A DNA stretch of 55,861 nucleotides, taken from the NCBI GenBank assembly GCA_012026675.1, contig VEPA01000247.1:1-55861 (forward strand). The letters are read 5' to 3'. Shown here one piece after another: positions 1 to 55,861 of the stretch (position 1 is its first letter; each line of letters begins with the position of its first letter). Under the pieces are notes generated by a model. It saw only the letters and a program-made list of their open reading frames with translations, did no database searches and was not told the origin of the DNA. The position numbers and the translations under genes are program-made. Source of the DNA: Betaproteobacteria bacterium. GTDB lineage: Bacteria; Pseudomonadota; Gammaproteobacteria; Burkholderiales; Rhodocyclaceae.

Positions 1-662
1 CCGATGTCACGCTGATCGTCCTGCTGATCGACGAGCGACCCGAAGAAGTCACGGAAATGACCCGCACCGTCAAGGGCGAAGTCGTTGCCTCGACCTTCGA
101 CGAGCCGGCTACGCGGCATGTCCAGGTCGCCGAAATGGTCATCGAGAAGGCCAAGCGCCTGGTCGAACACAAGCGCGATGTGGTCATCCTGCTCGACTCG
201 ATCACCCGCCTCGCCCGCGCCTACAACACCGTGCAGCCGGCCTCGGGCAAGGTCCTGACCGGCGGCGTCGACGCCAACGCCCTGCAGAAGCCCAAGCGAT
301 TTTTCGGTGCTGCGCGCAACGTCGAGGAAGGCGGCTCGCTGACCATCATCGCCACCGCCCTGATCGAAACCGGCTCGCGGAAGGACGACGTGATCTACGA
401 GGAATTCAAGGGCACCGGCAACATGGAAATCCACCTCGACCGCAAGATGGCCGAGAAGCGCGTCTACCCGGCGATCAACGTCAATCGTTCCGGCACGCGG
501 CGCGAGGAACTGCTGCTGGTCCCCGCCGTGCTGCAGAAGATGTGGATCCTGAGGAAACTCCTGTACAACATGGACGACATGGAAGCCATGGAATTCCTGC
601 TGGACAAGGTCAAGGCCACCAAGAACAACGGCGAGTTCTTCGACGCCATGCGCCAGCGCTGA
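1..662 (+). CDS. rho: Transcription termination factor Rho (3' part, start outside window)
   Basis: RNA-dependent helicase/ATPase that terminates transcription. The frame is open from base 3 to the stop at 660-662, so the gene begins upstream; only about the last 220 of the usual ~420 residues are present. Visible are the strand [13 protein letters not shown], the catalytic-core segment [18 protein letters not shown], the Walker-B-type stretch [16 protein letters not shown], the Q-loop/R-loop region with [13 protein letters not shown], and the C-terminal [20 protein letters not shown] helix. The N-terminal RNA-binding domain and P-loop lie outside. It is followed 90 bp later by rpmE, a common order in proteobacteria. 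Confidence 0.97.
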
Positions 663-752
663 AGATTGCGCATAACGGCAAATTAGCGGATAATCGCGCG
701 CTCTGTCGGTTCGCCAAACCCACGAACCGCGCCTGCAAACAAAGGACATGAA

Positions 753-962
753 ATGAAAGACGCCATCCACCCGAAGTACGCCGAAATTGAAGTCACCTGC
801 AGTTGCGGCAACAAGTTCACTACGCAATCCACCAGCGTCAAGCCGCTGCATATCGAAGTCTGTTCCGCTTGCCATCCGTTCTATACCGGCAAGCAGAAGA
901 TTGTCGACACCGCCGGTCGCGTCGAACGCTTCCGTCAGAAGTACAGCAAGAAGGCGGCCTGA
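753..962 (+). CDS. rpmE: 50S ribosomal protein L31
   Basis: A small ribosomal protein of 69 residues, normal length for the family. It has the zinc-binding cysteine set of the C+ type: CSC at residues 16-18 and CSAC at 37-40. The N-terminus [12 protein letters not shown] and the C-terminal [13 protein letters not shown] are typical of L31. An AAAGGA ribosome binding site precedes the ATG. The zinc-containing form is the one normally made under zinc-replete conditions; no zinc-free paralogue is in this window. The gene ends 29 bp before a strong intrinsic terminator. Confidence 0.97.
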
Positions 963-991
963 CCCCGCGCCGGACCTTTCCGATGGCCAAG

Positions 992-1019
992 AAGGCAGCC
1001 CCGCCGGCTGCCTTTTTTT
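992..1019 (+). terminator. Intrinsic terminator of rpmE
   Basis: A 9-bp perfect stem, AAGGCAGCC paired with GGCTGCCTT around a 5-nt loop CCGCC, is followed directly by a run of T. It sits 29 bp after the rpmE stop codon and is a textbook rho-independent terminator. Confidence 0.92.
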
Positions 1020-1021
1020 AT

Positions 1022-1180
1022 GTCCGCACTGGAAGTGCGGACGGTATCCCCCGGCGGGATATGTCTCCGCCGGAGGCGCAGACGGTACTCCCTTGCGGGG
1101 TATGTCGAGCCCTGTTGGCTGGACGGTATCCCCTTGTGGGATATTCCCGACTCCCTCGGGCGCGGACGGTAGCGCCGACT
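1022..1180. repeat. Tandem array of ~41-bp double-hairpin units
   Basis: Three diverged units start with GACGGTA at 1040, 1081 and 1122 (spacings 41 and 41), and a partial fourth starts at 1165. Each unit holds two small stem-loops: first TATCCC/GGGATA in units 1 and 3, which becomes TACTCC/GGGGTA in unit 2 with a compensating base-pair change; then a second hairpin of different sequence in each unit (CTCC/GGAG, AGCC/GGCT, CCCGA/TCGGG). A 9-bp hairpin GTCCGCACT/AGTGCGGAC at 1022-1042 precedes the array. The end at 1161-1180 reads, on the minus strand, as a degenerate copy of the dispersed AGTCGGCGCT repeat described elsewhere. Confidence 0.7.
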
Positions 1181-1202
1181 ATGACACTGGTAAACTCGCA
1201 GC

Positions 1203-2813
1203 GTGCCCGACCTGACTGACGCCCCTCCCAGACCCGCTCCGATTCTGTCGCGCTACGCCGCAGTGTTGCTCTGCGCCATCTGGCTGCTGACCGGCGTGAT
1301 CGGACATGAACCGTGGAAGCCCGAGGATGCCCTGCACCTGGGTGTCGCCTTCGGCATGTCCGGCGGCGACTGGCTGGTGCCGCGCATCGCCGGCGACCCC
1401 TGGCTGGTCTCGCCGCCGCTTTATCACTGGGTGGCGGCGCTGTGCGGCAGGCTGTTGGGCTGGCTGCTGCCCTGGCATGATGCTGCCCGCCTGGCTTCGA
1501 CGCTCTTCGCTGCCGCTTTTCTTGCGATTCTCTGGCGCATCGCGCATCGGCAAATGGCGCCGAGCCCCGCGCTGGCCGCTCCCCTGCTTGCCATCGGCAC
1601 GCTGGGCCTGCTGGTACCGCTGCACGAGGCCCAGCCGGCCATAGTCGCGCTGACCGGTTTTGCCGTTTCGCTCTGGGGGCTCCAGGTCTGGCGCGACAAG
1701 CCGCTGCACGGCGGGGCGCTCTTCGGCGCCGGCAGCGGCATCGGTTGCCTTGGCACGGGGCGCGATAGCGTCGCCACCCAGTTGGCAACCGGCGCCCTGC
1801 TGGTGCTGCACCCGGCGTGGCGAATTCGCGGCAGCTCCCTCGCCTGGCTGCTCGCCGCGACCGTCGCCCTGATACTGATCCTGCCCTGGCCCTACCTGCT
1901 TTGGCAGCAGTCCCCCGCATTGTTCGACATCTGGTGGTCCGTCGAAGAGGCCAGCCTGACAGTGCGCGACGCACCCAATCGTCATCACCTCGAACTCGTG
2001 GCCTGGGCCAGTTGGCCCGTGCTGCCGCTGGCCTTGTGGAGTCTCTGGCTGGAGCGCAGGCATCTGCTCAAGCCCGAGACCGTTTTGCTGGTGGCGGCGA
2101 CGGCATGCGCGCTGCTCATGTTTTTGACCGGCACCACCACCCGCTCGGTCGCGCTCTTTCCGGCGCTCGTCCCGCTCACCGTGCTCGCCGCGTCGGCCGC
2201 GAGCCGGCTGCGGCGCGGGGCCGCCAACGCCCTCGACTGGTTCGGCATGATGACCTTCACCCTGGCCGCAGCGCTGATCTGGCTGGCCAGCATTGCCATT
2301 CGGACCGGCGAACCCGCTCGCATAGCCAAGACCCTGGCGCGGACCGCCCCCGGCTTCATTGCCGAAGCATCCGTGTATCCCGTCCTGATTGCGATCGCCG
2401 TCAGCGTCGGCTGGGTCGCGGTAATGCTGCTCACGCCGCGCTCGCCGTGGCGCGCGGCGGCGCGCTGGTGCATCGGCCTGGCGACCATCTGGGTCCTGGT
2501 CGCGGCACTCCTGATGCCCTGGATCGATTACGGGAAAAGCTACCGTGCCATCAGCGCCGACTTTCGCAATACCCTGGGCAGCCAGCCCGGTTGCATCGTG
2601 CGCCAAGGCCTCGGCCTGGCACAACGCGCCTCGCTCGATTACTACAACGGCATCCGCACCGTCGCCGGCAACACTGCCGGGAACTGCCGCTACCTGATCA
2701 TGCAGACCGGGCCTCGCAGCGAGAAGGACCTGCCCGGCTGGACGCTGGTCCGCGAAGCTTCGCGCCCCGGCGACAAGAATGAACAATTGCGGCTGTATCG
2801 CCGCAACAAGTGA
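1203..2813 (+). CDS. GT83/ArnT-like membrane glycosyltransferase
   Basis: A 536-residue polytopic inner-membrane protein of the PMT/ArnT type, which transfers sugars from polyprenyl-phosphate donors to envelope acceptors. The N-terminal periplasmic-loop motif HEPWKPEDALHLG, followed by WLVPRIAGDPWLVSPPLYHW, matches the family's acidic loop and the segment before TM2. About 11 hydrophobic segments follow, then a soluble C-terminal part ending with LRLYRRNK. It starts at GTG with no clear ribosome binding site. The stop abuts the stop of orn, which converges on it. The donor and acceptor cannot be told from sequence. A short stretch at 2541-2565 resembles the dispersed repeat on the antisense strand. 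Confidence 0.82.
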   Translation: MPDLTDAPPRPAPILSRYAAVLLCAIWLLTGVIGHEPWKPEDALHLGVAFGMSGGDWLVPRIAGDPWLVSPPLYHWVAALCGRLLGWLLPWHDAARLASTLFAAAFLAILWRIAHRQMAPSPALAAPLLAIGTLGLLVPLHEAQPAIVALTGFAVSLWGLQVWRDKPLHGGALFGAGSGIGCLGTGRDSVATQLATGALLVLHPAWRIRGSSLAWLLAATVALILILPWPYLLWQQSPALFDIWWSVEEASLTVRDAPNRHHLELVAWASWPVLPLALWSLWLERRHLLKPETVLLVAATACALLMFLTGTTTRSVALFPALVPLTVLAASAASRLRRGAANALDWFGMMTFTLAAALIWLASIAIRTGEPARIAKTLARTAPGFIAEASVYPVLIAIAVSVGWVAVMLLTPRSPWRAAARWCIGLATIWVLVAALLMPWIDYGKSYRAISADFRNTLGSQPGCIVRQGLGLAQRASLDYYNGIRTVAGNTAGNCRYLIMQTGPRSEKDLPGWTLVREASRPGDKNEQLRLYRRNK

Positions 2814-3359
2814 CTAAAGTTTCAGAAAATGCTCGCGATAGTACTTGAGCTCGTCGATCGACTCGAGAATGTCCGCCAGCGCCTCGTGCTTGCCGTGCTT
2901 CTTCAATCCTTTCGCCACGTCCGGCTTCCAGCGCTTGCACAGTTCCTTGAGGGTCGACACGTCGAGGTTGCGGTAATGGAACCAGTCCTCGAGTTTCGGC
3001 ATGTAGCGCGCCATGAAGCGCCGGTCCTGGCAAATCGAGTTGCCGCACATCGGCGTGGTCTGGCGCGGCACGTGACGGCGCATGAATTCAAGCGCCTGCG
3101 CTTCGACTTCCTCTTCGCTGAGTATGGAATCCCTGACTCGCTGCGTGAGACCTGACTTGCCATGGGTCTTGCTGTTCCACTCGTCCATGCCGTTGAGCAC
3201 CGCGTCGGCCTGATGCACCACCCAGGTCGGCGCTTCGGCCACCACGTCCAGGTTCGAGTTGGTGACCACCATCGCCAGTTCTATGATGCGATCATCGTCG
3301 GGGTTGAGCCCCGTCATTTCCATGTCCAGCCAGACTAGCGCGTTCTGATCCTGTGCCAT
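2814..3359 (-). CDS. orn: Oligoribonuclease
   Basis: A 3'-5' exonuclease that degrades 2-5 nt RNAs and pGpG. It has 181 residues, the standard length. The DEDDh signature is visible: WLDMEMTGL near residues 11-19 (Asp and Glu), a mid-protein [17 protein letters not shown] with Asp, and the C-terminal KHEALADI with the catalytic His and Asp. The chosen start is ATG at 3359 with AGGAAA 6 nt upstream; the reading frame is open further upstream but without similarity. It is divergent from the M48 peptidase, with 56 bp between the starts. Confidence 0.97.
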
Positions 3360-3415
3360 AATTTTCCTGTAGCCGTCACTGTGTTGCCGCATTCTGGCAC
3401 AGCAGGCTCCCAACC

Positions 3416-4678
3416 ATGAACCCATATCACTTTACCGTCATCTTTCTTGCCGCCCTGGCCCTGTCCACCGGCCTGCGCGTCTGGCTCGACTTGCGCCATC
3501 TGCAGCATGTCCGCGCACACCGCCATCGGGTGCCCGCCGACTTCGTTGGCCGCATCGAACTCGCCGATCACCAGAAGGCCGCCGATTACACCGCGGCAAA
3601 AATGCGCCTTGGCCTCATCGAGATCGTCATCGATACGCTGGTGCTGCTGATGCTGACGCTGGGCGGCCTCCTCGGCTGGATCGATCAGGCGCTGCGTAAC
3701 GCCCTCGGCAGCGGCTATTGGCACGGCCTGGCCTTGTTCGCCTGCGCCGGCCTGCTCGGCTTCGTCGTCGGCCTGCCGGCCAGCCTCTACCGCACCTTTC
3801 GCATCGAGGCGCGCTTCGGCTTCAACAAGCTGACCTGGCCGCTGTGGTTTGCCGACCTGGCCAAGGGCGCCGCGCTCACCGTGCTGATCGGCGGGCCGCT
3901 GCTGTTCGCCGTGCTGTGGCTGATGGACGCCATGGGCCGCAACTGGTGGCTGTATGTCTGGCTGGTCTGGCTGGCGACCAACCTGTTGATCCTGTTCCTC
4001 TACCCGACGCTGATCGCGCCCCTGTTCAACAAATTCACGCCGCTGGAAGATGCCTCGCTGAAGCAACGCATCGAGGCCCTGCTGGCGCGCTGCGGCTTCG
4101 CCTCCTCGGGCCTCTTCGTCATGGACGGCTCGAAACGCTCGGCCCACGGCAACGCCTATTTCACCGGCTTTGGCCGCGCCAAGCGCATTGTCTTCTTCGA
4201 CACCCTGCTGGCAAAGCTCGCCCCCGAGGAGATCGAAGCCGTGCTGGCGCACGAACTCGGCCACTTCCGCCACCGCCACGTGATCAAGCGCATCGCCCTT
4301 TCCGGCGTGCTGAGCCTGGCCTTTCTCTGGGTGCTGGGCCAACTCATCGACCAGCCCTGGTTCTTTGCCGGGCTGGGAGTCGGCGCCGGCGACACGGCGT
4401 CGAGCATGGGGACGGCGATGGGCCTGCTGCTGTTTTCGATGGTGTTGCCGGTTTTCCTGTTCCCGCTGGCGCCGCTGACCTCTGCCCTTTCGCGCCGCCA
4501 CGAATTCGAAGCCGATGCCTACGCTGTCCAACAGACCGCCGCCGGCGATTTGATCAACGCGCTGGTCAAGCTGTATCGTGACAACGCGGCGACTCTGACG
4601 CCGGACCCGCTGCATTCGCTGTTCCACGATTCCCATCCACCCGCCAGCCAGCGCATCGCGCGGCTGCATGCCTCGTAA
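3416..4678 (+). CDS. M48 family (Ste24/HtpX-type) membrane zinc metallopeptidase
   Basis: A 420-residue integral membrane peptidase like CAAX-protease/Ste24. The zinc motif HELGH is at residues 279-283 and the third ligand lies in [13 protein letters not shown] further on. Several N-terminal membrane helices and a pair flanking residues 300-350 frame the active site facing the cytoplasm. The loop between the last two helices carries VGAGDTA at residues 322-328. This is exactly the translation of the dispersed repeat found in intergenic DNA, so this loop has probably received a repeat insertion. No operon partner is obvious. Confidence 0.9.
4378..4399 (+). repeat. Dispersed repeat copy inside the M48 peptidase gene
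   Basis: AGTCGGCGCCGGCGACACGG followed by CG matches the intergenic repeat family. The reading frame here gives VGAGDTA, identical to the copy at 22621-22644 in an unrelated gene. Confidence 0.7.
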
Positions 4679-4724
4679 CTTTCATGGCAGTGGGAGTAGC
4701 CCGCCGATTATGAAACACGTTAAA

Positions 4725-4902
4725 AGCGAATTAAAGACCCGCCCCTCCCATCCGCTCCGCGGCCCACGGCTGGCTTTACACAGCCAGCCGGCTGCTGCGG
4801 CGCACCGCATGCGGTGCGAAACCCCGCCTTGCCCCCTCACGGGGAGGCTTCTAGTCAGCTCGCTTCGCTCGACTATCACCCGTCGCTCCGAACGAGTTGT
4901 TT
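4725..4902. repeat. 178-bp palindrome-rich element between 9-bp direct repeats
   Basis: The stretch between the peptidase and phhB contains two strong inverted repeats: CGGCTGGCT/AGCCAGCCG at 4767-4790 with a 6-nt loop, and the perfect 18-bp palindrome CGCACCGCATGCGGTGCG at 4801-4818. It also has a C-run/G-run pair around 4831-4846. It is bounded by the 9-bp direct repeat CACGTTAAA at 4716-4724 and 4903-4911; the second copy overlaps the phhB ribosome binding site. This looks like a small inserted element with a target duplication, but no terminal inverted repeats are evident. Confidence 0.5.
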
Positions 4903-4920
4903 CACGTTAAAGGAGACGTC

Positions 4921-5259
4921 ATGACAACAATTTGCGATCTGTCCAAGGGCAAGTGCAAGCCCTGCGAAGGCGGCGTGCCGCCGCTCACCGACGATGAAGC
5001 CGCCCAGATGCTGGCCACGCTGCAAGGCTGGGAGCGCAAGGACAACCTCATCAGCAAGACCTACAAGTTCAAGAACTATTACGAGACCATGGCCTTCGTG
5101 AATGCCACGGCCTGGATTTCGCACCGCGAGGACCATCACCCCGACCTCGCCGTTGGCTACAACCAGTGCCGCGTCCGCTACACCACGCACGCCATCGGCG
5201 GATTGAGCGAAAACGACTTCATCTGCGCCGCCAAGATCGATGTCCTGCTCACGCTGTAA
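4921..5259 (+). CDS. phhB: Pterin-4a-carbinolamine dehydratase
   Basis: A cytosolic enzyme that dehydrates 4a-hydroxytetrahydropterin, recycling the cofactor of aromatic amino acid hydroxylases. It has 112 residues, standard length. The signature ISHREDHHPDLAVGYNQCRV carries the active-site His pair, followed by the conserved YTTHAIGGLSENDF. The ATG at 4921 has AAAGGAG upstream; an in-frame TTG at 4897 is rejected because it precedes that site. The extra N-terminal CDLSKGKCKPCEGG with three Cys is common in bacterial members. No phenylalanine hydroxylase gene is nearby. rsgA follows after 6 bp. Confidence 0.95.
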   Translation: MTTICDLSKGKCKPCEGGVPPLTDDEAAQMLATLQGWERKDNLISKTYKFKNYYETMAFVNATAWISHREDHHPDLAVGYNQCRVRYTTHAIGGLSENDFICAAKIDVLLTL

Positions 5260-5265
5260 AGCGCG

Positions 5266-6156
5266 TTGAGCGGCTCAAAAAACCGGCACGGCAGCATCGT
5301 CGCGGCCTTTGGCCGCCACTACGATATCGAACTGGCCGACGGCAGCCTGGCCACCGGCTATCCGCGCGGCAAGAAAAGCCCCTTCGCCGTCGGCGACGAA
5401 GTCGAACTCACCGCCGACGGCCAGATCACCGGCCACGCGGCACGGCGCAGCCTGCTCTACCGCAGCGACGCCTACCGGCAGAAACTGATCGCCGCCAACG
5501 CGACCCAATTGCTGCTGGTGGTCGCCACCGATCCATCTTTCTCCGACATGCTCCTGAGCCGTGCACTCGTCGCCGCCGAACACGAAGGCCTGACCACCAC
5601 CATCGTGCTCAACAAGTGCGACCTCACTGCGGCACTCCCCGCCGCGAGGAAGCTGCTGGCGCCTTTCATCGCGCTCGGTTGCCGCGTCGTCGAACTCTCG
5701 GCCAAATTCGATCCCTCGCCGCTGCTGCCGCTGCTGGCGGGCGAAAGCTCGGTGCTGGTCGGCCAATCCGGCATGGGCAAGTCGACCCTGACCAATGCCC
5801 TGGTGCCCGGCGCCGCCGCCGCCACGCGCGAACTTTCCACCGCGCTCGACAGCGGCAAGCACACCACCACCTATGCCCGCCTCTACAAACTGCCCAATGA
5901 CACCTGCCCCGGCGGCACACTGATCGACAGCCCGGGCCTGCAGGAATTCGGCTTGAAGCACCTGACGCCGCAGCAGATCGAATTCGGCTTCGCCGAGTTC
6001 CGTCCCTTTCTCGGCCAATGCCGCTTCCGCGACTGCCAGCATCTGGCCGAACCGGGATGCGCGATCAAGCAAGCCCTTGCCGAAGGCATAATTCATCCTC
6101 GCCGCCTCGACCACTTCCGCCAGTTCATATCCGAAAACCGTCATGGACCGCACTGA
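5266..6156 (+). CDS. rsgA: Ribosome small-subunit-dependent GTPase RsgA
   Basis: A circularly permuted GTPase that helps mature the 30S subunit. It has 296 residues. The motif order is the permuted one: NKCDL (G4) at 116-120, then the P-loop GQSGMGKS (G1) at 166-173, then DSPG (G3) at 221-224. A C-terminal zinc knuckle follows with Cys252, Cys257, His259 and Cys265. The N-terminal OB fold covers about 1-70. The best start is TTG at 5266, 6 bp after phhB and with a weak ribosome binding site. The 3' end overlaps the WYL regulator by 14 bp, suggesting co-transcription. Confidence 0.95.
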   Translation: MSGSKNRHGSIVAAFGRHYDIELADGSLATGYPRGKKSPFAVGDEVELTADGQITGHAARRSLLYRSDAYRQKLIAANATQLLLVVATDPSFSDMLLSRALVAAEHEGLTTTIVLNKCDLTAALPAARKLLAPFIALGCRVVELSAKFDPSPLLPLLAGESSVLVGQSGMGKSTLTNALVPGAAAATRELSTALDSGKHTTTYARLYKLPNDTCPGGTLIDSPGLQEFGLKHLTPQQIEFGFAEFRPFLGQCRFRDCQHLAEPGCAIKQALAEGIIHPRRLDHFRQFISENRHGPH

Positions 6157-7153
6157 ACGCTTCTACAAGATCGACCAGTTGATCCACGACCGGCGACTGG
6201 TGCCTTTCGTCGATCTCATGGCGGCGCTGGAAGTCTCGCGCGCCACCTTGAAGCGCGACCTCGAATACATGCGCAACCGGCTCAACGCGCCCATCGTCTG
6301 GGATCGCGATGCCGGCGGCTACCGCTTCGACACGCCGCATCCCGACGGCAGCGCCCAGTACGAACTGCCCGGCCTCTGGTTCAACTCCGGCGAAGTGCAT
6401 GCGCTCCTGACGATGCAGCACCTGCTCACCGACCTCGATCCCGGCGGCATCCTCACGCCGCACATCCAGCCGCTGATCGCGCGCTTGAACAGCCTGCTTG
6501 GCAGCGCCGAGAACACTGCCGAGGAAATCCGCCGCCGCGTGCTGATCGTCGGCCTAGGCAAACGCGAGCTCAAGCTCACGCACTTCGAGAAGGTCGGCGC
6601 CGCGCTGCTGCGCCGCAAGCGCCTTGCCATCACCTATTTCGCCCGCGGCAGCGGCCAGACCACCGAGCGCGAAGTCTCGCCGCAGCGCCTGGTGTATTAC
6701 CGCGAGAACTGGTATCTGGATGCCTGGTGCCACCTGCGCAACGACATCCGCAACTTCGCCCTCGACTCGATCAAGCAGGCCAATGTAATCGAAAGGAAGG
6801 CGCGCGAAGTCTCGCGCCGCAGCATGGACGAAGTCCTTGGCCCCGGCTACGGCATCTTCTCCGGGCGCCGCCTGCAACACGCGAAGCTGCGCTTCACACC
6901 CGAGCGCGCGCGCTGGGTAGCGCAGGAAACCTGGCATCCGAAGCAGAAGGGCCGCTTCGATGCCGACGGCTCCTGGCTGCTCGAATTCCCCTACGCCGAC
7001 CACCGCGAACTGATCATGGATATCCTCAAGTTCGGCGCCGACGTCGAAGTGTTGGCCCCGCCCGATCTGCGGAGCCGCGTCGCCGACGAGGCGGCGAAGA
7101 TGACGCAGATGTATGCCGTCGCGCCAAAGCCCACGAAGAAAGCCAAAGCCTGA
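6143..7153 (+). CDS. WYL-domain HTH transcriptional regulator
   Basis: A 336-residue DNA-binding regulator. An N-terminal DeoR-like helix-turn-helix (residues about 5-55, with VSRATLKRDLEYMRNRL as the recognition part) is followed by the WYL ligand/nucleic-acid-sensing domain, with PQRLVYYRENWYLDAWCHLR around 175-200, and a C-terminal WCX-like extension. It overlaps rsgA by 14 bp and the 5'-nucleotidase by one base of its stop codon (TGATG), so it is probably translated with both. The ligand and targets are unknown; related proteins respond to DNA damage or phage in some bacteria, which is not shown here. Confidence 0.9.
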   Translation: MDRTERFYKIDQLIHDRRLVPFVDLMAALEVSRATLKRDLEYMRNRLNAPIVWDRDAGGYRFDTPHPDGSAQYELPGLWFNSGEVHALLTMQHLLTDLDPGGILTPHIQPLIARLNSLLGSAENTAEEIRRRVLIVGLGKRELKLTHFEKVGAALLRRKRLAITYFARGSGQTTEREVSPQRLVYYRENWYLDAWCHLRNDIRNFALDSIKQANVIERKAREVSRRSMDEVLGPGYGIFSGRRLQHAKLRFTPERARWVAQETWHPKQKGRFDADGSWLLEFPYADHRELIMDILKFGADVEVLAPPDLRSRVADEAAKMTQMYAVAPKPTKKAKA

Positions 7154-8055
7154 TGCCCGCCAGCCTCGAAGGCCAGCTCGTCGTCGCGCTCTCCTCGCGC
7201 GCACTGTTCGACTTCGAGGAGGAAAACCGCGTCTTCGAGGACCAGGACGATTCCGCCTACATGCGCCTGCAGCTGGAGCGCATGGACCAGCCGGCGCGGC
7301 CCGGCGTCGCCTTCCCGCTGGTACAGAAGCTGCTGGCCTTCAACACGCCTGGGCGCCAGCGCGTGGCCGTGGTCATCCTCTCGCGCAACGACCCGGTCTC
7401 GGGCCTGCGCATTTTCAAATCCGCCGACGCCGCCGGCATGCAACTGGAGCGTGGCGTCTTCACGCGCGGCCGGCCGCCCTACCACTACCTCAAGCCGCTG
7501 GGCGCCAACCTGTTCCTTTCCGCCAACGAGGCCGACGTGCGTGCCGCGCTCAACGCCGGCTTCCCCGCCGCGCGCGTGTATGCGGCATCGCTGACCGAGG
7601 CCGAGAAGCACCCGCAGGAAGTGCGCATCGCCTTCGACGGCGACGCCGTGCTGTTCTCCGACGAGGCCGAGCGCGTGTTCCAGGAGCAGGGCCTCGCCGC
7701 CTTCCAGGACCACGAAGAACGCCAGGCACTCAAGCCGCTGCCGCCCGGCCCCTTCCTGCCCCTGCTCGAAGCCCTGCACCGCCTGCGCGCCGACAGCGCC
7801 GGCTGCCAAATGAACGTCCGCACCGCACTGGTCACCGCGCGCAGCGCCCCCGCCCACGAACGCGCGATCCGCACCCTGATGGAATGGCAGGTGGAAGTCG
7901 ACGAAGCCATGTTCCTCGGCGGCCTGGAGAAAAGCCGCTTCCTGCGCGAATTCGAACCCGACTTCTTTTTCGACGACCAGACAAGGCATTGCGAACCGGC
8001 GTCAAGGCTGGTGCCGACGGGGCATGTAGTGAGCGGGGTGGCGAATCAGGGGTAG
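7153..8055 (+). CDS. 5'-nucleotidase (bacterial cN-I-like family)
   Basis: A 300-residue cytosolic protein matching the 5-nucleotidase family (PF06189), which hydrolyses nucleoside monophosphates with HAD-like chemistry. Diagnostic segments are VVALSSRALFDFEEEN at the N-terminus, FNTPGRQRVAVVILSRNDP, FTRGRPPYHYL, LFLSANEADVRAAL, RIAFDGDAVLFSDEAERVFQ and NVRTALVTARSAPAHERAIRTL. The ATG overlaps the WYL gene stop. Past residue ~280 the tail is less family-like and may be a diverged C-terminus. Confidence 0.88.
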   Translation: MPASLEGQLVVALSSRALFDFEEENRVFEDQDDSAYMRLQLERMDQPARPGVAFPLVQKLLAFNTPGRQRVAVVILSRNDPVSGLRIFKSADAAGMQLERGVFTRGRPPYHYLKPLGANLFLSANEADVRAALNAGFPAARVYAASLTEAEKHPQEVRIAFDGDAVLFSDEAERVFQEQGLAAFQDHEERQALKPLPPGPFLPLLEALHRLRADSAGCQMNVRTALVTARSAPAHERAIRTLMEWQVEVDEAMFLGGLEKSRFLREFEPDFFFDDQTRHCEPASRLVPTGHVVSGVANQG

Positions 8056-8143
8056 GCTCAACCTTTGGACCAAGGCACAGAATGCCCGCTGACGGATCCT
8101 GCTGACGCTGGCGAGACACCGAGCCAGGCTCTAAACTTCCCGC

Positions 8144-8794
8144 ATGTGCAATCGATATGTCTCTCCGGATCAAGCGGCCATTGAGCGTTTTTGGCACATC
8201 GGCCGACACAATCAGCCTCGTTGGGCCGAGGAGATTTTCCCGCGCAGGCAAGGTCCGTTCGTTCGCCGTGCCGGAGATCTGCCGGAGCGCCAGCTCGTTG
8301 TCGGCCAGTGGGCCTTGATTCCATGGTTTGCAAAGACCGCCACGCTGCCCTACTCGACCAACAATGCCAGGTTCGAGGAAATCGCCACCAAGGCTTCCTA
8401 CAAACAGTCGTGGCTGCACGGCAAGCGCTGCATCATCCCGGCCTGGGCATTCGATGAGCCGTGCTGGGAGAGCGGAAAGAATGTGTGGTGGAGTTTCCGT
8501 CGCACGGACGGCGCACCCTGGGGACTGGCGGGCCTGTGGAATGACTGGACCGACAAGGAAACCGGCGAGGTGATTTCAAGCTACACCATGCTTACCATCA
8601 ACGCCGACCACCACCCGCTCATGTCGCGCATGCATCGCCCCGACCCGAAACTGCCGCCGGATCGACAGGACAAGCGCAGCGTCATTTCGATCGAGCCGAG
8701 CGATGTCGATACGTGGCTGCACGGCTCCATCGACCAGGCGACCGGGTTGGTGCGCGTACCGTCTGTCGATGTGATCGAGGCAGCGCCAAAGTAG
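8144..8794 (+). CDS. yedK: SRAP domain protein (HMCES/YedK family)
   Basis: Forms a thiazolidine cross-link with abasic sites in single-stranded DNA and shields them. It has 216 residues. The catalytic Cys2 follows the initiator Met (MCNRY), and the other active-site residues are visible: Asn74 in STNNARFEE, Glu105 in AFDEP, and His164 in SRMH. It stands alone, with 88 bp upstream and no SOS box that I could identify. A degenerate copy of the dispersed repeat (TGACGCTGGCGAGACAC) lies at 8102-8118 upstream. Confidence 0.93.
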   Translation: MCNRYVSPDQAAIERFWHIGRHNQPRWAEEIFPRRQGPFVRRAGDLPERQLVVGQWALIPWFAKTATLPYSTNNARFEEIATKASYKQSWLHGKRCIIPAWAFDEPCWESGKNVWWSFRRTDGAPWGLAGLWNDWTDKETGEVISSYTMLTINADHHPLMSRMHRPDPKLPPDRQDKRSVISIEPSDVDTWLHGSIDQATGLVRVPSVDVIEAAPK

Positions 8795-8851
8795 CACGCC
8801 GAAGCCAAACCCAAGTCGGTGCTACGGTCAGGAAAGCGCGATTGCCACTTC

Positions 8852-8876
8852 GAAAGTCGGCGTTGGTGATACGGCG
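8852..8876 (+). repeat. Dispersed repeat copy
   Basis: GAAAGTCGGCGTTGGTGATA then CGGCG, in the gap after the SRAP gene. With the copy at 9811-9835 it brackets the DUF2461 gene in the same orientation; both are preceded by TTC. A degenerate copy AAGTCGGTGCTACGG lies at 8813-8827. Confidence 0.7.
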
Positions 8877-8938
8877 ATCAAGCCGGTCCCGCCGATGCCA
8901 CCACTGCAAACGTGCTGGTCACGATGGGATTCCTCCGA

Positions 8939-9613
8939 TCAATACCGCACACCCAGTGCCTCGCTGAGGAACCGCATCAACGGTACTGCGGCGGCAAATC
9001 TTGCTCCGGCCAGTTTGACCAGATCGGTTCCCAGAGCTTCATCGCATGACAGCGACGCCAGGCCAATGAAGTCCTTCCGCTTCAAGTCCTCGATTGCGGG
9101 ATGGTCAGCCGCATAGCCGCGCGGAGGACGGGTTAGGCTGTCGCCCGCAAGCTCCCACTGAGCCGCAAACTTCTTGTTGTCACGCGCGGAAAACCATTTC
9201 TCCGGATGCGCGGCAATGAGATCGCGAATCCGTCCCAGCGCATCGGGGTCCGGATGCCAGCAGCCGGCACCGAAAAAACATTCGTCGGTGGCGACATGCA
9301 CATAGAAGCCCGGCGCATGAACGTCCTTGCCGAGTTCGTGGCGGAACTGGATGCCGATGTTGGTCTTGTACGGGGTCTTGTCGCGCGAGAAGCGCGTGTC
9401 GCGGAAGACGCGCATGAGCGATCCGCCGGCTTTGCGTGGATCCGCACGAAAATGCGGTGCAAATTGTTCAAGGACGGGGGCCATCGCCGCGATGAATTCC
9501 AGCGCCGGCTCGCGCACCAGCGCTTCATAGCGTGGTTTGTTCGCTGCGAACCAGGCCCGGTCATTGTTGGCGGCCAGCTCGTTGAGGAATTTGAGGGTGG
9601 CTTTGGTGAACAT
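8939..9613 (-). CDS. DUF2461 (TIGR02453) family protein
   Basis: A 224-residue cytosolic protein of a widespread but uncharacterised family. Recognisable segments are FLNELAANNDRAWFAANKPRYE at the N-terminus, the conserved RVFRDTRFSRDKTPYKTNIG around residues 68-87, GFYVHVATDECFFGAGCWHP, and GYAADHPAIEDLKRKDFIG. It stands alone with both neighbours oriented independently. Copies of the dispersed repeat lie on both sides. No function can be assigned. Confidence 0.9.
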   Translation of the reverse strand: MFTKATLKFLNELAANNDRAWFAANKPRYEALVREPALEFIAAMAPVLEQFAPHFRADPRKAGGSLMRVFRDTRFSRDKTPYKTNIGIQFRHELGKDVHAPGFYVHVATDECFFGAGCWHPDPDALGRIRDLIAAHPEKWFSARDNKKFAAQWELAGDSLTRPPRGYAADHPAIEDLKRKDFIGLASLSCDEALGTDLVKLAGARFAAAVPLMRFLSEALGVRY

Positions 9614-9810
9614 GGCAATTGCATCGATGTCTCGGTCAAACTACCGAAGCCGTCGTATGCACCTGTACCGCAGGACCGACGGATTTTCTACCTTCATATT
9701 ATTCCTTCTTCCCCTCCTTCCAAACTGACTCCCCGAGCCTGATCTGCATGACAAGCGGTCGGGGTCGATCCTGGTTGCGGGGCAGAGCCACCCGAGGCAA
9801 TCAAAGATTC

Positions 9811-9835
9811 GAAAGTCGGCGCTGGCAGTACGGCG
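9811..9835 (+). repeat. Dispersed repeat copy
   Basis: GAAAGTCGGCGCTGGCAGTA then CGGCG, 15 bp from the 3' end of the PanE-like gene and in the gap between it and the DUF2461 gene. Confidence 0.7.
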
Positions 9836-9849
9836 CCCAAGCCCCACCG

Positions 9850-10764
9850 CTAACGCGGATCGGGCGAACGCACGGCCATGCTGGTGTAGGCCATGGCGAG
9901 CAGGTCGCAGGCCACGCCCTGCGCGATGCCGCGGCGGACCATCTCGCCGAGGATGTGTTCGTGCTCGGTGCGTTGCCCGGCCTTCAGGTCGCGCAGCATC
10001 GAGGCGGTGAGCGCGGAACCGGGCTGGGGCAGCATGGCCAGCGCCTTGCCGCGCGACGCTTCATCGACGGCAAAATCGCAACGCGCGGCGATGGCGCAGC
10101 ACTCGGCGTAGAGCTGGCGCACCAGGTCGGCGCCATGGGGCGTGGCGACGATCTGGCCCACCGTACCCTGGCACAGCGTGGTCATGCCCGCCAGGGTGGC
10201 GAGGAAGGCCCACTTGTCCCACAGCACCTGCTCAATGTTGTCCGCATAGCGGCTGTCGAAATCGGCGCCGGCGCAAAGCGCGATGAATTCCCTGGCCAGC
10301 GCCTCGTGATCGGGATGGCGAGGCCACACGGTGAGCGAATGCAGATCGGATAGCCGCCTGACGGCGCCCGTCTCGGTGAGCATGGCGGCGATGTGCGCGA
10401 CGCCGCCCATGACGCGCTGCCGGCCGAAACGCTGGTCGAGCAGCGCGATGTGGCTCAGCCCGTTGAGCAAGGGCAGCAATGCGCCCCTGGCGCTGGCGCC
10501 GGCGATCGAGGCCAGCGCGTCGTCCAGGTCGTAGGCCTTGGGTGCCAGCATGATCAGGTCGTAGTCGGGCGCCAGCTCTGCGCTGCCGAGGCAGGGCGGG
10601 AACACGGTGAAGCTTTCCTGCGGCGACTCGATGCGCAGGCCCTGCTCGCGGACCTGTTGCCGGCGCCGGTCGCGCAGCACGAATGTCACGTCCGCCCCGG
10701 CGCGCATGAGCTTGGCGCCGAAATAGCCGCCGACGCCGCCGGCGCCGAGTACCAGTATCTTCAT
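9850..10764 (-). CDS. ApbA/PanE-family ketopantoate reductase-like protein
   Basis: A 304-residue NADPH-dependent 2-ketoacid reductase fold. The N-terminal Rossmann motif is LGAGGVGGYFGAKL (residues 5-18). The conserved Lys of LAPKAYDLDDAL and the C-terminal-domain segment NIEQVLWDKWAFLATLAGMT carry the family's catalytic Lys and Asn-type residues. The start at 10764 has AAGGAG 8 nt upstream. It may make pantoate or act on another 2-oxo acid; panB/panC are not nearby, so the pathway is uncertain. Confidence 0.88.
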   Translation of the reverse strand: MKILVLGAGGVGGYFGAKLMRAGADVTFVLRDRRRQQVREQGLRIESPQESFTVFPPCLGSAELAPDYDLIMLAPKAYDLDDALASIAGASARGALLPLLNGLSHIALLDQRFGRQRVMGGVAHIAAMLTETGAVRRLSDLHSLTVWPRHPDHEALAREFIALCAGADFDSRYADNIEQVLWDKWAFLATLAGMTTLCQGTVGQIVATPHGADLVRQLYAECCAIAARCDFAVDEASRGKALAMLPQPGSALTASMLRDLKAGQRTEHEHILGEMVRRGIAQGVACDLLAMAYTSMAVRSPDPR

Positions 10765-10890
10765 GCCATTTCTCCTTGAGGTTTCGCGGCAGCTTATCGC
10801 AGCGCGGGCGGAATCGAAAATCTGGCGCCACCATGGCGCCGCCGGTGACGGCCGCACGTCCGGGACCGCTATCCTGCTCCCCACGCCATT

Positions 10891-11181
10891 TCAGCGCTGC
10901 ACAACCACCCCCGGCAGCGCTGCGAACCAGCGGCGCGCCATGGCGGCCAGCGTGAAGCGCTCGCCACGCGAGACGCGTACCCGCGCCGTCCCCCGCACAG
11001 CCTGCACCACCACCTTCCCCGCGCGCGGCACGCGGTAGCTCTCGCCGGCCGAGAGGAACAGGTCGTCCGCCACGCCGTTGGCGGTGATCCACACGGTACC
11101 GGATTCGACGCGCAGTTCTGCGCCACGCGCGGCGGCCAGTGGCTGGTTGAGTTGAAGCAGCAGTGTGTCGAAGTTAGGCAT
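10891..11181 (-). CDS. DUF2917 domain protein
   Basis: A 96-residue protein matching DUF2917, with the family core GTVWITANGVADDLFLSAGE followed by SYRVPRAGKVVVQAVRGTARV. The start ATG at 11181 has AAGGAG upstream. In betaproteobacteria such proteins often sit divergently beside GntR/MocR-type regulators, as here with the gene at 11354. The fold is probably a small beta-rich, cupin-like barrel; the function is unknown. Confidence 0.8.
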   Translation of the reverse strand: MPNFDTLLLQLNQPLAAARGAELRVESGTVWITANGVADDLFLSAGESYRVPRAGKVVVQAVRGTARVRVSRGERFTLAAMARRWFAALPGVVVQR

Positions 11182-11263
11182 GGCGGGCTCCTTGGTGGAT
11201 AACGTCATGCTAGGCACGTCGGCATCACCGATACAGATGCACGCTAGTGAAATTGTGACCGTG

Positions 11264-11287
11264 ACAGTTTCGCCAACTTGCAACTGT
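11264..11287. promoter_or_regulatory. Inverted repeat in the DUF2917/MocR divergent region
   Basis: ACAGTT at 11264-11269 and AACTGT at 11282-11287 form a 6-bp inverted repeat with a 12-nt spacer, between the two divergent starts. MocR-type regulators often control their neighbour, so this is a candidate operator. No convincing -35/-10 pair could be fixed. Confidence 0.35.
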
Positions 11288-11353
11288 ACCGATGGATAAT
11301 GCGGGTTACTGTGCCGGTCGCCCCGCCGCTCCCAGAGCCACAATGCAGCCACG

Positions 11354-12772
11354 ATGCTTTACGAAAACCTCGCCAACGAATTCGCCACGCTGATCGGCAG
11401 CGGCCAGATGCAGCCGGGCGACCGCCTGCCTTCGGTGCGCCACCTGGCGCGGCAGCGCGCGCTGTCGATCTCGACCGTGGTGCAGGCGCTGCGCACGCTG
11501 GAAAGCCGCGGCATGGTGGAAGCGCGGCCGCAGTCGGGCTATTACGTGCGGCGCCGGCCGGCGCGCATGGTCGAGGCGCACGCGCTCCCCGCTGCGCCGG
11601 CGGCGGGGCCGGTGGAAGTCGGCGTCCGCCGCCGCCTGGTGCAGGTGCTGCGTGCCAACGAGGCGCCGGGCATGGTGCCGCTGGGCTCGGCCCTGCCGGC
11701 ACCCGAGATGCTGCTGGCGCCGCGCCTGAACCGGCTGTATGCCAGCATCGCCCGCCGCCAGCCGCGCCTGCTCGCCGGCGGCAGCCACAGCAACCTAAAC
11801 GAAGCGCCGCTGCTGCGCGCGATCACCCGGCGCGCGCTGGAATGGGGCTGCCCGCTCACCGCCGATGAACTGGTGGCGACCAATTCCTGCACCGAGGCGC
11901 TGATGCTCTGCCTGCGCGCGGTAACCAAGCCGGGCGACACGGTGGCGGTGGAATCGCCGACCTATTATTTGATGCTGCAGTTGCTGGAAGCCATGGGCCT
12001 GCGCGCGCTGGAGATCCCCACCCATCCGCTCACCGGCGTGTCGCTCGATGCCCTGGAACTGGCGACGCGCCGACCCGCGGCCGATGGCGGCGTCAGTGCC
12101 TGCCTGCTGATCCCCAACGGCGGCAACCCGCTCGGCGCCGTGATGCCCGATGCAGCGAAGGCGCGGCTGGCCGAATTGCTGGCGGCGCGCAATGTCGCGC
12201 TGATCGAAGACGACATCTACGGCGACATCTGCTTCACCGGCGCGCGGCCGCGGCCGATCCACGCCTTCGACACGAGCGGCAACACCATGCTGTGCACCTC
12301 GTTCTCGAAGACGGTGAGCCCGCGCCTGCGCGTCGGCTTCGTCGCCGCCGGCCGCCGCGCGGCGGACGTGGAGCTGCAGAAGACATTGACCAGCGGCAAG
12401 ACCAATCCAATGACCCAGCAGGTGATCGCCGGTCTGATGGAGTCGCGCGGCTTCGACCTGCACCTGCGCACGCTGCGGCGGCGCTTCGCCGAGCAGATCG
12501 CGCGCACGCGCGATGCGGTGGCGCGCCACTTCCCGGCGGAAACCCGCGTCACCGATCCGCAGGGCGGCTTTGTGCTCTGGCTGGAGTTACCAGTCGAGGT
12601 GGACTGCACGGCGCTGCACCGGCGCGCGGTGAAGGACGGCATCGCCTTCGTCCCAGGCGAGCTGTTTTCCGCGAGCGGGCAATACCGGAACTGCCTGCGC
12701 CTGGCCTGCGGCCAGCCATGGAGCGAGCGGCTGGAGGACGGCGTTAGAAGGCTGGGGATGCTGGTGGCCTGA
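11354..12772 (+). CDS. MocR/PdxR-type regulator (GntR HTH plus class I aminotransferase domain)
   Basis: A 472-residue PLP-dependent transcription factor. The GntR winged helix covers residues 1-70 (MQPGDRLPSVRHLARQRALS is typical). The aminotransferase-like domain follows from about 110, with the PLP-pocket segment CLLIPNGGNPLGAVM, the Asp-containing ALIEDDIYGDICF, and the Schiff-base lysine region LCTSFSKTVSPRLRVGFV. It is divergent from the DUF2917 gene, its likely target. The first bases of a dispersed repeat overlap its stop codon. Confidence 0.92.
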   Translation: MLYENLANEFATLIGSGQMQPGDRLPSVRHLARQRALSISTVVQALRTLESRGMVEARPQSGYYVRRRPARMVEAHALPAAPAAGPVEVGVRRRLVQVLRANEAPGMVPLGSALPAPEMLLAPRLNRLYASIARRQPRLLAGGSHSNLNEAPLLRAITRRALEWGCPLTADELVATNSCTEALMLCLRAVTKPGDTVAVESPTYYLMLQLLEAMGLRALEIPTHPLTGVSLDALELATRRPAADGGVSACLLIPNGGNPLGAVMPDAAKARLAELLAARNVALIEDDIYGDICFTGARPRPIHAFDTSGNTMLCTSFSKTVSPRLRVGFVAAGRRAADVELQKTLTSGKTNPMTQQVIAGLMESRGFDLHLRTLRRRFAEQIARTRDAVARHFPAETRVTDPQGGFVLWLELPVEVDCTALHRRAVKDGIAFVPGELFSASGQYRNCLRLACGQPWSERLEDGVRRLGMLVA

Positions 12773-12810
12773 GAGTCGGCGCTGGCGAGACGGTACTGGC
12801 GACACGGCGA
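12771..12810 (+). repeat. Dispersed repeat copy, partly doubled
   Basis: GAGAGTCGGCGCTGGCGAGA then CGGTACTGGCGACACGGCGA. The first two bases belong to the TGA stop of the MocR-type gene. The second half repeats CTGGCGA.ACGG, so this copy looks internally duplicated. Confidence 0.65.
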
Positions 12811-12835
12811 CCGGCCGCCGTTGCCGAAGAAATAC

Positions 12836-14080
12836 TTACTGCAGCAAACCGCGCGCGGCCTGTCTTACCTCGGGCGAGGAGAAGCGGAAGGCCGCCCGAT
12901 CCAGCAGGTAGTGGATGAATCCGGACGCGAAACCCAGGGCCAGCAGCGCCGGCACGAATGGCGAGGTGCGCAGCCACCACGCCGCATCGCCGTAGATGCG
13001 GTCGGCATAGACGTAGTCGTCGCCCACGGCCTCCGCCTCCATCACCGGCAGCAGCAGGGCGGAAATGACGGCGAGCACGAGCAGCACGGCCCAGCCGCGC
13101 CGGTTGATGGACACCAGCAACCGCTGCCAGCGTGTGCCCGTCGCGCCGGTAGTTTGGGCGCCACCGGCCGCGGCGAGCGAGGCCAGCCCCATCGCGGCGC
13201 TCCAGTGCTGCACGCTCCACACCACGATGAACAGGAAAGGGTCGCGCGCGAGGAAGGCGCAGAGCACCATGGCCGAGACGCCGAGGACGTAGGCCACGCG
13301 CGGCAGCGACGGGCGCTGCGAGCGCAGTTCGACGAGCAGCATCAGGGTGGTCAGGATCGCGACGAGGGCGATGCCGCCATCGTGCAGCGCGCGCACGAAA
13401 AGGTCTGCGCCGACCGCGCCCAGCAGCGGGTCGATCCAGCGCTCCTGAAAGGCGATCGATCCCGCCAGGGCCTCTGCCAGCACGACGAAACCGCCTCCGA
13501 CGACGAGCGCAAACCACCGATCGAGCCGGCGCGCGAGCGGGTCCGCCGCCCGTCCCGCACGCGCGCGGTAGAGGCTGAGCAGGCCGAAGTGCTGCGCGGC
13601 AAAGTGGTAGCTCACCAGGAGGTAGTTGACAACGGCGAACCAGACCACGCGCTCGGGGAACGGCATCGGCAGCACAATCTCGGGAGCCAGCAGCAGGGCG
13701 AAGCAGGCCACGGCGACGGCCAGGGGGACCACCACGAAGCGAATCCGTTGCGTGGCGAGCAGGGGCCGGTAGGCCGGGGTCGCGTAGGCCAGCCAGGCCG
13801 ACGAGATGCGGTGGCCGAACCACAGAGGCACAGTGAAGGCGAAGAACAGCCAATCCACCGGACTGGCGCGCACATCGTCATGACCCTGCGCCAGCAGCAG
13901 AACCAGAGGCGCCAACCACAGCGCATTGAGGATCCAGACGAGATCCCAGGCGGGGCTCTTGATCCAGCGCGTGGGGCTGCGCATGGGGATGGACGGCAGC
14001 GCATCGGCCCGGCTCGATGTTGCTTCGACCGGTGCATGCGCTCCAGCCGGCGCAAGAAAATGATGGTGCTGATGTTTCAT
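12836..14080 (-). CDS. Polytopic membrane protein of unknown function, His-rich N-terminus
   Basis: A 414-residue protein with about ten hydrophobic segments and a start MKHQHHHF. Polar motifs repeat near membrane borders: GHRISSAWLAYA, NYLLVSYHFAAQHFGLLSLY, VWSVQHWSAAMGLA and HYLLDRAAFRFSSPEV. The recurring His, often with Gln or Arg, could bind metal or heme or form a catalytic site, but I do not recognise the family. Alternative minus-strand frames over the same DNA are Arg-rich and are rejected. The OsmC-like gene upstream is separated from it by 40 bp on the same strand. Confidence 0.72.
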   Translation of the reverse strand: MKHQHHHFLAPAGAHAPVEATSSRADALPSIPMRSPTRWIKSPAWDLVWILNALWLAPLVLLLAQGHDDVRASPVDWLFFAFTVPLWFGHRISSAWLAYATPAYRPLLATQRIRFVVVPLAVAVACFALLLAPEIVLPMPFPERVVWFAVVNYLLVSYHFAAQHFGLLSLYRARAGRAADPLARRLDRWFALVVGGGFVVLAEALAGSIAFQERWIDPLLGAVGADLFVRALHDGGIALVAILTTLMLLVELRSQRPSLPRVAYVLGVSAMVLCAFLARDPFLFIVVWSVQHWSAAMGLASLAAAGGAQTTGATGTRWQRLLVSINRRGWAVLLVLAVISALLLPVMEAEAVGDDYVYADRIYGDAAWWLRTSPFVPALLALGFASGFIHYLLDRAAFRFSSPEVRQAARGLLQ

Positions 14081-14120
14081 CGGGCCGAATCGGGACTGCA
14101 GGGGTCGGCGTGAGGCCGAC

Positions 14121-14636
14121 TCAGGCGCCGACGCGCTCCAGCGTCGCTGCCATGCGTGGCGGGCTGCGCAGGGTCTGGAAGATCACGCAGTAGCGCTCGG
14201 TCTGCCGCATCAGGATGGCCAGTTGCTCGTCGCTGGCGGTCGAATCGACCTCGAAGCGCAGGCGGATGTCGGTGACGCCGACCGGCGTGTCCTTGGCGAC
14301 GCCCAGCGTGCCGCGAAAATCGCTGTCGCCTTCAACGATCACCCGGGCCGAGCGAAAGGGAATGCCCATGGCCGTGGCGACGACGTTGAAGGTGACGCCG
14401 GCGCAGGCCACCAGCGCTTCGAGCAGCATGTCGCCGGAGCAGGCCTCGCTGCCGTCGCCGCCGGCGGCTGGATGAAGCCCGGCGTCGATGGTGCCGAAGC
14501 GGGTTTTGATGCGGCAGGTCGGGCTGTCGGGCAGCAGCGTACCCGCGGCGTGGAATGTGCGCCTGGCGGCCTCGGGGTTCTCCTTGTACAAGGCCTTGAT
14601 CGGGGCCTGCAATTGCTTCAGTTCTTCGGCATTCAT
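14121..14636 (-). CDS. OsmC-family peroxiredoxin-like protein
   Basis: A 171-residue protein with the OsmC/Ohr fold. Cys78 in LLEALVACAGVT and Cys150 in ERYCVIFQTL match the peroxidatic and resolving positions of the family; Cys66 in GSEACSGDM is extra. The start at 14636 has GAAGGAAG upstream. Such proteins reduce organic or fatty-acid hydroperoxides or take part in sulfur-stress responses. A short hairpin GTCGGC/GCCGAC lies just beyond its stop at 14103-14119. Confidence 0.85.
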   Translation of the reverse strand: MNAEELKQLQAPIKALYKENPEAARRTFHAAGTLLPDSPTCRIKTRFGTIDAGLHPAAGGDGSEACSGDMLLEALVACAGVTFNVVATAMGIPFRSARVIVEGDSDFRGTLGVAKDTPVGVTDIRLRFEVDSTASDEQLAILMRQTERYCVIFQTLRSPPRMAATLERVGA

Positions 14637-14782
14637 GGATAGCTTCCTTCTGTGCGGCGACGGCGATAGTCGCTTGAGCGATCGACTATAGCAGCAGCGA
14701 TGCGCAGGCATGGGCAGTCCGGCACCGCGCAGCGCCGGGCTGCGGCTATCATTGGCGGCAATTTTCCCGCAAAGAGCCAGCC

Positions 14783-15226
14783 ATGCCGAACTTCATCGAT
14801 CCCACCCCTCCCGGCCAGTGCATCTTCTGCCGCCTGGTCAATGGCGAGATTCCCGCCGCCCGCGTTTATGAAGACGAGCTGACGCTGGCCTTCATGGACC
14901 TCGGCCAGGTCAATCCGGGCCACGTGCTGGTGGCGGTCAAGCGCCACGCCGCGAACCTGCTCGAACTCACGCCCGACGAGGCGGCCGCCGCGATGCGCAC
15001 GGCGCGGCGTATGGCGCTGGCGATCAAGCAGACTTTCGACCCGCCCGGCATCACGCTGTTGCAGGCCAACGGCAAGGAAGGCGGGCAGACGGTGTTCCAC
15101 TTCCATCTGCATGTGGTGCCGCGCCATGCCGACGACGGCATCGCGCTCTCCTGGCCGAGCAAGCAGCCGCCGCGCGAGACGCTGGAGGAGTACGCGGTGC
15201 GCTTGCGCTCGGCGCTGGCAAGCTGA
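14783..15226 (+). CDS. HIT-family nucleotide hydrolase
   Basis: A 147-residue protein with the histidine triad H106-x-H108-x-H110 in FHFHLHVVPR. The N-terminal CIFCRLVNGEIPAARVYEDE is typical of HinT-like proteins, with a possible zinc-binding Cys pair (13 and 16). These enzymes hydrolyse AMP-lysine-type or other nucleoside phosphoramidates. It is followed after 10 bp by an alpha/beta hydrolase. Confidence 0.93.
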   Translation: MPNFIDPTPPGQCIFCRLVNGEIPAARVYEDELTLAFMDLGQVNPGHVLVAVKRHAANLLELTPDEAAAAMRTARRMALAIKQTFDPPGITLLQANGKEGGQTVFHFHLHVVPRHADDGIALSWPSKQPPRETLEEYAVRLRSALAS

Positions 15227-15236
15227 GCGAAATCGC

Positions 15237-16037
15237 GTGCCCTTCCTTCGTGTCCGCGACATCGAGATCTGCCATCAGATCGACGGCAACGGCCCGCGCC
15301 TGCTGAGGATCTGGGGCACGGGTGCGGACCTGCGCCGGCCGCCGAGCGATTTCGACCGGCGGCTGACGGCAAACTTCACGGTACTGGCCTACGACCAGCG
15401 CGGCATGGGCCGCAGCGGCAAGCCCGACCGGGCTTGCACCCTGGCCGACTACGCCGACGATGCCGCCGGCCTGCTCGATGCCGTCGGCTGGGACAAGGCC
15501 GCCGTGCTCGGCTATTCCTTCGGCGGCATGGTGGCGCAGGAACTGGCGCTGCGCCATCCGGCGCGGGTGGAGCGTCTAGTGCTGATGTCGACCAGCGCCG
15601 GCGGCGCGGGCGGCTCGTCCTATCCATTGCACGAACTCGCCGAACTGGACGACGAGCAGCGCGTGCGCCGCTTCCTCGAACTCGCCGACAGCCGCCGCAC
15701 GCCGCAATGGCAGCTTGCCCATCCGGCATTGTGGCAAAGCCTGGTGGACGACGGCATGGCGGCGCTGCAACTCGGCGCGGATGATCCCGCGCAGCACACG
15801 GGCAGAATCAGGCAACTCGAAGCGCGGCGCCAGCACGATACCTGGGAGCGCCTGCCCGCTCTGCGGATGCCGGTGTGCGTTTGCGCCGGGCGTCATGACG
15901 GCATCGCCACGCTGGAAGTGCAACGCCGGCTCGCCTCGCGCATTCCCGACGCCGTCTTTCAGGACTTTGATGGGGGGCACCTGTTCTTCGTCCAGGATCC
16001 GGGCGCGGCGCCGGTGATCGTCGCCGCCCTGTCGTGA
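15237..16037 (+). CDS. Alpha/beta-fold hydrolase
   Basis: A 266-residue cytosolic hydrolase. The nucleophile Ser94 sits in GYSFGGM, the acid in AGRHDGIA, and the His in FDGGHLFF. The oxyanion-side segment YDQRGMGRSGKP is typical. The start is GTG at 15237, 10 bp after the HIT gene stop, so the two probably share a transcript. It resembles 3-oxoadipate enol-lactonase-like or esterase families; the substrate is not determined. A dispersed repeat begins 6 bp after the stop. Confidence 0.85.
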   Translation: MPFLRVRDIEICHQIDGNGPRLLRIWGTGADLRRPPSDFDRRLTANFTVLAYDQRGMGRSGKPDRACTLADYADDAAGLLDAVGWDKAAVLGYSFGGMVAQELALRHPARVERLVLMSTSAGGAGGSSYPLHELAELDDEQRVRRFLELADSRRTPQWQLAHPALWQSLVDDGMAALQLGADDPAQHTGRIRQLEARRQHDTWERLPALRMPVCVCAGRHDGIATLEVQRRLASRIPDAVFQDFDGGHLFFVQDPGAAPVIVAALS

Positions 16038-16043
16038 CGGCCA

Positions 16044-16067
16044 GGAGTCGGCGCCAGTGGCACGGCG
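16044..16067 (+). repeat. Dispersed repeat copy
   Basis: GGAGTCGGCGCCAGTGGCAC then GGCG, starting 6 bp after the stop of the alpha/beta hydrolase gene. Confidence 0.65.
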
Positions 16068-16113
16068 ATGCGGCGCGGCTGATTCGCGTCGCGGTCGATT
16101 GATCGGCCGTCGC

Positions 16114-17037
16114 ATGAGCCATCGCCGCGCCGTAATCCTGATGATCATCGTCACCCTGCTGTGGAGCATGGCGGGCGTGGTCAGTCGCCACCTGGAGGGC
16201 GCACGCAGCTTCGAGGTGACCTTCTGGCGCAGCGCTTTCAATGCGCTGGCGCTGGCCGTCGCGCTCACCGTGCTGCGCGGCCCGCGCCTGTGGTCGGACC
16301 TGCTGCAGCCGCCGCATGCGGTATGGGCATCGGCCCTGTGCTGGGCCGTGATGTGCACCGCCTTCATGGTTGCCCTGACCCTGACCACGGTCGCCAACGT
16401 GCTGGTCATCATGGCGCTGGGGCCGTTGATGACGGCGTTATTGGCGCGACTGTTTCTCGCCCAGCGCCTGCCGCTGCGCACCTGGCTGGCCATCCTGCTG
16501 GCCGGCGGCGGCGTGGTCTGGATGTTCGCCCGGCAACTGGGCGCCGGCGTCTCGCTCGCGGGCAGCGTGGGCGCGCTGGCCGTGCCGCTGGCCGCGGCGA
16601 TCAACTGGACGCTGCTGCAGGCGGCTGGTCACCGCGACATGGCCTCCAGCGTCGAAGGCACCGTCGCGCCGGACATGCTACCGGCCGTGCTGCTCGGCGC
16701 CGTGATTTCGGCCGGGGCGACGCTGCCGCTGGCCTGGCCGCTGCAGGCCACGACGCATGACATCGGCCTGCTGGGCTTTCTCGGCATGTTTCAGCTGGCC
16801 CTGCCCTGCCTGCTGGTGGTGCGCCTGTCGCGCGTGCTCTCCGGCGCGGAAATTTCCCTGCTCGGCCTGCTGGAGCTGGTGTTCGGCGTGGCGCTGGCCT
16901 GGCTTGGCGCCGGCGAGGTGCCCGCCGGCGACACCGTGATTGGCGGCGCCCTGGTCGTCGGCGCCCTGATCCTCAACGAGTTGCTGGCATTTCCTCGCCG
17001 ACACCGGCCGACCGGAAGTCAGCGGCCGCCCCCTTGA
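16114..17037 (+). CDS. EamA/DMT-superfamily transporter
   Basis: A 307-residue inner-membrane protein with ten predicted helices in two EamA repeats, starting MSHRRAVILMIIVTLLWSMA. The typical FEVTFWRSAFNALAL and the closing segment LLGLLELVFGVALAWLGAGE are visible. The start is placed at 16114, since the upstream in-frame codons run through the dispersed repeat. The last 65 bp overlap, on the opposite strand, the 3' end of the heme A synthase gene. The substrate is unknown; amino acids or metabolites are usual. Confidence 0.88.
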   Translation: MSHRRAVILMIIVTLLWSMAGVVSRHLEGARSFEVTFWRSAFNALALAVALTVLRGPRLWSDLLQPPHAVWASALCWAVMCTAFMVALTLTTVANVLVIMALGPLMTALLARLFLAQRLPLRTWLAILLAGGGVVWMFARQLGAGVSLAGSVGALAVPLAAAINWTLLQAAGHRDMASSVEGTVAPDMLPAVLLGAVISAGATLPLAWPLQATTHDIGLLGFLGMFQLALPCLLVVRLSRVLSGAEISLLGLLELVFGVALAWLGAGEVPAGDTVIGGALVVGALILNELLAFPRRHRPTGSQRPPP

Positions 17038-17959
17038 TTCGCTGCATCACCTGCACGCCGGTCGCCAGCAGCACGGATGCACAAACGCCATGGGCCATGG
17101 CAAGACCGAGGCTGAAGCCGCTGGCCACCGTCAGGATGCCCAGCGAGACCTGCGTCAACAACAGGAGCAGCATGACCGCGGCGCTGGCGCGGGAGGCCGG
17201 CTGCGCCAGTGCCCGCACTCCGCCCACGCCGAGCAGCAACAGGGTCGCCAGCGCGCAATAGCGATGCAGCAGGTGCAGCGCAACGCCGCCCTCGTCGCCC
17301 AGCGGCGCGATGGCGGCGATCGTGACGAAGGGATTGAGCGCGCCCCAGCCAGAGGCGGCGGGCCAGTACTGGTCGCTGCAGCCGGGCAACGTGGGGCAGG
17401 CGATGGCGGCGTAGCGCGCGCCGATCAGGGCGCCCAGCGCCATCGTCGCGACCAGCAGGCCCAGCCCCGCATGCAGTATGGGTACACGATTGCGCCCGGC
17501 CGGGGATTCGGCACCACTGCCGGCGGCCAGCACGGTGCGCCATGAGAGCAGCACCAGTCCGGCGCCGCCCAGGATGTTGATGAAACTGGCCCACGCCCGC
17601 TGCGGCGCGGAACTGAACAAGCCGACGAAGGTGAGCAGGATCATCAGCACCAACAGCAATGCGGCATAGCGCGCCGGCGGCTGGATCGGACTCGGGCGCT
17701 GGGACTGCCAGGCGAGGATGAAGCCCAGCACCAGTGCCAGCGAGGCAGCGCTGCGATGCAGGATGCGGGCGCCCTCGGTATGCAGGCCTTGTGTGCCGGC
17801 CAGTATCTCGCCGTAGCAGTCGGGCCACTGGCTGCAGCCGAGGCCGGCGCCACCGCGCCGCATGTAGGCGCTGACCAGCAGAATCACGAGGGACAGCGCG
17901 GCCAGCACCAGCGCGAGGATCCTGATGCGTTGCAGACGGATGGCGCGGTTTTCCTTCAT
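16973..17959 (-). CDS. ctaA: Heme A synthase (COX15/CtaA family)
   Basis: A 328-residue, eight-helix membrane enzyme that oxidises the C8 methyl of heme O to make heme A for aa3-type oxidases. Conserved His are visible in the helix pairs: GLHTEGARILHRSAA, ILHAGLGLL, ALHLLHRYCAL and AMAHGVCAS. The loop CSQWPDCYG carries the Cys pair seen in many family members, and the second half has CPTLPGC. It starts 4 nt after the ArsR-rhodanese stop, so it lies in that operon. Its 3' end overlaps the convergent EamA gene by 65 bp. No oxidase subunit genes are in the window. Confidence 0.9.
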   Translation of the reverse strand: MKENRAIRLQRIRILALVLAALSLVILLVSAYMRRGGAGLGCSQWPDCYGEILAGTQGLHTEGARILHRSAASLALVLGFILAWQSQRPSPIQPPARYAALLLVLMILLTFVGLFSSAPQRAWASFINILGGAGLVLLSWRTVLAAGSGAESPAGRNRVPILHAGLGLLVATMALGALIGARYAAIACPTLPGCSDQYWPAASGWGALNPFVTIAAIAPLGDEGGVALHLLHRYCALATLLLLGVGGVRALAQPASRASAAVMLLLLLTQVSLGILTVASGFSLGLAMAHGVCASVLLATGVQVMQRIKGAAADFRSAGVGEEMPATR

Positions 17960-17963
17960 CGCG

Positions 17964-18641
17964 TCAATCCGCCGTGCTCGACAGGCTATCGACCGGCAGA
18001 CCGGCGGCCTTCCACTCGGGGAAACCGTCTTCCATGCGGCGCGCGCGGTAGCCCTTTTCGCGCAGCATGGCCACGGCATCGACCGACAACAGGCAGTAGG
18101 GTCCGCGGCAGTAGGCGATGACTTCGCGCCCCTTGGGCAATTTCTTCAAGTGGCTGCTCAGGCTGTCGGAAGTGATGTTGATCGCGCCGGGGACGTGGCC
18201 GGCAGCATATTCCTCGGGCGGCCGCACGTCGAGGACGGTCACCAGGCCCTGGCGCACGCGTTCCAGCAGTTCCCCGGCCGGCACCGGCTCGAGGTCGTCG
18301 CGCGCCGTGATGTAGGTGCGCACCAGTTGCGAGACTTCGGCGAGGCGCGACTCGGCCACGGTGGACAGCGCGCCGAGCAGATCGACCACGTCCGGCCCGG
18401 CGACTTCGTAGAACACCCGCACCCCTTCCTTGCGCGCCCGCACCAAGCCCGCCTGACGCAGTTCCTGCAAGTGCTTGGAGGTATTGGCGACGGACAGGTG
18501 GGTCATGTTCGCCAGTTCGTCGACGCTGCGCGGCCCCTGCGCGACGAACTCCAGCAGTTCCAGCCGGTTGGCGTGGCCCAGCGCCTTGGCGACTCGCGCC
18601 AGCTGCACATATATGTCCTGCTTGAAATTTCCGGTTGACAT
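17964..18641 (-). CDS. ArsR-family regulator fused to a rhodanese domain
   Basis: A 225-residue fusion. Residues 10-110 are an ArsR winged helix (ALGHANRLELLEFVAQ, LSVANTSKHLQELRQAGLV). Residues about 120-218 are a rhodanese domain with LDVRPPEEYAAGHVPGA and the active loop CRGPYC. The only two cysteines in the whole protein are Cys178 and Cys183, both in that loop, so the ArsR part has no metal- or persulfide-sensing thiols of its own. The natural inference is that sulfane sulfur or oxidants are sensed at the rhodanese site. It is divergent from the redox operon at 18740 and upstream of ctaA. Confidence 0.93.
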   Translation of the reverse strand: MSTGNFKQDIYVQLARVAKALGHANRLELLEFVAQGPRSVDELANMTHLSVANTSKHLQELRQAGLVRARKEGVRVFYEVAGPDVVDLLGALSTVAESRLAEVSQLVRTYITARDDLEPVPAGELLERVRQGLVTVLDVRPPEEYAAGHVPGAINITSDSLSSHLKKLPKGREVIAYCRGPYCLLSVDAVAMLREKGYRARRMEDGFPEWKAAGLPVDSLSSTAD

Positions 18642-18659
18642 CGCCCGAGGCCTTCCTTA

Positions 18660-18683
18660 TTATTCAACCAATCAGTTGAATAA
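18660..18683. promoter_or_regulatory. Perfect 9-6-9 palindrome, probable ArsR-type operator
   Basis: TTATTCAAC at 18660-18668 and GTTGAATAA at 18675-18683 are perfect inverted repeats around CAATCA. The site lies in an AT-rich patch 18 bp upstream of the ArsR-rhodanese start and 56 bp upstream of the divergent operon start. ArsR proteins bind dyads of this ATTCAA-n-TTGAAT type, so autoregulation and control of both arms is likely. Confidence 0.75.
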
Positions 18684-18739
18684 TTGAATTGTAGTCGCAA
18701 GCCCTTGCAGGCACAAGCGACAGTGTAGGAGGAGTGCCG

Positions 18740-19603
18740 ATGACATTCAACGAATTTGCGCTGGCGAACGAACCGGCGATCCGCCTTGCGGCCTTCTTCG
18801 GCATCTTCACCTTGATGGCCGCCTGGGAGGTCGCGGCGCCGCGCCGTGCCCGCCTGCACAGCCGAACCGTGCGCTGGACCGCCAATCTTGGCCTGGTGGT
18901 GGTCAACACCGTACTGGTGCGCCTCGTCTTCCCTTTCGCCGCCGTAGCTTTCGCCACCCTGGCCGCGCAACGCGGCTGGGGCCTGCTCAACAACATCGAC
19001 CTGCCCGGCTGGCTGGCGCTGCTGCTGGCCGTGGTCGCCATGGATTTCGCCATCTGGCTGCAGCATGTCATGGTCCATGCGGTGCCGGTGCTGTGGCGCC
19101 TGCACCAGGTGCATCACGCCGATCCGGACTACGACGTCACCACCGGCGCGCGCTTCCATCCGCTCGAGATCATCCTTTCGATGCTGATCAAGTTCTCGGT
19201 CATCGCCGTGCTCGGCGCGCCAGCCGCCGCCGTACTGGTGTTCGAGGTCCTGCTCAATGCCACGGCGATGTTCAACCATGCCAACGTCAAGCTGCCGGGC
19301 GACGTCGATGCCGCCCTGCGCCTGTTGCTGGTGACGCCGGACATGCACCGGGTGCACCACTCGACGGATAACGCCGAGGCCAACAGCAATTTCGGCTTCA
19401 ACCTCTCGCTCTGGGACCGCCTGTTCGGTACCTACCACTACGCCGCGCGCCTGCCTCAGGAAAGCATGCACATCGGCGTCGCCGGCCTGACCGGCGATGC
19501 GCGCTGCGTGAGCCTGAGCGGGATGCTGGTGATTCCCTTCGTCAGTCCCGGCGAGGGTTATGCGATCGGCCACGGCCCCGAGGCGAGCCATGAAGCACGC
19601 TAG
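18740..19603 (+). CDS. Fatty acid hydroxylase/sterol desaturase superfamily protein
   Basis: A 287-residue membrane di-iron oxygenase-type protein. The eight-His pattern is visible: H109-x3-H113 (HVMVH), H122-x2-HH126 (HQVHH), and H203-x2-HH207 (HRVHH), between hydrophobic segments. The ATG at 18740 is preferred over GTG 18734 because AGGAGG ends 6 nt before it. It is the first gene of the plus-strand operon and overlaps the next gene by 14 bp. The substrate is unknown; its place in a sulfur/heme redox operon is unexpected. Confidence 0.88.
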   Translation: MTFNEFALANEPAIRLAAFFGIFTLMAAWEVAAPRRARLHSRTVRWTANLGLVVVNTVLVRLVFPFAAVAFATLAAQRGWGLLNNIDLPGWLALLLAVVAMDFAIWLQHVMVHAVPVLWRLHQVHHADPDYDVTTGARFHPLEIILSMLIKFSVIAVLGAPAAAVLVFEVLLNATAMFNHANVKLPGDVDAALRLLLVTPDMHRVHHSTDNAEANSNFGFNLSLWDRLFGTYHYAARLPQESMHIGVAGLTGDARCVSLSGMLVIPFVSPGEGYAIGHGPEASHEAR

Positions 19604-20609
19604 TCTGGTACGCGCCGCGCTGCTGGTCGCTCTGGTCGCGGGCCTGGCGCTGGCCTTCGCCAACCGCGAGCAGTTCTCGCAGGCGGCCCTGCAAGCCTGG
19701 CTGGCGTCGGCCGGCTGGTGGGCCCCGCTTCTGTTCATCGCCATTTACGCCGCCGGCACGGTGCTGTTCCTGCCCGGCTCGGTGCTGACCCTGGCCGCCG
19801 GCGCCCTCTTCGGCATCCTGCCCGGCGCGCTCTACAGCCTGACCGGCGCCACGCTGGGCGCGGTGCTGGCCTTCCTCGTCGCGCGCCATCTGGCCGGCGA
19901 CTGGGTGGCGCAGAAAACCGGCGGTCGCCTCAAGCAGCTGATCGAGGGCGTCGAGGCCGAGGGCTGGCGCTTCGTCGCCTTCGTCCGCCTGGTGCCGCTG
20001 TTTCCCTTCAACGTGGTGAATTACGCGTTGGGCCTGACGCGCATTCCGCTGGCCGCCTACGCGCTGGCCTCGGCAGTCTGCATGCTGCCCGGCGCGCTGG
20101 CCTATGCCTGGCTGGGCCATGCCGGGCGTGCGGCGCTGGCGGGTGACGCCAACGCGATCCGCAACGGCATGCTGGCATTGGCCGTCGCCGCTGCGCTGAT
20201 GTTCCTGCCGCGCCTGGTGCGCCAGTTCAAGGCCGGCCTCATGATCACGCCGGCAATGCTGCGCGCATTGCAGGCCGAGGGCGGCATTGCGGTCGTCGAC
20301 GTGCGCGAGGCCAAGGACTTCGACGGCGAGACCGGCCATGTCCCCGGCTCGCTGAACCTGCCGCTGAATCAGTTGCCGGCGCACATCGATGAACTCGCTT
20401 CCTGGCGCAAGGACGGAATCGTGCTGATCTGCCGCACCCAGGTGCGCTCGGGGCAGGCCGCGCGCCTGCGGGCGAAGCACGGCTTCACCGGGCTGCGCGT
20501 GGTGCGCGGCGGCATCCTCGCCTGGCGCGAACTGGGCTATCCCACGGAAGGCAGCACCGCGCCCGCCGCCCCCGTCGCGGAGGTCGCCCTTGGCCACAAC
20601 CACGCTTGA
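19590..20609 (+). CDS. TVP38/DedA-type membrane protein fused to a rhodanese domain
   Basis: A 339-residue fusion. Residues 1-215 form a TVP38/TMEM64 (SNARE-associated/VTT) domain with AAGTVLFLPGSVLTLAAGALFG cut by a re-entrant loop, and FVAFVRLVPLFPFNVVNYALG. Residues about 225-325 are a rhodanese domain with VVDVREAKDFDGETGHVPGS and catalytic Cys281 in LICRTQVRSG. It overlaps both neighbours (14 bp and 20 bp). The second rhodanese of the locus, here at the membrane, strengthens the link with sulfane-sulfur handling. Confidence 0.9.
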   Translation: MKHASLVRAALLVALVAGLALAFANREQFSQAALQAWLASAGWWAPLLFIAIYAAGTVLFLPGSVLTLAAGALFGILPGALYSLTGATLGAVLAFLVARHLAGDWVAQKTGGRLKQLIEGVEAEGWRFVAFVRLVPLFPFNVVNYALGLTRIPLAAYALASAVCMLPGALAYAWLGHAGRAALAGDANAIRNGMLALAVAAALMFLPRLVRQFKAGLMITPAMLRALQAEGGIAVVDVREAKDFDGETGHVPGSLNLPLNQLPAHIDELASWRKDGIVLICRTQVRSGQAARLRAKHGFTGLRVVRGGILAWRELGYPTEGSTAPAAPVAEVALGHNHA

Positions 20610-22962
20610 GGCCGTCGGCGGCTTTCCGCGCGCGCCGCATTGCGTCACGGCCGGCGAGCAGGACACCCTGCCCTCGCGCTACGGCTGGCCGGTCAAGCTG
20701 CTCTCGCTTCTTGCCTTCACCCTGGCCTTCGTCGGCTGGCTCAACGAGACCTGGCTGTTCCTGTTCGAGAGTCCGATCTGGCTCAACCGCTACACCGAGT
20801 ACGCGATCATCCTGGCCTTCGGCACCTGGCGCATCGTCGCCGAAAAGAACGCCTACACGCGGCGCCGCCTGATCATCCTGGTCGGCGTGGTGACCGGTCT
20901 GTGGTGGCTGGTGCCGTGGCTCAATCCCTTCTTCGAACCCTATGTCGGCTACCTCTGGTCGCAGCCGGTCTTCCCCTCGCTGCACACGCCGGGCACGCTG
21001 ACTTTCTTCCTGGTGCTGGCGGTCGTATTCCTCTTCGGGCGTCGCGTGATCTGCGGTTTCGGCTGCCCCTGCGTCGGCATCCGCGAGACCGTCGGCTTCC
21101 CTTTCCGCGAGAACTCGCCGCGCTCTGAGCTGGCGTGGAAGCTGCGTCACATCAAGTGGGTGTTCTTTGTCTACTACGTCGGCGTGCTGGTGGTGACCCT
21201 ATACCCGCCGAACTCCTGGACCATTTCCTTCGTCAGCGGCTTCTACGGCCTGGTGGCCGCCACCTACTTCGGCACCTTCTTCATTGCGCCGCTGGTCGGC
21301 AACCGCGCTTACTGCCGCTTCCTCTGCCCCTTCGGCGCCACCTTCGGCCTGCTCAACCACGCCGGTTTCTATGACGTGAAGATGGACACGAAGCGCTGCA
21401 TCGACTGTGGCCGCTGCGAGCAAGCCTGCGACATGGGGATTCCGGTGTGGAAGCAGGGCAAGGCGAACGGACGCGTCACCGGCCTCGAAGACTGCATGGG
21501 CTGCGCTCGCTGCGTGGTCTCCTGCCCCACCGACGCACTGGAAATCCGCGACGTGCGCAACTTCCTGCGCCCCGCCCTGCGCCAGGATGCGACCCACCTG
21601 CTGCGTCGCGTCGCCGCCCCCGAACTGCCGCGCATCGATGCCTGCGCCGAACGCCTGCCGCTGGCCGAGATCCAGACCCAGGCATCGCGCTGCCTCGATT
21701 GCGGCGAGCCGACCTGCCGCACCGCCTGCCCGTTGCACAACCGGATTCCGGAGTGGCTGATGCAGGCCGCCAAGGGCAGGATCGAAGCCGCCGCCGAGAT
21801 CATGGCCAGTACCAGCCCGATGCCCGAGCTCTGCGGCGCGCTGTGCCCGCAGGACCGCCTCTGCGAAGGCTCCTGCGCCCGCGTGCGCCAAGGCGACGCC
21901 GCGGTGGCCATCGGCGCCATCGAGCATGCGGTGACCGAAGAAGCGCTGGCGCGCGGCTGGCGCCCGCAGCTCGCTCCGGCCAAACGCCTGGACAAGGATG
22001 CCGCGGTGATCGGCGCCGGCCCGGCGGGGCTGGCCTTCGCCGAGGCGATGAACCGTGCCGGCTGGAACGTGACGGTGTATGACCGCGACACGCAGATCGG
22101 CGGCATGCTGTCGAGCGGCCTGCCACCCTTCCGCTTCGACAAGCGCGCGCTGGACCGGCGCCGCATCCTGCTGGAACAGGCCGGCGTGCGCTTCGAGCTG
22201 GGTGTCGAGGTCGATGCCGAGCGCTTCCTCAAACTGCGCGACGACAACGAGACGCTGTTCCTCGGCCTCGGCGCGCGCCAGGCGCGCGACGTTGCGCTGC
22301 CCGGACGCGAGTTGTTCGGCGTCGACGATGCGTTGAGCTATCTGGGCCGCATCAACCGGAACAAGGACGGCGCCGTTGCCGGCAGCCTCGCCGGCAAGCG
22401 CGTGCTGGTGCTGGGCGGCGGCGACACGGCGATGGATTGCGCCCGGGTAGCGCTGCGCGACGGAGCGACGAGCGTCGCCATCGCCTATCGCGGCACGGCC
22501 GAGAAGCTGCGCGCCAATCCGCACGAGCGCGTCGCGGCCGTCGAAGAAGGCGTGCGCTTCCTCTTCGAGCACACGCCGCTCGTCATCGAGGGCGAGGCCG
22601 CCGTGCGCTCGGTGGATTTCAAAGTCGGCGCCGGCGACACGGCGGTTTCGCAAACTATTCCCTGCGATGCGGTGATCCTCGCCTTCGGCCAGCAGCCGGC
22701 GGCGCCTTGCTGGCTCGAAGCCGGCGGCGTCGCCACCGAATTCGGCGCGATCAAGGTCGATGCCCACGGCCGGACCTCGCACCCGCGCATCTTCGCCGGC
22801 GGCGACGCCGTGCATGGCGCCGACCTGATCGTCACCGCCGCCGCCGCCGGCCGCCGCGCCGCGCGCACGGTGCTGGCACAACGGCGCCTGGCCGACTGGA
22901 AGACCTGGCGCGCCTGGCGCGCGGCGCCGCAGCCGCTGCTGGCGCCGAGGCTGGCGACATGA
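20590..22962 (+). CDS. Fusion of NapH-like membrane ferredoxin and GltD-like FAD/NAD(P) oxidoreductase
   Basis: A 790-residue fusion. Residues 30-260 hold several membrane helices and the NapH/CcoG-type motifs CGFGCPC (155-161) and CRFLCP (242-247). Two 4Fe-4S ferredoxin motifs follow (Cys270/273/276/280 and Cys302/305/308/312). Then comes the GltD-type cluster region (Cys368/371/376/380 and Cys415/419/425/429), the FAD motif VIGAGPAGLA (473-482), and the NAD(P) motif LGGGDTAMD near 610. It could move electrons between NAD(P)H and a membrane quinone or cytochrome chain. Residues 678-685, KVGAGDTA, coincide with a dispersed repeat. The start is TTG at 20590, overlapping the preceding gene by 20 bp. 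Confidence 0.88.
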   Translation: MATTTLEAVGGFPRAPHCVTAGEQDTLPSRYGWPVKLLSLLAFTLAFVGWLNETWLFLFESPIWLNRYTEYAIILAFGTWRIVAEKNAYTRRRLIILVGVVTGLWWLVPWLNPFFEPYVGYLWSQPVFPSLHTPGTLTFFLVLAVVFLFGRRVICGFGCPCVGIRETVGFPFRENSPRSELAWKLRHIKWVFFVYYVGVLVVTLYPPNSWTISFVSGFYGLVAATYFGTFFIAPLVGNRAYCRFLCPFGATFGLLNHAGFYDVKMDTKRCIDCGRCEQACDMGIPVWKQGKANGRVTGLEDCMGCARCVVSCPTDALEIRDVRNFLRPALRQDATHLLRRVAAPELPRIDACAERLPLAEIQTQASRCLDCGEPTCRTACPLHNRIPEWLMQAAKGRIEAAAEIMASTSPMPELCGALCPQDRLCEGSCARVRQGDAAVAIGAIEHAVTEEALARGWRPQLAPAKRLDKDAAVIGAGPAGLAFAEAMNRAGWNVTVYDRDTQIGGMLSSGLPPFRFDKRALDRRRILLEQAGVRFELGVEVDAERFLKLRDDNETLFLGLGARQARDVALPGRELFGVDDALSYLGRINRNKDGAVAGSLAGKRVLVLGGGDTAMDCARVALRDGATSVAIAYRGTAEKLRANPHERVAAVEEGVRFLFEHTPLVIEGEAAVRSVDFKVGAGDTAVSQTIPCDAVILAFGQQPAAPCWLEAGGVATEFGAIKVDAHGRTSHPRIFAGGDAVHGADLIVTAAAAGRRAARTVLAQRRLADWKTWRAWRAAPQPLLAPRLAT
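22621..22644 (+). repeat. Dispersed repeat copy inside the NapH/GltD fusion gene
   Basis: AAAGTCGGCGCCGGCGACAC then GGCG, read in frame as KVGAGDTA. This is the closest match to the intergenic consensus in the window and uses the same frame as the copy in the M48 peptidase gene. Confidence 0.72.
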
Positions 22963-23144
22963 ATCCGCTCGCGCTCCTGCTCGCAATGCTGGCGACTCCG
23001 GCCTGGGCCCACGTCCACGCGCTGAATTTTGACTTTGTCTGCACCACGGACGACTCGCTACCCGGTCTCACGCTGCTGCCCTTCCTGCTACTCGCCGGCA
23101 TCGGCATCACACGCGCCGTCGCCCGCCACCGCAAGGACAGGTGA
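22959..23144 (+). CDS. Small membrane protein of the redox operon
   Basis: A 61-residue protein that starts in ATGA overlap with the fusion gene and ends in ATGA overlap with the octaheme gene. Residues 1-17 look like a signal peptide ending AWA. A short periplasmic part with one Cys (FDFVCTTDDS) is followed by one helix (LTLLPFLLLAGIGITRAV) and a basic end RHRKDR. It may anchor or assemble the cytochromes. I do not recognise a family. Confidence 0.72.
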   Translation: MNPLALLLAMLATPAWAHVHALNFDFVCTTDDSLPGLTLLPFLLLAGIGITRAVARHRKDR

Positions 23145-24481
23145 TGCGCCCGCGCTGGCTGCTGATCCCGGTACTGCTCTCGCTTGCCGGCATCGCCGCC
23201 GGGATGGCGTATGTCGACTGGAGCAAGGGCGGCGCCGGCAGCGGCCTGTATTCGCGCGAGTGGCAGCCCGACCCGGTGCAGGGCTACTGGGACCCGGACC
23301 GTTTCTACCAGCCGACGAAGGCCGTCGAGGGCGTGTATCCCGCCGCCGAGTGCATCGCCTGCCACGAGGCGCTGACGCCGGGCATCGTCGCCGACTGGCG
23401 CGACAGCCGCCACAGCAAGCCGGCCAATCGCGCGCCGGTGGCCTGCCCCGACTGCCACGGCGCCGACCACCGGACGCTGCGCATGCCGACGCCCAAGGTC
23501 TGCACCGAATGCCACGCCGTGCAGCACGATGCCTTCCAGTCCGAAAAGCAGTACGGCTTTCCCAGCCACGTGCTGGCCATGGAACGCGCCACCGACAGCA
23601 AGCACTTCGTGGACAAGCCGAAGGGCGAAACCACGGCCTGCGTGCAATGCCACTCGGTGGCGACCAAGTGTGATTCCTGCCACACGCGCCACCGCTTCGA
23701 CGCCGCCGAGGCGCGCCGGCCCGAGGCCTGCACCACCTGCCACAGCGGCCCGCCGCATCCCGACGACGAGACCTACTACGGCTCGGCCCACGGCAAGCGC
23801 TACCTCGCCGACGCGCCGAAGACCGACTGGAGCAAGCCGCTCAAGAAGGGCAACTACGTGACGCCGACCTGCGCCTACTGCCACATGAGGAACGGCCAGC
23901 ACGTCGTGGCCGACAAGTCGATCTGGCAATTCGGCCTGCGCCAGGTGAATCCGAACACGGCAGAGAACAAGGTCAAGCGCGACCGCTGGGTCGAGGTCTG
24001 CATGGATTGCCATGACGAGGTGTTCTCGCGCCGGCAATTGACAAACTTGGACCATGAGCGCGCCGCGGCCTGGCAGGGGCTCAACCGCACGGAACGCCTG
24101 CTGCGCGAACTGAGGAGCGAGAAGGCCTTCTACCCGGCGGCCGGCGAACGCCCGCCCTACCCGACCGACTGGATGGACAGGATGTTCCCCAAGGAACGCA
24201 TCGGCTTCTTCGAAGGCCAGGCGTCGAGCTTCTACAACGTCTCGCCCATCGAGCGCGACTACTTCGAGATGTGGTACTTCGCCAACCTCGGCGCCTACAA
24301 GGCCGCGGCGCACGGCGCGCCGGCACTGGTGAAGGAAGGCCACGCCGCGCTGGCGGAGGCGGAAAAAACCATCGCCGACCAGGCGGCGCAACTGCGCGAC
24401 AAGGCGCGCGGTGCGCGGCCCGATCCGAAGGCGCTGTGGTTCGGCGGCGAATACACCACGCACAACAGGGAGCACAACTGA
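23144..24481 (+). CDS. Octaheme cytochrome c of the hydroxylamine oxidoreductase (HAO) family
   Basis: A 445-residue exported cytochrome with an N-terminal hydrophobic anchor (5-23) and eight CXXCH motifs at residues 70, 101, 120, 166, 176, 196, 243 and 286. The segment after heme motif 6, GPPHPDDETYYGSAHG, aligns with the HAO-family pattern GPDHPxxExYxxSxHG. The position I would align with the catalytic Asp is Pro here. The C-terminal SPIERDYFEMWYFANLGAYK is also HAO-like. It may oxidise or reduce a nitrogen or sulfur compound; true ammonia-oxidiser HAO is unlikely because its usual partners are absent. It sits in ATGA overlaps on both sides. Confidence 0.9.
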   Translation: MRPRWLLIPVLLSLAGIAAGMAYVDWSKGGAGSGLYSREWQPDPVQGYWDPDRFYQPTKAVEGVYPAAECIACHEALTPGIVADWRDSRHSKPANRAPVACPDCHGADHRTLRMPTPKVCTECHAVQHDAFQSEKQYGFPSHVLAMERATDSKHFVDKPKGETTACVQCHSVATKCDSCHTRHRFDAAEARRPEACTTCHSGPPHPDDETYYGSAHGKRYLADAPKTDWSKPLKKGNYVTPTCAYCHMRNGQHVVADKSIWQFGLRQVNPNTAENKVKRDRWVEVCMDCHDEVFSRRQLTNLDHERAAAWQGLNRTERLLRELRSEKAFYPAAGERPPYPTDWMDRMFPKERIGFFEGQASSFYNVSPIERDYFEMWYFANLGAYKAAAHGAPALVKEGHAALAEAEKTIADQAAQLRDKARGARPDPKALWFGGEYTTHNREHN

Positions 24482-25080
24482 TGCGCAAACTGATGCGCCA
24501 TCTGCTCTGGCTGCTCCTGCTGGCGGCGCTGCCCGCCCTGGCCGGCAAAAGCTGCGTGGCCTGCCACGCCGGCGCGGCGGAACGCAGTTGGGCGCTGTCC
24601 AAGCATGGCGTCATCGCCCGCATCGAGGCCGGGCGAGAACGCCGGCGCACGCCGGGCTGCGAGGCTTGCCATGCCGTCGAAGCCAAGACGCCGGCGCCGC
24701 AGCACTATGCAAAGAAGACTTCGCGCCAGGAAGCGCGCGAGCAGGCCAGCACCGGTTGCGGCGCCTGCCATTCGCCACGCTACGTGGCAGAACAACTTGC
24801 CGCCGCGCAACGCGGGCTGGCGCTGGGAGAAATGAAACGGCGCGAAGCCGAGGCGCTGGTCGAGTTCGCGCGCAAGGAAATGAACGCGACGGAACTGGCG
24901 CAGATCGAGAAACTATTCGCCACGCTGCGCGACGAGAACCTGCGCGACCTGCGCCTCGGTCTCGCCCACCAGTCGCCCGACTACCAGTGGTGGCTGGGAC
25001 AGGCCGCACTCGACGGCAGCCTGCTGCGCATCAAGGCTGCGCTGGGCGAAGCGCGACGCAGCCGACTGGCTGCGCGCTAA
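24481..25080 (+). CDS. Triheme cytochrome c resembling the C-terminal half of HAO
   Basis: A 199-residue exported protein, signal peptide about 1-21 (cut after ALAG or ALA), with CXXCH at residues 25, 60 and 93. The order of features mirrors the end of the HAO family: a heme motif followed by ERSWALSKHG (as after heme 6), a second heme, a third heme in CGACHSPRYVAEQL (as at heme 8), then a helical tail with GLAHQSPDYQWWLG. It looks like an HAO homologue reduced to hemes 6-8. It starts in ATGA overlap with the octaheme gene and is probably its partner. Confidence 0.82.
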   Translation: MRKLMRHLLWLLLLAALPALAGKSCVACHAGAAERSWALSKHGVIARIEAGRERRRTPGCEACHAVEAKTPAPQHYAKKTSRQEAREQASTGCGACHSPRYVAEQLAAAQRGLALGEMKRREAEALVEFARKEMNATELAQIEKLFATLRDENLRDLRLGLAHQSPDYQWWLGQAALDGSLLRIKAALGEARRSRLAAR

Positions 25081-25114
25081 GGATTCACAATATATTTATC
25101 AAAGGGAGATCAGC

Positions 25115-25462
25115 ATGAAAACCTTGTTCATACTCAACGACGCACCCTATGGCACGGAACGCAGCTACAACGGCCTGCGCCTGGCCAAGGCCGTGTCCAA
25201 ACTTGCCGGCCAGCAGGTTCAGCTGTTCCTGATGGGCGACGCCGTGGCCTGCGCCAAGGACGGCCAGAAGCTTCCGGACGGCTACTACAATGCCGGCGAC
25301 ATGGTGAAGATGGTCGCCGCCGTCGGCGAGGTCGGCCTCTGCGGCACCTGCATGAACGCACGCGGCCTGCAGGATGGCGAAATGGTGACTGGCGCCCTGC
25401 GCAAGACCCTGGCCGACCTAGCGGCCTGGACCGCCGCAGCAGACAAGGTCCTGGTGTTCTGA
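25115..25462 (+). CDS. DsrE-like sulfur-relay protein
   Basis: A 115-residue cytosolic protein of the DsrE/DsrF-like fold. The candidate sulfur-carrying Cys are Cys46 (GDAVACAKDG) and the pair Cys76/Cys79 (LCGTCMNARG), the latter matching the conserved Cys of the family. AAGGGAGA precedes the ATG. It lies 34 bp after the triheme gene on the same strand, across an AT-rich patch, so it may be read from the operon or from its own promoter. With the two rhodaneses it makes a sulfane-sulfur theme. Confidence 0.88.
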   Translation: MKTLFILNDAPYGTERSYNGLRLAKAVSKLAGQQVQLFLMGDAVACAKDGQKLPDGYYNAGDMVKMVAAVGEVGLCGTCMNARGLQDGEMVTGALRKTLADLAAWTAAADKVLVF

Positions 25463-25478
25463 GTTCAAACCGCTCATG

Positions 25479-25588
25479 AGCGCCCCGCACGGCCGCCCGC
25501 AGGGGCGCAAGTCAACAAATGGAGCCGCGAAGCGGCGAACCGCAGTCGCCCCCTACCTTGGGGAGGGGGCTGGGGGGAGGGTACTCCA
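25479..25588. repeat. Palindromic intergenic stretch
   Basis: Three inverted repeats follow each other: GCGCCCC/GGGGCGC (25480-25508), GCCGC/GCGGC (25524-25536) and GCCCCCT/AGGGGGC (25548-25570). The last resembles the C-run/G-run palindrome at 4831-4846. None has a T-tract, so termination is uncertain. The G-run at the end doubles as the ribosome binding site region of the next gene. Confidence 0.45.
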
Positions 25589-25927
25589 GTGAACCCCGTC
25601 AAGGTCATTTCCCAGCAGCCGCCCGGCGGCCGCTGCACGCTCTACGCCCGTTATGCCGACGCCATCGCCGAAATGCTCGACTGGTCGCATGCCATCGTCC
25701 ATGACGAATGCCGCGATGCCCACGGCGAAGGCTTTCCCAGCCTATGGATACACGACACGGCGATCCAGCCGGCCGACGGCGCGATCCTCACGCCCGAGGA
25801 CATCTGCGACTGGCTGCGGCATCAGGATGTCGATGCCCGGCGTGCCGATGCCCTGCAACTGCGCCTGCAAGCCGTGCTCGACGACTTCCTCGAAAACTGG
25901 AAGCCGGAAAGCCCGGCTGCGAAGTAA
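25589..25927 (+). CDS. Hypothetical protein
   Basis: A 112-residue soluble protein starting at GTG, with a purine-rich GGGGGGAGGG about 9 nt upstream. It has an acidic middle (MLDWSHAIVHDECRDAHGEG), then LTPEDICDWLRHQDVDARRA and a helical end with LQAVLDDFLENWKPE. There is no signal peptide or membrane segment. I do not recognise a family. Codon use is like the neighbours, so it is probably a real gene. A dispersed repeat starts 4 bp after the stop. Confidence 0.6.
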   Translation: MNPVKVISQQPPGGRCTLYARYADAIAEMLDWSHAIVHDECRDAHGEGFPSLWIHDTAIQPADGAILTPEDICDWLRHQDVDARRADALQLRLQAVLDDFLENWKPESPAAK

Positions 25928-25930
25928 ATT

Positions 25931-25955
25931 GAAAGTCGGCGCCAGCGCTACGGGA
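25931..25955 (+). repeat. Dispersed repeat copy
   Basis: GAAAGTCGGCGCCAGCGCTA then CGGGA, beginning 4 bp after the TAA stop of the preceding gene, in the convergent gap with the DUF4126 gene. Confidence 0.65.
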
Positions 25956-25975
25956 ACAACGGCCCGTACGCCGGT

Positions 25976-26605
25976 TCAGGTATTGCCGCCCGCCGTCGGA
26001 CGCGGCAGCGACAGCGCGCGAATCAAACCGGCAATGCTCCGCCAGACTATCGGCAGCAGCCAGGCGGTCGCGATGACCAGCAGCAGCAACAGAGCCAGCA
26101 TCAGCCACGGGTGAGCGAACATCAGCCACAGGCCGCTGAGCACCACGACATCCTCGCTGAAGGACGTCGCGATGTTGCTGAAGGGCTCAGGCGAGACGTT
26201 GATCATGGCGCGCGTGCCGGCCTTGGTGAAGTGGGTGCCGGCGGCCAGCGTGCCGCCCAGGATCGCCATGGCCACCTGCCATTCGATGCCCTGCCCGCCG
26301 AAAACCATGGCGGCGAGTGCTGCACCGGCGGGGATGCGAATGAAGGTATGTACCGTGTCCCACACGGAATCGAGCAAGGGAATCTTGTCGGCAAAAAACT
26401 CGATGATCAGCATCAGGCCGGCGGCACCGAGCACCAATGGGTGTTCGAGCAGATGCAGGCCCGGCGGCAGCACGATCCAGCCCAGCCTGCCGGCGAGGCC
26501 GACGACGAACAGCGTGGTGTAAAGGCGCAAACCCGAAGCCCAGCCAAGCCCCGCCGCCAGGGCCAGCAGGCCGGCAAAGTCGAGCGGCAAATGGGTCAGA
26601 TCCAT
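25976..26605 (-). CDS. DUF4126 membrane protein
   Basis: A 209-residue inner-membrane protein with about six helices. The conserved N-terminal ALAAGLGWASGLRLYTTLF and the motif IEFFADKIPLLDSVWDTVHT followed by FIRIPAGA are diagnostic of DUF4126. The second half, GTHFTKAGTRAMINVSPEPF, is also typical. The function of the family is not known. It stands alone on the minus strand. Confidence 0.9.
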   Translation of the reverse strand: MDLTHLPLDFAGLLALAAGLGWASGLRLYTTLFVVGLAGRLGWIVLPPGLHLLEHPLVLGAAGLMLIIEFFADKIPLLDSVWDTVHTFIRIPAGAALAAMVFGGQGIEWQVAMAILGGTLAAGTHFTKAGTRAMINVSPEPFSNIATSFSEDVVVLSGLWLMFAHPWLMLALLLLLVIATAWLLPIVWRSIAGLIRALSLPRPTAGGNT

Positions 26606-26713
26606 CGTTGGTTCTCCCGGTTCGAGAAAGCCTCGTATGACGACACTATATCCTCTGGGCGAAAATCCTCAAGCGTCTCTTCGCCAACTCCTGCACGGAA
26701 CGACACGCAGCGC

Positions 26714-27493
26714 TTAATTGCCCGTAAATGCAGGACGGCGCTTTTCCTTGAAGGCCCGGATTCCCTCATGATAGTCATGGCTATCGTACACAATCCGGCG
26801 CAAGCCCTGTACTTTTTCAAAGCCGCGCGGGCTGACCGGTTTTGCCCCCGCCAGCACCCTCAACTGTTCCTTCATGACGGCAATGCTGAGAGGTGCGTTG
26901 TTGGCGATGGTGGTCGCCATGCCCAGGGTAAAAGTCTCGAGTTCCGGAGCCGGTACTACGTGGTTGATCATGCCGATGCGTTCCGCCCGCTCCGCCGAAA
27001 TCGGGGATGCGGTGAAAGCCAGTTCCTTGACCAGGCGCAGGCTGGCCGCGCTCATGAAGGTCATCATCCCGCTGACGTTGTAGGGCACGCCCAAACGCGC
27101 CGGCGTGACGGCGAACGTGGCGCAGGGCCCGGCGATGATGATGTCGCAGGCAAGCACGGTTTCCACTGGCCCGCCCCAAACCCCACCTTCGACCATGGCG
27201 ATCACCGGCATGCGGCAGGTTTCGATGGTGCGCACCAGATGGCGCAGCGGATCGTCCCAACCCAGCGGATCGCGCCCGCCTTCCGGCAGTTCGCCGCCGT
27301 CGTGGCCGGCCGACCAGACCTTGGCGCCCGCCTGCGCACGCAGGATCACGACGCGGGCCCCGGCTTCTTCGAGTTGGCGCAACGCCTCGATGACTTCTGC
27401 CACGAGATCGTGGCTCAGTGCATTGAGCTTCCTGTGGCGATCGAGCACTATGGTCCCGATGTGTCCATCCTGGGTCAGCTTGATGAATTCCAT
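26714..27493 (-). CDS. scpB: Methylmalonyl-CoA decarboxylase (crotonase family)
   Basis: A 259-residue crotonase-fold enzyme closely resembling ScpB/YgfG. Matches include RKLNALSHDLV, KVWSAGHDGGELPEGGRDPL, the oxyanion/active-site stretch MVEGGVWGG, TFAVTPARLGVPYN, TASPISAERAERIGMINHVV and RIVYDSHDYHEGIRAFKEKR. ScpB converts methylmalonyl-CoA to propionyl-CoA. The start has AAGGAAA upstream. In E. coli the gene travels with a mutase and a CoA transferase; here neither is adjacent, so it may serve propionyl-CoA balance or another acyl-CoA. Confidence 0.9.
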   Translation of the reverse strand: MEFIKLTQDGHIGTIVLDRHRKLNALSHDLVAEVIEALRQLEEAGARVVILRAQAGAKVWSAGHDGGELPEGGRDPLGWDDPLRHLVRTIETCRMPVIAMVEGGVWGGPVETVLACDIIIAGPCATFAVTPARLGVPYNVSGMMTFMSAASLRLVKELAFTASPISAERAERIGMINHVVPAPELETFTLGMATTIANNAPLSIAVMKEQLRVLAGAKPVSPRGFEKVQGLRRIVYDSHDYHEGIRAFKEKRRPAFTGN

Positions 27494-27687
27494 GTCTTTT
27501 TTCCTTGGTCGCCAGCCAGTCTTACTCCTGGGCCAATGCTAGCCGGCTGGTCTGGCGACAACAATTGCGGACATCCACTACGGGGCATGCCAAAATCCGC
27601 CGGACGATCGCCTTGCCTGATGCCGGTACAAACTGTAAGCAGTTGCCGGCCGGTCCGACATACAGGGAAATCCACCGGAGAATTCCG

Positions 27688-28686
27688 ATGCATGCCACGC
27701 TGCACCTGCTGACCCATACCGACTTTCCCGCCTTGACGCGGCGCGCCGTGGAATCCCTGCAACTCAACCTCGGCTACCGCTGCAACCAGAGTTGCCTGCA
27801 CTGCCACGTCAATGCCGGGCCGAAGCGTACGGAAGAAATGACGGCCGAGACGATCGATGCGGTGCTCGATTTCGTCGCGGCGAGTCCGGGAATTACCACC
27901 ATCGACCTGACCGGCGGCGCACCCGAACTCAATCCGCAGTTTCGGCGCATGGTGGTTGCCGCGCGCGCGCGCGGCCTGCGCGTGATCGACCGCTGCAACC
28001 TGACCATTCTGGAAGAGCCGGGCTGCGAGGACATGGCGGCGTTCCTCGCCGCCCACCGAGTGGAGATCGTCGCCTCGCTGCCCTGCTACCTGGAGGAAAA
28101 CGTCGACCAGCAGCGCGGCAATGGGGTATTCGCGGCCAGCCTGCGCGGCCTGCAACAACTCAACGCGCTGGGCTATGGCCGTGAAGGCAGCGGCCTCAGC
28201 CTCAACCTGGTCTACAACCCGCAGGGACCCCGCCTGCCGCCGCCACAGGCGGCGCTACAGGCCGCCTACAAGCAGCACCTTGGCGAAAAATACGGTATCG
28301 CGTTCAACGAGTTGTTCACCCTGGCCAACATGCCGATCCAGCGCTTCGGCAGCACGCTGATTTCCAGGGGCCAGTTCAACGCCTACATGAGCACCCTGCG
28401 CGCCGCCCATCGCGACGACAATCTGCCGCACGTCATGTGCCGCAGCCTGATCAGCGTCGACTGGCAGGGCTACCTTTACGACTGCGACTTCAACCAGCAA
28501 CTCGGTTTGGCCATCGCCGATTCGCGCGGCGGCCGCCTGCACATCAGCCGGGCCAGCGCCGCCGCGCTTGAAGAAAACGCTATCCGGATCGCCGACCACT
28601 GCTATGGCTGCACCGCCGGCCAGGGTTCGAGTTGCAGCGGCGCGCTGGGGCACGAAACCGCCGCGGCGCCAAGTTGCGGGACCTGA
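27688..28686 (+). CDS. arsS: ArsS-type radical SAM protein
   Basis: A 332-residue radical SAM enzyme of the arsenosugar biosynthesis ArsS-like family (TIGR04167). The cluster motif is Cys32-x3-Cys36-x2-Cys39 (CNQSCLHCH). Family segments include TGGAPELNPQFRRMV, CNLTILEEPGCEDMAAFL, VASLPCYLEENVDQQRGNG, the stretch MCRSLISVDWQGYLYDCDFN, and the Cys-rich end with Cys305, Cys308 and Cys316. GGAG precedes the ATG at 27688. No arsM or arsenic-resistance genes are in the window, so the substrate is unsure. The HAD gene follows after 5 bp. Confidence 0.88.
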   Translation: MHATLHLLTHTDFPALTRRAVESLQLNLGYRCNQSCLHCHVNAGPKRTEEMTAETIDAVLDFVAASPGITTIDLTGGAPELNPQFRRMVVAARARGLRVIDRCNLTILEEPGCEDMAAFLAAHRVEIVASLPCYLEENVDQQRGNGVFAASLRGLQQLNALGYGREGSGLSLNLVYNPQGPRLPPPQAALQAAYKQHLGEKYGIAFNELFTLANMPIQRFGSTLISRGQFNAYMSTLRAAHRDDNLPHVMCRSLISVDWQGYLYDCDFNQQLGLAIADSRGGRLHISRASAAALEENAIRIADHCYGCTAGQGSSCSGALGHETAAAPSCGT

Positions 28687-28691
28687 GCCCG

Positions 28692-29378
28692 ATGAACACG
28701 CTGCAACTCCACGACATCGATGCCTGCGTCTTCGACGCCTATGGCACGCTGTTCGACTTCAACAGCGCCGCGAGCGCCGCCCGCGATGAACTGGGCGACG
28801 ACTGGCAGCGACTTTCCGATCTTTGGCGTCTGAAGCAGTTGCAATACACCTGGCTGCGCGGCCTGGCGCAGCATCACGCCGACCTCTGGCAAGTCACCGG
28901 CGACGCGCTGGATTTCGCGCTCGGGACCTTGCGTATCCAAGAACCGGTCCTGCGCGAGCGGCTGATGAATCTCTATCTGCAGCTCAGCACCTATCCCGAA
29001 GTACCGGCCATGCTGCGCGAGTTGAAGGACCGGGGCATGAAACTCGCCATCCTGTCCAACGGCAGCCCGCCCATGCTCGCGGCAGTCGTCAGGAACTCGG
29101 GGCTGGATGATGCGTTCGACGCCGTACTTTCGGTGGAGGAAGTCGGCGTGTACAAACCGCATCCGTCGGTCTACGGCCTGGCCGCGGAACGTCTGCAGAT
29201 CGCGCCGGCGCGCATCTGCTTTCTGTCATCCAACGGCTGGGATGCCTATTCGGCCAAGGCCTTCGGCTTCAAGACGATCTGGTGCAACCGTTTCGGCCAA
29301 GCGGCCGAGCGCATTCCGGCCACGCCCGATGGCGAGATCGCCGACCTGTCGGCGCTGCCGGCGATTGTCAGTCGGTAG
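28692..29378 (+). CDS. Type II haloacid dehalogenase (L-2-haloacid dehalogenase-like)
   Basis: A 228-residue HAD-superfamily hydrolase. The L-2-haloacid dehalogenase set is complete by eye: nucleophile Asp15 in VFDAYGTLFD, the Arg region LKQLQYTWLRG, LSNGSPPML, the Lys in YKPHPSVYGLA, and FLSSNGWDAYSAKAFG. These enzymes displace halide from 2-haloacids with inversion. It follows the ArsS-like gene by 5 bp. Some members act on other phosphate or halide substrates, so activity is likely but not certain. Confidence 0.88.
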   Translation: MNTLQLHDIDACVFDAYGTLFDFNSAASAARDELGDDWQRLSDLWRLKQLQYTWLRGLAQHHADLWQVTGDALDFALGTLRIQEPVLRERLMNLYLQLSTYPEVPAMLRELKDRGMKLAILSNGSPPMLAAVVRNSGLDDAFDAVLSVEEVGVYKPHPSVYGLAAERLQIAPARICFLSSNGWDAYSAKAFGFKTIWCNRFGQAAERIPATPDGEIADLSALPAIVSR

Positions 29379-29415
29379 AACTGCGGCGGCCCGCCGCAGA
29401 ACGGAATCAGCGGAA

Positions 29416-29628
29416 TCAGGCGGCCCTTGCCGCCGCTTCGGCAGCCAGCCAGAGTTGCAGGCAGGCCGGACATAAACAAGTTGCTGCAGCCAAATCGCCA
29501 TCGGTCTTCGCCGGAATCTGCGACAAGGCAGGCAAGCTCGCGCACCAGCACTCCTTGTCGCCATTTGCCATGCCGCAGCGAAACTGCGCGCCGCACTGCG
29601 GACAGACCGTGGCCGGAACCGCGCTCAT
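29416..29628 (-). CDS. Cysteine-rich CWC family protein
   Basis: A 70-residue protein with four Cys pairs or clusters: CPQCGAQFRCG, ECWCASLP, CLCPAC. The spacing and the CWC triplet match the Cys_rich_CWC family (PF14375), thought to bind zinc. It starts in ATGA overlap with the anti-sigma gene, so it is the third gene of the sigma operon. Its role there is unknown. Confidence 0.85.
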   Translation of the reverse strand: MSAVPATVCPQCGAQFRCGMANGDKECWCASLPALSQIPAKTDGDLAAATCLCPACLQLWLAAEAAARAA

Positions 29629-29807
29629 GGCGTTCCTCCGCTGCCGAAGCGGCGGCAAGCCGCGCGCAGGATTCCCATCTGGCGGCGGTAGTTGCTGCAA
29701 CCGGTGCAGATCAACACATGCAGCCGCAGGCCGAGGCGCTCGGCCAGGGTCAGCGAACGATCCTGTTCCTGCGACATTAATTGGGTTGCCTCTTGGCAGC
29801 TCAGCAT
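29625..29807 (-). CDS. Zinc-binding anti-sigma factor (ZAS/zf-HC2 type), soluble
   Basis: A 60-residue protein with the ZAS signature H-x3-C-x2-C in HVLICTGC, preceded by MLSCQEATQLMSQEQDRSLTLAE (Cys4 is a further ligand candidate). It lacks a membrane helix, so it is a cytosolic, possibly redox-sensing, anti-sigma factor. It lies one base after the sigma gene and overlaps the CWC gene by 4 bp. Oxidation of the zinc thiols would free the sigma factor; this follows from the family and is not shown by the sequence. Confidence 0.85.
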   Translation of the reverse strand: MLSCQEATQLMSQEQDRSLTLAERLGLRLHVLICTGCSNYRRQMGILRAACRRFGSGGTP

Positions 29808-29808
29808 T

Positions 29809-30387
29809 TCACGTCCCCGCTCCGGCAAACCAGTTCGTCTCAAGACAGGTGCGCAAACCGAGTCGCGCGCGGTGCAACACCACCCAGCAATTGGACGAAC
29901 TGATGCCGGTTTCCTTACAGATTTCCTCGGTCTCGAGGCCGAGGATTTCGCGCATCATGAACACCCGGGCGGTCTTCGCCGGCAGGTGGTCGAGACAGGC
30001 TTCGAACACTTTCCAGAACTGCTGCTGCTCGAACGAAGCCTCGGGATCGGCCCAGCGTCCCGGCTTTGCCGAGTCTTGCCAGTGCCCGCCCCGGTCGAAC
30101 AAGGCATCATCGAGCAGATCGTCGCCGGCTTCATCATCGGCCAGCGAGCTTACGGACTGCTCGCGACTCTGACGACGGATGGTATCGATGATCTTGTTGC
30201 GCAGGATGGAATTGAGCCAGGTCTTGTACGACGAACGACTCTCGAAGCGCTGGCTGCCTGTCAGCGCCGCCAGCAGGGTTTCCTGCACCGCGTCCTCGGC
30301 CGCCCCGGCGTCGCGCAATTGCAGGCGCGCGAAGCGCAGCAAGTCAGGGCGCAGTGCATTCAGTTCGCGTTGTCGATCCAGGTCCAT
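29809..30387 (-). CDS. ECF-type RNA polymerase sigma factor
   Basis: A 192-residue sigma-70 family ECF factor. Region 2 is LRFARLQLRDAGAAEDAVQE with TWLNSILRNKIIDTIRRQ. Region 4 is LPAKTARVFMMREILGLETE with EEICKETGISSSNCWVVLHR. An acidic linker of about 45 residues (SLADDEAGDDLLDDALFDRG) separates them. It is the first gene of the three-gene operon with a ZAS anti-sigma and a CWC protein. Msr genes are transcribed divergently, behind a promoter that looks ECF-type. Confidence 0.92.
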   Translation of the reverse strand: MDLDRQRELNALRPDLLRFARLQLRDAGAAEDAVQETLLAALTGSQRFESRSSYKTWLNSILRNKIIDTIRRQSREQSVSSLADDEAGDDLLDDALFDRGGHWQDSAKPGRWADPEASFEQQQFWKVFEACLDHLPAKTARVFMMREILGLETEEICKETGISSSNCWVVLHRARLGLRTCLETNWFAGAGT

Positions 30388-30431
30388 GGCTTACTTCTAG
30401 CGGGAAGACCGGGTATTTTGACCCAACAGCG

Positions 30432-30459
30432 GGAACTTCGACAAATCAATCGAATCTGT
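30432..30459 (+). promoter_or_regulatory. RpoE/ECF-like promoter toward msrB-msrA
   Basis: GGAACTT at 30432-30438 is followed by a 16-nt spacer and TCTGT at 30455-30459. This matches the -35/-10 pattern used by many RpoE-type ECF factors (GGAACTT then TCTGA-like). It points to msrB, whose ATG lies 88 bp downstream, and sits 44 bp upstream of the divergent sigma gene start. Confidence 0.6.
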
Positions 30460-30547
30460 AAGCCATGACGCAGTTGTACGACCAAGCAGCATGGATTAAA
30501 ACAAGAGGTCACCCGCCTTGGCTGACCACCGACCACCGGAGAACCAA

Positions 30548-31066
30548 ATGAACCGTCGCAACTGGATTGCTAGCATTTCTGGATTGATCGCCACTGCCTC
30601 GGTGCCGCTTGTCACCCTCGGCACCAAGGGCAGTGCACGTGCCGCGGAAAAGTTTCCGTTGACCAAGCCGAAGGAGGAATGGAAAAAGCTGCTGGCGCCG
30701 GACGCCTACCGGGTGCTGTTCGAGGAAGGCACGGAGCCGGCCGGCAGCAGTGCCCTGAATGCCGAAAAGCGTCCCGGCACTTTCATCTGTGCCGCCTGCA
30801 ACCTGCCACTGTTCGACGCCGCGCAGAAGTACGAAAGCGGCACCGGCTGGCCGAGTTTCTGGCAGGGACTGCCCGGCGCGCTGGGCACCTCGACCGATTT
30901 CAAGCTGATCTACCCGCGCACCGAGTACCACTGCTCGCGCTGCGGTGGACATCAAGGCCATGTTTTCAATGACGGGCCGCAGCCCACGGGCAAACGCTAC
31001 TGCAATAACGGGATCGCGTTGAAGTTCATTGCGAAGAACGAAACCCTGCCGGCGCTGCGGACATGA
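30548..31066 (+). CDS. msrB: Exported methionine sulfoxide reductase MsrB
   Basis: Reduces methionine-R-sulfoxide in proteins. It has 172 residues, longer than cytosolic MsrB because of an N-terminal export signal MNRRNWIASISGLIATASVP with an Arg pair (possibly Tat). Zinc is held by Cys81/Cys84 and Cys129/Cys132. The catalytic Cys is Cys152 in RYCNNGIALKF. GGAG precedes the ATG. It overlaps msrA by 4 bp, giving an envelope MsrB-MsrA pair under a likely ECF promoter. Confidence 0.93.
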   Translation: MNRRNWIASISGLIATASVPLVTLGTKGSARAAEKFPLTKPKEEWKKLLAPDAYRVLFEEGTEPAGSSALNAEKRPGTFICAACNLPLFDAAQKYESGTGWPSFWQGLPGALGTSTDFKLIYPRTEYHCSRCGGHQGHVFNDGPQPTGKRYCNNGIALKFIAKNETLPALRT

Positions 31067-31680
31067 GCCCGCGCCTGAAATCGGTTCTCGCCCTGATCGC
31101 GGTATTCGCGACTGCTGCCCGTGCGGACGCGCCTGCTGCACCGGCCATGGTCCCTGCCGGCGCTGCGACCGCGATCTTTGCGGGGGGCTGTTTCTGGTGC
31201 GTCGAGAAGGATTTCGAAAAGCTTCCCGGCGTGATCGAAGTGGAGTCCGGCTATACCGCCGGCAAGACGCCTAATCCGAGTTACGAACAGGTCAGCTCGG
31301 GCAGCACCGGCCACGCCGAAGCGGTGCGCGTGATCTATGACCCGCAAAAAGTCAGTTACCCGCAGCTGGTCGACTATTTCTGGCGCCACATCGATCCCAC
31401 GGTCAAGGACCGGCAGTTCTGCGATGTCGGCAGCCAATATCGCAGTGGCATCTACTGGGCCAACGAGGCGGAGCGCAAGGTCGCCGAGGCCAGCCGCGAT
31501 GCATTGTTAAAAAGCGGCAAGTTCAAGACCATTCACACCGAACTGGCGCCGGCCACGACCTTCTGGCTGGCCGAGACCTATCATCAGGACTACTACAAGA
31601 AAAATCCCATCCGCTACAACTACTACCGCAAATCCTGCGGCCGTGACGCGCGGGTGGAAGAGGTCTGGAGCGGCAAGTAG
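31063..31680 (+). CDS. msrA: Exported methionine sulfoxide reductase MsrA
   Basis: Reduces methionine-S-sulfoxide. It has 205 residues with a signal peptide (about 1-22, ending ARA or RADA). The active-site GGCFWC has the catalytic Cys43. Resolving Cys candidates are in RQFCDVGSQYRSG and RKSCGRDA. The motif GYTAGKTPNPSYEQVSSGST and the end FWLAETYHQDYYKKNP are typical. It is translationally coupled to msrB, and both would act in the periplasm. Confidence 0.95.
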   Translation: MSPRLKSVLALIAVFATAARADAPAAPAMVPAGAATAIFAGGCFWCVEKDFEKLPGVIEVESGYTAGKTPNPSYEQVSSGSTGHAEAVRVIYDPQKVSYPQLVDYFWRHIDPTVKDRQFCDVGSQYRSGIYWANEAERKVAEASRDALLKSGKFKTIHTELAPATTFWLAETYHQDYYKKNPIRYNYYRKSCGRDARVEEVWSGK

Positions 31681-31740
31681 CCGGATGTTTCCCGGATAAG
31701 GTCGGGCGGGTAGATTACGCGCTACTCATCCGCACTGCCG

Positions 31741-31764
31741 CCGTCACGCCGGCGCCGACTTTCC
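31741..31764 (-). repeat. Dispersed repeat copy (minus orientation)
   Basis: On the minus strand this reads GGAAAGTCGGCGCCGGCGTG then ACGG. It lies in the convergent gap between msrA and the acyl-CoA-binding protein gene. Confidence 0.65.
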
Positions 31765-31812
31765 GGAGTGTCGATTTCGCCTGGCGCGCAGTTCGATCAA
31801 CGCCGGACGGCA

Positions 31813-32070
31813 TCAGCCTTTCAGGGAGTTGACCAGATCGATGTAGCTCTTCATGGCCGCGTCGCCGGCGGTGCCCTTGATCGCCGCCCAGGCATCGTAT
31901 TTGGCGCGGCCGACCATGTCGGTGAAGCCCGGGCGCTTGCCCTCGACATCACCGTCCGTGGCCTGCTTGTAGAGCGCGTAGAGTTGCAGCAGGACATCGT
32001 TCGAGGGCCGCTCCGGCAACTTCTTTGAATCGGCCACCGCTGCTTCGAATTTTTTCTTGAGTGCGCTCAT
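31813..32070 (-). CDS. Acyl-CoA-binding protein
   Basis: An 85-residue four-helix protein that binds long-chain acyl-CoA esters in the cytosol. The family motif is clear: YALYKQATDGDVEGKRPGF followed by KYDAWAAIKG. The start at 32070 has GGAGG 10 nt upstream. It is divergent from the first wax ester synthase, with 78 bp between starts. It probably supplies acyl-CoA to the neutral-lipid enzymes of the locus. ACBPs are uncommon in bacteria overall. Confidence 0.93.
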   Translation of the reverse strand: MSALKKKFEAAVADSKKLPERPSNDVLLQLYALYKQATDGDVEGKRPGFTDMVGRAKYDAWAAIKGTAGDAAMKSYIDLVNSLKG

Positions 32071-32091
32071 GTCGTCGGTCCTCCAAACTTT

Positions 32092-32109
32092 GGTCATCGG
32101 GATTTGACC
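32092..32109. promoter_or_regulatory. Inverted repeat in the ACBP/WS-DGAT divergent region
   Basis: GGTCA at 32092-32096 and TGACC at 32105-32109 form an 18-bp dyad with an 8-nt spacer. A second small dyad ACCTT/AAGGT at 32130-32141 overlaps the ribosome binding site of the wax ester synthase gene. The TetR encoded at 34558-35205 is a candidate binder. No repeat of the motif was found upstream of the TetR gene. Confidence 0.35.
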
Positions 32110-32148
32110 TTGGACTATTATATGCCGTCACCTTAAAAGGTACGCGCA

Positions 32149-33750
32149 ATGCTCCGACGCGAAAAAATGGCGGCCGTCGATACGGCCTGGCTGAGAATGG
32201 ACCGCCCGACCAATCTGATGATGATTGTCGGTGTCATGGTGTTCAGCCAACGAATCGACTTCAAGCGCTTGCGCGAAACCATAGCAGCGCGCCTAATTGG
32301 ACGCTATCGGCGCTTTCGTCAATGTGCCGTGCAGGAAGTCGCCGGCGCCTTCTGGGAGGACGACCCCGATTTCGACATCGACGCCCACCTCAAGCGCCGC
32401 GCACTGCCGGGCAAGGCCGGCAAGAAGGAGTTGCAGGCGCTGGCCAGCGAGCTTGCGGTACAACCGCTCAATCCGGGCAAGCCGCTGTGGCGCTTCGACC
32501 TGATCGAGGATTACGAGGGCGGCTCTGCGATCGTGGTGCGGATTCATCACAGCATCGCCGACGGCATTGCGCTGGTGGGCGTCATCCTTTCGCTGACTGA
32601 TCTCTCGCCACACTCGCCTGCGCAAGGGCACGTCGCCCCCGAAGAGGAAGAAGAGGAAGCTGACGAAATCCCTGCCGGCCTGCTGGAAACTGTCGTTGAA
32701 ACCCTTGTCTCGGCCCTCAGCATGGGTTCCGAACTGGGCGGCAGGGCGTTTGATCTGGCATCGGACCCGGATCGCGTATCTACCCTTGGCCGGCATGGCA
32801 TCGGCCTGCTCACCGAACTCGCCAAGTTGCTGACCATGCCGCCGGACTCGCCCACCAGCCTGAAGGGCAAGACCAGCACGGTCAAGCGCGTGGCGTGGTC
32901 GGACCCGATTCCGCTCCCCGAGGTCAAGGCCTTGGGCAAGGCCCTAGGCTGCTCGGTCAACGACATTCTGCTGTCGGCCGTGGCCGGTGCGTTGCGCGCC
33001 TATTTCCTGCAGAAGGGCGAAACCGTGCGCGATGTGGAAGTGCGCGCCATGATTCCAGTCAATCTGCGCACGGCCATGGACGAAGGAACGCTGGGCAACC
33101 GCTTCGGCCTGGGTACCCTGCTGCTGCCGCTGCACGAAGGCAATCCCTTCGCGCGCCTGTTCATGGTGCGGCAACGCATGAACGAACTCAAGGGCTCGTA
33201 CCAGCCGCCGCTGACGCTCGGCATTCTGGCGGCCGTCGGTCTCGCGCCGAAGATCATCCAGCAGCAGTTTCTCGACATCCTGGCGGCCAAGGCCAGCGCC
33301 GTGATGACCAACGTGCCCGGGCCGAAGCAGCCCCTGTATCTGGCCGGGTCGCGTCTGGATCAATGCATGTTCTGGGTGCCGCAATCCGGTGACATCGGCA
33401 TCGGCGTCTCGATCCTGAGCTACAACGACAAGGTCCAGTTCAGCCTCATCACCGATCGCCATTTCGTTCCGGATCCGGAAACCATCGCGCCGCTCTTCGC
33501 TGCCGAAGTTGAAAAGATGATGCTGGCACTGCTGATGCTCGACTGGGAACAGCCGTTCGACCCGGCCAGGGTCGAACAGCAACTCTTCGGCAAGGTACTG
33601 CCGCCGCCGCTCAGCGCCACCGCTCCTGTAGCCGGGAGCAGGCGACGCAGGAAGGCAGCGGTCGCCCGGCCCAAACCAGCGCCTGCAGCGAAAGCGCCTG
33701 CGCCTGTAGCCGCCGCCAGGGTGCCGAAGCGCTTCCGCCACCTCGCCTGA
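32149..33750 (+). CDS. Wax ester synthase/diacylglycerol acyltransferase, copy 1
   Basis: A 533-residue bifunctional WS/DGAT that esterifies acyl-CoA to fatty alcohol or diacylglycerol. The catalytic motif HHSIADG is at residues 133-139. The N-terminal VDTAWLRMDRPTNLMMIVGV and the C-terminal-domain segments MIPVNLRTAMDEGTLGNRFG and MTNVPGPKQPLYLAG are diagnostic. The last ~45 residues (SRRRRKAAVARPKPAPAAKA onward) form an Ala/Pro/Arg-rich basic tail unlike ordinary WS/DGATs. It is the only plus-strand gene of the lipid locus, apart from the convergent TPR gene. Confidence 0.93.
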   Translation: MLRREKMAAVDTAWLRMDRPTNLMMIVGVMVFSQRIDFKRLRETIAARLIGRYRRFRQCAVQEVAGAFWEDDPDFDIDAHLKRRALPGKAGKKELQALASELAVQPLNPGKPLWRFDLIEDYEGGSAIVVRIHHSIADGIALVGVILSLTDLSPHSPAQGHVAPEEEEEEADEIPAGLLETVVETLVSALSMGSELGGRAFDLASDPDRVSTLGRHGIGLLTELAKLLTMPPDSPTSLKGKTSTVKRVAWSDPIPLPEVKALGKALGCSVNDILLSAVAGALRAYFLQKGETVRDVEVRAMIPVNLRTAMDEGTLGNRFGLGTLLLPLHEGNPFARLFMVRQRMNELKGSYQPPLTLGILAAVGLAPKIIQQQFLDILAAKASAVMTNVPGPKQPLYLAGSRLDQCMFWVPQSGDIGIGVSILSYNDKVQFSLITDRHFVPDPETIAPLFAAEVEKMMLALLMLDWEQPFDPARVEQQLFGKVLPPPLSATAPVAGSRRRRKAAVARPKPAPAAKAPAPVAAARVPKRFRHLA

Positions 33751-33753
33751 AAG

Positions 33754-34536
33754 CTAGTCCTCGAGTTCGGACTTGGCGAGTTCCACGTCGAGCCGCTCCA
33801 TCGCATCGACCGGTGTCGCTGCCGCCGCCTTTTCGTAGAGCTTGACCGCTTCGTCCATGTGGCTCTGACCGAACAGCATGACCAGTGCATTGGCGTACTC
33901 GATGCAGGCGATGGCTGAATCAGGCGCAAATTTCAGTGCCGTTTCGAAATGCTTGACCGCCACATCCTTGCTGGCACCGTAGGTCAGCTTGCCAATCATC
34001 GCGCCGACCTTGTCCACCACCTCGGCATGGTAGGCACCCAGCGCGCTGTGGGCCTCGGCGTGTCTTGGTTCGAGCTTCAGAACTTTTTCCAGTGCTAGCT
34101 TGATTTTGCCGCCCAGACCCTGTGTCAGGGCGTTGAGCACCGAGATGCCCTGACTGTAGCGGCCCAGCGCGTAGGCCTGGAAGTAGTACGCGTTGGCAAT
34201 CTTCGGTTGCGCCTGCTGCAATTCCTCGCAACGTGCGGAAATTATCTGATACAGCTCCAGCTTGCGTTTGTCGTCGTCTTCAAGGTAGGTGGCGTAAATC
34301 ATGGTCGCCTTGTTGGCCGCGTTGTAGCCCTCCAGACCGGCTGCCAGCCCGGCTTCGCAGGCCTTCTGGAATTCACCTTGATGATAGAGACGCCAGGCCT
34401 CCTGCACCGCGACATCTGCGGGAAAGGGTTCGCAATCGCCGCGATGCAAGCGCTCCCAGTTCTTCTTCAGTGCGGCGCCCGCGTAAACGAACGCCTTTTC
34501 CGCGTGCGGAAACTTTTTCCAGACCAGCTTTGCCAT
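33754..34536 (-). CDS. Tetratricopeptide-repeat-like protein
   Basis: A 260-residue soluble helical protein. TPR-like helix pairs are seen around EAWRLYHQGEFQKACEAGLA, ANAYYFQAYALGRYSQGISV, KVLKLEPRHAEAHSALGAYH and HFETALKFAPDSAIACIEYA followed by KLYEKAAAATPVDAMERL. There is no signal peptide or enzyme motif. It lies 22 bp after the TetR gene on the same strand and 3 bp from the convergent WS/DGAT stop. Its place suggests a scaffold in lipid-body formation, an inference from position only. Confidence 0.82.
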   Translation of the reverse strand: MAKLVWKKFPHAEKAFVYAGAALKKNWERLHRGDCEPFPADVAVQEAWRLYHQGEFQKACEAGLAAGLEGYNAANKATMIYATYLEDDDKRKLELYQIISARCEELQQAQPKIANAYYFQAYALGRYSQGISVLNALTQGLGGKIKLALEKVLKLEPRHAEAHSALGAYHAEVVDKVGAMIGKLTYGASKDVAVKHFETALKFAPDSAIACIEYANALVMLFGQSHMDEAVKLYEKAAAATPVDAMERLDVELAKSELED

Positions 34537-34557
34537 GACAGTTCTCTGCCCTCGCTC

Positions 34558-35205
34558 TCAGGCAGTCAAGTAGTTCTTTGATACTTCTTCGAACAACTTG
34601 CGCGAACGCCCCACCAGGTAGGGAGCAGCCAGCGCCATGACCTGAAACGCGCCGCGCGACAGACTCTCGCCGTCGATCTTCTTTCGCGGGTCACTGACGA
34701 ACTCGAACGACAGCCAATAGGTGGCGACCACGGTCATGTTGATCGCCAATGCCTGGATTTCGGCCGGTGTCGCCTTCATGTCGCCGGTCGCCACCAGACC
34801 CCTGCAAATCGCGCTAGCCGTCTGGATCTTGTGGGCAACGATACGCTTGAAGTGCGTCTCGATGCCGCGGTTGCGCGACAGAAGTTCGTTGATGTCGCGG
34901 TAGAGAAAGCGAAAGTTCCATATGCCTTCGAAGATCAGGTGCAGGAACAGCCAGATATCCTCCACGTTCGGCGGGCGCCGCACGGGCGCGGCGAGGGTTT
35001 CCTCGATGGCCTTCTCGAAATCGGCGAAGAGGGACTCGATGATTTCGTCCTTGTTGTGAAAGTGGTAGTAGAGGTTGCCCGGACTGATGCCCATCTCGTC
35101 GGAAATCAGCTGCGTCGTGACATTCGGCTCGCCGAATTCATTGAACAGTGCCAGGGCAGTCTCCAGGATGCGCTCGCGCGTGCGGCGCTTCGGCTTTCTT
35201 TCCAT
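34558..35205 (-). CDS. TetR-family transcriptional regulator
   Basis: A 215-residue regulator. The N-terminal HTH is TRERILETALALFNEFGEPN with TTQLISDEMGISPGNLYYHF and HNKDEIIESLF. The C-terminal ligand domain (about 80-215) is hydrophobic and would suit an acyl chain. The gene sits among lipid genes between the patatin and TPR genes. It probably controls this locus; acyl-CoA is a reasonable guess for the ligand. Confidence 0.9.
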   Translation of the reverse strand: MERKPKRRTRERILETALALFNEFGEPNVTTQLISDEMGISPGNLYYHFHNKDEIIESLFADFEKAIEETLAAPVRRPPNVEDIWLFLHLIFEGIWNFRFLYRDINELLSRNRGIETHFKRIVAHKIQTASAICRGLVATGDMKATPAEIQALAINMTVVATYWLSFEFVSDPRKKIDGESLSRGAFQVMALAAPYLVGRSRKLFEEVSKNYLTA

Positions 35206-35273
35206 CGATGAGCAGTCTCCACTAGCGGCAGAGGATAGCAGAAACCCAAAACCCGTCTGTCATTGTTGCGGAG

Positions 35274-36512
35274 TCACGCCGGCCGGCGCGCACGTTGCAG
35301 ACGCTTGATCGCTCGAGCGAGATCGTCCAGCGTGTCGGACAGGCGCAATGCCGTCAGCCCCATCGACCGGGCGCGGCTGCGCTTCAAGCGGGCCATGCGA
35401 CGCGCCAACGTGCGGTGCGGATCCGTGAGCACGGCGCGATTGATGGACACCCCGTGACGCGCCAGTTTCGGCGCGAGCTCATCGTGGCGCCGCAGCAACT
35501 CTTCGCGCGTCTTCTGGTAGGCCTGCTCCGAGAGCCGCTTGCGGTCGGCATAGCTGAACATGTTGGTGAAGAACATGTCGGCATCATCGGGGCTGGGCTC
35601 GAACAGGATTACGTCCGCATCCTTGTATTCGATATCATACTTCGCCAGTCCGGTCTTCATGCGCGAGTGGATGATGGCACGGAAGGTTTGCGCCAGAACC
35701 ACCGGCAGGCCGCCATCGACCAGCCGGCGCCGTTTGAGATGTCTTTCATGGGCCGCATGGCAGGCATCGAAAGGAACCAGCGGATTGATGCAGATAACCA
35801 GCCGCGCCCCTTCCTTCAGCGCGACCGAGGCGTGCAGGGTTTTCTTCAGCGCGCCGTCGACATACCAACGGCCTTCGATCTCGACCGGCGGAAACAGCCC
35901 TGGAAGCGCGGCGCTGGCCTGGACCGCGGTGGAGATCGGGACCTGTTCATGGCCCTTTGAGCCGAATGCGACCGACGTGCCGGAATCCAGGTCGGTGGCC
36001 ACCAGGAATAGTCGGCTCCTGATCCGACGGAAGTCGTTGCTCAGGCCGGGCAGTGAAAACAGCCGGCGGAGAAATACGTCGATTCCCGCGTTGTTGAAAA
36101 TGCCGGTGGGAATCGCGCGCGACAGACGCTGAAAGGATGCGAGGAAGTCCTGCCGCAAGGGACTACGCAAATACTCGCGCAAGGATCCAAAAAACAAGGC
36201 CGGTACGGTTGCGCCACGCCGCGCGTACTCGCCGAGCGCCGGCTTGAGCAGCATCCCCGGCTCGAAAGGTATCTCGGCGGAATCGCTGTCGATGAACATC
36301 CGGCACAGATAGTCCGGACTCAAGCCATTGGCCAAACCGGCGGCAATGAATCCGCCCGCACTGACGCCGACATACGCGTCAAGGGCATTGAAATCGAAGC
36401 CATCAAGCGCTTCCGAAAGCGCCATCACGGCCCCGATCTCATAGACCGCGCCGAGCGGGCCGCCGCCGGCCAGCGCCAGAGCCGTGTGCGGCTGACGGGG
36501 AGTCGAGTTCAC
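35274..36512 (-). CDS. Patatin-like phospholipase/lipase
   Basis: A 412-residue cytosolic patatin. The oxyanion loop is ALAGGGPLGAVYE, the nucleophile elbow GVSAGG has Ser51, and the catalytic Asp219 lies in YVDGAL. A C-terminal extension of about 150 residues is rich in Arg and Lys and ends LARAIKRLQRARRPA. There is no signal peptide, unlike the second patatin of the window. In the lipid locus it may release fatty acids from stored triacylglycerol or wax, or remodel the monolayer. Confidence 0.9.
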   Translation of the reverse strand: MNSTPRQPHTALALAGGGPLGAVYEIGAVMALSEALDGFDFNALDAYVGVSAGGFIAAGLANGLSPDYLCRMFIDSDSAEIPFEPGMLLKPALGEYARRGATVPALFFGSLREYLRSPLRQDFLASFQRLSRAIPTGIFNNAGIDVFLRRLFSLPGLSNDFRRIRSRLFLVATDLDSGTSVAFGSKGHEQVPISTAVQASAALPGLFPPVEIEGRWYVDGALKKTLHASVALKEGARLVICINPLVPFDACHAAHERHLKRRRLVDGGLPVVLAQTFRAIIHSRMKTGLAKYDIEYKDADVILFEPSPDDADMFFTNMFSYADRKRLSEQAYQKTREELLRRHDELAPKLARHGVSINRAVLTDPHRTLARRMARLKRSRARSMGLTALRLSDTLDDLARAIKRLQRARRPA

Positions 36513-36562
36513 TTCAAGGCTCCCCGCCGGCGGTCATCAGGTCCTCCCAGGGACTCCTGCGA

Positions 36563-37033
36563 TCAAGCTGCAGCCTTGGTTGCCGGCTTGCGCACTGCCT
36601 TGGGTGCTACGCGACGCACGGGCGTTACGGTGGCTACTTTCGGCTTCGCCGCCTTGTTGAGCTTTTCCACTTCGGCCTTCAACTCGGCAACGCGCTTCGC
36701 CAACTGCGCCACGTCATGCTTGGTCGGCACGCCCAGACTGTTCAGGGAACGGGCAACGCGGTTCTCGAATACCTGCTCCAGTTTGTCCCAGGTGCCGGTC
36801 GCCTTGGCAGCCATTTCGGTGACCTTGTCTTCGGTTACCTTGCGGGTTTTCTGCTGAATCGCTTCGCCTTCGCGAATAAGCGCGTCGAACACCTTATTGC
36901 CTTCCTGCTGTGCCTTGGCGAAGGCACCCAGCCCAGCCAGCCAGATCTGCTGGGCCGATTCGCGAATGGTGGCAGACAACTGGCTGTCCTTGCCGACGGA
37001 TTGGAGTTTCTTTACCACGAGTTTCTTGACCAT
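36563..37033 (-). CDS. Phasin-like granule-associated protein with basic tail
   Basis: A 156-residue protein of the PhaF/PhaI-type poly(hydroxyalkanoate) granule-associated family (TIGR01837). Residues 1-100 form an amphipathic helix with IWLAGLGAFAKAQQEGNKVF; a coiled coil follows (VAQLAKRVAELKAEVEKLNK). The last ~28 residues are an Ala/Lys/Pro/Val tail (VRRVAPKAVRKPATKAAA) like the DNA-binding PhaF tails. AGGAGG lies 5 nt before the ATG. No PHA synthase is in the window, so here it may coat wax or triacylglycerol bodies. Confidence 0.88.
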   Translation of the reverse strand: MVKKLVVKKLQSVGKDSQLSATIRESAQQIWLAGLGAFAKAQQEGNKVFDALIREGEAIQQKTRKVTEDKVTEMAAKATGTWDKLEQVFENRVARSLNSLGVPTKHDVAQLAKRVAELKAEVEKLNKAAKPKVATVTPVRRVAPKAVRKPATKAAA

Positions 37034-37162
37034 CACGACCTCCTTTATTGACCTGTTTCCGGAGCCTCAGAGTCGAGGCTGCGGCAGACGCTGTGCCTGC
37101 CATACAATGAACTCTAGCGAGACGGATTAGAGAGGTCACACTAATGTCCTAGGGGAAACACT

Positions 37163-38728
37163 CTAGGCCGTCGTTAGTCTGGTCCTGGATGGCTTCGAGG
37201 CGACTCGCTTGCGTGAGCGCGCCCCTGCGGTTACGGTCGCGACCGCTTCAGTTGCGGTCCTTGCCGCCCTGGCTCCCGAGACACTGGTCTTGGAGCGCGC
37301 ACGCGATACCTTTTGCACAGGCTTCGGCCGGAAAAGAATCGCGGTTTCGAGTTCCTGCAGCGCATCTGCCGCATATACCGCCAGCCGTTGCATGCTCGGC
37401 AACGATGAGTGACAGCCGGTGAAGCCGAAGTTCATCGAACCGGCATAGCTCTGGCACGTGATGTTGAGCGCCTGTCCATGCGTCACGATAGACGCCGGAT
37501 AAGTCGCGAGGAGCTCGGCGCCTCTGAAGTACAACGGTTTGTCCGGTCCGGACACGTTGGAGATGGTGACGTTGAACATCGGTCGCGTTCGCCCGCCAAT
37601 TCCGGTCAGCAGCGTAATGATGGTCGGGGCCATGAGCAGTATCGTGTATTGAAGCATGGCCTGTTTCGGCAGGCTCTGGACATGGTTCTTGGCATGGCGG
37701 ACCGAATTGCGAATTGCCTCCAGGCGTTCCTTCGCATCCGCGATGTCTGTTCCCAGGGTGGCGATAATGAAGGTGATCGCATTGCCGCTGCCTTCGTCGT
37801 CCCTGGGTCGCACCGAAACGGGAATGCCGGTAGTCAGAGATTTTTCGGGCAGGTTGTCGCTCTCCAGAAGGAAACGCCGCAGGGCGCCTCCGCAGATCGC
37901 CAGTACGACGTCGTTGAGCGTGCATTCTGCAGCCTTGGCAAGAGTGCGCAGACGCTCTATGGAAAACTGCTGCGTGGCGAAACGCCGCTTCTCGCGTACA
38001 CGGCCGTTGAGCACGGAGTGCGGTGACGTAAAGGGTACGATCAGGCCCTCGCTGGGATCCCCCACGCGCTTGAGCATCTTGGCGAAGGCCGCGACCAGTT
38101 GTGGAACCGTCTGCATCTGACCGCGCAAGGCCTGTACCGCCGCGGCTGCGGCGTTGGCGACGGTCGGCATGGGTGTGTCACGCTCCCGCCTCGCCCCGGA
38201 CTCCCGGCCGGCGTCCCAGAACGGCGGAAGTGCGACGCTTTTCGCTCGGTCGGGCGACATCGCCCGCTGCAGCAGTTTCATGCCGCTCACGCCGTCGATC
38301 AGGGAGTGGTGCATCTTGATGAACAGGGCGAAGCGGTCGCCCTCGAGCCCCTCGATGATGGTGCATTCCCAGGGCGGGCGGCTCAGGTCCAGCGGCGTGC
38401 TTTGCAAGCGGCCGACCAGTTCGCCGAGTTCCCGCTCGCCGCCCGGCCAGGGTAGCGCCGCATGCCGCACATGGTATTCGAGGTCGATGTCGTCGTCCTC
38501 AATCCAAACGGGCATGGGGTTCTTGTTGAACGCATATTTCAGGCGCCGGTTCCAGGGAGGACTGAATTTCCGGTGGCCGCGAAACTCTGCCATCAGCTGA
38601 CGCATGAAGTCCTTGGATGCCCCCTCGGGAAGTCGGAACTGCAAGAGGCCACCGACGTGGGTGGGCGTAGCGCGCGCCTCGGTGAACAACCAGGCGGAAT
38701 CCAGCGGATTGAGACGAACGGAATTCAT
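37163..38728 (-). CDS. Wax ester synthase/diacylglycerol acyltransferase, copy 2
   Basis: A 521-residue WS/DGAT with the catalytic motif HHSLIDG at 140-146. Other family segments are LDSAWLFTEARATPTHVGGL, VRPRDDEGSGNAITFIIATL, NVTISNVSGPDKPLYFRGAE and MNFGFTGCHSSLPSMQRL. The two copies in the locus are diverged, so they may differ in acceptor choice. The final ~55 residues are again a basic tail rich in Ala, Thr, Arg and Ser (SRARSKTSVSGARAARTATE onward). The gene lies 34 bp after the acyl-reductase gene and is likely in its operon. Confidence 0.93.
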   Translation of the reverse strand: MNSVRLNPLDSAWLFTEARATPTHVGGLLQFRLPEGASKDFMRQLMAEFRGHRKFSPPWNRRLKYAFNKNPMPVWIEDDDIDLEYHVRHAALPWPGGERELGELVGRLQSTPLDLSRPPWECTIIEGLEGDRFALFIKMHHSLIDGVSGMKLLQRAMSPDRAKSVALPPFWDAGRESGARRERDTPMPTVANAAAAAVQALRGQMQTVPQLVAAFAKMLKRVGDPSEGLIVPFTSPHSVLNGRVREKRRFATQQFSIERLRTLAKAAECTLNDVVLAICGGALRRFLLESDNLPEKSLTTGIPVSVRPRDDEGSGNAITFIIATLGTDIADAKERLEAIRNSVRHAKNHVQSLPKQAMLQYTILLMAPTIITLLTGIGGRTRPMFNVTISNVSGPDKPLYFRGAELLATYPASIVTHGQALNITCQSYAGSMNFGFTGCHSSLPSMQRLAVYAADALQELETAILFRPKPVQKVSRARSKTSVSGARAARTATEAVATVTAGARSRKRVASKPSRTRLTTA

Positions 38729-38762
38729 GGCTTCAACCCTCGTGCCGATCAGGAAACTATTG

Positions 38763-40979
38763 CTATGCCTTTGTCGCCTTTGTCGCCTTCTTCACAATCG
38801 TCTTGACTGCCGCTTTCTGTGCCGAAACTCGTTTTGAAGCGGGCTTCTTCGGCGCAACCGCAATTTTCGCGGTAGCCTTCTTTGCCACGACCTTCTTTGC
38901 CACGACCTTCTTCGACACAGCCTTTGCCGATGCATTACCGCTCGAACCCTTCCAGGTCAGACGCGCCTTTCTTGCGAGGGCCACTACCCTGGCAATGTCT
39001 TCGTCGGTGTATACGCCCTTGACACCCGATATGGCCGCCAGCTTCATGCCGTGCTTGAGACCGAGCTTGTAGATCTCCTTGACCTTTTCCCACTCAGTGT
39101 CGCGGCCGATGGTGAATACCTCGAATCGACCTTCCAGCGCCAGGACGATGGTTTCCGCCAGGCAGGCGTAGATGATGTTTTTCGGCAGGCCGATGGACTT
39201 CAAGCCCTTGACCGGTGTCGGCAGTTCGATTTCGCCCGATTCAATCACCAGCACATCCGGACGTTTGGCCACCTCCGCCGGCGGCAGATCCAGCGGACGC
39301 GCGACATCGGTAATGACGCAACCCGGCTTGACCTTGGTGATGTCCAGAATCTTCTTGCCGGCCCCCGAGGTGGACGTCACGATCATGTCCATATCGCCCA
39401 GCAGACTGTCGTAATCCGTCGATGCGGTGACCTTGGCATCCGGTGTGTCCTGCAATATGGAGTCCCGCAGTTCATTGAGCTTTTTGATGTCGCGACCGGC
39501 GATGACGACTTCGTCGAAGGCCATGGCCAGCAGGCGAGCGCTGACCGACCCGATGGAGCCTGTTGCGCCAATCACCATGGTCTTGGCCGGCACCTTTCCG
39601 CTACCCTTCTTCACCGATATCAGTCCCATGCGCCGCATGGCGTCGGCCGCCGCCCACAGGGCGCCCGATGCGGAGTAGCTGTTGCCGCTGGTGATCGGAA
39701 TGCTCGCACGTCGCGCCACGGTGATCCCCGCATCGCCGACGACCTTGGTGAAGGCGCCCAGACCCATGATTTGCGCCCCCATCTCTTCCGCAATCTTCGC
39801 GGCATGCAGCAGACGTCGATAGGTGAATTCGGGACTGTGCGAGAGCATTTCCTTGGGCGTTCCACCGACGGAAATCAGCCAGCCTTCGGCTTCGGCGCCG
39901 GTGGGCGAGATGATGTTGCTCATCTTGCAATAGACCATCGGCGGCAGGTAGGCGGCGAGTGTCTCCACTCCGTCCATGATGAACTTGGGCGTGTTCCTTG
40001 GAAACGGGAAGCCTTTCTTGATGTATTCCTGGCTCAGCGGATGCACGACAAAGGCAAAACGGCGGATGTTGCGGAAATGCCCGGTGGGGTGGAGCAAGCG
40101 CGGCTTGATGTCGAGCTCGTTGATTATTTCCTCGAAATCGTGGTCTGAGAGCTCTGATTCTGCCTTGCCAGTCGCTGCAAGGATCATGGCGGTGATGGTG
40201 CTGATGCCCACCACCCGGTCAAAGAGCTTTGGCGAAACATCCACCACCAGATTGGCCTTGTGCTTCGTGAAGAATGCGAGCGCTTCGTCATCGATGGCCG
40301 AAGTGATGAGGGTCTTGCCCTCCAGATTGCTCCCGGCGGAAACCGCCTGGATTTCCCGAAAGGTGCCGACAATGACGTGGGACTTGGCCACGGCATTGGC
40401 GACAATCTTGTTCTTCACGGTCCTCAACACGGATTTCAGGAATTCTCCGGGCACGATGTCGGGAATCAGCTCCTTGCCCTTTGCGTAAAGCTCGAGCTGA
40501 TCCAGCGAACTCAACAGGAGCGGAGAACCCGCCTGGAATACAGGATCGGCAAAGCTCAGGTTACTGGTGTAATCGGACAGGGCGACCGCCATGTCGTAGT
40601 TGCGCATTCCGGATAGAAACAGGACCAGGTTGTTGTTGAAATAATGACCCAACTCCTTCTGCACATGGCGTATGGCACGCACTTGCAGCAGCCGGCGCAA
40701 GCTGGCGCCCGTGGTGACAGGTACTCGCGTGACGACTTGCATCAGGCGCTGTGATTCCTTGTTGACCACCGTGCGCAATCCGACATGGTAGTGGTCGGGC
40801 ATGTCGCTCAAGGCGATGGCATCCGCATTGGCTTGCTGGCGTCGCATCAACTCCCAGGCTTTGCTGCTGTCCTTGTCGGCACCCAAACGTCGGACTGAAA
40901 ACTCCTGCCCAAGAAACCTGGTCTTGAACTCAAAATCCTTCCTGGATGAGCCCAGGGTCACCGTAACTACTTTTTTCAT
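38763..40979 (-). CDS. Acyl-ACP reductase-like dehydrogenase with N-terminal extension and basic tail
   Basis: A 738-residue protein. Residues about 310-675 resemble the cyanobacterial long-chain acyl-ACP reductase: LGAFTKVVGDAGITVARRA, IPITSGNSYSASGALWAA, the NADPH motif VIGATGSIGSVSARLLA near 470, and YACLAETIVLALEGRFE. That enzyme is about 340 residues, so some 300 N-terminal residues here are extra and unrecognised. From about 678 a 60-residue tail is almost only Lys, Ala, Val, Thr and Ser. The product would be a fatty aldehyde for alcohol and wax synthesis. The start at 40979 follows GAGGG; an in-frame ATG at 40994 lacks a site. Confidence 0.78.
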   Translation of the reverse strand: MKKVVTVTLGSSRKDFEFKTRFLGQEFSVRRLGADKDSSKAWELMRRQQANADAIALSDMPDHYHVGLRTVVNKESQRLMQVVTRVPVTTGASLRRLLQVRAIRHVQKELGHYFNNNLVLFLSGMRNYDMAVALSDYTSNLSFADPVFQAGSPLLLSSLDQLELYAKGKELIPDIVPGEFLKSVLRTVKNKIVANAVAKSHVIVGTFREIQAVSAGSNLEGKTLITSAIDDEALAFFTKHKANLVVDVSPKLFDRVVGISTITAMILAATGKAESELSDHDFEEIINELDIKPRLLHPTGHFRNIRRFAFVVHPLSQEYIKKGFPFPRNTPKFIMDGVETLAAYLPPMVYCKMSNIISPTGAEAEGWLISVGGTPKEMLSHSPEFTYRRLLHAAKIAEEMGAQIMGLGAFTKVVGDAGITVARRASIPITSGNSYSASGALWAAADAMRRMGLISVKKGSGKVPAKTMVIGATGSIGSVSARLLAMAFDEVVIAGRDIKKLNELRDSILQDTPDAKVTASTDYDSLLGDMDMIVTSTSGAGKKILDITKVKPGCVITDVARPLDLPPAEVAKRPDVLVIESGEIELPTPVKGLKSIGLPKNIIYACLAETIVLALEGRFEVFTIGRDTEWEKVKEIYKLGLKHGMKLAAISGVKGVYTDEDIARVVALARKARLTWKGSSGNASAKAVSKKVVAKKVVAKKATAKIAVAPKKPASKRVSAQKAAVKTIVKKATKATKA

Positions 40980-41040
40980 GACATCCACCCTCATCTATTC
41001 GATTGAACACCAGCCTCTGTTTGTGTCGGGATGGCGAGCA

Positions 41041-42315
41041 CTAGCCAACCTTCTTTCGGCGCCGAGCCGGTTTTCTTGTCGAAGCAGCGGGTGGCAACAC
41101 CTGGCGAATGATGTCTTCGCAAATGGCTTGCGTCATATAGCGTGGCACGGGATACCCTGTATGAGCTTCACGGCATGCGGCTTCGGCCAGTTTGGGAATA
41201 TCGGACTCCTTCAGTGCAGCGAGGAAGGTCGGTATCCCGAGGTCGCGATTGAGCTGGTCCACCGCGTCGACAAACTTCTGCGCCAACATCTCCTCCGCTT
41301 CATTCTCCTGGCCAAGTTTTGCGCGCACTGCCAGCAAGGCCAGGCGGTCGGTGATGTCAGGGAGCGAATACTTCAGAACCAGCGGCAGCATGATGGCGTT
41401 GGCAAGGCCATGAGGGGTGTGGTATTTCCCGCCAAACTGATGTGCAATGGCATGCACATAGCCCACATTGGCGCGGGTGAAGGCAAATCCCGCATAGGTA
41501 GCGGCCAGGGCCATTTGTTCTCGTGCCTCGAGGTTCTTTCCATCGTTGTAAGCCACACGCAGGTTATTGAATATCAGCCCGACCGCCGACAAGGCCATGT
41601 CATCCGTGCTCGGGCTGGCCCAGTGACCGACAAAGGCTTCGATGGCATGCGTCAGTGCGGCAATGCCTGTCGCTGCGGTGATATGCGGAGGCAGCCCGGT
41701 CATCAGGCAGGGATCGAGCGCTGCCATCTTTGGCACCAGGCGGGTATCAACGATCACCAGCTTGGTATGGCTTTTCGGATCCGAGATGACGGCGGCGACG
41801 GTCACCTCCGAGCCGGTGCCCGCGGTGGTAGGAACGGCGTAGATCTTGACAGGCGTATTCAGGCCCTTGAAATAGCCGGCCAACTCGCGCAGCGTCTTGC
41901 CGGGATTGGAGACTGCCGCTGCAATGGCTTTGGAGGCATCCATCGAGGATCCCCCGCCGAATGCCACAATGGCATCGCAGCCGTGTTCCCAATAAAAGTC
42001 GATCCCCTCTTCAATCAGGGGGATCGGTGCGTCAGGCGTGATGGCATCAAATATCACGTACTCGGCCCCCCCGGCAGTCAGGGCGTTGGTCAGGTCGTCG
42101 AGCAAGCCGAGCTTGGAGATGATGCTGTCGGTGACGATCAGGATCCTGCCGTGACCAAACCCGGCAATCGTTTGCCCCAGCCTGCCGCTGGACCCCGGAC
42201 CGACCAGGATCGTAGGCTGCGGTATGGGCAGGAAGCGCACGGCCAATCCGGCGCCGCGCATGGCGGCACTCAGTGCCGTGGTGCGAAGTGACTCGCTCAG
42301 AAATTCGGATATCAA
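41041..42315 (-). CDS. Iron-containing (type III) alcohol dehydrogenase
   Basis: A 424-residue NAD(P)-dependent dehydrogenase. The cofactor motif is FGGGSSMDASKAIA. The metal-binding half has TGIAALTHAIEAFVGHWASP and the His pair of HAIAHQFGGKYHTPHGLANA. The start is placed at TTG 42315, five bases after AAGGAG; the longer frame from 42330 overlaps that site. The end STRKPARRRKKVG is a short basic tail like its neighbours'. It probably interconverts fatty aldehyde and fatty alcohol between the reductase and wax ester synthase. Confidence 0.9.
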   Translation of the reverse strand: MISEFLSESLRTTALSAAMRGAGLAVRFLPIPQPTILVGPGSSGRLGQTIAGFGHGRILIVTDSIISKLGLLDDLTNALTAGGAEYVIFDAITPDAPIPLIEEGIDFYWEHGCDAIVAFGGGSSMDASKAIAAAVSNPGKTLRELAGYFKGLNTPVKIYAVPTTAGTGSEVTVAAVISDPKSHTKLVIVDTRLVPKMAALDPCLMTGLPPHITAATGIAALTHAIEAFVGHWASPSTDDMALSAVGLIFNNLRVAYNDGKNLEAREQMALAATYAGFAFTRANVGYVHAIAHQFGGKYHTPHGLANAIMLPLVLKYSLPDITDRLALLAVRAKLGQENEAEEMLAQKFVDAVDQLNRDLGIPTFLAALKESDIPKLAEAACREAHTGYPVPRYMTQAICEDIIRQVLPPAASTRKPARRRKKVG

Positions 42316-42572
42316 AAAATTCTCCTTCAAAACGACAGCCTGGTGCGAACGGCTCCCTCAGGCAGGACACAGGTCATTCGTTATGCCTATGACAATCGGC
42401 AACGAACAAGAAGCTCGCCCCCGCCCTCGATCCGTCCCCGGCTTTAATATGGGGCATGCAACTTCCCCGGATTTCAACTCTATCACCCAACATCGCGCTA
42501 CGCTCGGTTCGCGGAATCGGCCGGGCTAAGGCGGATCGGCAAACGCCTTGGCATTTTCAGGCAGATACCGAA

Positions 42573-44177
42573 TCAAGCTGCACGAACGGCATCAATGCGA
42601 ATCATGTCCGCGGCCTTTTCGCCGATCATCATGACGGGTGCGTTGGTGTTGCCGCCGATCAGCGTCGGCATGATCGAAGCATCCACCACGCGCAGGCCGG
42701 TAATGCCATGCACGCGCAGCCGCGGGTCGACCACGGCCATCGCGTCGAGTCCCATCTTGCAGGTTCCGACCGGGTGATAGATGGTGTCCGACCGGTTCTT
42801 CAGTTCCTCGCGTATGGCGTCATCGGAATCTATTCCCGCGCTGTAGAGTTCGCCGCTGCGGATGTTGGCCAGGGCCGGCGCATCCATGATTTTCCGGGTG
42901 AGCTTGAAGCCATCGACCATCGCATCGAGGTCGTCCGGATGGTCGAAGAACTTCGGGTCGATGTCGGGCGCCACCAGCGGATCGACGCTGGCGAGACTGA
43001 CCCTGCCGACGCTCTTCGGTCGCAGCAGGCAGACATGGCAGGAATAGCCGTGTCCCCAGTGCAGTTTGCGCACGTGGTTGTCCAGAACGCCGACGACGAA
43101 ATGCAGCTGGAAATCCGGCGCCGGCGAATCCGGAAATCGCCGCAGGAAGCCACCGCCCTCAGCACCGTTTGACGCAATCATGCCGGTGCGATCCCTCCGG
43201 TAGCGGCCGATGTCCTTCATCAGGTGCATGGCACCGCCCGGGGAAAGGCCGAGAAGGTCAAGCGACTTGGCCCGGTAATTGAAAACATAGTCCGGATGGT
43301 CCTGGAGATTCTTGCCGACGCCGGGCAAATCGTGAATCACCGGAATGCCGAACTCTTGCAGTTCCGCACCTGCACCAATGCCGGAGAGCATCAACAGCTG
43401 GGGCGATTGCAATGCACCGGCACTGAGGATGAGTTCGCGCCGTGCCTGGAAGGTAAGGACTTCGCCTCCCTGCTGGAATTCCACCCCGCTGGCACGCTTG
43501 CCATCGAACAATATGCGCCGTGCGCGCACGCCAGTGATCACCTGCAGGTTGGCGCGACTGGCCAGGTGGGGCGTCAGGTAGGCGCGCGCGGCATTCCAGC
43601 GCTCTCCATTTTTCTGCGTGACCTGATGGATGCCGATGCCTTCCTGGTCGGCACCGTTGAAATCGCGGATCACCTGGAATCCGGCCTGGCGCGCGGCTTC
43701 AAGGTAGATTTCCTGGAAAGGGTTCATCGAGCGCAGGCTTGCGACGTTCAGCGGCCCGCCCTGGCCGTGATGCTCGTCCTGGAAATCCTCGTTGTGTTCC
43801 GATTTCTTGAAGTAGGGCAATACCTCGCGGAAGGACCAGCCGTCATTGCCCAGCGAGGCCCAGTGGTCGTAGTCCCAGGGATGGCCGCGCATGTACACCA
43901 TCGCATTGATCGAACTCGAACCGCCCAGCACCCTGCCGCGCGGCTGATAGCCGCGCCTGCCATTGAGGCCCGGCTGGGGAACGGTCTGGAAGGCCCAGTT
44001 GTTGATCGCGGTGGGCAACATCAGCACGGTACAGAACGGCACCCTGACCAGCATCTGCTCGTCGCTCCGTCCCGCTTCGAGCAGGCACACGCTGACCCCG
44101 GGATCCTCCGAAAGCCGCCCGGCCACGGCACAGCCCCCGGACCCGCCGCCTATCACGATGTAATCGAATTCCTTCAT
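42573..44177 (-). CDS. GMC-family FAD oxidoreductase (alcohol dehydrogenase, AlkJ/choline dehydrogenase-like)
   Basis: A 534-residue flavoenzyme. The FAD motif IGGGSGGCAVAGRLSED is at the N-terminus. GMC signature 1 lies around GRVLGGSSSINAMVYMRGHP and signature 2 around LSAGALQSPQLLMLSGIG. The C-terminal catalytic part has IYHPVGTCKMG and GGNTNAPVMMIGEKAADM. It likely oxidises medium- or long-chain alcohols to aldehydes at the membrane. It overlaps the lipase-like gene by 4 bp. The 257 bp to the Fe-ADH gene hold no gene I can support. Confidence 0.92.
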   Translation of the reverse strand: MKEFDYIVIGGGSGGCAVAGRLSEDPGVSVCLLEAGRSDEQMLVRVPFCTVLMLPTAINNWAFQTVPQPGLNGRRGYQPRGRVLGGSSSINAMVYMRGHPWDYDHWASLGNDGWSFREVLPYFKKSEHNEDFQDEHHGQGGPLNVASLRSMNPFQEIYLEAARQAGFQVIRDFNGADQEGIGIHQVTQKNGERWNAARAYLTPHLASRANLQVITGVRARRILFDGKRASGVEFQQGGEVLTFQARRELILSAGALQSPQLLMLSGIGAGAELQEFGIPVIHDLPGVGKNLQDHPDYVFNYRAKSLDLLGLSPGGAMHLMKDIGRYRRDRTGMIASNGAEGGGFLRRFPDSPAPDFQLHFVVGVLDNHVRKLHWGHGYSCHVCLLRPKSVGRVSLASVDPLVAPDIDPKFFDHPDDLDAMVDGFKLTRKIMDAPALANIRSGELYSAGIDSDDAIREELKNRSDTIYHPVGTCKMGLDAMAVVDPRLRVHGITGLRVVDASIMPTLIGGNTNAPVMMIGEKAADMIRIDAVRAA

Positions 44178-45085
44178 GCCGGCTCCAGCGCCTCGCGAAG
44201 TTTCTCCAGGACAAGCGGCGAAAACACCATCCCCAGATGGCCGACGCCGCCGATGGCGCTGCTGGTGGCGCCCGCCAGCGTCGAGCAGGCTGCCTGCGGG
44301 GCGACGTAATTGTCATGGCGGCTGTAGATTGATACCGATCCCGGAGGTATCACATCACCGGCGGCCAGCCCGGCCAGCCAGGAGCTGGAGAGGCACATCT
44401 GCAAGGCATTGCGGCCGAGTCCAAAACGCGCCAGGTGCGTGCCCTGATGCGGCGAGCCAAGGCTGATCAGGCGCGCCACCTTGCCCGCGCCGTGACGCCG
44501 CAGGTAGGCGCGCGCGGCCAATCCACCCATGCTGTGGCAAACCAGTACCACCTTTGAAGCGCCGGTGGCGGCCAACACCTCGTCGATCCGCCGCGCGATG
44601 CCTTCCGCATAGCCGTCGATATCCGCATACACGGGCTCCAGGTTGTGCGTCGCAACGGTCCAGCCCGCCCTCTCGAGCTTCCGCCGCAACCAGACCCACA
44701 CGCCGCGATTGCACTGGTAGCCGTGGATCAGCAGCAGCGGCAACGGTCGGGCGGCGCAGCGTGCCAGCCGGTCAGGGCCCAGCCAGAAACGCTCGAAGGG
44801 CTGGACCACGGTGAATAATACGAAGAACGCGAGGAATTCCCCGGCCACCATGCGCAGCGCATCGAGCGGACCCAGGCGCATGGCCGCCGGCACGGGCTCG
44901 GATGCCGGATGCGAGAGGGCAAAAGTCGCCAGGACAAACAACAGGCGTCCGGCGAAGACGAAGCCCACCGCGCGCGCAAGCGCCTGCTTCGGCGTCCAGC
45001 CCTTGCCGGCAACCAGCCAGTTGGCTAGGATGAGATAGCCCAGCAACTCGCCGAACAGGATCCACCGCAATTGTCGTGCCGCCAT
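44174..45085 (-). CDS. Membrane-associated alpha/beta hydrolase (lipase-like)
   Basis: A 303-residue protein. About 100 N-terminal residues hold two or three membrane segments (WILFGELLGYLILANWLVAG, GFVFAGRLLFVLATFAL, FLAFFVLFTVV). A lipase/PGAP1-like domain follows: LLLIHGYQCNRGVWVWLRRK, the nucleophile elbow VCHSMGGLAARAYLR, LGSPHQGTHLARFG, and the final His in GGVGHLGMVFSP. It may cleave lipid esters at the inner membrane. Its ATG lies inside a dispersed repeat that also spans the stop of the aldehyde dehydrogenase gene. Confidence 0.88.
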   Translation of the reverse strand: MAARQLRWILFGELLGYLILANWLVAGKGWTPKQALARAVGFVFAGRLLFVLATFALSHPASEPVPAAMRLGPLDALRMVAGEFLAFFVLFTVVQPFERFWLGPDRLARCAARPLPLLLIHGYQCNRGVWVWLRRKLERAGWTVATHNLEPVYADIDGYAEGIARRIDEVLAATGASKVVLVCHSMGGLAARAYLRRHGAGKVARLISLGSPHQGTHLARFGLGRNALQMCLSSSWLAGLAAGDVIPPGSVSIYSRHDNYVAPQAACSTLAGATSSAIGGVGHLGMVFSPLVLEKLREALEPA

Positions 45086-45097
45086 CGCCGACTTTCA
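45074..45097 (-). repeat. Dispersed repeat copy spanning a stop and a start codon
   Basis: On the minus strand this reads TGAAAGTCGGCGATGGCGGC then ACGA. The TGA is the stop of the aldehyde dehydrogenase gene and the ATG is the start of the hydrolase gene, so the repeat forms the gene junction. Confidence 0.6.
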
Positions 45098-46531
45098 GCG
45101 AATCAAAAACTTCGCCAGGCGCTCGAACAGCGCACCGTAGGGCGGGTTGAACAGCGACATGGCATTGAGCGACGACTGGTAGAACACGCCCTTCTGCTTG
45201 GAGAAGGTCCTGAAGCCCTCGATGCCGTGGTAATGGCCCATGCCGCTGGGGCCAACGCCGCCGAAGGGGAGGTCTTCCTGCGCAATGTGCAGGATGGTGT
45301 CATTGACCGTGACGCCGCCGGCCACGGTTTCGTTCAGCACACGATCCCTCTGGCCGGAGTCGTTCTCGAAGCAGTACAGCGCCAGCGGTCGCGGATGCTG
45401 ATTAACATAGGCAATCGCGGCATCGAGGTCCGCGTAGGGAAGAACGGGCAGCAACGGGCCGAAGATCTCGTCCTGCATCACGCGCATGTCATCATCGACA
45501 TTCAAGATCGCCAGCGGCGGCAGTCGGCGAGTCGTGGCGTCGGCGTCGGCGGTCGACAGCGGCTCTATCCTGGCACCTCGCTCCTGCGCGTCGCTCACGT
45601 AGCCCAGCAGTCGCTGGTAGTGCCGGTCATTGATTATCGCGGTGTAGTCAGGCGTGGTCGCCATCGCCGGGAAGCACTTGGCGACCACGGCGCGCGCAGC
45701 GTCAACGAAGGCCTGTTCGCGACCTGCCGGAACCAGAACATAGTCGGGCGCAATGCAGGTCTGCCCCGCATTCATCAGCTTGCCGACCATGATGCGCTCG
45801 GCGGCTTTTTCCTGCGGGTAGTCGGGACCGACTATCGCCGGCGACTTGCCGCCCAGTTCCAGCGTGACCGGAGTCAGGTTGTCCGCCGCCATGCGCATGA
45901 TGTCGCGGCCGACGCGTGTCGATCCGGTAAATAACAGGTGGTCGAAAGGCAGGCCGGCGAAATCGGCGCCGACTGCGGCATCTCCCAGCACCACCGAAAC
46001 ATCGTCCGCGGCAAAATACTTGGCGACCAGTTCGGCCAGCAGTTCGCCCGTGCGCGGAGTGAATTCCGACATCTTGATCATCACGCGGTTGCCGGCCCCC
46101 AGTGCCGCCGCCAGAGGCGAAATCGCCAGGAACAGCGGGTAGTTCCAGGGCACGATGATGCCCACCACGCCCAGCGGCTGCGGGATGATGCGCGCCCGGC
46201 CCGGACGGAACCAGATCGACGCCGCCTTGCGCTGCGGCTTCATCCATACCGCAAAATGCGAGCGGGTGTGGCGAATCGCCTCCAGGCTGGGGAACAATTC
46301 GAGCAGACGGGTTTCATGCGCCGAGCGATGGCCGAAATCGGCCGAGATCGCCGCAACAAAGCGGTCGGCGTTGTCATGCACCAGGACCATCAAGGCATCC
46401 AGCTGCACCTGCCTGCGGCTGCGTTCCACCACGGGACTGCGCCGGGTCGCGGCACGCATGGTCTCGAAGCTGCGTCGCAATGCGCTTGCGTCTGTCACCT
46501 GCTCTTGTGCTGCAGGTTCTGTAGCGTTCAC
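45095..46531 (-). CDS. Aldehyde dehydrogenase (coniferyl/fatty aldehyde type)
   Basis: A 478-residue NAD(P)-dependent aldehyde dehydrogenase. Key elements are GVVGIIVPWNYPLFLAISPL, LLFTGSTRVGRDIMRMAADN, the catalytic Glu in TLELGGKSPAIVG, the nucleophile Cys in NAGQTCIAPDYVLV, and EIFGPLLPVLPY. The length and the C-terminal FNPPYGALFERLAKFLIR fit the class that includes coniferyl and fatty aldehyde dehydrogenases and lacks the usual oligomerisation tail. The start is GTG 46531, 9 nt after AGGAGG; the longer frame would include that site. It is the first gene of the minus-strand lipid operon. Confidence 0.9.
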   Translation of the reverse strand: MNATEPAAQEQVTDASALRRSFETMRAATRRSPVVERSRRQVQLDALMVLVHDNADRFVAAISADFGHRSAHETRLLELFPSLEAIRHTRSHFAVWMKPQRKAASIWFRPGRARIIPQPLGVVGIIVPWNYPLFLAISPLAAALGAGNRVMIKMSEFTPRTGELLAELVAKYFAADDVSVVLGDAAVGADFAGLPFDHLLFTGSTRVGRDIMRMAADNLTPVTLELGGKSPAIVGPDYPQEKAAERIMVGKLMNAGQTCIAPDYVLVPAGREQAFVDAARAVVAKCFPAMATTPDYTAIINDRHYQRLLGYVSDAQERGARIEPLSTADADATTRRLPPLAILNVDDDMRVMQDEIFGPLLPVLPYADLDAAIAYVNQHPRPLALYCFENDSGQRDRVLNETVAGGVTVNDTILHIAQEDLPFGGVGPSGMGHYHGIEGFRTFSKQKGVFYQSSLNAMSLFNPPYGALFERLAKFLIR

Positions 46532-46646
46532 TCCAAGTATCCTCCTGGAAGGCACAGCATATTTATTCAGTTTAAACGCCTGACAGTCTCTCGATTAGGC
46601 AGGGTACTCTAACGACCCTGCACTGGCCGGACGGATAATTCGCTTT

Positions 46647-47369
46647 ATGGATGAAGATCTCGACAAGGAAGCCATCGGCCACGAACTGGCTGCCTGCATC
46701 GCCGAAGCAAGGGAGTTGCGCGCCGCCCGGAGCAGCGATCCCGAGCCTGAGGATTATCCGCGACTCAAGGAGTGGCAGGCGGCACGCCTCGCCGGCACCT
46801 ATGCTGATTTGCTGGCCAGCCCGCGCCACAAGCCGGCCGCCGAATTCTTCCTCAGCGACCTCTACGGCCCCAAGGATTTCCGCAGCCGCGACGAGGAACT
46901 GGCGCGCGTCGTCCCGATAATGGTCCATGTGTTGCCGGCGAAGGCGCTGCAGACGCTGCTCGAAGCAGTGAAAATGGACACGCTCTCCGAATCGCTCGAC
47001 ACTGCGATGGTGCTCTCCCTACGCAAGACCGGGAGCAGCAAGGCCATCGACTGGCCCGCATATATCGCCGCCTATCGCACTTGCGGACGAAGGAAGGATC
47101 GCGAATTGCAGATCGCGCTGATCGACAAGATCGGCAAGACTCTCGATCGCCTGACGCGCATGCCGCTGATCCATTTCTCCCTCAAGCTGATGAGCGGCCC
47201 GGCCCATCTTTCCGGGCTTGGCGCGCTGCATTCCTTCCTGCAGCGGGGATTCGACGCCTTCAGTGCCATGAAAGGTGCCGACGAATTCCTGGCCATCATC
47301 ACCGAGCGCGAGACGGCATTGATGAAGGAATTGTTTGCGGGCACCAACGCCAGTTGCCCGGTGTCATGA
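46647..47369 (+). CDS. Conserved hypothetical protein
   Basis: A 240-residue soluble, mostly helical protein. The segment AAEFFLSDLYGPKDFRSRDE followed by ELARVVPIM is a strong family-like motif that I have seen in unannotated proteobacterial proteins. Later parts are ALQTLLEAVKMDTLSESLD and LGALHSFLQRGFDAFSAMKG. There is no signal peptide, helix-turn-helix or enzyme motif. It is divergent from the aldehyde dehydrogenase gene (115 bp between starts) and ends at a strong bidirectional terminator. Confidence 0.78.
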   Translation: MDEDLDKEAIGHELAACIAEARELRAARSSDPEPEDYPRLKEWQAARLAGTYADLLASPRHKPAAEFFLSDLYGPKDFRSRDEELARVVPIMVHVLPAKALQTLLEAVKMDTLSESLDTAMVLSLRKTGSSKAIDWPAYIAAYRTCGRRKDRELQIALIDKIGKTLDRLTRMPLIHFSLKLMSGPAHLSGLGALHSFLQRGFDAFSAMKGADEFLAIITERETALMKELFAGTNASCPVS

Positions 47370-47410
47370 CTCTCCGCCGCGAGTCCTGAGTTGCCAGCGA
47401 AGCTTCTGAA

Positions 47411-47446
47411 ACAAAACGGGGGCCTGATTTCAGGCCCCCGTTTTGT
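47411..47446. terminator. Bidirectional intrinsic terminator
   Basis: A 16-bp perfect stem ACAAAACGGGGGCCTG paired with CAGGCCCCCGTTTTGT around a 4-nt loop. The A-run on one side and T-run on the other allow termination both ways, fitting the convergent genes on each side. Confidence 0.93.
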
Positions 47447-47488
47447 CTGCATACGGCAGACTTACTGTATTGCAGGTTGAACGCCCGC

Positions 47489-47881
47489 TTAAAGCAGGGT
47501 ACAGGCGCCGTACAACACATAGGCGCCACTACGATTCGTCAGGGATAACGTGAGCTGGCCGCTCTCCTTGTCGACCGCGATGGTCCAGCCGAATCCGGCC
47601 TCTCTGCCTTGCAGGAGCAACTGCTTGCCAGACTTGTCCTGCAACAGGATCTCGGAGGTCGTGTTGGGCCCGATCACGGTTTTCTTCGCCAGGTCCAGTC
47701 TCATGAACGTCGGCGCGCCGATGTCTTCCGGCAATCCGGCGGCGCAGTCATCACCGCGCGAGCAATCCAGCGCCGCCTGAGTGGCGCAGAGCAGCGGTTT
47801 CGACCCGTCAAAATCGGCAGCCAGCGCAGGCGCGGCAAGCACAGCGAGACTCAATAGAACCAGAATTCGATTTTTTTTCAT
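47489..47881 (-). CDS. Exported hypothetical protein
   Basis: A 130-residue protein with a clear signal peptide (MKKNRILVLLSLAVLAAPALA, cut after ALA). The mature part has Cys in PLLCATQAALDCSRGDDCA and near the end YGACTL, giving likely disulfides. It then forms beta-like strands (TVIGPNTTSEILLQDKSGKQ, GFGWTIAVDKESGQLTLSLT). I do not recognise a family. It is the last of five consecutive exported proteins on this strand. Confidence 0.75.
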   Translation of the reverse strand: MKKNRILVLLSLAVLAAPALAADFDGSKPLLCATQAALDCSRGDDCAAGLPEDIGAPTFMRLDLAKKTVIGPNTTSEILLQDKSGKQLLLQGREAGFGWTIAVDKESGQLTLSLTNRSGAYVLYGACTLL

Positions 47882-47890
47882 GGCTTACCC

Positions 47891-48370
47891 TTATTTGATC
47901 GTGTAGCCACGGCCTTCGAGGCAGGCCCCCTGGGCACGATAGAAGGTATTCATCGCCCCCTGTTTCTGGGCGTCAGCTTGCTGCTGGGCCTGGGCATTCT
48001 GCGCTTTCTGGTTGTTGCGCGCTCTAATGCCTCCGGCCAGGACGCCTATTGCGGCACCCTTGCCAGCACCATCGCCGCCATCGATGATGCCGCCGACCAC
48101 GGCGCCGCGCACGGCACCTTGCGCGCGCTCGCCGCCCCCAACCGCCGGACCTGTCTGCGGCGTCGGTGACGGTGCCGCAGCCACGGCGGCTGGATCGATG
48201 CCGGTACTGTTCTTGGCCCAGACATAGCACTCGCCCTCATCCTTCTGCTGCTGTTGCGGGCTCTGGCCCTTCGACGGGTAAACGATGGGCTTGGCCTGCA
48301 CCTGACCGGCGAGCAAACTCATCGTGGCGAAGGTGGCCGTCAGCGCACACCAGGTTTTGAGACATTTCAT
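47891..48370 (-). CDS. Exported glycine-zipper protein
   Basis: A 159-residue protein with a signal peptide (cut near VQAKP). Residues about 75-115 are a Gly-rich zipper (AVGGGERAQGAVRGAVVGGI, then IDGGDGAGKGAAIGVLAGGI), of the type found in outer-membrane YMGG-like proteins. A Gln/Ala-rich helix (RARNNQKAQNAQAQQQADAQ) follows, then RAQGACLEGRGYTIK. Two mature Cys (GECYVWAK and GACLEG) may form a disulfide. GGAGAAA precedes the ATG. It is probably envelope-associated; its function is unknown. Confidence 0.78.
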   Translation of the reverse strand: MKCLKTWCALTATFATMSLLAGQVQAKPIVYPSKGQSPQQQQKDEGECYVWAKNSTGIDPAAVAAAPSPTPQTGPAVGGGERAQGAVRGAVVGGIIDGGDGAGKGAAIGVLAGGIRARNNQKAQNAQAQQQADAQKQGAMNTFYRAQGACLEGRGYTIK

Positions 48371-48455
48371 GGCATTTCTCCGCGTTATGTACGGGGTAAG
48401 TCGAAAGCGGGATTGCCCGCAGGCAATCCCGCTCGCCTTGCGGCGCTTACGACAT

Positions 48456-49058
48456 CTACTTCTTGGCAGCCTTCTTGGCCGGTTCCACGGACAAGGCAAC
48501 TGCTTCGACGTAATTTGCCTCGATCTGGTCGCCTTTCTTCACCACCTTGAAGTGATCCGGATTCTTCACTTCAAGCTCGACAATGTTTCCCTTCGGACCC
48601 TTGACGGTAATCGTCTTGTCCTTCGGGTTTACGTCGATCACGTCCGCGACGATCATCACCTGGCGACCGACCGCGCCGGCCGGCGTGGCGCCCGGCTTGG
48701 CGCGCACGGCATCGACTGTATCAACTCGCTGGGCTGGACCGCCACTCTTTTTTACTTCCAGCGTAAGCGCCCGCACGTATTCCACGACCACTTCGTCATT
48801 GACCTTGATCTGGGCGAAGTTCCTCACGGCATCGCCGGCGACCACGTCGAAGCTGCGCCCCTCGGCCCCCTTCAGCGTCACGGTACGTGTGGCTTTGTCT
48901 ATGGCAGTGACCACGGCCGATGCCTTGACGCCCTGCGCAATGGCGACCTTGCCTGGCTCGCTGGCAGTTATTTGCCCTCCCGCGGGAGCCTGCTGGGCAA
49001 AACCCGGTTGAGCGGAAACAATCACTGCCAGCAGTGCCGTCTTCATCAGATTACGCAT
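48456..49058 (-). CDS. Exported protein with two tandem beta domains
   Basis: A 200-residue protein with a signal peptide (about 1-21, ending GFA). Two similar ~70-residue units follow. Unit 1 runs from SAVVTAIDKATRTVTLKGAE to VNDEVVVEYVRALTLEV. Unit 2 runs from ADVIDVNPKDKTITVKGPKG to VKKGDQIEANYVEAVALSV. Both share the pattern V-x-x-I/V-D-K/V-x-x-x-x-T-I/V-T-V/L-K-G followed by V-x-D/Q-x-V/I-x-x-x-Y-V-x-A-L/V. It ends with a Lys/Ala tail. It resembles DUF5666-like OB repeats; the role is unknown. Confidence 0.78.
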   Translation of the reverse strand: MRNLMKTALLAVIVSAQPGFAQQAPAGGQITASEPGKVAIAQGVKASAVVTAIDKATRTVTLKGAEGRSFDVVAGDAVRNFAQIKVNDEVVVEYVRALTLEVKKSGGPAQRVDTVDAVRAKPGATPAGAVGRQVMIVADVIDVNPKDKTITVKGPKGNIVELEVKNPDHFKVVKKGDQIEANYVEAVALSVEPAKKAAKK

Positions 49059-49104
49059 GGTACCTACCTCTGTTTGTCGATGTGTCTATGGAAAGTAAAG
49101 ATGC

Positions 49105-49659
49105 TCAGCGCTTAAGCTTGGTGATCTTCGAACCCTGCAGACCGATGCCTGCCATCAGTCCCTTCTGATCGAAAATCATTGCGTAGACATCGGCCTTGGC
49201 CGTTTCCGTGTTGAGGTCCTTGGCCGCTCCGGCATCGACGATCACGATGTTCGGCCCGACGCCGATCTCGAAGTTTTTGCTTGCGCGGAAGTCATTCAGC
49301 ACCTTGTCGCTCATGAAGAACAGCACATAGCCGAAGGACTGCGCGCCGGCCTGCAGCCCGACCGAGACTGCCGCCGTGTTGTAGTGGTCAACGACCTTGT
49401 CATTCATCAATAGGACGCCGTCACCGCCCTGTCCTCCAACCACCAGCCCCGCCTTGACGACATTGGGAAAGGCCAATATGCCGCGTGCCTTTGCCCCCAG
49501 AGCCTTGGCCCCCGGCGATCCGTCGTACAGCGACTTCAGTGCCGCACGCGAATCCTTCTCGATCTGGGACTGGGCGACAGCCAGGCGCGGCGCAATGAGG
49601 CCGATGAATACGGCCATCAGGATAAAGAAAGTTCTGGTCACCGAAAAATATCTGCTCAT
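49105..49659 (-). CDS. SYLF (Ysc84-type) lipid-binding domain protein
   Basis: A 184-residue exported protein, signal peptide about 1-29 (cut after AVA). The mature part is a SYLF domain: FPNVVKAGLVVGGQGGDGVL, GLQAGAQSFGYVLFFMSDKV and KADVYAMIFDQKGLMAGIGL. SYLF domains bind phosphoinositides in eukaryotes and are presumed to bind lipids in bacteria. AAGGAG precedes the ATG. It is part of a run of exported proteins on the minus strand. Confidence 0.9.
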   Translation of the reverse strand: MSRYFSVTRTFFILMAVFIGLIAPRLAVAQSQIEKDSRAALKSLYDGSPGAKALGAKARGILAFPNVVKAGLVVGGQGGDGVLLMNDKVVDHYNTAAVSVGLQAGAQSFGYVLFFMSDKVLNDFRASKNFEIGVGPNIVIVDAGAAKDLNTETAKADVYAMIFDQKGLMAGIGLQGSKITKLKR

Positions 49660-49752
49660 GTCGTACTCCTTCAAGTTGAAGTTGATGTTAAGAAAATTGA
49701 AACTGCCTGGGCTCTGCATCGGCAGCGTGCTGGCTTGCGTCTTTCTACGATG

Positions 49753-50421
49753 CTATTTCTTTTGCCTGGCCGCTTCGACGAAAGCGCGCACATCCTTGGC
49801 CCAAGTGTCGATCACTGGCTTGACATGGGCAAGCGTCAGCTTTTCTGTCGCACTCTTAAGTTCGACGCCAACGCCCTCGCGCATCCCAATAGCAACAACC
49901 TTGCCGGTGTCGGCATCCAACGCTTCATACTCGGCTGCGAGCGAGGCCTGCTTGGATGTCTTGCCGCCCGTCGCGATAAATGCGATTGGCAACAGCTGAT
50001 AAGGCTTCAAACCCATGTCCTTCGCGGCAACTGCCGTAATCGCGGTTTTGAGCCGCAGCGTTTTCGGACCGGGTTCCTTGGCGAACTGAAACAGACCGGT
50101 CAGCTCGCGCCGGGCCGCTTCGTCGAAATATGCATTGATTTCCTTCAGCGTCTGCTCGGACATCTGCTCTGTGCTGCGCGGCTGGGGGTAGAAGATGTTC
50201 GGCTCGATCAATATGAACTCGTAGCTGCCAGCCTTCATTTCCGGGGCGACCCAGCGCTTGACCTTCTGCCCGGACGCGGATTCGGCATCTTTCAGCCTGG
50301 AGTACCCATCACCGAGAAAGCCGGACTGCATGGACTTGGCCCCCTTGTCCTGTGCAACGACAGGTCCGGCAAGCAGAAACACCGCGGCGGACACCGCCAC
50401 TACCCAACGATCAATTCTCAT
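49753..50421 (-). CDS. DUF3313 exported protein
   Basis: A 222-residue protein with a signal peptide (about 1-23, ending VVA). The mature start SGFLGDGYSRLKDAESASGQ matches the DUF3313 hallmark (SGFLxDYSxL). FILIEPNIFYPQPRSTEQMS followed by ALDADTGKVVAIGMREGVG are also typical. Many members are lipoproteins; here no lipobox Cys is present, so it should be soluble in the periplasm. The function is unknown. Confidence 0.85.
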   Translation of the reverse strand: MRIDRWVVAVSAAVFLLAGPVVAQDKGAKSMQSGFLGDGYSRLKDAESASGQKVKRWVAPEMKAGSYEFILIEPNIFYPQPRSTEQMSEQTLKEINAYFDEAARRELTGLFQFAKEPGPKTLRLKTAITAVAAKDMGLKPYQLLPIAFIATGGKTSKQASLAAEYEALDADTGKVVAIGMREGVGVELKSATEKLTLAHVKPVIDTWAKDVRAFVEAARQKK

Positions 50422-50900
50422 GTCGCTTCTCCAATTCTTCCGTTATTCGATTTGACTGCTGCTTGAACAATTATGCTGCCATGCGACGACAGATCTGTTT
50501 GCCAATTTGACCGGATTGTCATTCTGACACGGACGAAGGATGTATCCGTTGGCGGCAGAACCTGTTTTCACGGCATCGTGACCTCGCGACTTCCAATCTC
50601 CGGCTTTACCACATGGGGGAAATAACGCCTGAACTGCCTTGAAGATGACTGAAAAACATCCCCGCACAAAAAAATGGAGGGCAGGCATCTTTTTTCAACG
50701 CGCCTTGTCGAGGTCGCCCTACCGGGTTGATGGTAGAATTTTTTATCTATTTTATCAGACCGGAACATGGGAGAAAACGTACAGAATGCCGGTTTCTCCC
50801 TACACGGCGATACGTTGCATGCCCTTGGCCGCCGAGTGAATCTGCCAAGCAACGAAACGGAGTCTGCCGTGATTTTCACCTGCGCAACGGTACTGCCGCC
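50422..50900. other. 479-bp gap without a supported gene
   Basis: The divergent region between the DUF3313 and DUF4105 genes. It is less GC-rich than its surroundings, especially 50690-50765. Short frames exist on both strands, but none has a ribosome binding site or recognisable sequence. It probably carries promoters for both sides and possibly a decayed gene. Confidence 0.5.
50727..50755 (+). promoter_or_regulatory. Possible promoter of the DUF4105-patatin pair
   Basis: TTGATG at 50727-50732 and TTTTAT at 50750-50755, 17 bp apart, lie in an AT-rich patch upstream of the DUF4105 gene. This is a weak sigma-70-like match and leaves a leader of about 140 bp. Confidence 0.3.
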
Positions 50901-51923
50901 ATGAAACGGGCAATCGCGATTGCGGGTTGGCTACTGCTCGTCGTGCTGGTCATCTCGACCGCCGGTTGGGGTGCGCTGGCCCTTTATTATTCGGGCTCGC
51001 AAAACCCCGTCGTGCAGACCGGCCTGACTGGAGCAGTTGCCCTCGCCGCCATGCTGGCCGTTACGGCATTGGGCTTTCGCCGCTGGCGCTGGCGCGCGCT
51101 GGCTGCCTACCTTGTGCTGTTTGCTGCCCTAGTGGCATGGTGGCTGGGCATCGAACCCTCGAATGATCGCGACTGGCAGCCGGACGTGGCCAGGCTAGCC
51201 TACGCCACCGTCGAAGGCGACATGGTCACGGTACATAACATCCGCAACTTCGCCTATCGCAGCGAAACGGACTACACGCCGGCCTGGTACGACAAGACCT
51301 ACGACCTGCGCAAGCTGGAGGGCGTCGATCTGGTGGCCGTCTACTGGATGGGACCGGCCATTGCACATACGCTCGTCAGCTTTGCCTTCGCCGGCGGCGA
51401 TCATCTCGCGATTTCCATCGAAACGCGCAAGGAAAAGGGGGAAGCCTATTCCACGATCAAGGGTTTCTTCCGCCAATATGAGCTTTATTACGTGGTAGCC
51501 GACGAACGCGACGTCATCCGCCTGCGCACCAACTATCGCCATGACCCGCCGGAAGACGTTTATGTATATCGGGTGCGGGGGCCGATCGAGAGTGGCCGCA
51601 ATTTACTGCTCGAGTATGTACGCAAGATGAATGCGCTGAAGGCCAAGCCCGACTTCTACAACACCCTGATCAACAACTGTACGACCGATCTTTGGTACAA
51701 CACCCTGGTCAATGCATCGCATATGCAATTTAGCTGGAAGATCCTGGCCAGTGGATATGTGCCCGAGTACCTTTACGAACTGGGACGGCTCGATACCAGC
51801 CTGCCCTTCCCCGAACTTCAGCGGCGCGCGCACGTCAACGCGCGGGCGCAGGCCGCCGACACCGCCGCCGACTTTTCGCGACGCATCCGCGAGACGTCGG
51901 CGGCAGACCCGAGAAAACCATAA
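50901..51923 (+). CDS. DUF4105 membrane protein
   Basis: A 340-residue protein. Three N-terminal helices (about 1-85) are followed by a periplasmic DUF4105 domain (from about 95). Features include ARLAYATVEGDMVTVHNIRN, VSFAFAGGDHLAISIETRKE and the Cys-containing YNTLINNCTTDLWYNTLVNA. The His and Cys positions hint at a papain-like hydrolase fold, but catalysis is not established. The patatin gene follows after 31 bp, so the two may be an envelope lipid-processing pair. Confidence 0.85.
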   Translation: MKRAIAIAGWLLLVVLVISTAGWGALALYYSGSQNPVVQTGLTGAVALAAMLAVTALGFRRWRWRALAAYLVLFAALVAWWLGIEPSNDRDWQPDVARLAYATVEGDMVTVHNIRNFAYRSETDYTPAWYDKTYDLRKLEGVDLVAVYWMGPAIAHTLVSFAFAGGDHLAISIETRKEKGEAYSTIKGFFRQYELYYVVADERDVIRLRTNYRHDPPEDVYVYRVRGPIESGRNLLLEYVRKMNALKAKPDFYNTLINNCTTDLWYNTLVNASHMQFSWKILASGYVPEYLYELGRLDTSLPFPELQRRAHVNARAQAADTAADFSRRIRETSAADPRKP

Positions 51924-51954
51924 GGCCTGTACCTCACCAATAAAGGATTTGCCC

Positions 51955-54204
51955 ATGTACTGTCGACTTCGTACGGTCGCCATCAAGGCTGTTTCGTGCC
52001 TGAGCCTGCCCATGCTGCTGACTGCCCTGGCCTTGCCTGTGGTCGCCGCCGAGCCGGTCACGCCGGCACCGACGACCAAGCGCCCGAAAATCTGTCTGGT
52101 GCTGTCCGGAGGCGGCGCGCGCGGCGCGGCACACGTCGGGGTGCTCAAGGTCCTTGAAGAGTACCGCGTGCCGATCCACTGCATCGCAGGCACCAGCATG
52201 GGCTCGCTGGTGGGCGCCGCCTATGCCTCGGGTACGACGGTGGCGGAAATGGACGAGATCATGGCGAACATCACGACGGAAGTGCTGTTCAAGGAAAAGC
52301 CGCCGCGCGCGGAGCTGTCGATGCGGCGCAAGGCGGACGACTACAAGCCCTTCTTCGGCCCCGAGGTCGGCATCAAGGACGGAAAGATATCGCTAGGCAA
52401 GGGCATCGTCACCGGCGTTCAGCTCGAGACCGTGTTGCGCCAGCTCTCCAAAATCAAGGGCTACCAGAACTTCGACAAGCTGCCGATACCGTTCCGCGCC
52501 GTGGCGACCGACCTGGTGAACGGCAAGGCCGTGGTATTCAAGAGTGGCGAACTCGCCAACGTCATGCGCGCCAGCATGTCGGTACCGGGCGCGGTGGCGC
52601 CGGCGGAATTCGACGGCATGATGCTGGTGGACGGCATGCTCACCAGCAACCTGCCGGTCGATGCGGCGCGGGCAATGGGCGCGGATGTCATTATTGCAGT
52701 GAACGTCGGCACCCCCCTGCTGAAACGGGAGGAGCTGAACGGGATCGGTGGCGTGCTCGGACAGATGCTGAGCATACTGACCGAACAGAATGTGAATGAA
52801 TCGCTCGCATCGTTGAAACCCGACGACATCCTGATCACCCCCGAACTCGAGGGCTACGCGACCGGGGACTTCGACAACCTGACCAAGATTGCACCGCTCG
52901 GCGAGCCCGCGGCGCGCAAGGTGGCGGAAAGACTGGCCCGGCTGTCGATTCCCGCCGCGGAGTATGCCGCCCTGCGCGAGCGGCAGATGGTCGCCGTGGC
53001 CCCCGATGTCCGGCCGGTCGACGAGATCCGTTTCGAGAATCTTGCCCTGGTGAACCCGGAGTCCGCTCGGAGAAGCATGGAGACCAAGCCCGGCGAGCCG
53101 CTCGACCAGAAGAAGCTCGACCTGGACATGCGCCGCATTTACGGCACGGGGGACTTCGAACATGTCAACTACCGTCTTATCGAGGAGCCCGGCAAGCGCA
53201 TCCTGGCGGTGGACGCGGTCGAAAAATCCTGGGGCCAGGACAGCCTGCGATTCGGCCTCGGGCTGTCCAGCGATTTTGCCGGCGACGCGCTGTACAACGT
53301 GCTCGTCTCCTATCGCAAGCGCTGGATCAACTCGCTGGGCGCGGAATGGAGGACCGACCTGCAAATCGGCAGCACCACCAGCGTGGCGACCGAGTTCTAT
53401 CAGCCGCTGACTGCCTCCGGCGCCTTCTTCATTGCACCGGGCGCGTTCCTCCAGCGCACCACCGGACCGGTATATCAGGGCGACACACGACTCGCGACCG
53501 TTGACAAGAAGTTGGCCCGGGTGAATCTGGACCTGGGCGCCAACTTCCACGAATACGGATCCTTCCGGCTGGGTATTCTCGGCGGCAAGGTCAAGCGGGA
53601 ACTGGACACGGGAACGCTGCCCATACCGGTAGACTCCGACACCATTACGCTGGGCGCCTATAGCGCACGCCTGGTCCTCGATCAAATGGACAGCGTACAT
53701 TTTCCGCGTAACGGCTGGAGGGCGGACTTGCGTTATCTAAAGTCCGACAGCGCACTCGGCGCAACCGATTCCTACAACAGGTGGGACGCCGTTGCCAACT
53801 TCGTCCACTCGTTTGGCGAGCATACGATCAACATTGCCGGCGTCGCCGGCGCCCTTTCAGGTTCGAGCCTGCTGCCAGCCTATGACCAGTTTACCTGGGG
53901 TGGCTTCCTGCAGTTGTCAGGCCTGTCGACCGGCCAATTGATCGGCGAAAAGATGCAGTTCGGCCGCGCCATGTATTACCACCGGCTGATGCGCAGCTCT
54001 ATTTTCGAGGGCGCCTACGGCGGTTTTTCGCTGGAAACCGGCAAGGTCAGCCATCCGCTGATTCCGACCAACCGGGATGACTGGATCCGCGCCGCAAGCG
54101 TCTTCGTCGCGGCAGACACCCCGCTCGGACCGGCGTATCTGGGCTACGGACAGGCACAGGACGGGCCCAGCAGCTTCTACTTCTATCTGGGTCGACCGTT
54201 CTGA
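51955..54204 (+). CDS. PlpD-like patatin with POTRA and outer-membrane barrel (type Vd-like)
   Basis: A 749-residue exported protein with a signal peptide (about 1-32, ending VAA). The patatin domain runs from about 45 to 330: SGGGARGAAHVGVLKVLEEY, nucleophile Ser81 in GTSMG, and Asp226 in VDGML. A POTRA-like region follows around 345-425 (IRFENLALVNPESARRSMET). A 16-strand-type barrel runs to the terminal Phe (FYFYLGRPF). This is the plan of type Vd secretion proteins, in which the barrel exports the phospholipase. AAAGGA precedes the ATG. Confidence 0.92.
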   Translation: MYCRLRTVAIKAVSCLSLPMLLTALALPVVAAEPVTPAPTTKRPKICLVLSGGGARGAAHVGVLKVLEEYRVPIHCIAGTSMGSLVGAAYASGTTVAEMDEIMANITTEVLFKEKPPRAELSMRRKADDYKPFFGPEVGIKDGKISLGKGIVTGVQLETVLRQLSKIKGYQNFDKLPIPFRAVATDLVNGKAVVFKSGELANVMRASMSVPGAVAPAEFDGMMLVDGMLTSNLPVDAARAMGADVIIAVNVGTPLLKREELNGIGGVLGQMLSILTEQNVNESLASLKPDDILITPELEGYATGDFDNLTKIAPLGEPAARKVAERLARLSIPAAEYAALRERQMVAVAPDVRPVDEIRFENLALVNPESARRSMETKPGEPLDQKKLDLDMRRIYGTGDFEHVNYRLIEEPGKRILAVDAVEKSWGQDSLRFGLGLSSDFAGDALYNVLVSYRKRWINSLGAEWRTDLQIGSTTSVATEFYQPLTASGAFFIAPGAFLQRTTGPVYQGDTRLATVDKKLARVNLDLGANFHEYGSFRLGILGGKVKRELDTGTLPIPVDSDTITLGAYSARLVLDQMDSVHFPRNGWRADLRYLKSDSALGATDSYNRWDAVANFVHSFGEHTINIAGVAGALSGSSLLPAYDQFTWGGFLQLSGLSTGQLIGEKMQFGRAMYYHRLMRSSIFEGAYGGFSLETGKVSHPLIPTNRDDWIRAASVFVAADTPLGPAYLGYGQAQDGPSSFYFYLGRPF

Positions 54205-54215
54205 TATCTCACCAA

Positions 54216-54241
54216 GGCCATCTCTGTTAGTGGAGATGGCC
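54216..54241 (+). terminator. Stem-loop after the patatin gene
   Basis: A perfect 9-bp stem GGCCATCTC/GAGATGGCC with an 8-nt loop begins 12 bp after the stop. There is no T-run after it, so it may stabilise the mRNA end or act with Rho. Confidence 0.5.
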
Positions 54242-54533
54242 CGGATCCCCGGAACACACTTGCAGTGTCCCAGGCTGAGCCTCTGCACGAAGGCAGGCAA
54301 GACGGGAGTCGCAGGCATTTACAGGCGACACGCGCCAACGCCCAGCAGAGGTGGACAGCTTGAGGAAGGATTGGCCAAATCCGGGCGCGCACCCGGATCA
54401 AGTCCGGATCAGGATATTCCGGTGTTATCGATGCAACGGTGATTCCGCCGCCGGGCAAGCCGGCATCAGGCTTCAGGCTTCACGCACCCGGATACCGTAT
54501 CGCGGAAGTCAAGGGACGATTCCTTCGCAAGAG
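54242..54533. other. Gap without a supported gene
   Basis: Short frames occur on both strands but are not protein-like and have no ribosome binding site. I see no clear promoter, repeat family member or RNA gene here. Confidence 0.45.
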
Positions 54534-54560
54534 CGCCGGACAGAAATCCGCTGTCCGGCG
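54534..54560 (-). terminator. Probable terminator of the DUF2950 gene
   Basis: A 10-bp perfect stem CGCCGGACAG/CTGTCCGGCG with a 7-nt loop lies 7 bp beyond the DUF2950 stop on the minus strand. The following minus-strand bases CTCTTGCG are only weakly T-rich. Confidence 0.6.
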
Positions 54561-54567
54561 GTGCGAC

Positions 54568-55536
54568 TCAGGGAGTGACTTCCTTCCAACCGGGGCCCGG
54601 ATCGAACGCTGTCATCGCGGCACCGATACTCTCGGAATTCTTGCCGAGATCCTTTTGGTAGATCTTGCCATTGTGGTTGACGATGAAGCTCATCACCCCG
54701 GTCTCGCCATATTCGCTTGGATACGCAACCATTGCGAATCCGGCAATCATGCGGCCGTTGATAACGTAATTGTAGGCACCGCCGGCGGCATTCTTGCCCT
54801 GGCGCGTCAGGATCCGGAAGTGATAACCGCGATAGGGATCGCCCTTCTTGTGGCCCTTGAGGTAGGCCGAAGTGCTGGCAATCAGCGGCCCGAAGGGGCT
54901 GTCTTCCTCGCCCTTGGCGGCGTCGGCCGGCCAGTATAGGCCGTCATGCTTGCCCGCCGTGCTGGCAAGTTTCTGCGCGTATTGCCGCACGCCGTCGCCG
55001 TCGCGGTCGACCGAGGCGTACTGGATTTGGGCACCGACATAGGCACGCAGAACCTCAAGGGCAGCGTTCTCATTGCCGCCGATGCGCCTGTTCAACAATT
55101 CCTCGATACCTTCCTCGGTCGCGAAGCGCCAGACGCCTCCCACCCTAACCAGCGGAATAGGCATCGGCCAGGCATTGACGCCCATCAGCAACACGCGACG
55201 GTCCTCGCCACGGCTGTCGAGGACGCGAAACGCAGCCAGGGCCTCAGCGGCTTTTGCGCGGTCGGCGGCGTTTTGTGCCGCGTCGCCGCTGCTGACCATC
55301 TCTTTGTGCTTGTCGCCGAAAATCGCCCCGAGCGCCGCTTCGTCGTTGGCCTTCAACGCCGCCATCAGGGCGTCGACGGCGGCCTCCGGAGTGGCGAATG
55401 TCCGCTGCTCCGCCGCCATGGCAGCCAGCGGCAAGGTCAGCAAGAAAATCAGTGCCAGCCGGCGAAAACCGGCCTTGATTCCAGAAAATAAGCTCATGGG
55501 AGTCATCACAATGTTGATTGCACGCAGGGGATTCAT
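54568..55536 (-). CDS. DUF2950 exported protein
   Basis: A 322-residue protein with an N-terminal signal region (hydrophobic LALIFLLTLPLAAMAA). The mature part follows the DUF2950 pattern: FATPEAAVDALMAALKANDE, YVGAQIQYASVDRDGDGVRQ, GLYWPADAAKGEEDSPFGPL, GYHFRILTRQGKNAAGGAYN and MIAGFAMVAYPSEYGETGVM. AGGAG lies 7 nt before ATG 55536; internal Met codons at 55506 and 55497 are possible but lack a site. It follows the DUF3300 gene by 9 bp, a well-known pairing of unknown function. Confidence 0.9.
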   Translation of the reverse strand: MNPLRAINIVMTPMSLFSGIKAGFRRLALIFLLTLPLAAMAAEQRTFATPEAAVDALMAALKANDEAALGAIFGDKHKEMVSSGDAAQNAADRAKAAEALAAFRVLDSRGEDRRVLLMGVNAWPMPIPLVRVGGVWRFATEEGIEELLNRRIGGNENAALEVLRAYVGAQIQYASVDRDGDGVRQYAQKLASTAGKHDGLYWPADAAKGEEDSPFGPLIASTSAYLKGHKKGDPYRGYHFRILTRQGKNAAGGAYNYVINGRMIAGFAMVAYPSEYGETGVMSFIVNHNGKIYQKDLGKNSESIGAAMTAFDPGPGWKEVTP

Positions 55537-55545
55537 GTTCAGCTC

Positions 55546-55861
55546 CTAGCGGCGTCCGCCGCCGCCGCGGCCACCGCCGCCTCGACCACCGCCGCCACCG
55601 CCACGGGCGCCACCTCCACTAAACCCGCCACCGCCGGCACGAGCACCGCCACCACCACTGTAACCGCCGCCAGCACGGGAACCACCATAACCGCCACCCG
55701 ACATCGAACCACGGCTCGCGGCACCGCGCGAGCTGTCCATCTGCGTCTGGCGACCCGAAGCGCTGCTGCCTCCGAATGCGCCGCCACCGGAATCGCGTCC
55801 GCCACCGAAGTCACGCCCGCCACCGGCAGGCTGCGTCGAAGGACGCGCCCCGCCACCCAGG
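55546..55861 (-). CDS. DUF3300 protein, C-terminal part (continues beyond window)
   Basis: The frame is open to the window edge on the minus strand, giving about 104 residues. They are almost entirely Gly, Arg and Ser with scattered Ala and aromatic residues, ending in GGGGRGGGGRR. This is how DUF3300 proteins end, and the DUF2950 gene behind it supports the call. The conserved N-terminal domain lies outside the window, so the assignment rests on composition and context. Confidence 0.7.
   Translation of the reverse strand, partial: LGGGARPSTQPAGGGRDFGGGRDSGGGAFGGSSASGRQTQMDSSRGAASRGSMSGGGYGGSRAGGGYSGGGGARAGGGGFSGGGARGGGGGGRGGGGRGGGGRR

Follow-up and report, generated by a model that had tools for sequence, protein, structure and literature searches.

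To our knowledge, the HAO-family proteins with a demonstrated reaction in the literature that we searched all act on nitrogen compounds. In HAO trimers, a loop reaches the active site of the neighboring subunit. KsHAOr of Kuenenia has a redox partner that is a diheme protein rather than an HAO paralog, and we know of no NapH-GltD or sulfur genes alongside it; the epsilon-Hao of Campylobacterota, an HAO of reducing type, carries the loop in the same chain and has a different genetic setting. An orange octaheme of a sulfur oxidizer, BOGUAY_0691 of Beggiatoaceae, reportedly shows HAO-like activities. In the available parts of the respective sources, KsHAOr (kustc0458; PDB 6h5l) is described as free of the Tyr cross-link and encoded with its redox partner, kustc0457 (PMC12485887), Trp at the Tyr position is cited as important in Hao (PMC8940962), and napAB are placed upstream of BOGUAY_0691 (PMC6449678). 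Sulfur reduction has been proposed, speculatively, for the clade I HAO proteins of Tharpellota, which belong to Desulfobacterota, and the accessible text of that report mentions neither a partner paralog nor NapH-GltD (PMC9213671).

The locus described here shares features with each of these systems and departs from all of them. Like KsHAOr, it encodes an HAO-family octaheme without the Tyr cross-link beside a redox partner, and the KsHAOr loop, WWWGQAP, resembles the WWHGQPA of that partner; KsHAOr, however, holds both loop and Asp in its own chain, whereas our octaheme has no same-chain Trp loop of this type, which sits instead in the partner chain. With N. europaea HAO (1fgj/4fas), KsHOX (4n4j) and HDH (6hif), the octaheme appears to share eight hemes, the ligand pattern and the catalytic His, but Asp267 is replaced by Pro, the cross-link Tyr is lost, and its electrons would be routed through a NapH-type protein. 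It would be an HAO of reducing type, as is epsilon-Hao, and an HAO-family protein proposed for sulfur chemistry, as are those of Tharpellota. Compared by description only, it is, like BOGUAY_0691, an octaheme of a sulfur oxidizer, from which the upstream napAB of the latter set it apart. Among the matches listed in our literature searches there was no published description of the gene set, in keeping with an earlier note on this DNA, whose author knew of no described pathway that contains it.

Results

The gene set was confirmed, with a core whose conservation far exceeds chance. In the window (the whole stretch of DNA that was analyzed, 55,861 nucleotides), a 225-aa ArsR-rhodanese fusion regulator (17964..18641, minus strand; HTH_5, 46.7 bits; Rhodanese, 65 bits) is divergent from a putative plus-strand operon. 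The operon begins with a membrane di-iron fatty-acid-hydroxylase-type protein (18740..19603; PF04116, 104.6 bits) and continues with a VTT/TVP38 membrane protein-rhodanese fusion (19590..20609; 89.5 and 58.7 bits), a 790-aa fusion of a NapH-type membrane ferredoxin and a GltD-like [4Fe-4S] flavoprotein (20590..22962; TTG start likely), a 61-aa peptide (22959..23144), an HAO-family octaheme cytochrome (23144..24481; eight CxxCH) and a truncated HAO paralog with three hemes (24481..25080). Adjacent genes overlap throughout 18740-25080, after which 34 bases precede a DsrE/DsrF-like gene (25115..25462, plus strand; 77.9 bits). Every gene named in the earlier note was found at or near its place, and the overlapping six-gene run that it described was seen as well. 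Two memberships that it had assumed were not borne out. The heme A synthase (COX15/CtaA-like; 16973..17959, minus strand; 94.3 bits), just behind the regulator, is present at only 2/47 loci and was rejected as a conserved member in favor of a passenger, and DsrE is an optional rather than a fixed member, with a DsrE-type gene upstream at 22/47 loci and downstream at 3/38.

A genome scan retained 80 of 96 relatives, which gave the loci compared here; neighbors were tallied twice, and the stricter tally was used for ArsR-rhodanese, TVP38 and the hydroxylase. A tri- or pentaheme partner lies beside the octaheme at all 65 loci with downstream sequence, and a NapH-type protein lies upstream of it at 69/71, both misses being contigs that start inside the gene. 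Of the 47 loci whose upstream sequence exceeds 7 kb, 38 have full-length ArsR-rhodanese, which is divergent at 35 of them and shares the strand at 3; the di-iron hydroxylase is found upstream at 35/47, VTT/TVP38-rhodanese upstream on the same strand at 30/47 and TauE among the neighbors at 6/47; GltD is absent from 9/47. The earlier note had proposed checking the co-occurrence of the octaheme, the small multiheme protein and the NapH/GltD fusion, and the fusion proved to be present in 17/17 octaheme-bearing genomes versus 0/63 dsrA genomes without the octaheme, in a search that covered the 17 carriers and 63 of 103 such dsrA genomes and scored the best 12 candidates in each. Long open reading frames in Magnetococcales were considered as a NapH-octaheme fusion and rejected, because the two genes occupy different frames. 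Arsenosugar genes were also seen near the octaheme, ArsS at 10/38 loci and ArsM at 9/38.

The NapH part of the fusion carries the expected cysteine motifs (CX3CP type, two [4Fe-4S]), with cluster-type cysteines in 51/51 rows, and scores 67.8 bits (E 1e-18) against the NapH model TIGR02163, below its curated cut-off of 213 bits; the GltD part matches Fer4_20 (102.2 bits) and Pyr_redox_2 (103.2 bits). DsrL is a GltD-like iron-sulfur flavoprotein of sulfur oxidizers that couples sulfur oxidation to NAD+, and NapH of NapGH is a membrane ferredoxin. The fusion holds both kinds of protein but, unlike DsrL and NapGH, joins them in one chain. The 61-aa peptide, with a signal and a transmembrane segment by eye, had no family match in profile searches, and its position is occupied in many gammaproteobacteria by a mono- or diheme protein with a C-terminal transmembrane segment.

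By its sequence, the octaheme belongs to a clade of its own within the HAO family. Homology to HAO is evident from PDB profile searches (E 3e-88 for KsHOX and 4e-80 for KsHAOr; range, 3e-88 to 2e-20) and from PF13447 (121 bits against a cut-off of 21.9), and in a tree of 17 of the 34 clade octahemes and 20 other sequences it forms a separate clade (100/99). Across an alignment of 34 octahemes (A1), all eight CxxCH are conserved, H90, H109, H142, H183, H205, H216 and H390 are invariant, and H253 is kept in at least 90%; the distal His ligands and the catalytic His (equivalent to NeHAO H268) are thereby retained, given the ligand roles that we assume for these conserved residues. At the position of the catalytic Asp (NeHAO 267), 34/34 octahemes have Pro (Pro204 in the window), whereas all 20 control rows, 18 of them distinct, keep Asp, and the cross-link Tyr site (NeHAO 467, set by His+8 spacing) holds neither Tyr nor Trp in the 34, a Trp lying one residue beyond it in 2/34. 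The HAO-family assignment of the earlier note stands; it had missed the replacement of both catalytic Asp and cross-link Tyr. A structure model of the octaheme (pLDDT 63.6) was too poor for use.

The neighboring protein, which the earlier note had rightly recorded as triheme, had gone unrecognized as a degenerate, truncated HAO that lacks the catalytic heme and carries an active-site loop. It has three CxxCH in the window and five in most of the relatives listed. Against PF13447 (cut-off, 21.9 bits) the window protein falls just short at 21.1 bits, two pentaheme relatives reach 58.5 (L043) and 41.7 (L099), and a PDB profile search gave E 1e-41. In an AF2 model (pLDDT 86), the nine best Foldseek matches were eight HAO/HDH chains and the multiheme protein 4qo5 (TMq 0.63-0.71, E 4e-4 to 1e-2). 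The loop, HQSPDYQWWLGQAALDG, is the best-conserved part of the partner, with a mean entropy of 0.41 versus 1.92 elsewhere in 30 sequences (A2), gaps being treated as a symbol here and below, and its Trp171, at the HAO Tyr site, is invariant in 30/30. The corresponding octaheme segment is variable, at 2.00 versus 1.07 elsewhere. As the loop is lost in the octaheme and kept in the partner, it probably completes the active site in trans, and the pair is probably a two-gene enzyme to which the partner supplies the loop. The octaheme would then be catalytic but loop-stripped, and the HAO paralog catalytically dead, lending its loop.

SqrR/BigR are ArsR-type repressors that answer to sulfane sulfur through two reactive Cys within the ArsR domain. 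The regulator here may answer likewise, but its only two Cys, C178 and C183, both sit in the invariant loop (CRGPYC) of the attached rhodanese, where they are kept in 48/48 aligned rows including that of the window, and the DNA-binding (ArsR) domain has none. A predicted operator palindrome, TTCAA-N8-TTGAA (18663..18680), lies between the two divergent genes; it matches nowhere else in the window, nor in any of 100 shuffles, and recurs in 30/44 upstream regions of relatives, against 299/20000 random segments and 64/22000 shuffles, with a half-site spacing that is always 8 when 4-12 is permitted. These findings agree with the placement, in the earlier note, of the divergent locus under this regulator. 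The home genome has five operator-like sites, of which that of the window and one before a TetR-like gene lie upstream of starts and three fall inside reading frames. We read this as a local operator and rejected a wider regulon. An arsenic function was also rejected, given the Cys-free DNA-binding domain and the ArsS and ArsM frequencies above.

To judge from their gene content, the hosts are sulfur oxidizers. They include Sulfuritalea, Thiobacillus, lucinid and tubeworm symbionts, Thiogranum, Sulfuricaulis and Magnetococcales, and the whole system occurs in two single-contig genomes (G321 and G510). The link to sulfur drawn in the earlier note gains from the presence of dsrA in 44/51 cluster genomes (the home genome and 50 chosen from the 80 loci, also searched for narG and napA), of dsr or sox in most hosts tested, and of two rhodaneses and DsrE as sulfur-transfer genes in the window. 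In a class sample (369 genomes searched of 400), 39 genomes match at 1e-20, 22 with other HAO types and 17 with this clade; 13 of the 17 are full-length and 4 are fragments, each with NapH-GltD on the same contig. dsrA is found in 16/17 carriers versus 103/352 others (Fisher p 8e-8, a test that ignores shared ancestry), and the association is weak when restricted to soxB+ genomes (p 0.04 for 17 genomes; 0.10 if the 13 full-length ones are counted). The class searches scored the best 2-4 candidates per genome, so that here, as in the search for the fusion, an absence carries less certainty than a presence.

Discussion

We tentatively favor, at somewhat less than even confidence, a reading in which sulfane sulfur induces the operon and the encoded product is a periplasmic reductase that is fed by NAD(P)H and probably acts on sulfur. 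Electrons would pass from NAD(P)H to the GltD-type flavoprotein with its two [4Fe-4S] clusters, to the NapH-type membrane ferredoxin, to a small anchor or cytochrome, and through the heme-poor pseudo-HAO subunit to the octaheme. There, catalytic heme 4 would be five-coordinate, and the partner loop, with Trp for Tyr as in the nitrite-reducing KsHAOr, would complete the site. The likeliest substrate may be periplasmic oxidized sulfur (stored S0, polysulfide or a related sulfane); its reduction to sulfide would serve to dump electrons or to mobilize the sulfur, which TVP38-rhodanese, plus DsrE and TauE where present, would handle. The ArsR-rhodanese would act as a local repressor on TTCAA-N8-TTGAA, let go when the CX4C loop of the rhodanese accepts sulfane sulfur. 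Several observations weigh against sulfur as the substrate or narrow the proposal: the HAO-family proteins noted above as having a demonstrated reaction act on nitrogen compounds, DsrE and TauE are optional, the loci without GltD mean that NAD(P)H is not a universal donor, and the presence of the octaheme in just 16/119 dsrA+ genomes of the class sample means that sulfur oxidation does not generally involve it.

A nitrogen oxide is a close rival to sulfur as the substrate. The operon may encode a two-subunit, NapH-fed reductase of nitrite, NO or hydroxylamine, like KsHAOr or epsilon-Hao, with sulfane sulfur merely signaling sulfidic, nitrate-reducing conditions, which we consider a serious if somewhat doubtful possibility. 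Family membership and the KsHAOr-type Trp of the partner loop point this way, and KsHAOr turns nitrite into NO according to the available part of its description (PMC12485887). Furthermore, napA is present in 38/51 and narG in 12/51 cluster genomes, and in the class sample napA occurs in 13/17 carriers versus 61/352 others and, within dsrA+ genomes, in 12/16 carriers versus 39/103 (p 0.006, ignoring shared ancestry), an enrichment that suits a nitrogen substrate and speaks against sulfur. Arguing the other way are the Pro found in every octaheme where every control row has Asp, the sulfur type of the regulator, the lack of a napA match in 4/17 carriers among the best 2-4 candidates per genome, and the lack of a nitrogen gene among the 12 annotated recurrent neighbor clusters of the 36 listed outside the core.

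It is unlikely that octaheme and partner, instead of forming an enzyme, serve as a conduit that passes electrons to some other acceptor, for example an extracellular one. Many hemes, the loss of two catalytic HAO residues and a heme-poor partner would fit a conduit, but the octaheme retains the equivalent of His268 along with the aligned heme-ligand histidines, the most conserved part of the partner is its loop, which is odd for a mere wire, and the same 12 annotated clusters of 36 contain no porin or outer-membrane cytochrome. Quite unlikely, too, is the reverse path, in which the octaheme would oxidize a low-potential sulfur compound and GltD would reduce NAD(P)+, yielding NAD(P)H for an autotroph. 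The joining of a GltD-type flavoprotein to a membrane ferredoxin, the coupling known for DsrL and the dsr or sox genes of most hosts tested accord with such a path; the absent cross-link Tyr, a loop Trp as in the reducing KsHAOr, the 9/47 loci without GltD and the need for a donor of very low potential do not. That this is a conventional HAO or hydrazine dehydrogenase whose neighborhood happens to be unusual is very improbable. The match to the hydrazine dehydrogenase equivalog NF052343 (NCBIfam hydrazine_HDH) speaks for it, but the 205.6 bits fall far under the curated cut-off of 900, Tyr is absent, Asp is Pro, and the octaheme stands in a separate clade.

The locus may represent, possibly though with some doubt, a sulfur-cycle HAO with a two-gene active site, a NapH-GltD link to NAD(P)H in either direction and a rhodanese sulfane-sulfur switch. 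Here an HAO-family enzyme is encoded within a conserved operon of sulfur type in sulfur oxidizers, so that the question of HAO function outside the nitrogen cycle becomes open to direct test. Should two gene products indeed share the active site, the system would also illustrate how a multiheme enzyme can pass from a homotrimer to a heteromer. Sulfur oxidizers reduce stored sulfur under anoxia, a process for which we know of no agreed enzyme and for which this system is a candidate.

Gene set and conservation

Every gene named in the earlier note, which had described a divergent redox locus, is borne out by open reading frames and family scans. The ArsR-rhodanese regulator (18641-17964, minus strand) is followed by a COX15/CtaA-like gene (17959-16973, minus strand) whose start lies 4 bases behind it. 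Facing them on the plus strand are a PF04116 di-iron hydroxylase (18740-19603), a VTT/TVP38-rhodanese protein (19590-20609), a NapH-GltD fusion (20590-22962, with TTG at 20590), a 61-aa peptide (22959-23144), the octaheme cytochrome (23144-24481), a triheme protein (24481-25080) and DsrE (25115-25462). Adjacent genes from hydroxylase through triheme overlap, with ATGA and TGATG junctions among the overlaps, and are therefore likely to be co-transcribed. The window makes up contig C61 in an assembly of 3.58 Mb and 86% completeness. It also encodes the arsenosugar radical SAM protein ArsS (27598-28686; TIGR04167, 451 bits against a cut-off of 300), and in relatives ArsS (10/38 loci), ArsM-like (9/38) and TIGR04283 glycosyltransferase genes recur near the cluster.

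The earlier note staked its proposal on the genes being conserved together, and they are, since the partner, NapH and the NapH-GltD fusion accompany the octaheme across genomes. A genome-collection scan with the octaheme as query found 96 relatives, of which 80 loci were kept, in Beta-, Gamma- and Alphaproteobacteria, Magnetococcales and records labelled Nitrospinota; the closest relatives of the window are in Sulfuritalea/Rhodocyclales genomes. Where the downstream sequence exceeds 1.5 kb, a tri- or pentaheme gene lies 3' of the octaheme at every locus (65/65). A NapH-type gene lies 5' in 69/71 loci with more than 1.5 kb upstream; the sequences of both misses, L021 and L034, start within the fusion's GltD portion. 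Among the 47 loci with more than 7 kb upstream, the ArsR-rhodanese is full in 38 (35 divergent, 3 on the same strand), partial in 3 and missing from 6; the hydroxylase is found in 35, the TVP38 protein on the same strand in 30, and GltD in 38. The nine loci lacking GltD are alphaproteobacterial, Magnetococcales or Nitrospinota-labelled, and their NapH is unfused. Two genes of the proposed set are not core, as upstream CtaA occurs in 2 of the 47 and DsrE-type genes in 22; TauE occurs in 6. In two loci, L010 and L014, a DsrE gene sits between the regulator and the COX15/CtaA-like gene.

Within an even class sample of 369 genomes (octaheme in 17, dsrA in 119, soxB in 150, napA in 74), the fusion was sought in 80 and found in 17/17 octaheme carriers versus 0/63 dsrA-bearing genomes without octaheme (63 of 103 such genomes), which gave GltD-type matches at most. 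The match is partial in two genomes, G432 and G464, and in G346 and G533 it is divided in two within a single open frame that holds an inserted stretch. The NapH and GltD parts occupy two reading frames in genome G549 (also locus L070) and in locus L020, so the fusion may be split in some Thiodiazotropha. In the single-contig genome G233 (L103, 8500-10020) the octaheme gene looks broken, with several frames matched and one stop; its NapH-GltD and pentaheme genes are still good matches. The octaheme is rare in the window's own taxonomic family, where 5/150 genomes match at 1e-20, four at only 36-38% identity through common-sort HAO-type genes outside the octaheme clade (L004-L007, L116, L117), and it is absent from the three congeners searched.

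Regulation

The intergenic region carries TTCAACCAATCAGTTGAA at 18663-18680; the window has no second site of this kind, and 100 shuffles gave none. TTCAA-N8-TTGAA occurs in 30/44 relatives' upstream regions, against 299/20000 random segments (real sites included) and 64/22000 shuffles, and the spacing is 8 in all 31 matches with spacings of 4-12 allowed; 12 of the 44 regions lack it even at one mismatch. The regulator has just two cysteines, C178 and C183, both part of the rhodanese loop and both conserved without exception (48/48), from which it may fairly be inferred that the protein reads a sulfane-sulfur signal through its rhodanese. At L060 (3416-3640) and L068 (3402-3602) the divergent regulator matches the ArsR part only, apparently with no rhodanese.

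The octaheme and its partner

Sequence profiles place the octaheme in the HAO family: it matches KsHOX at 3e-88, and also KsHAOr, hydrazine dehydrogenase, a Brocadia HAO and the N. europaea enzyme (NeHAO). In a tree of 37 non-anammox rows, the 17 members sampled form one group (support 100/99). The 34 aligned members keep all eight CxxCH motifs, and conserved with them are H205, the equivalent of NeHAO His268, and the histidines aligned to other heme ligands (H253 in at least 90%, the rest invariant). The residue before the His268 equivalent is Pro in 34/34 members (CHSGPPHPD) and Asp in all five aligned PDB sequences and all 20 other HAO-type rows (18 distinct). The position is that of Asp267, like Tyr467 a catalytic residue of NeHAO; the Asp267/His268 numbering agrees with the 1fgj alignment. 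The cross-link Tyr site, placed at the conserved His +8 from the spacing in KsHOX and hydrazine dehydrogenase alignments, is variable in the 34 members and in none of them Tyr or Trp; in two, the residue just beyond it is Trp.

The earlier note called the downstream gene triheme correctly and missed the most informative feature of the locus, the nature of this partner as a probable loop-bearing pseudo-HAO. The partner has three heme motifs here and five in most of the listed relatives; sequence and modelled fold mark it as a truncated HAO paralog. The window triheme scores 21.1 bits for PF13447, just below the cut-off of 21.9, and pentaheme relatives exceed it (58.5 and 41.7 bits); the top PDB matches of the partner family profile are the HAO proteins that the octaheme matches (1e-41). 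For an AF2 model of the triheme (mean pLDDT 86), eight of the best nine Foldseek matches were chains of the HAO/HDH family and the ninth was the multiheme 4qo5, with TMq of 0.63-0.71 and E from 4e-4 to 1e-2. Assigned by motif order, the partner reads as retaining equivalents of hemes 6-8, plus 1-2 in pentaheme forms, with catalytic heme 4 missing.

Its best-conserved stretch is HQSPDYQWW[H/L/Y/F]G[Q/H][P/A]ALDG, and the few departures from it fall at S, Y and Q. Residues 160-181 hold 13 of the 30 invariant columns, and mean entropy is 0.41 over 160-184 versus 1.92 elsewhere. The Trp at His+8 is invariant (30/30), and KsHAOr, of the nitrite-reducing type, has Trp at the same spacing. The corresponding segment of the octaheme is variable (entropy 2.00 versus 1.07). 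Within an HAO trimer the loop extends to the catalytic heme of the neighboring subunit, and the simplest arrangement would be a heteromer of octaheme and partner, the loop being supplied by a pseudo-enzyme.

Proposed electron route, hosts and candidate substrate

An alignment of 51 NapH-GltD proteins shows no variation at the cysteines of the CX3CXC and CX3CP motifs, at those of the two ferredoxin motifs or at the eight of Fer4_20 type. Pyr_redox_2 is matched by the flavin and NAD(P) domains. These features support a putative route by which electrons of NAD(P)H would cross the membrane to hemes in the periplasm. The NapH part, at 67.8 bits against a curated cut-off of 213, is by this score a distant NapH. 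Where GltD is missing, the electrons must come from a different donor, perhaps quinol. The slot of the 61-aa peptide, short and heme-less in the betaproteobacterial window, holds a mono- or diheme protein in many gammaproteobacteria. That protein (L029, 9400-9951, c4 group) lies between NapH-GltD and octaheme in 21/47 loci, has a C-terminal TM segment by eye and matches nothing in Pfam or NCBIfam.

We read the putative complex as a periplasmic reductase fed by NAD(P)H. The cross-link Tyr is absent, the Trp loop is of the KsHAOr type, and transfer from NAD(P)H to c-hemes would be downhill; these are the grounds for that reading. Operation in the oxidative direction, feeding NAD(P)+, is a much less likely alternative.

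The hosts are sulfur oxidizers, often with nitrate reductase. Among 51 cluster genomes dsrA occurs in 44 (41 exceeding the curated cut-off), napA in 38 and narG in 12. Taking class-sample genomes as independent, octaheme carriers have dsrA in 16/17 (P = 8e-8), soxB in 14/17 (P = 4e-4) and napA in 13/17 (P = 4e-7). On the same assumption, napA is enriched in carriers among dsrA-bearing genomes (12/16 versus 39/103, P = 0.006), where soxB does not differ (P = 0.9), and dsrA is weakly enriched among soxB-bearing genomes (13/14 versus 92/136, P = 0.04, or 0.10 when carriers are limited to the full-length ones). By itself this distribution is compatible with both a sulfur and a nitrogen substrate and decides neither.

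For the substrate of the proposed reductase we favor oxidized sulfur, since rhodanese domains occur in the regulator and TVP38 protein, DsrE is present here, some relatives carry TauE (6/47 loci) or a SoxH-like hydrolase (a neighbor cluster of 3 loci; 130.5 bits, cut-off 280), and the Asp common to other HAO types is lost. Nitrogen genes number zero among the 12 annotated of 36 recurrent neighbor clusters listed outside the core; beyond sulfur-type genes, these 12 comprise arsenosugar genes, a methyltransferase, a glycosyltransferase and proteins that match no family. An N-oxide reductase is nearly as likely. Sulfur reduction has been put forward, as speculation, for clade I HAO proteins of Desulfobacterota in one report (PMC9213671).

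The gene set is real and conserved. It is apparently undescribed, in keeping with the earlier note, which knew of no pathway with this set: the literature matches listed, with subscription journals mostly outside, gave no description of it. The octaheme system belongs within the HAO family, as a variant rather than a new kind of system.
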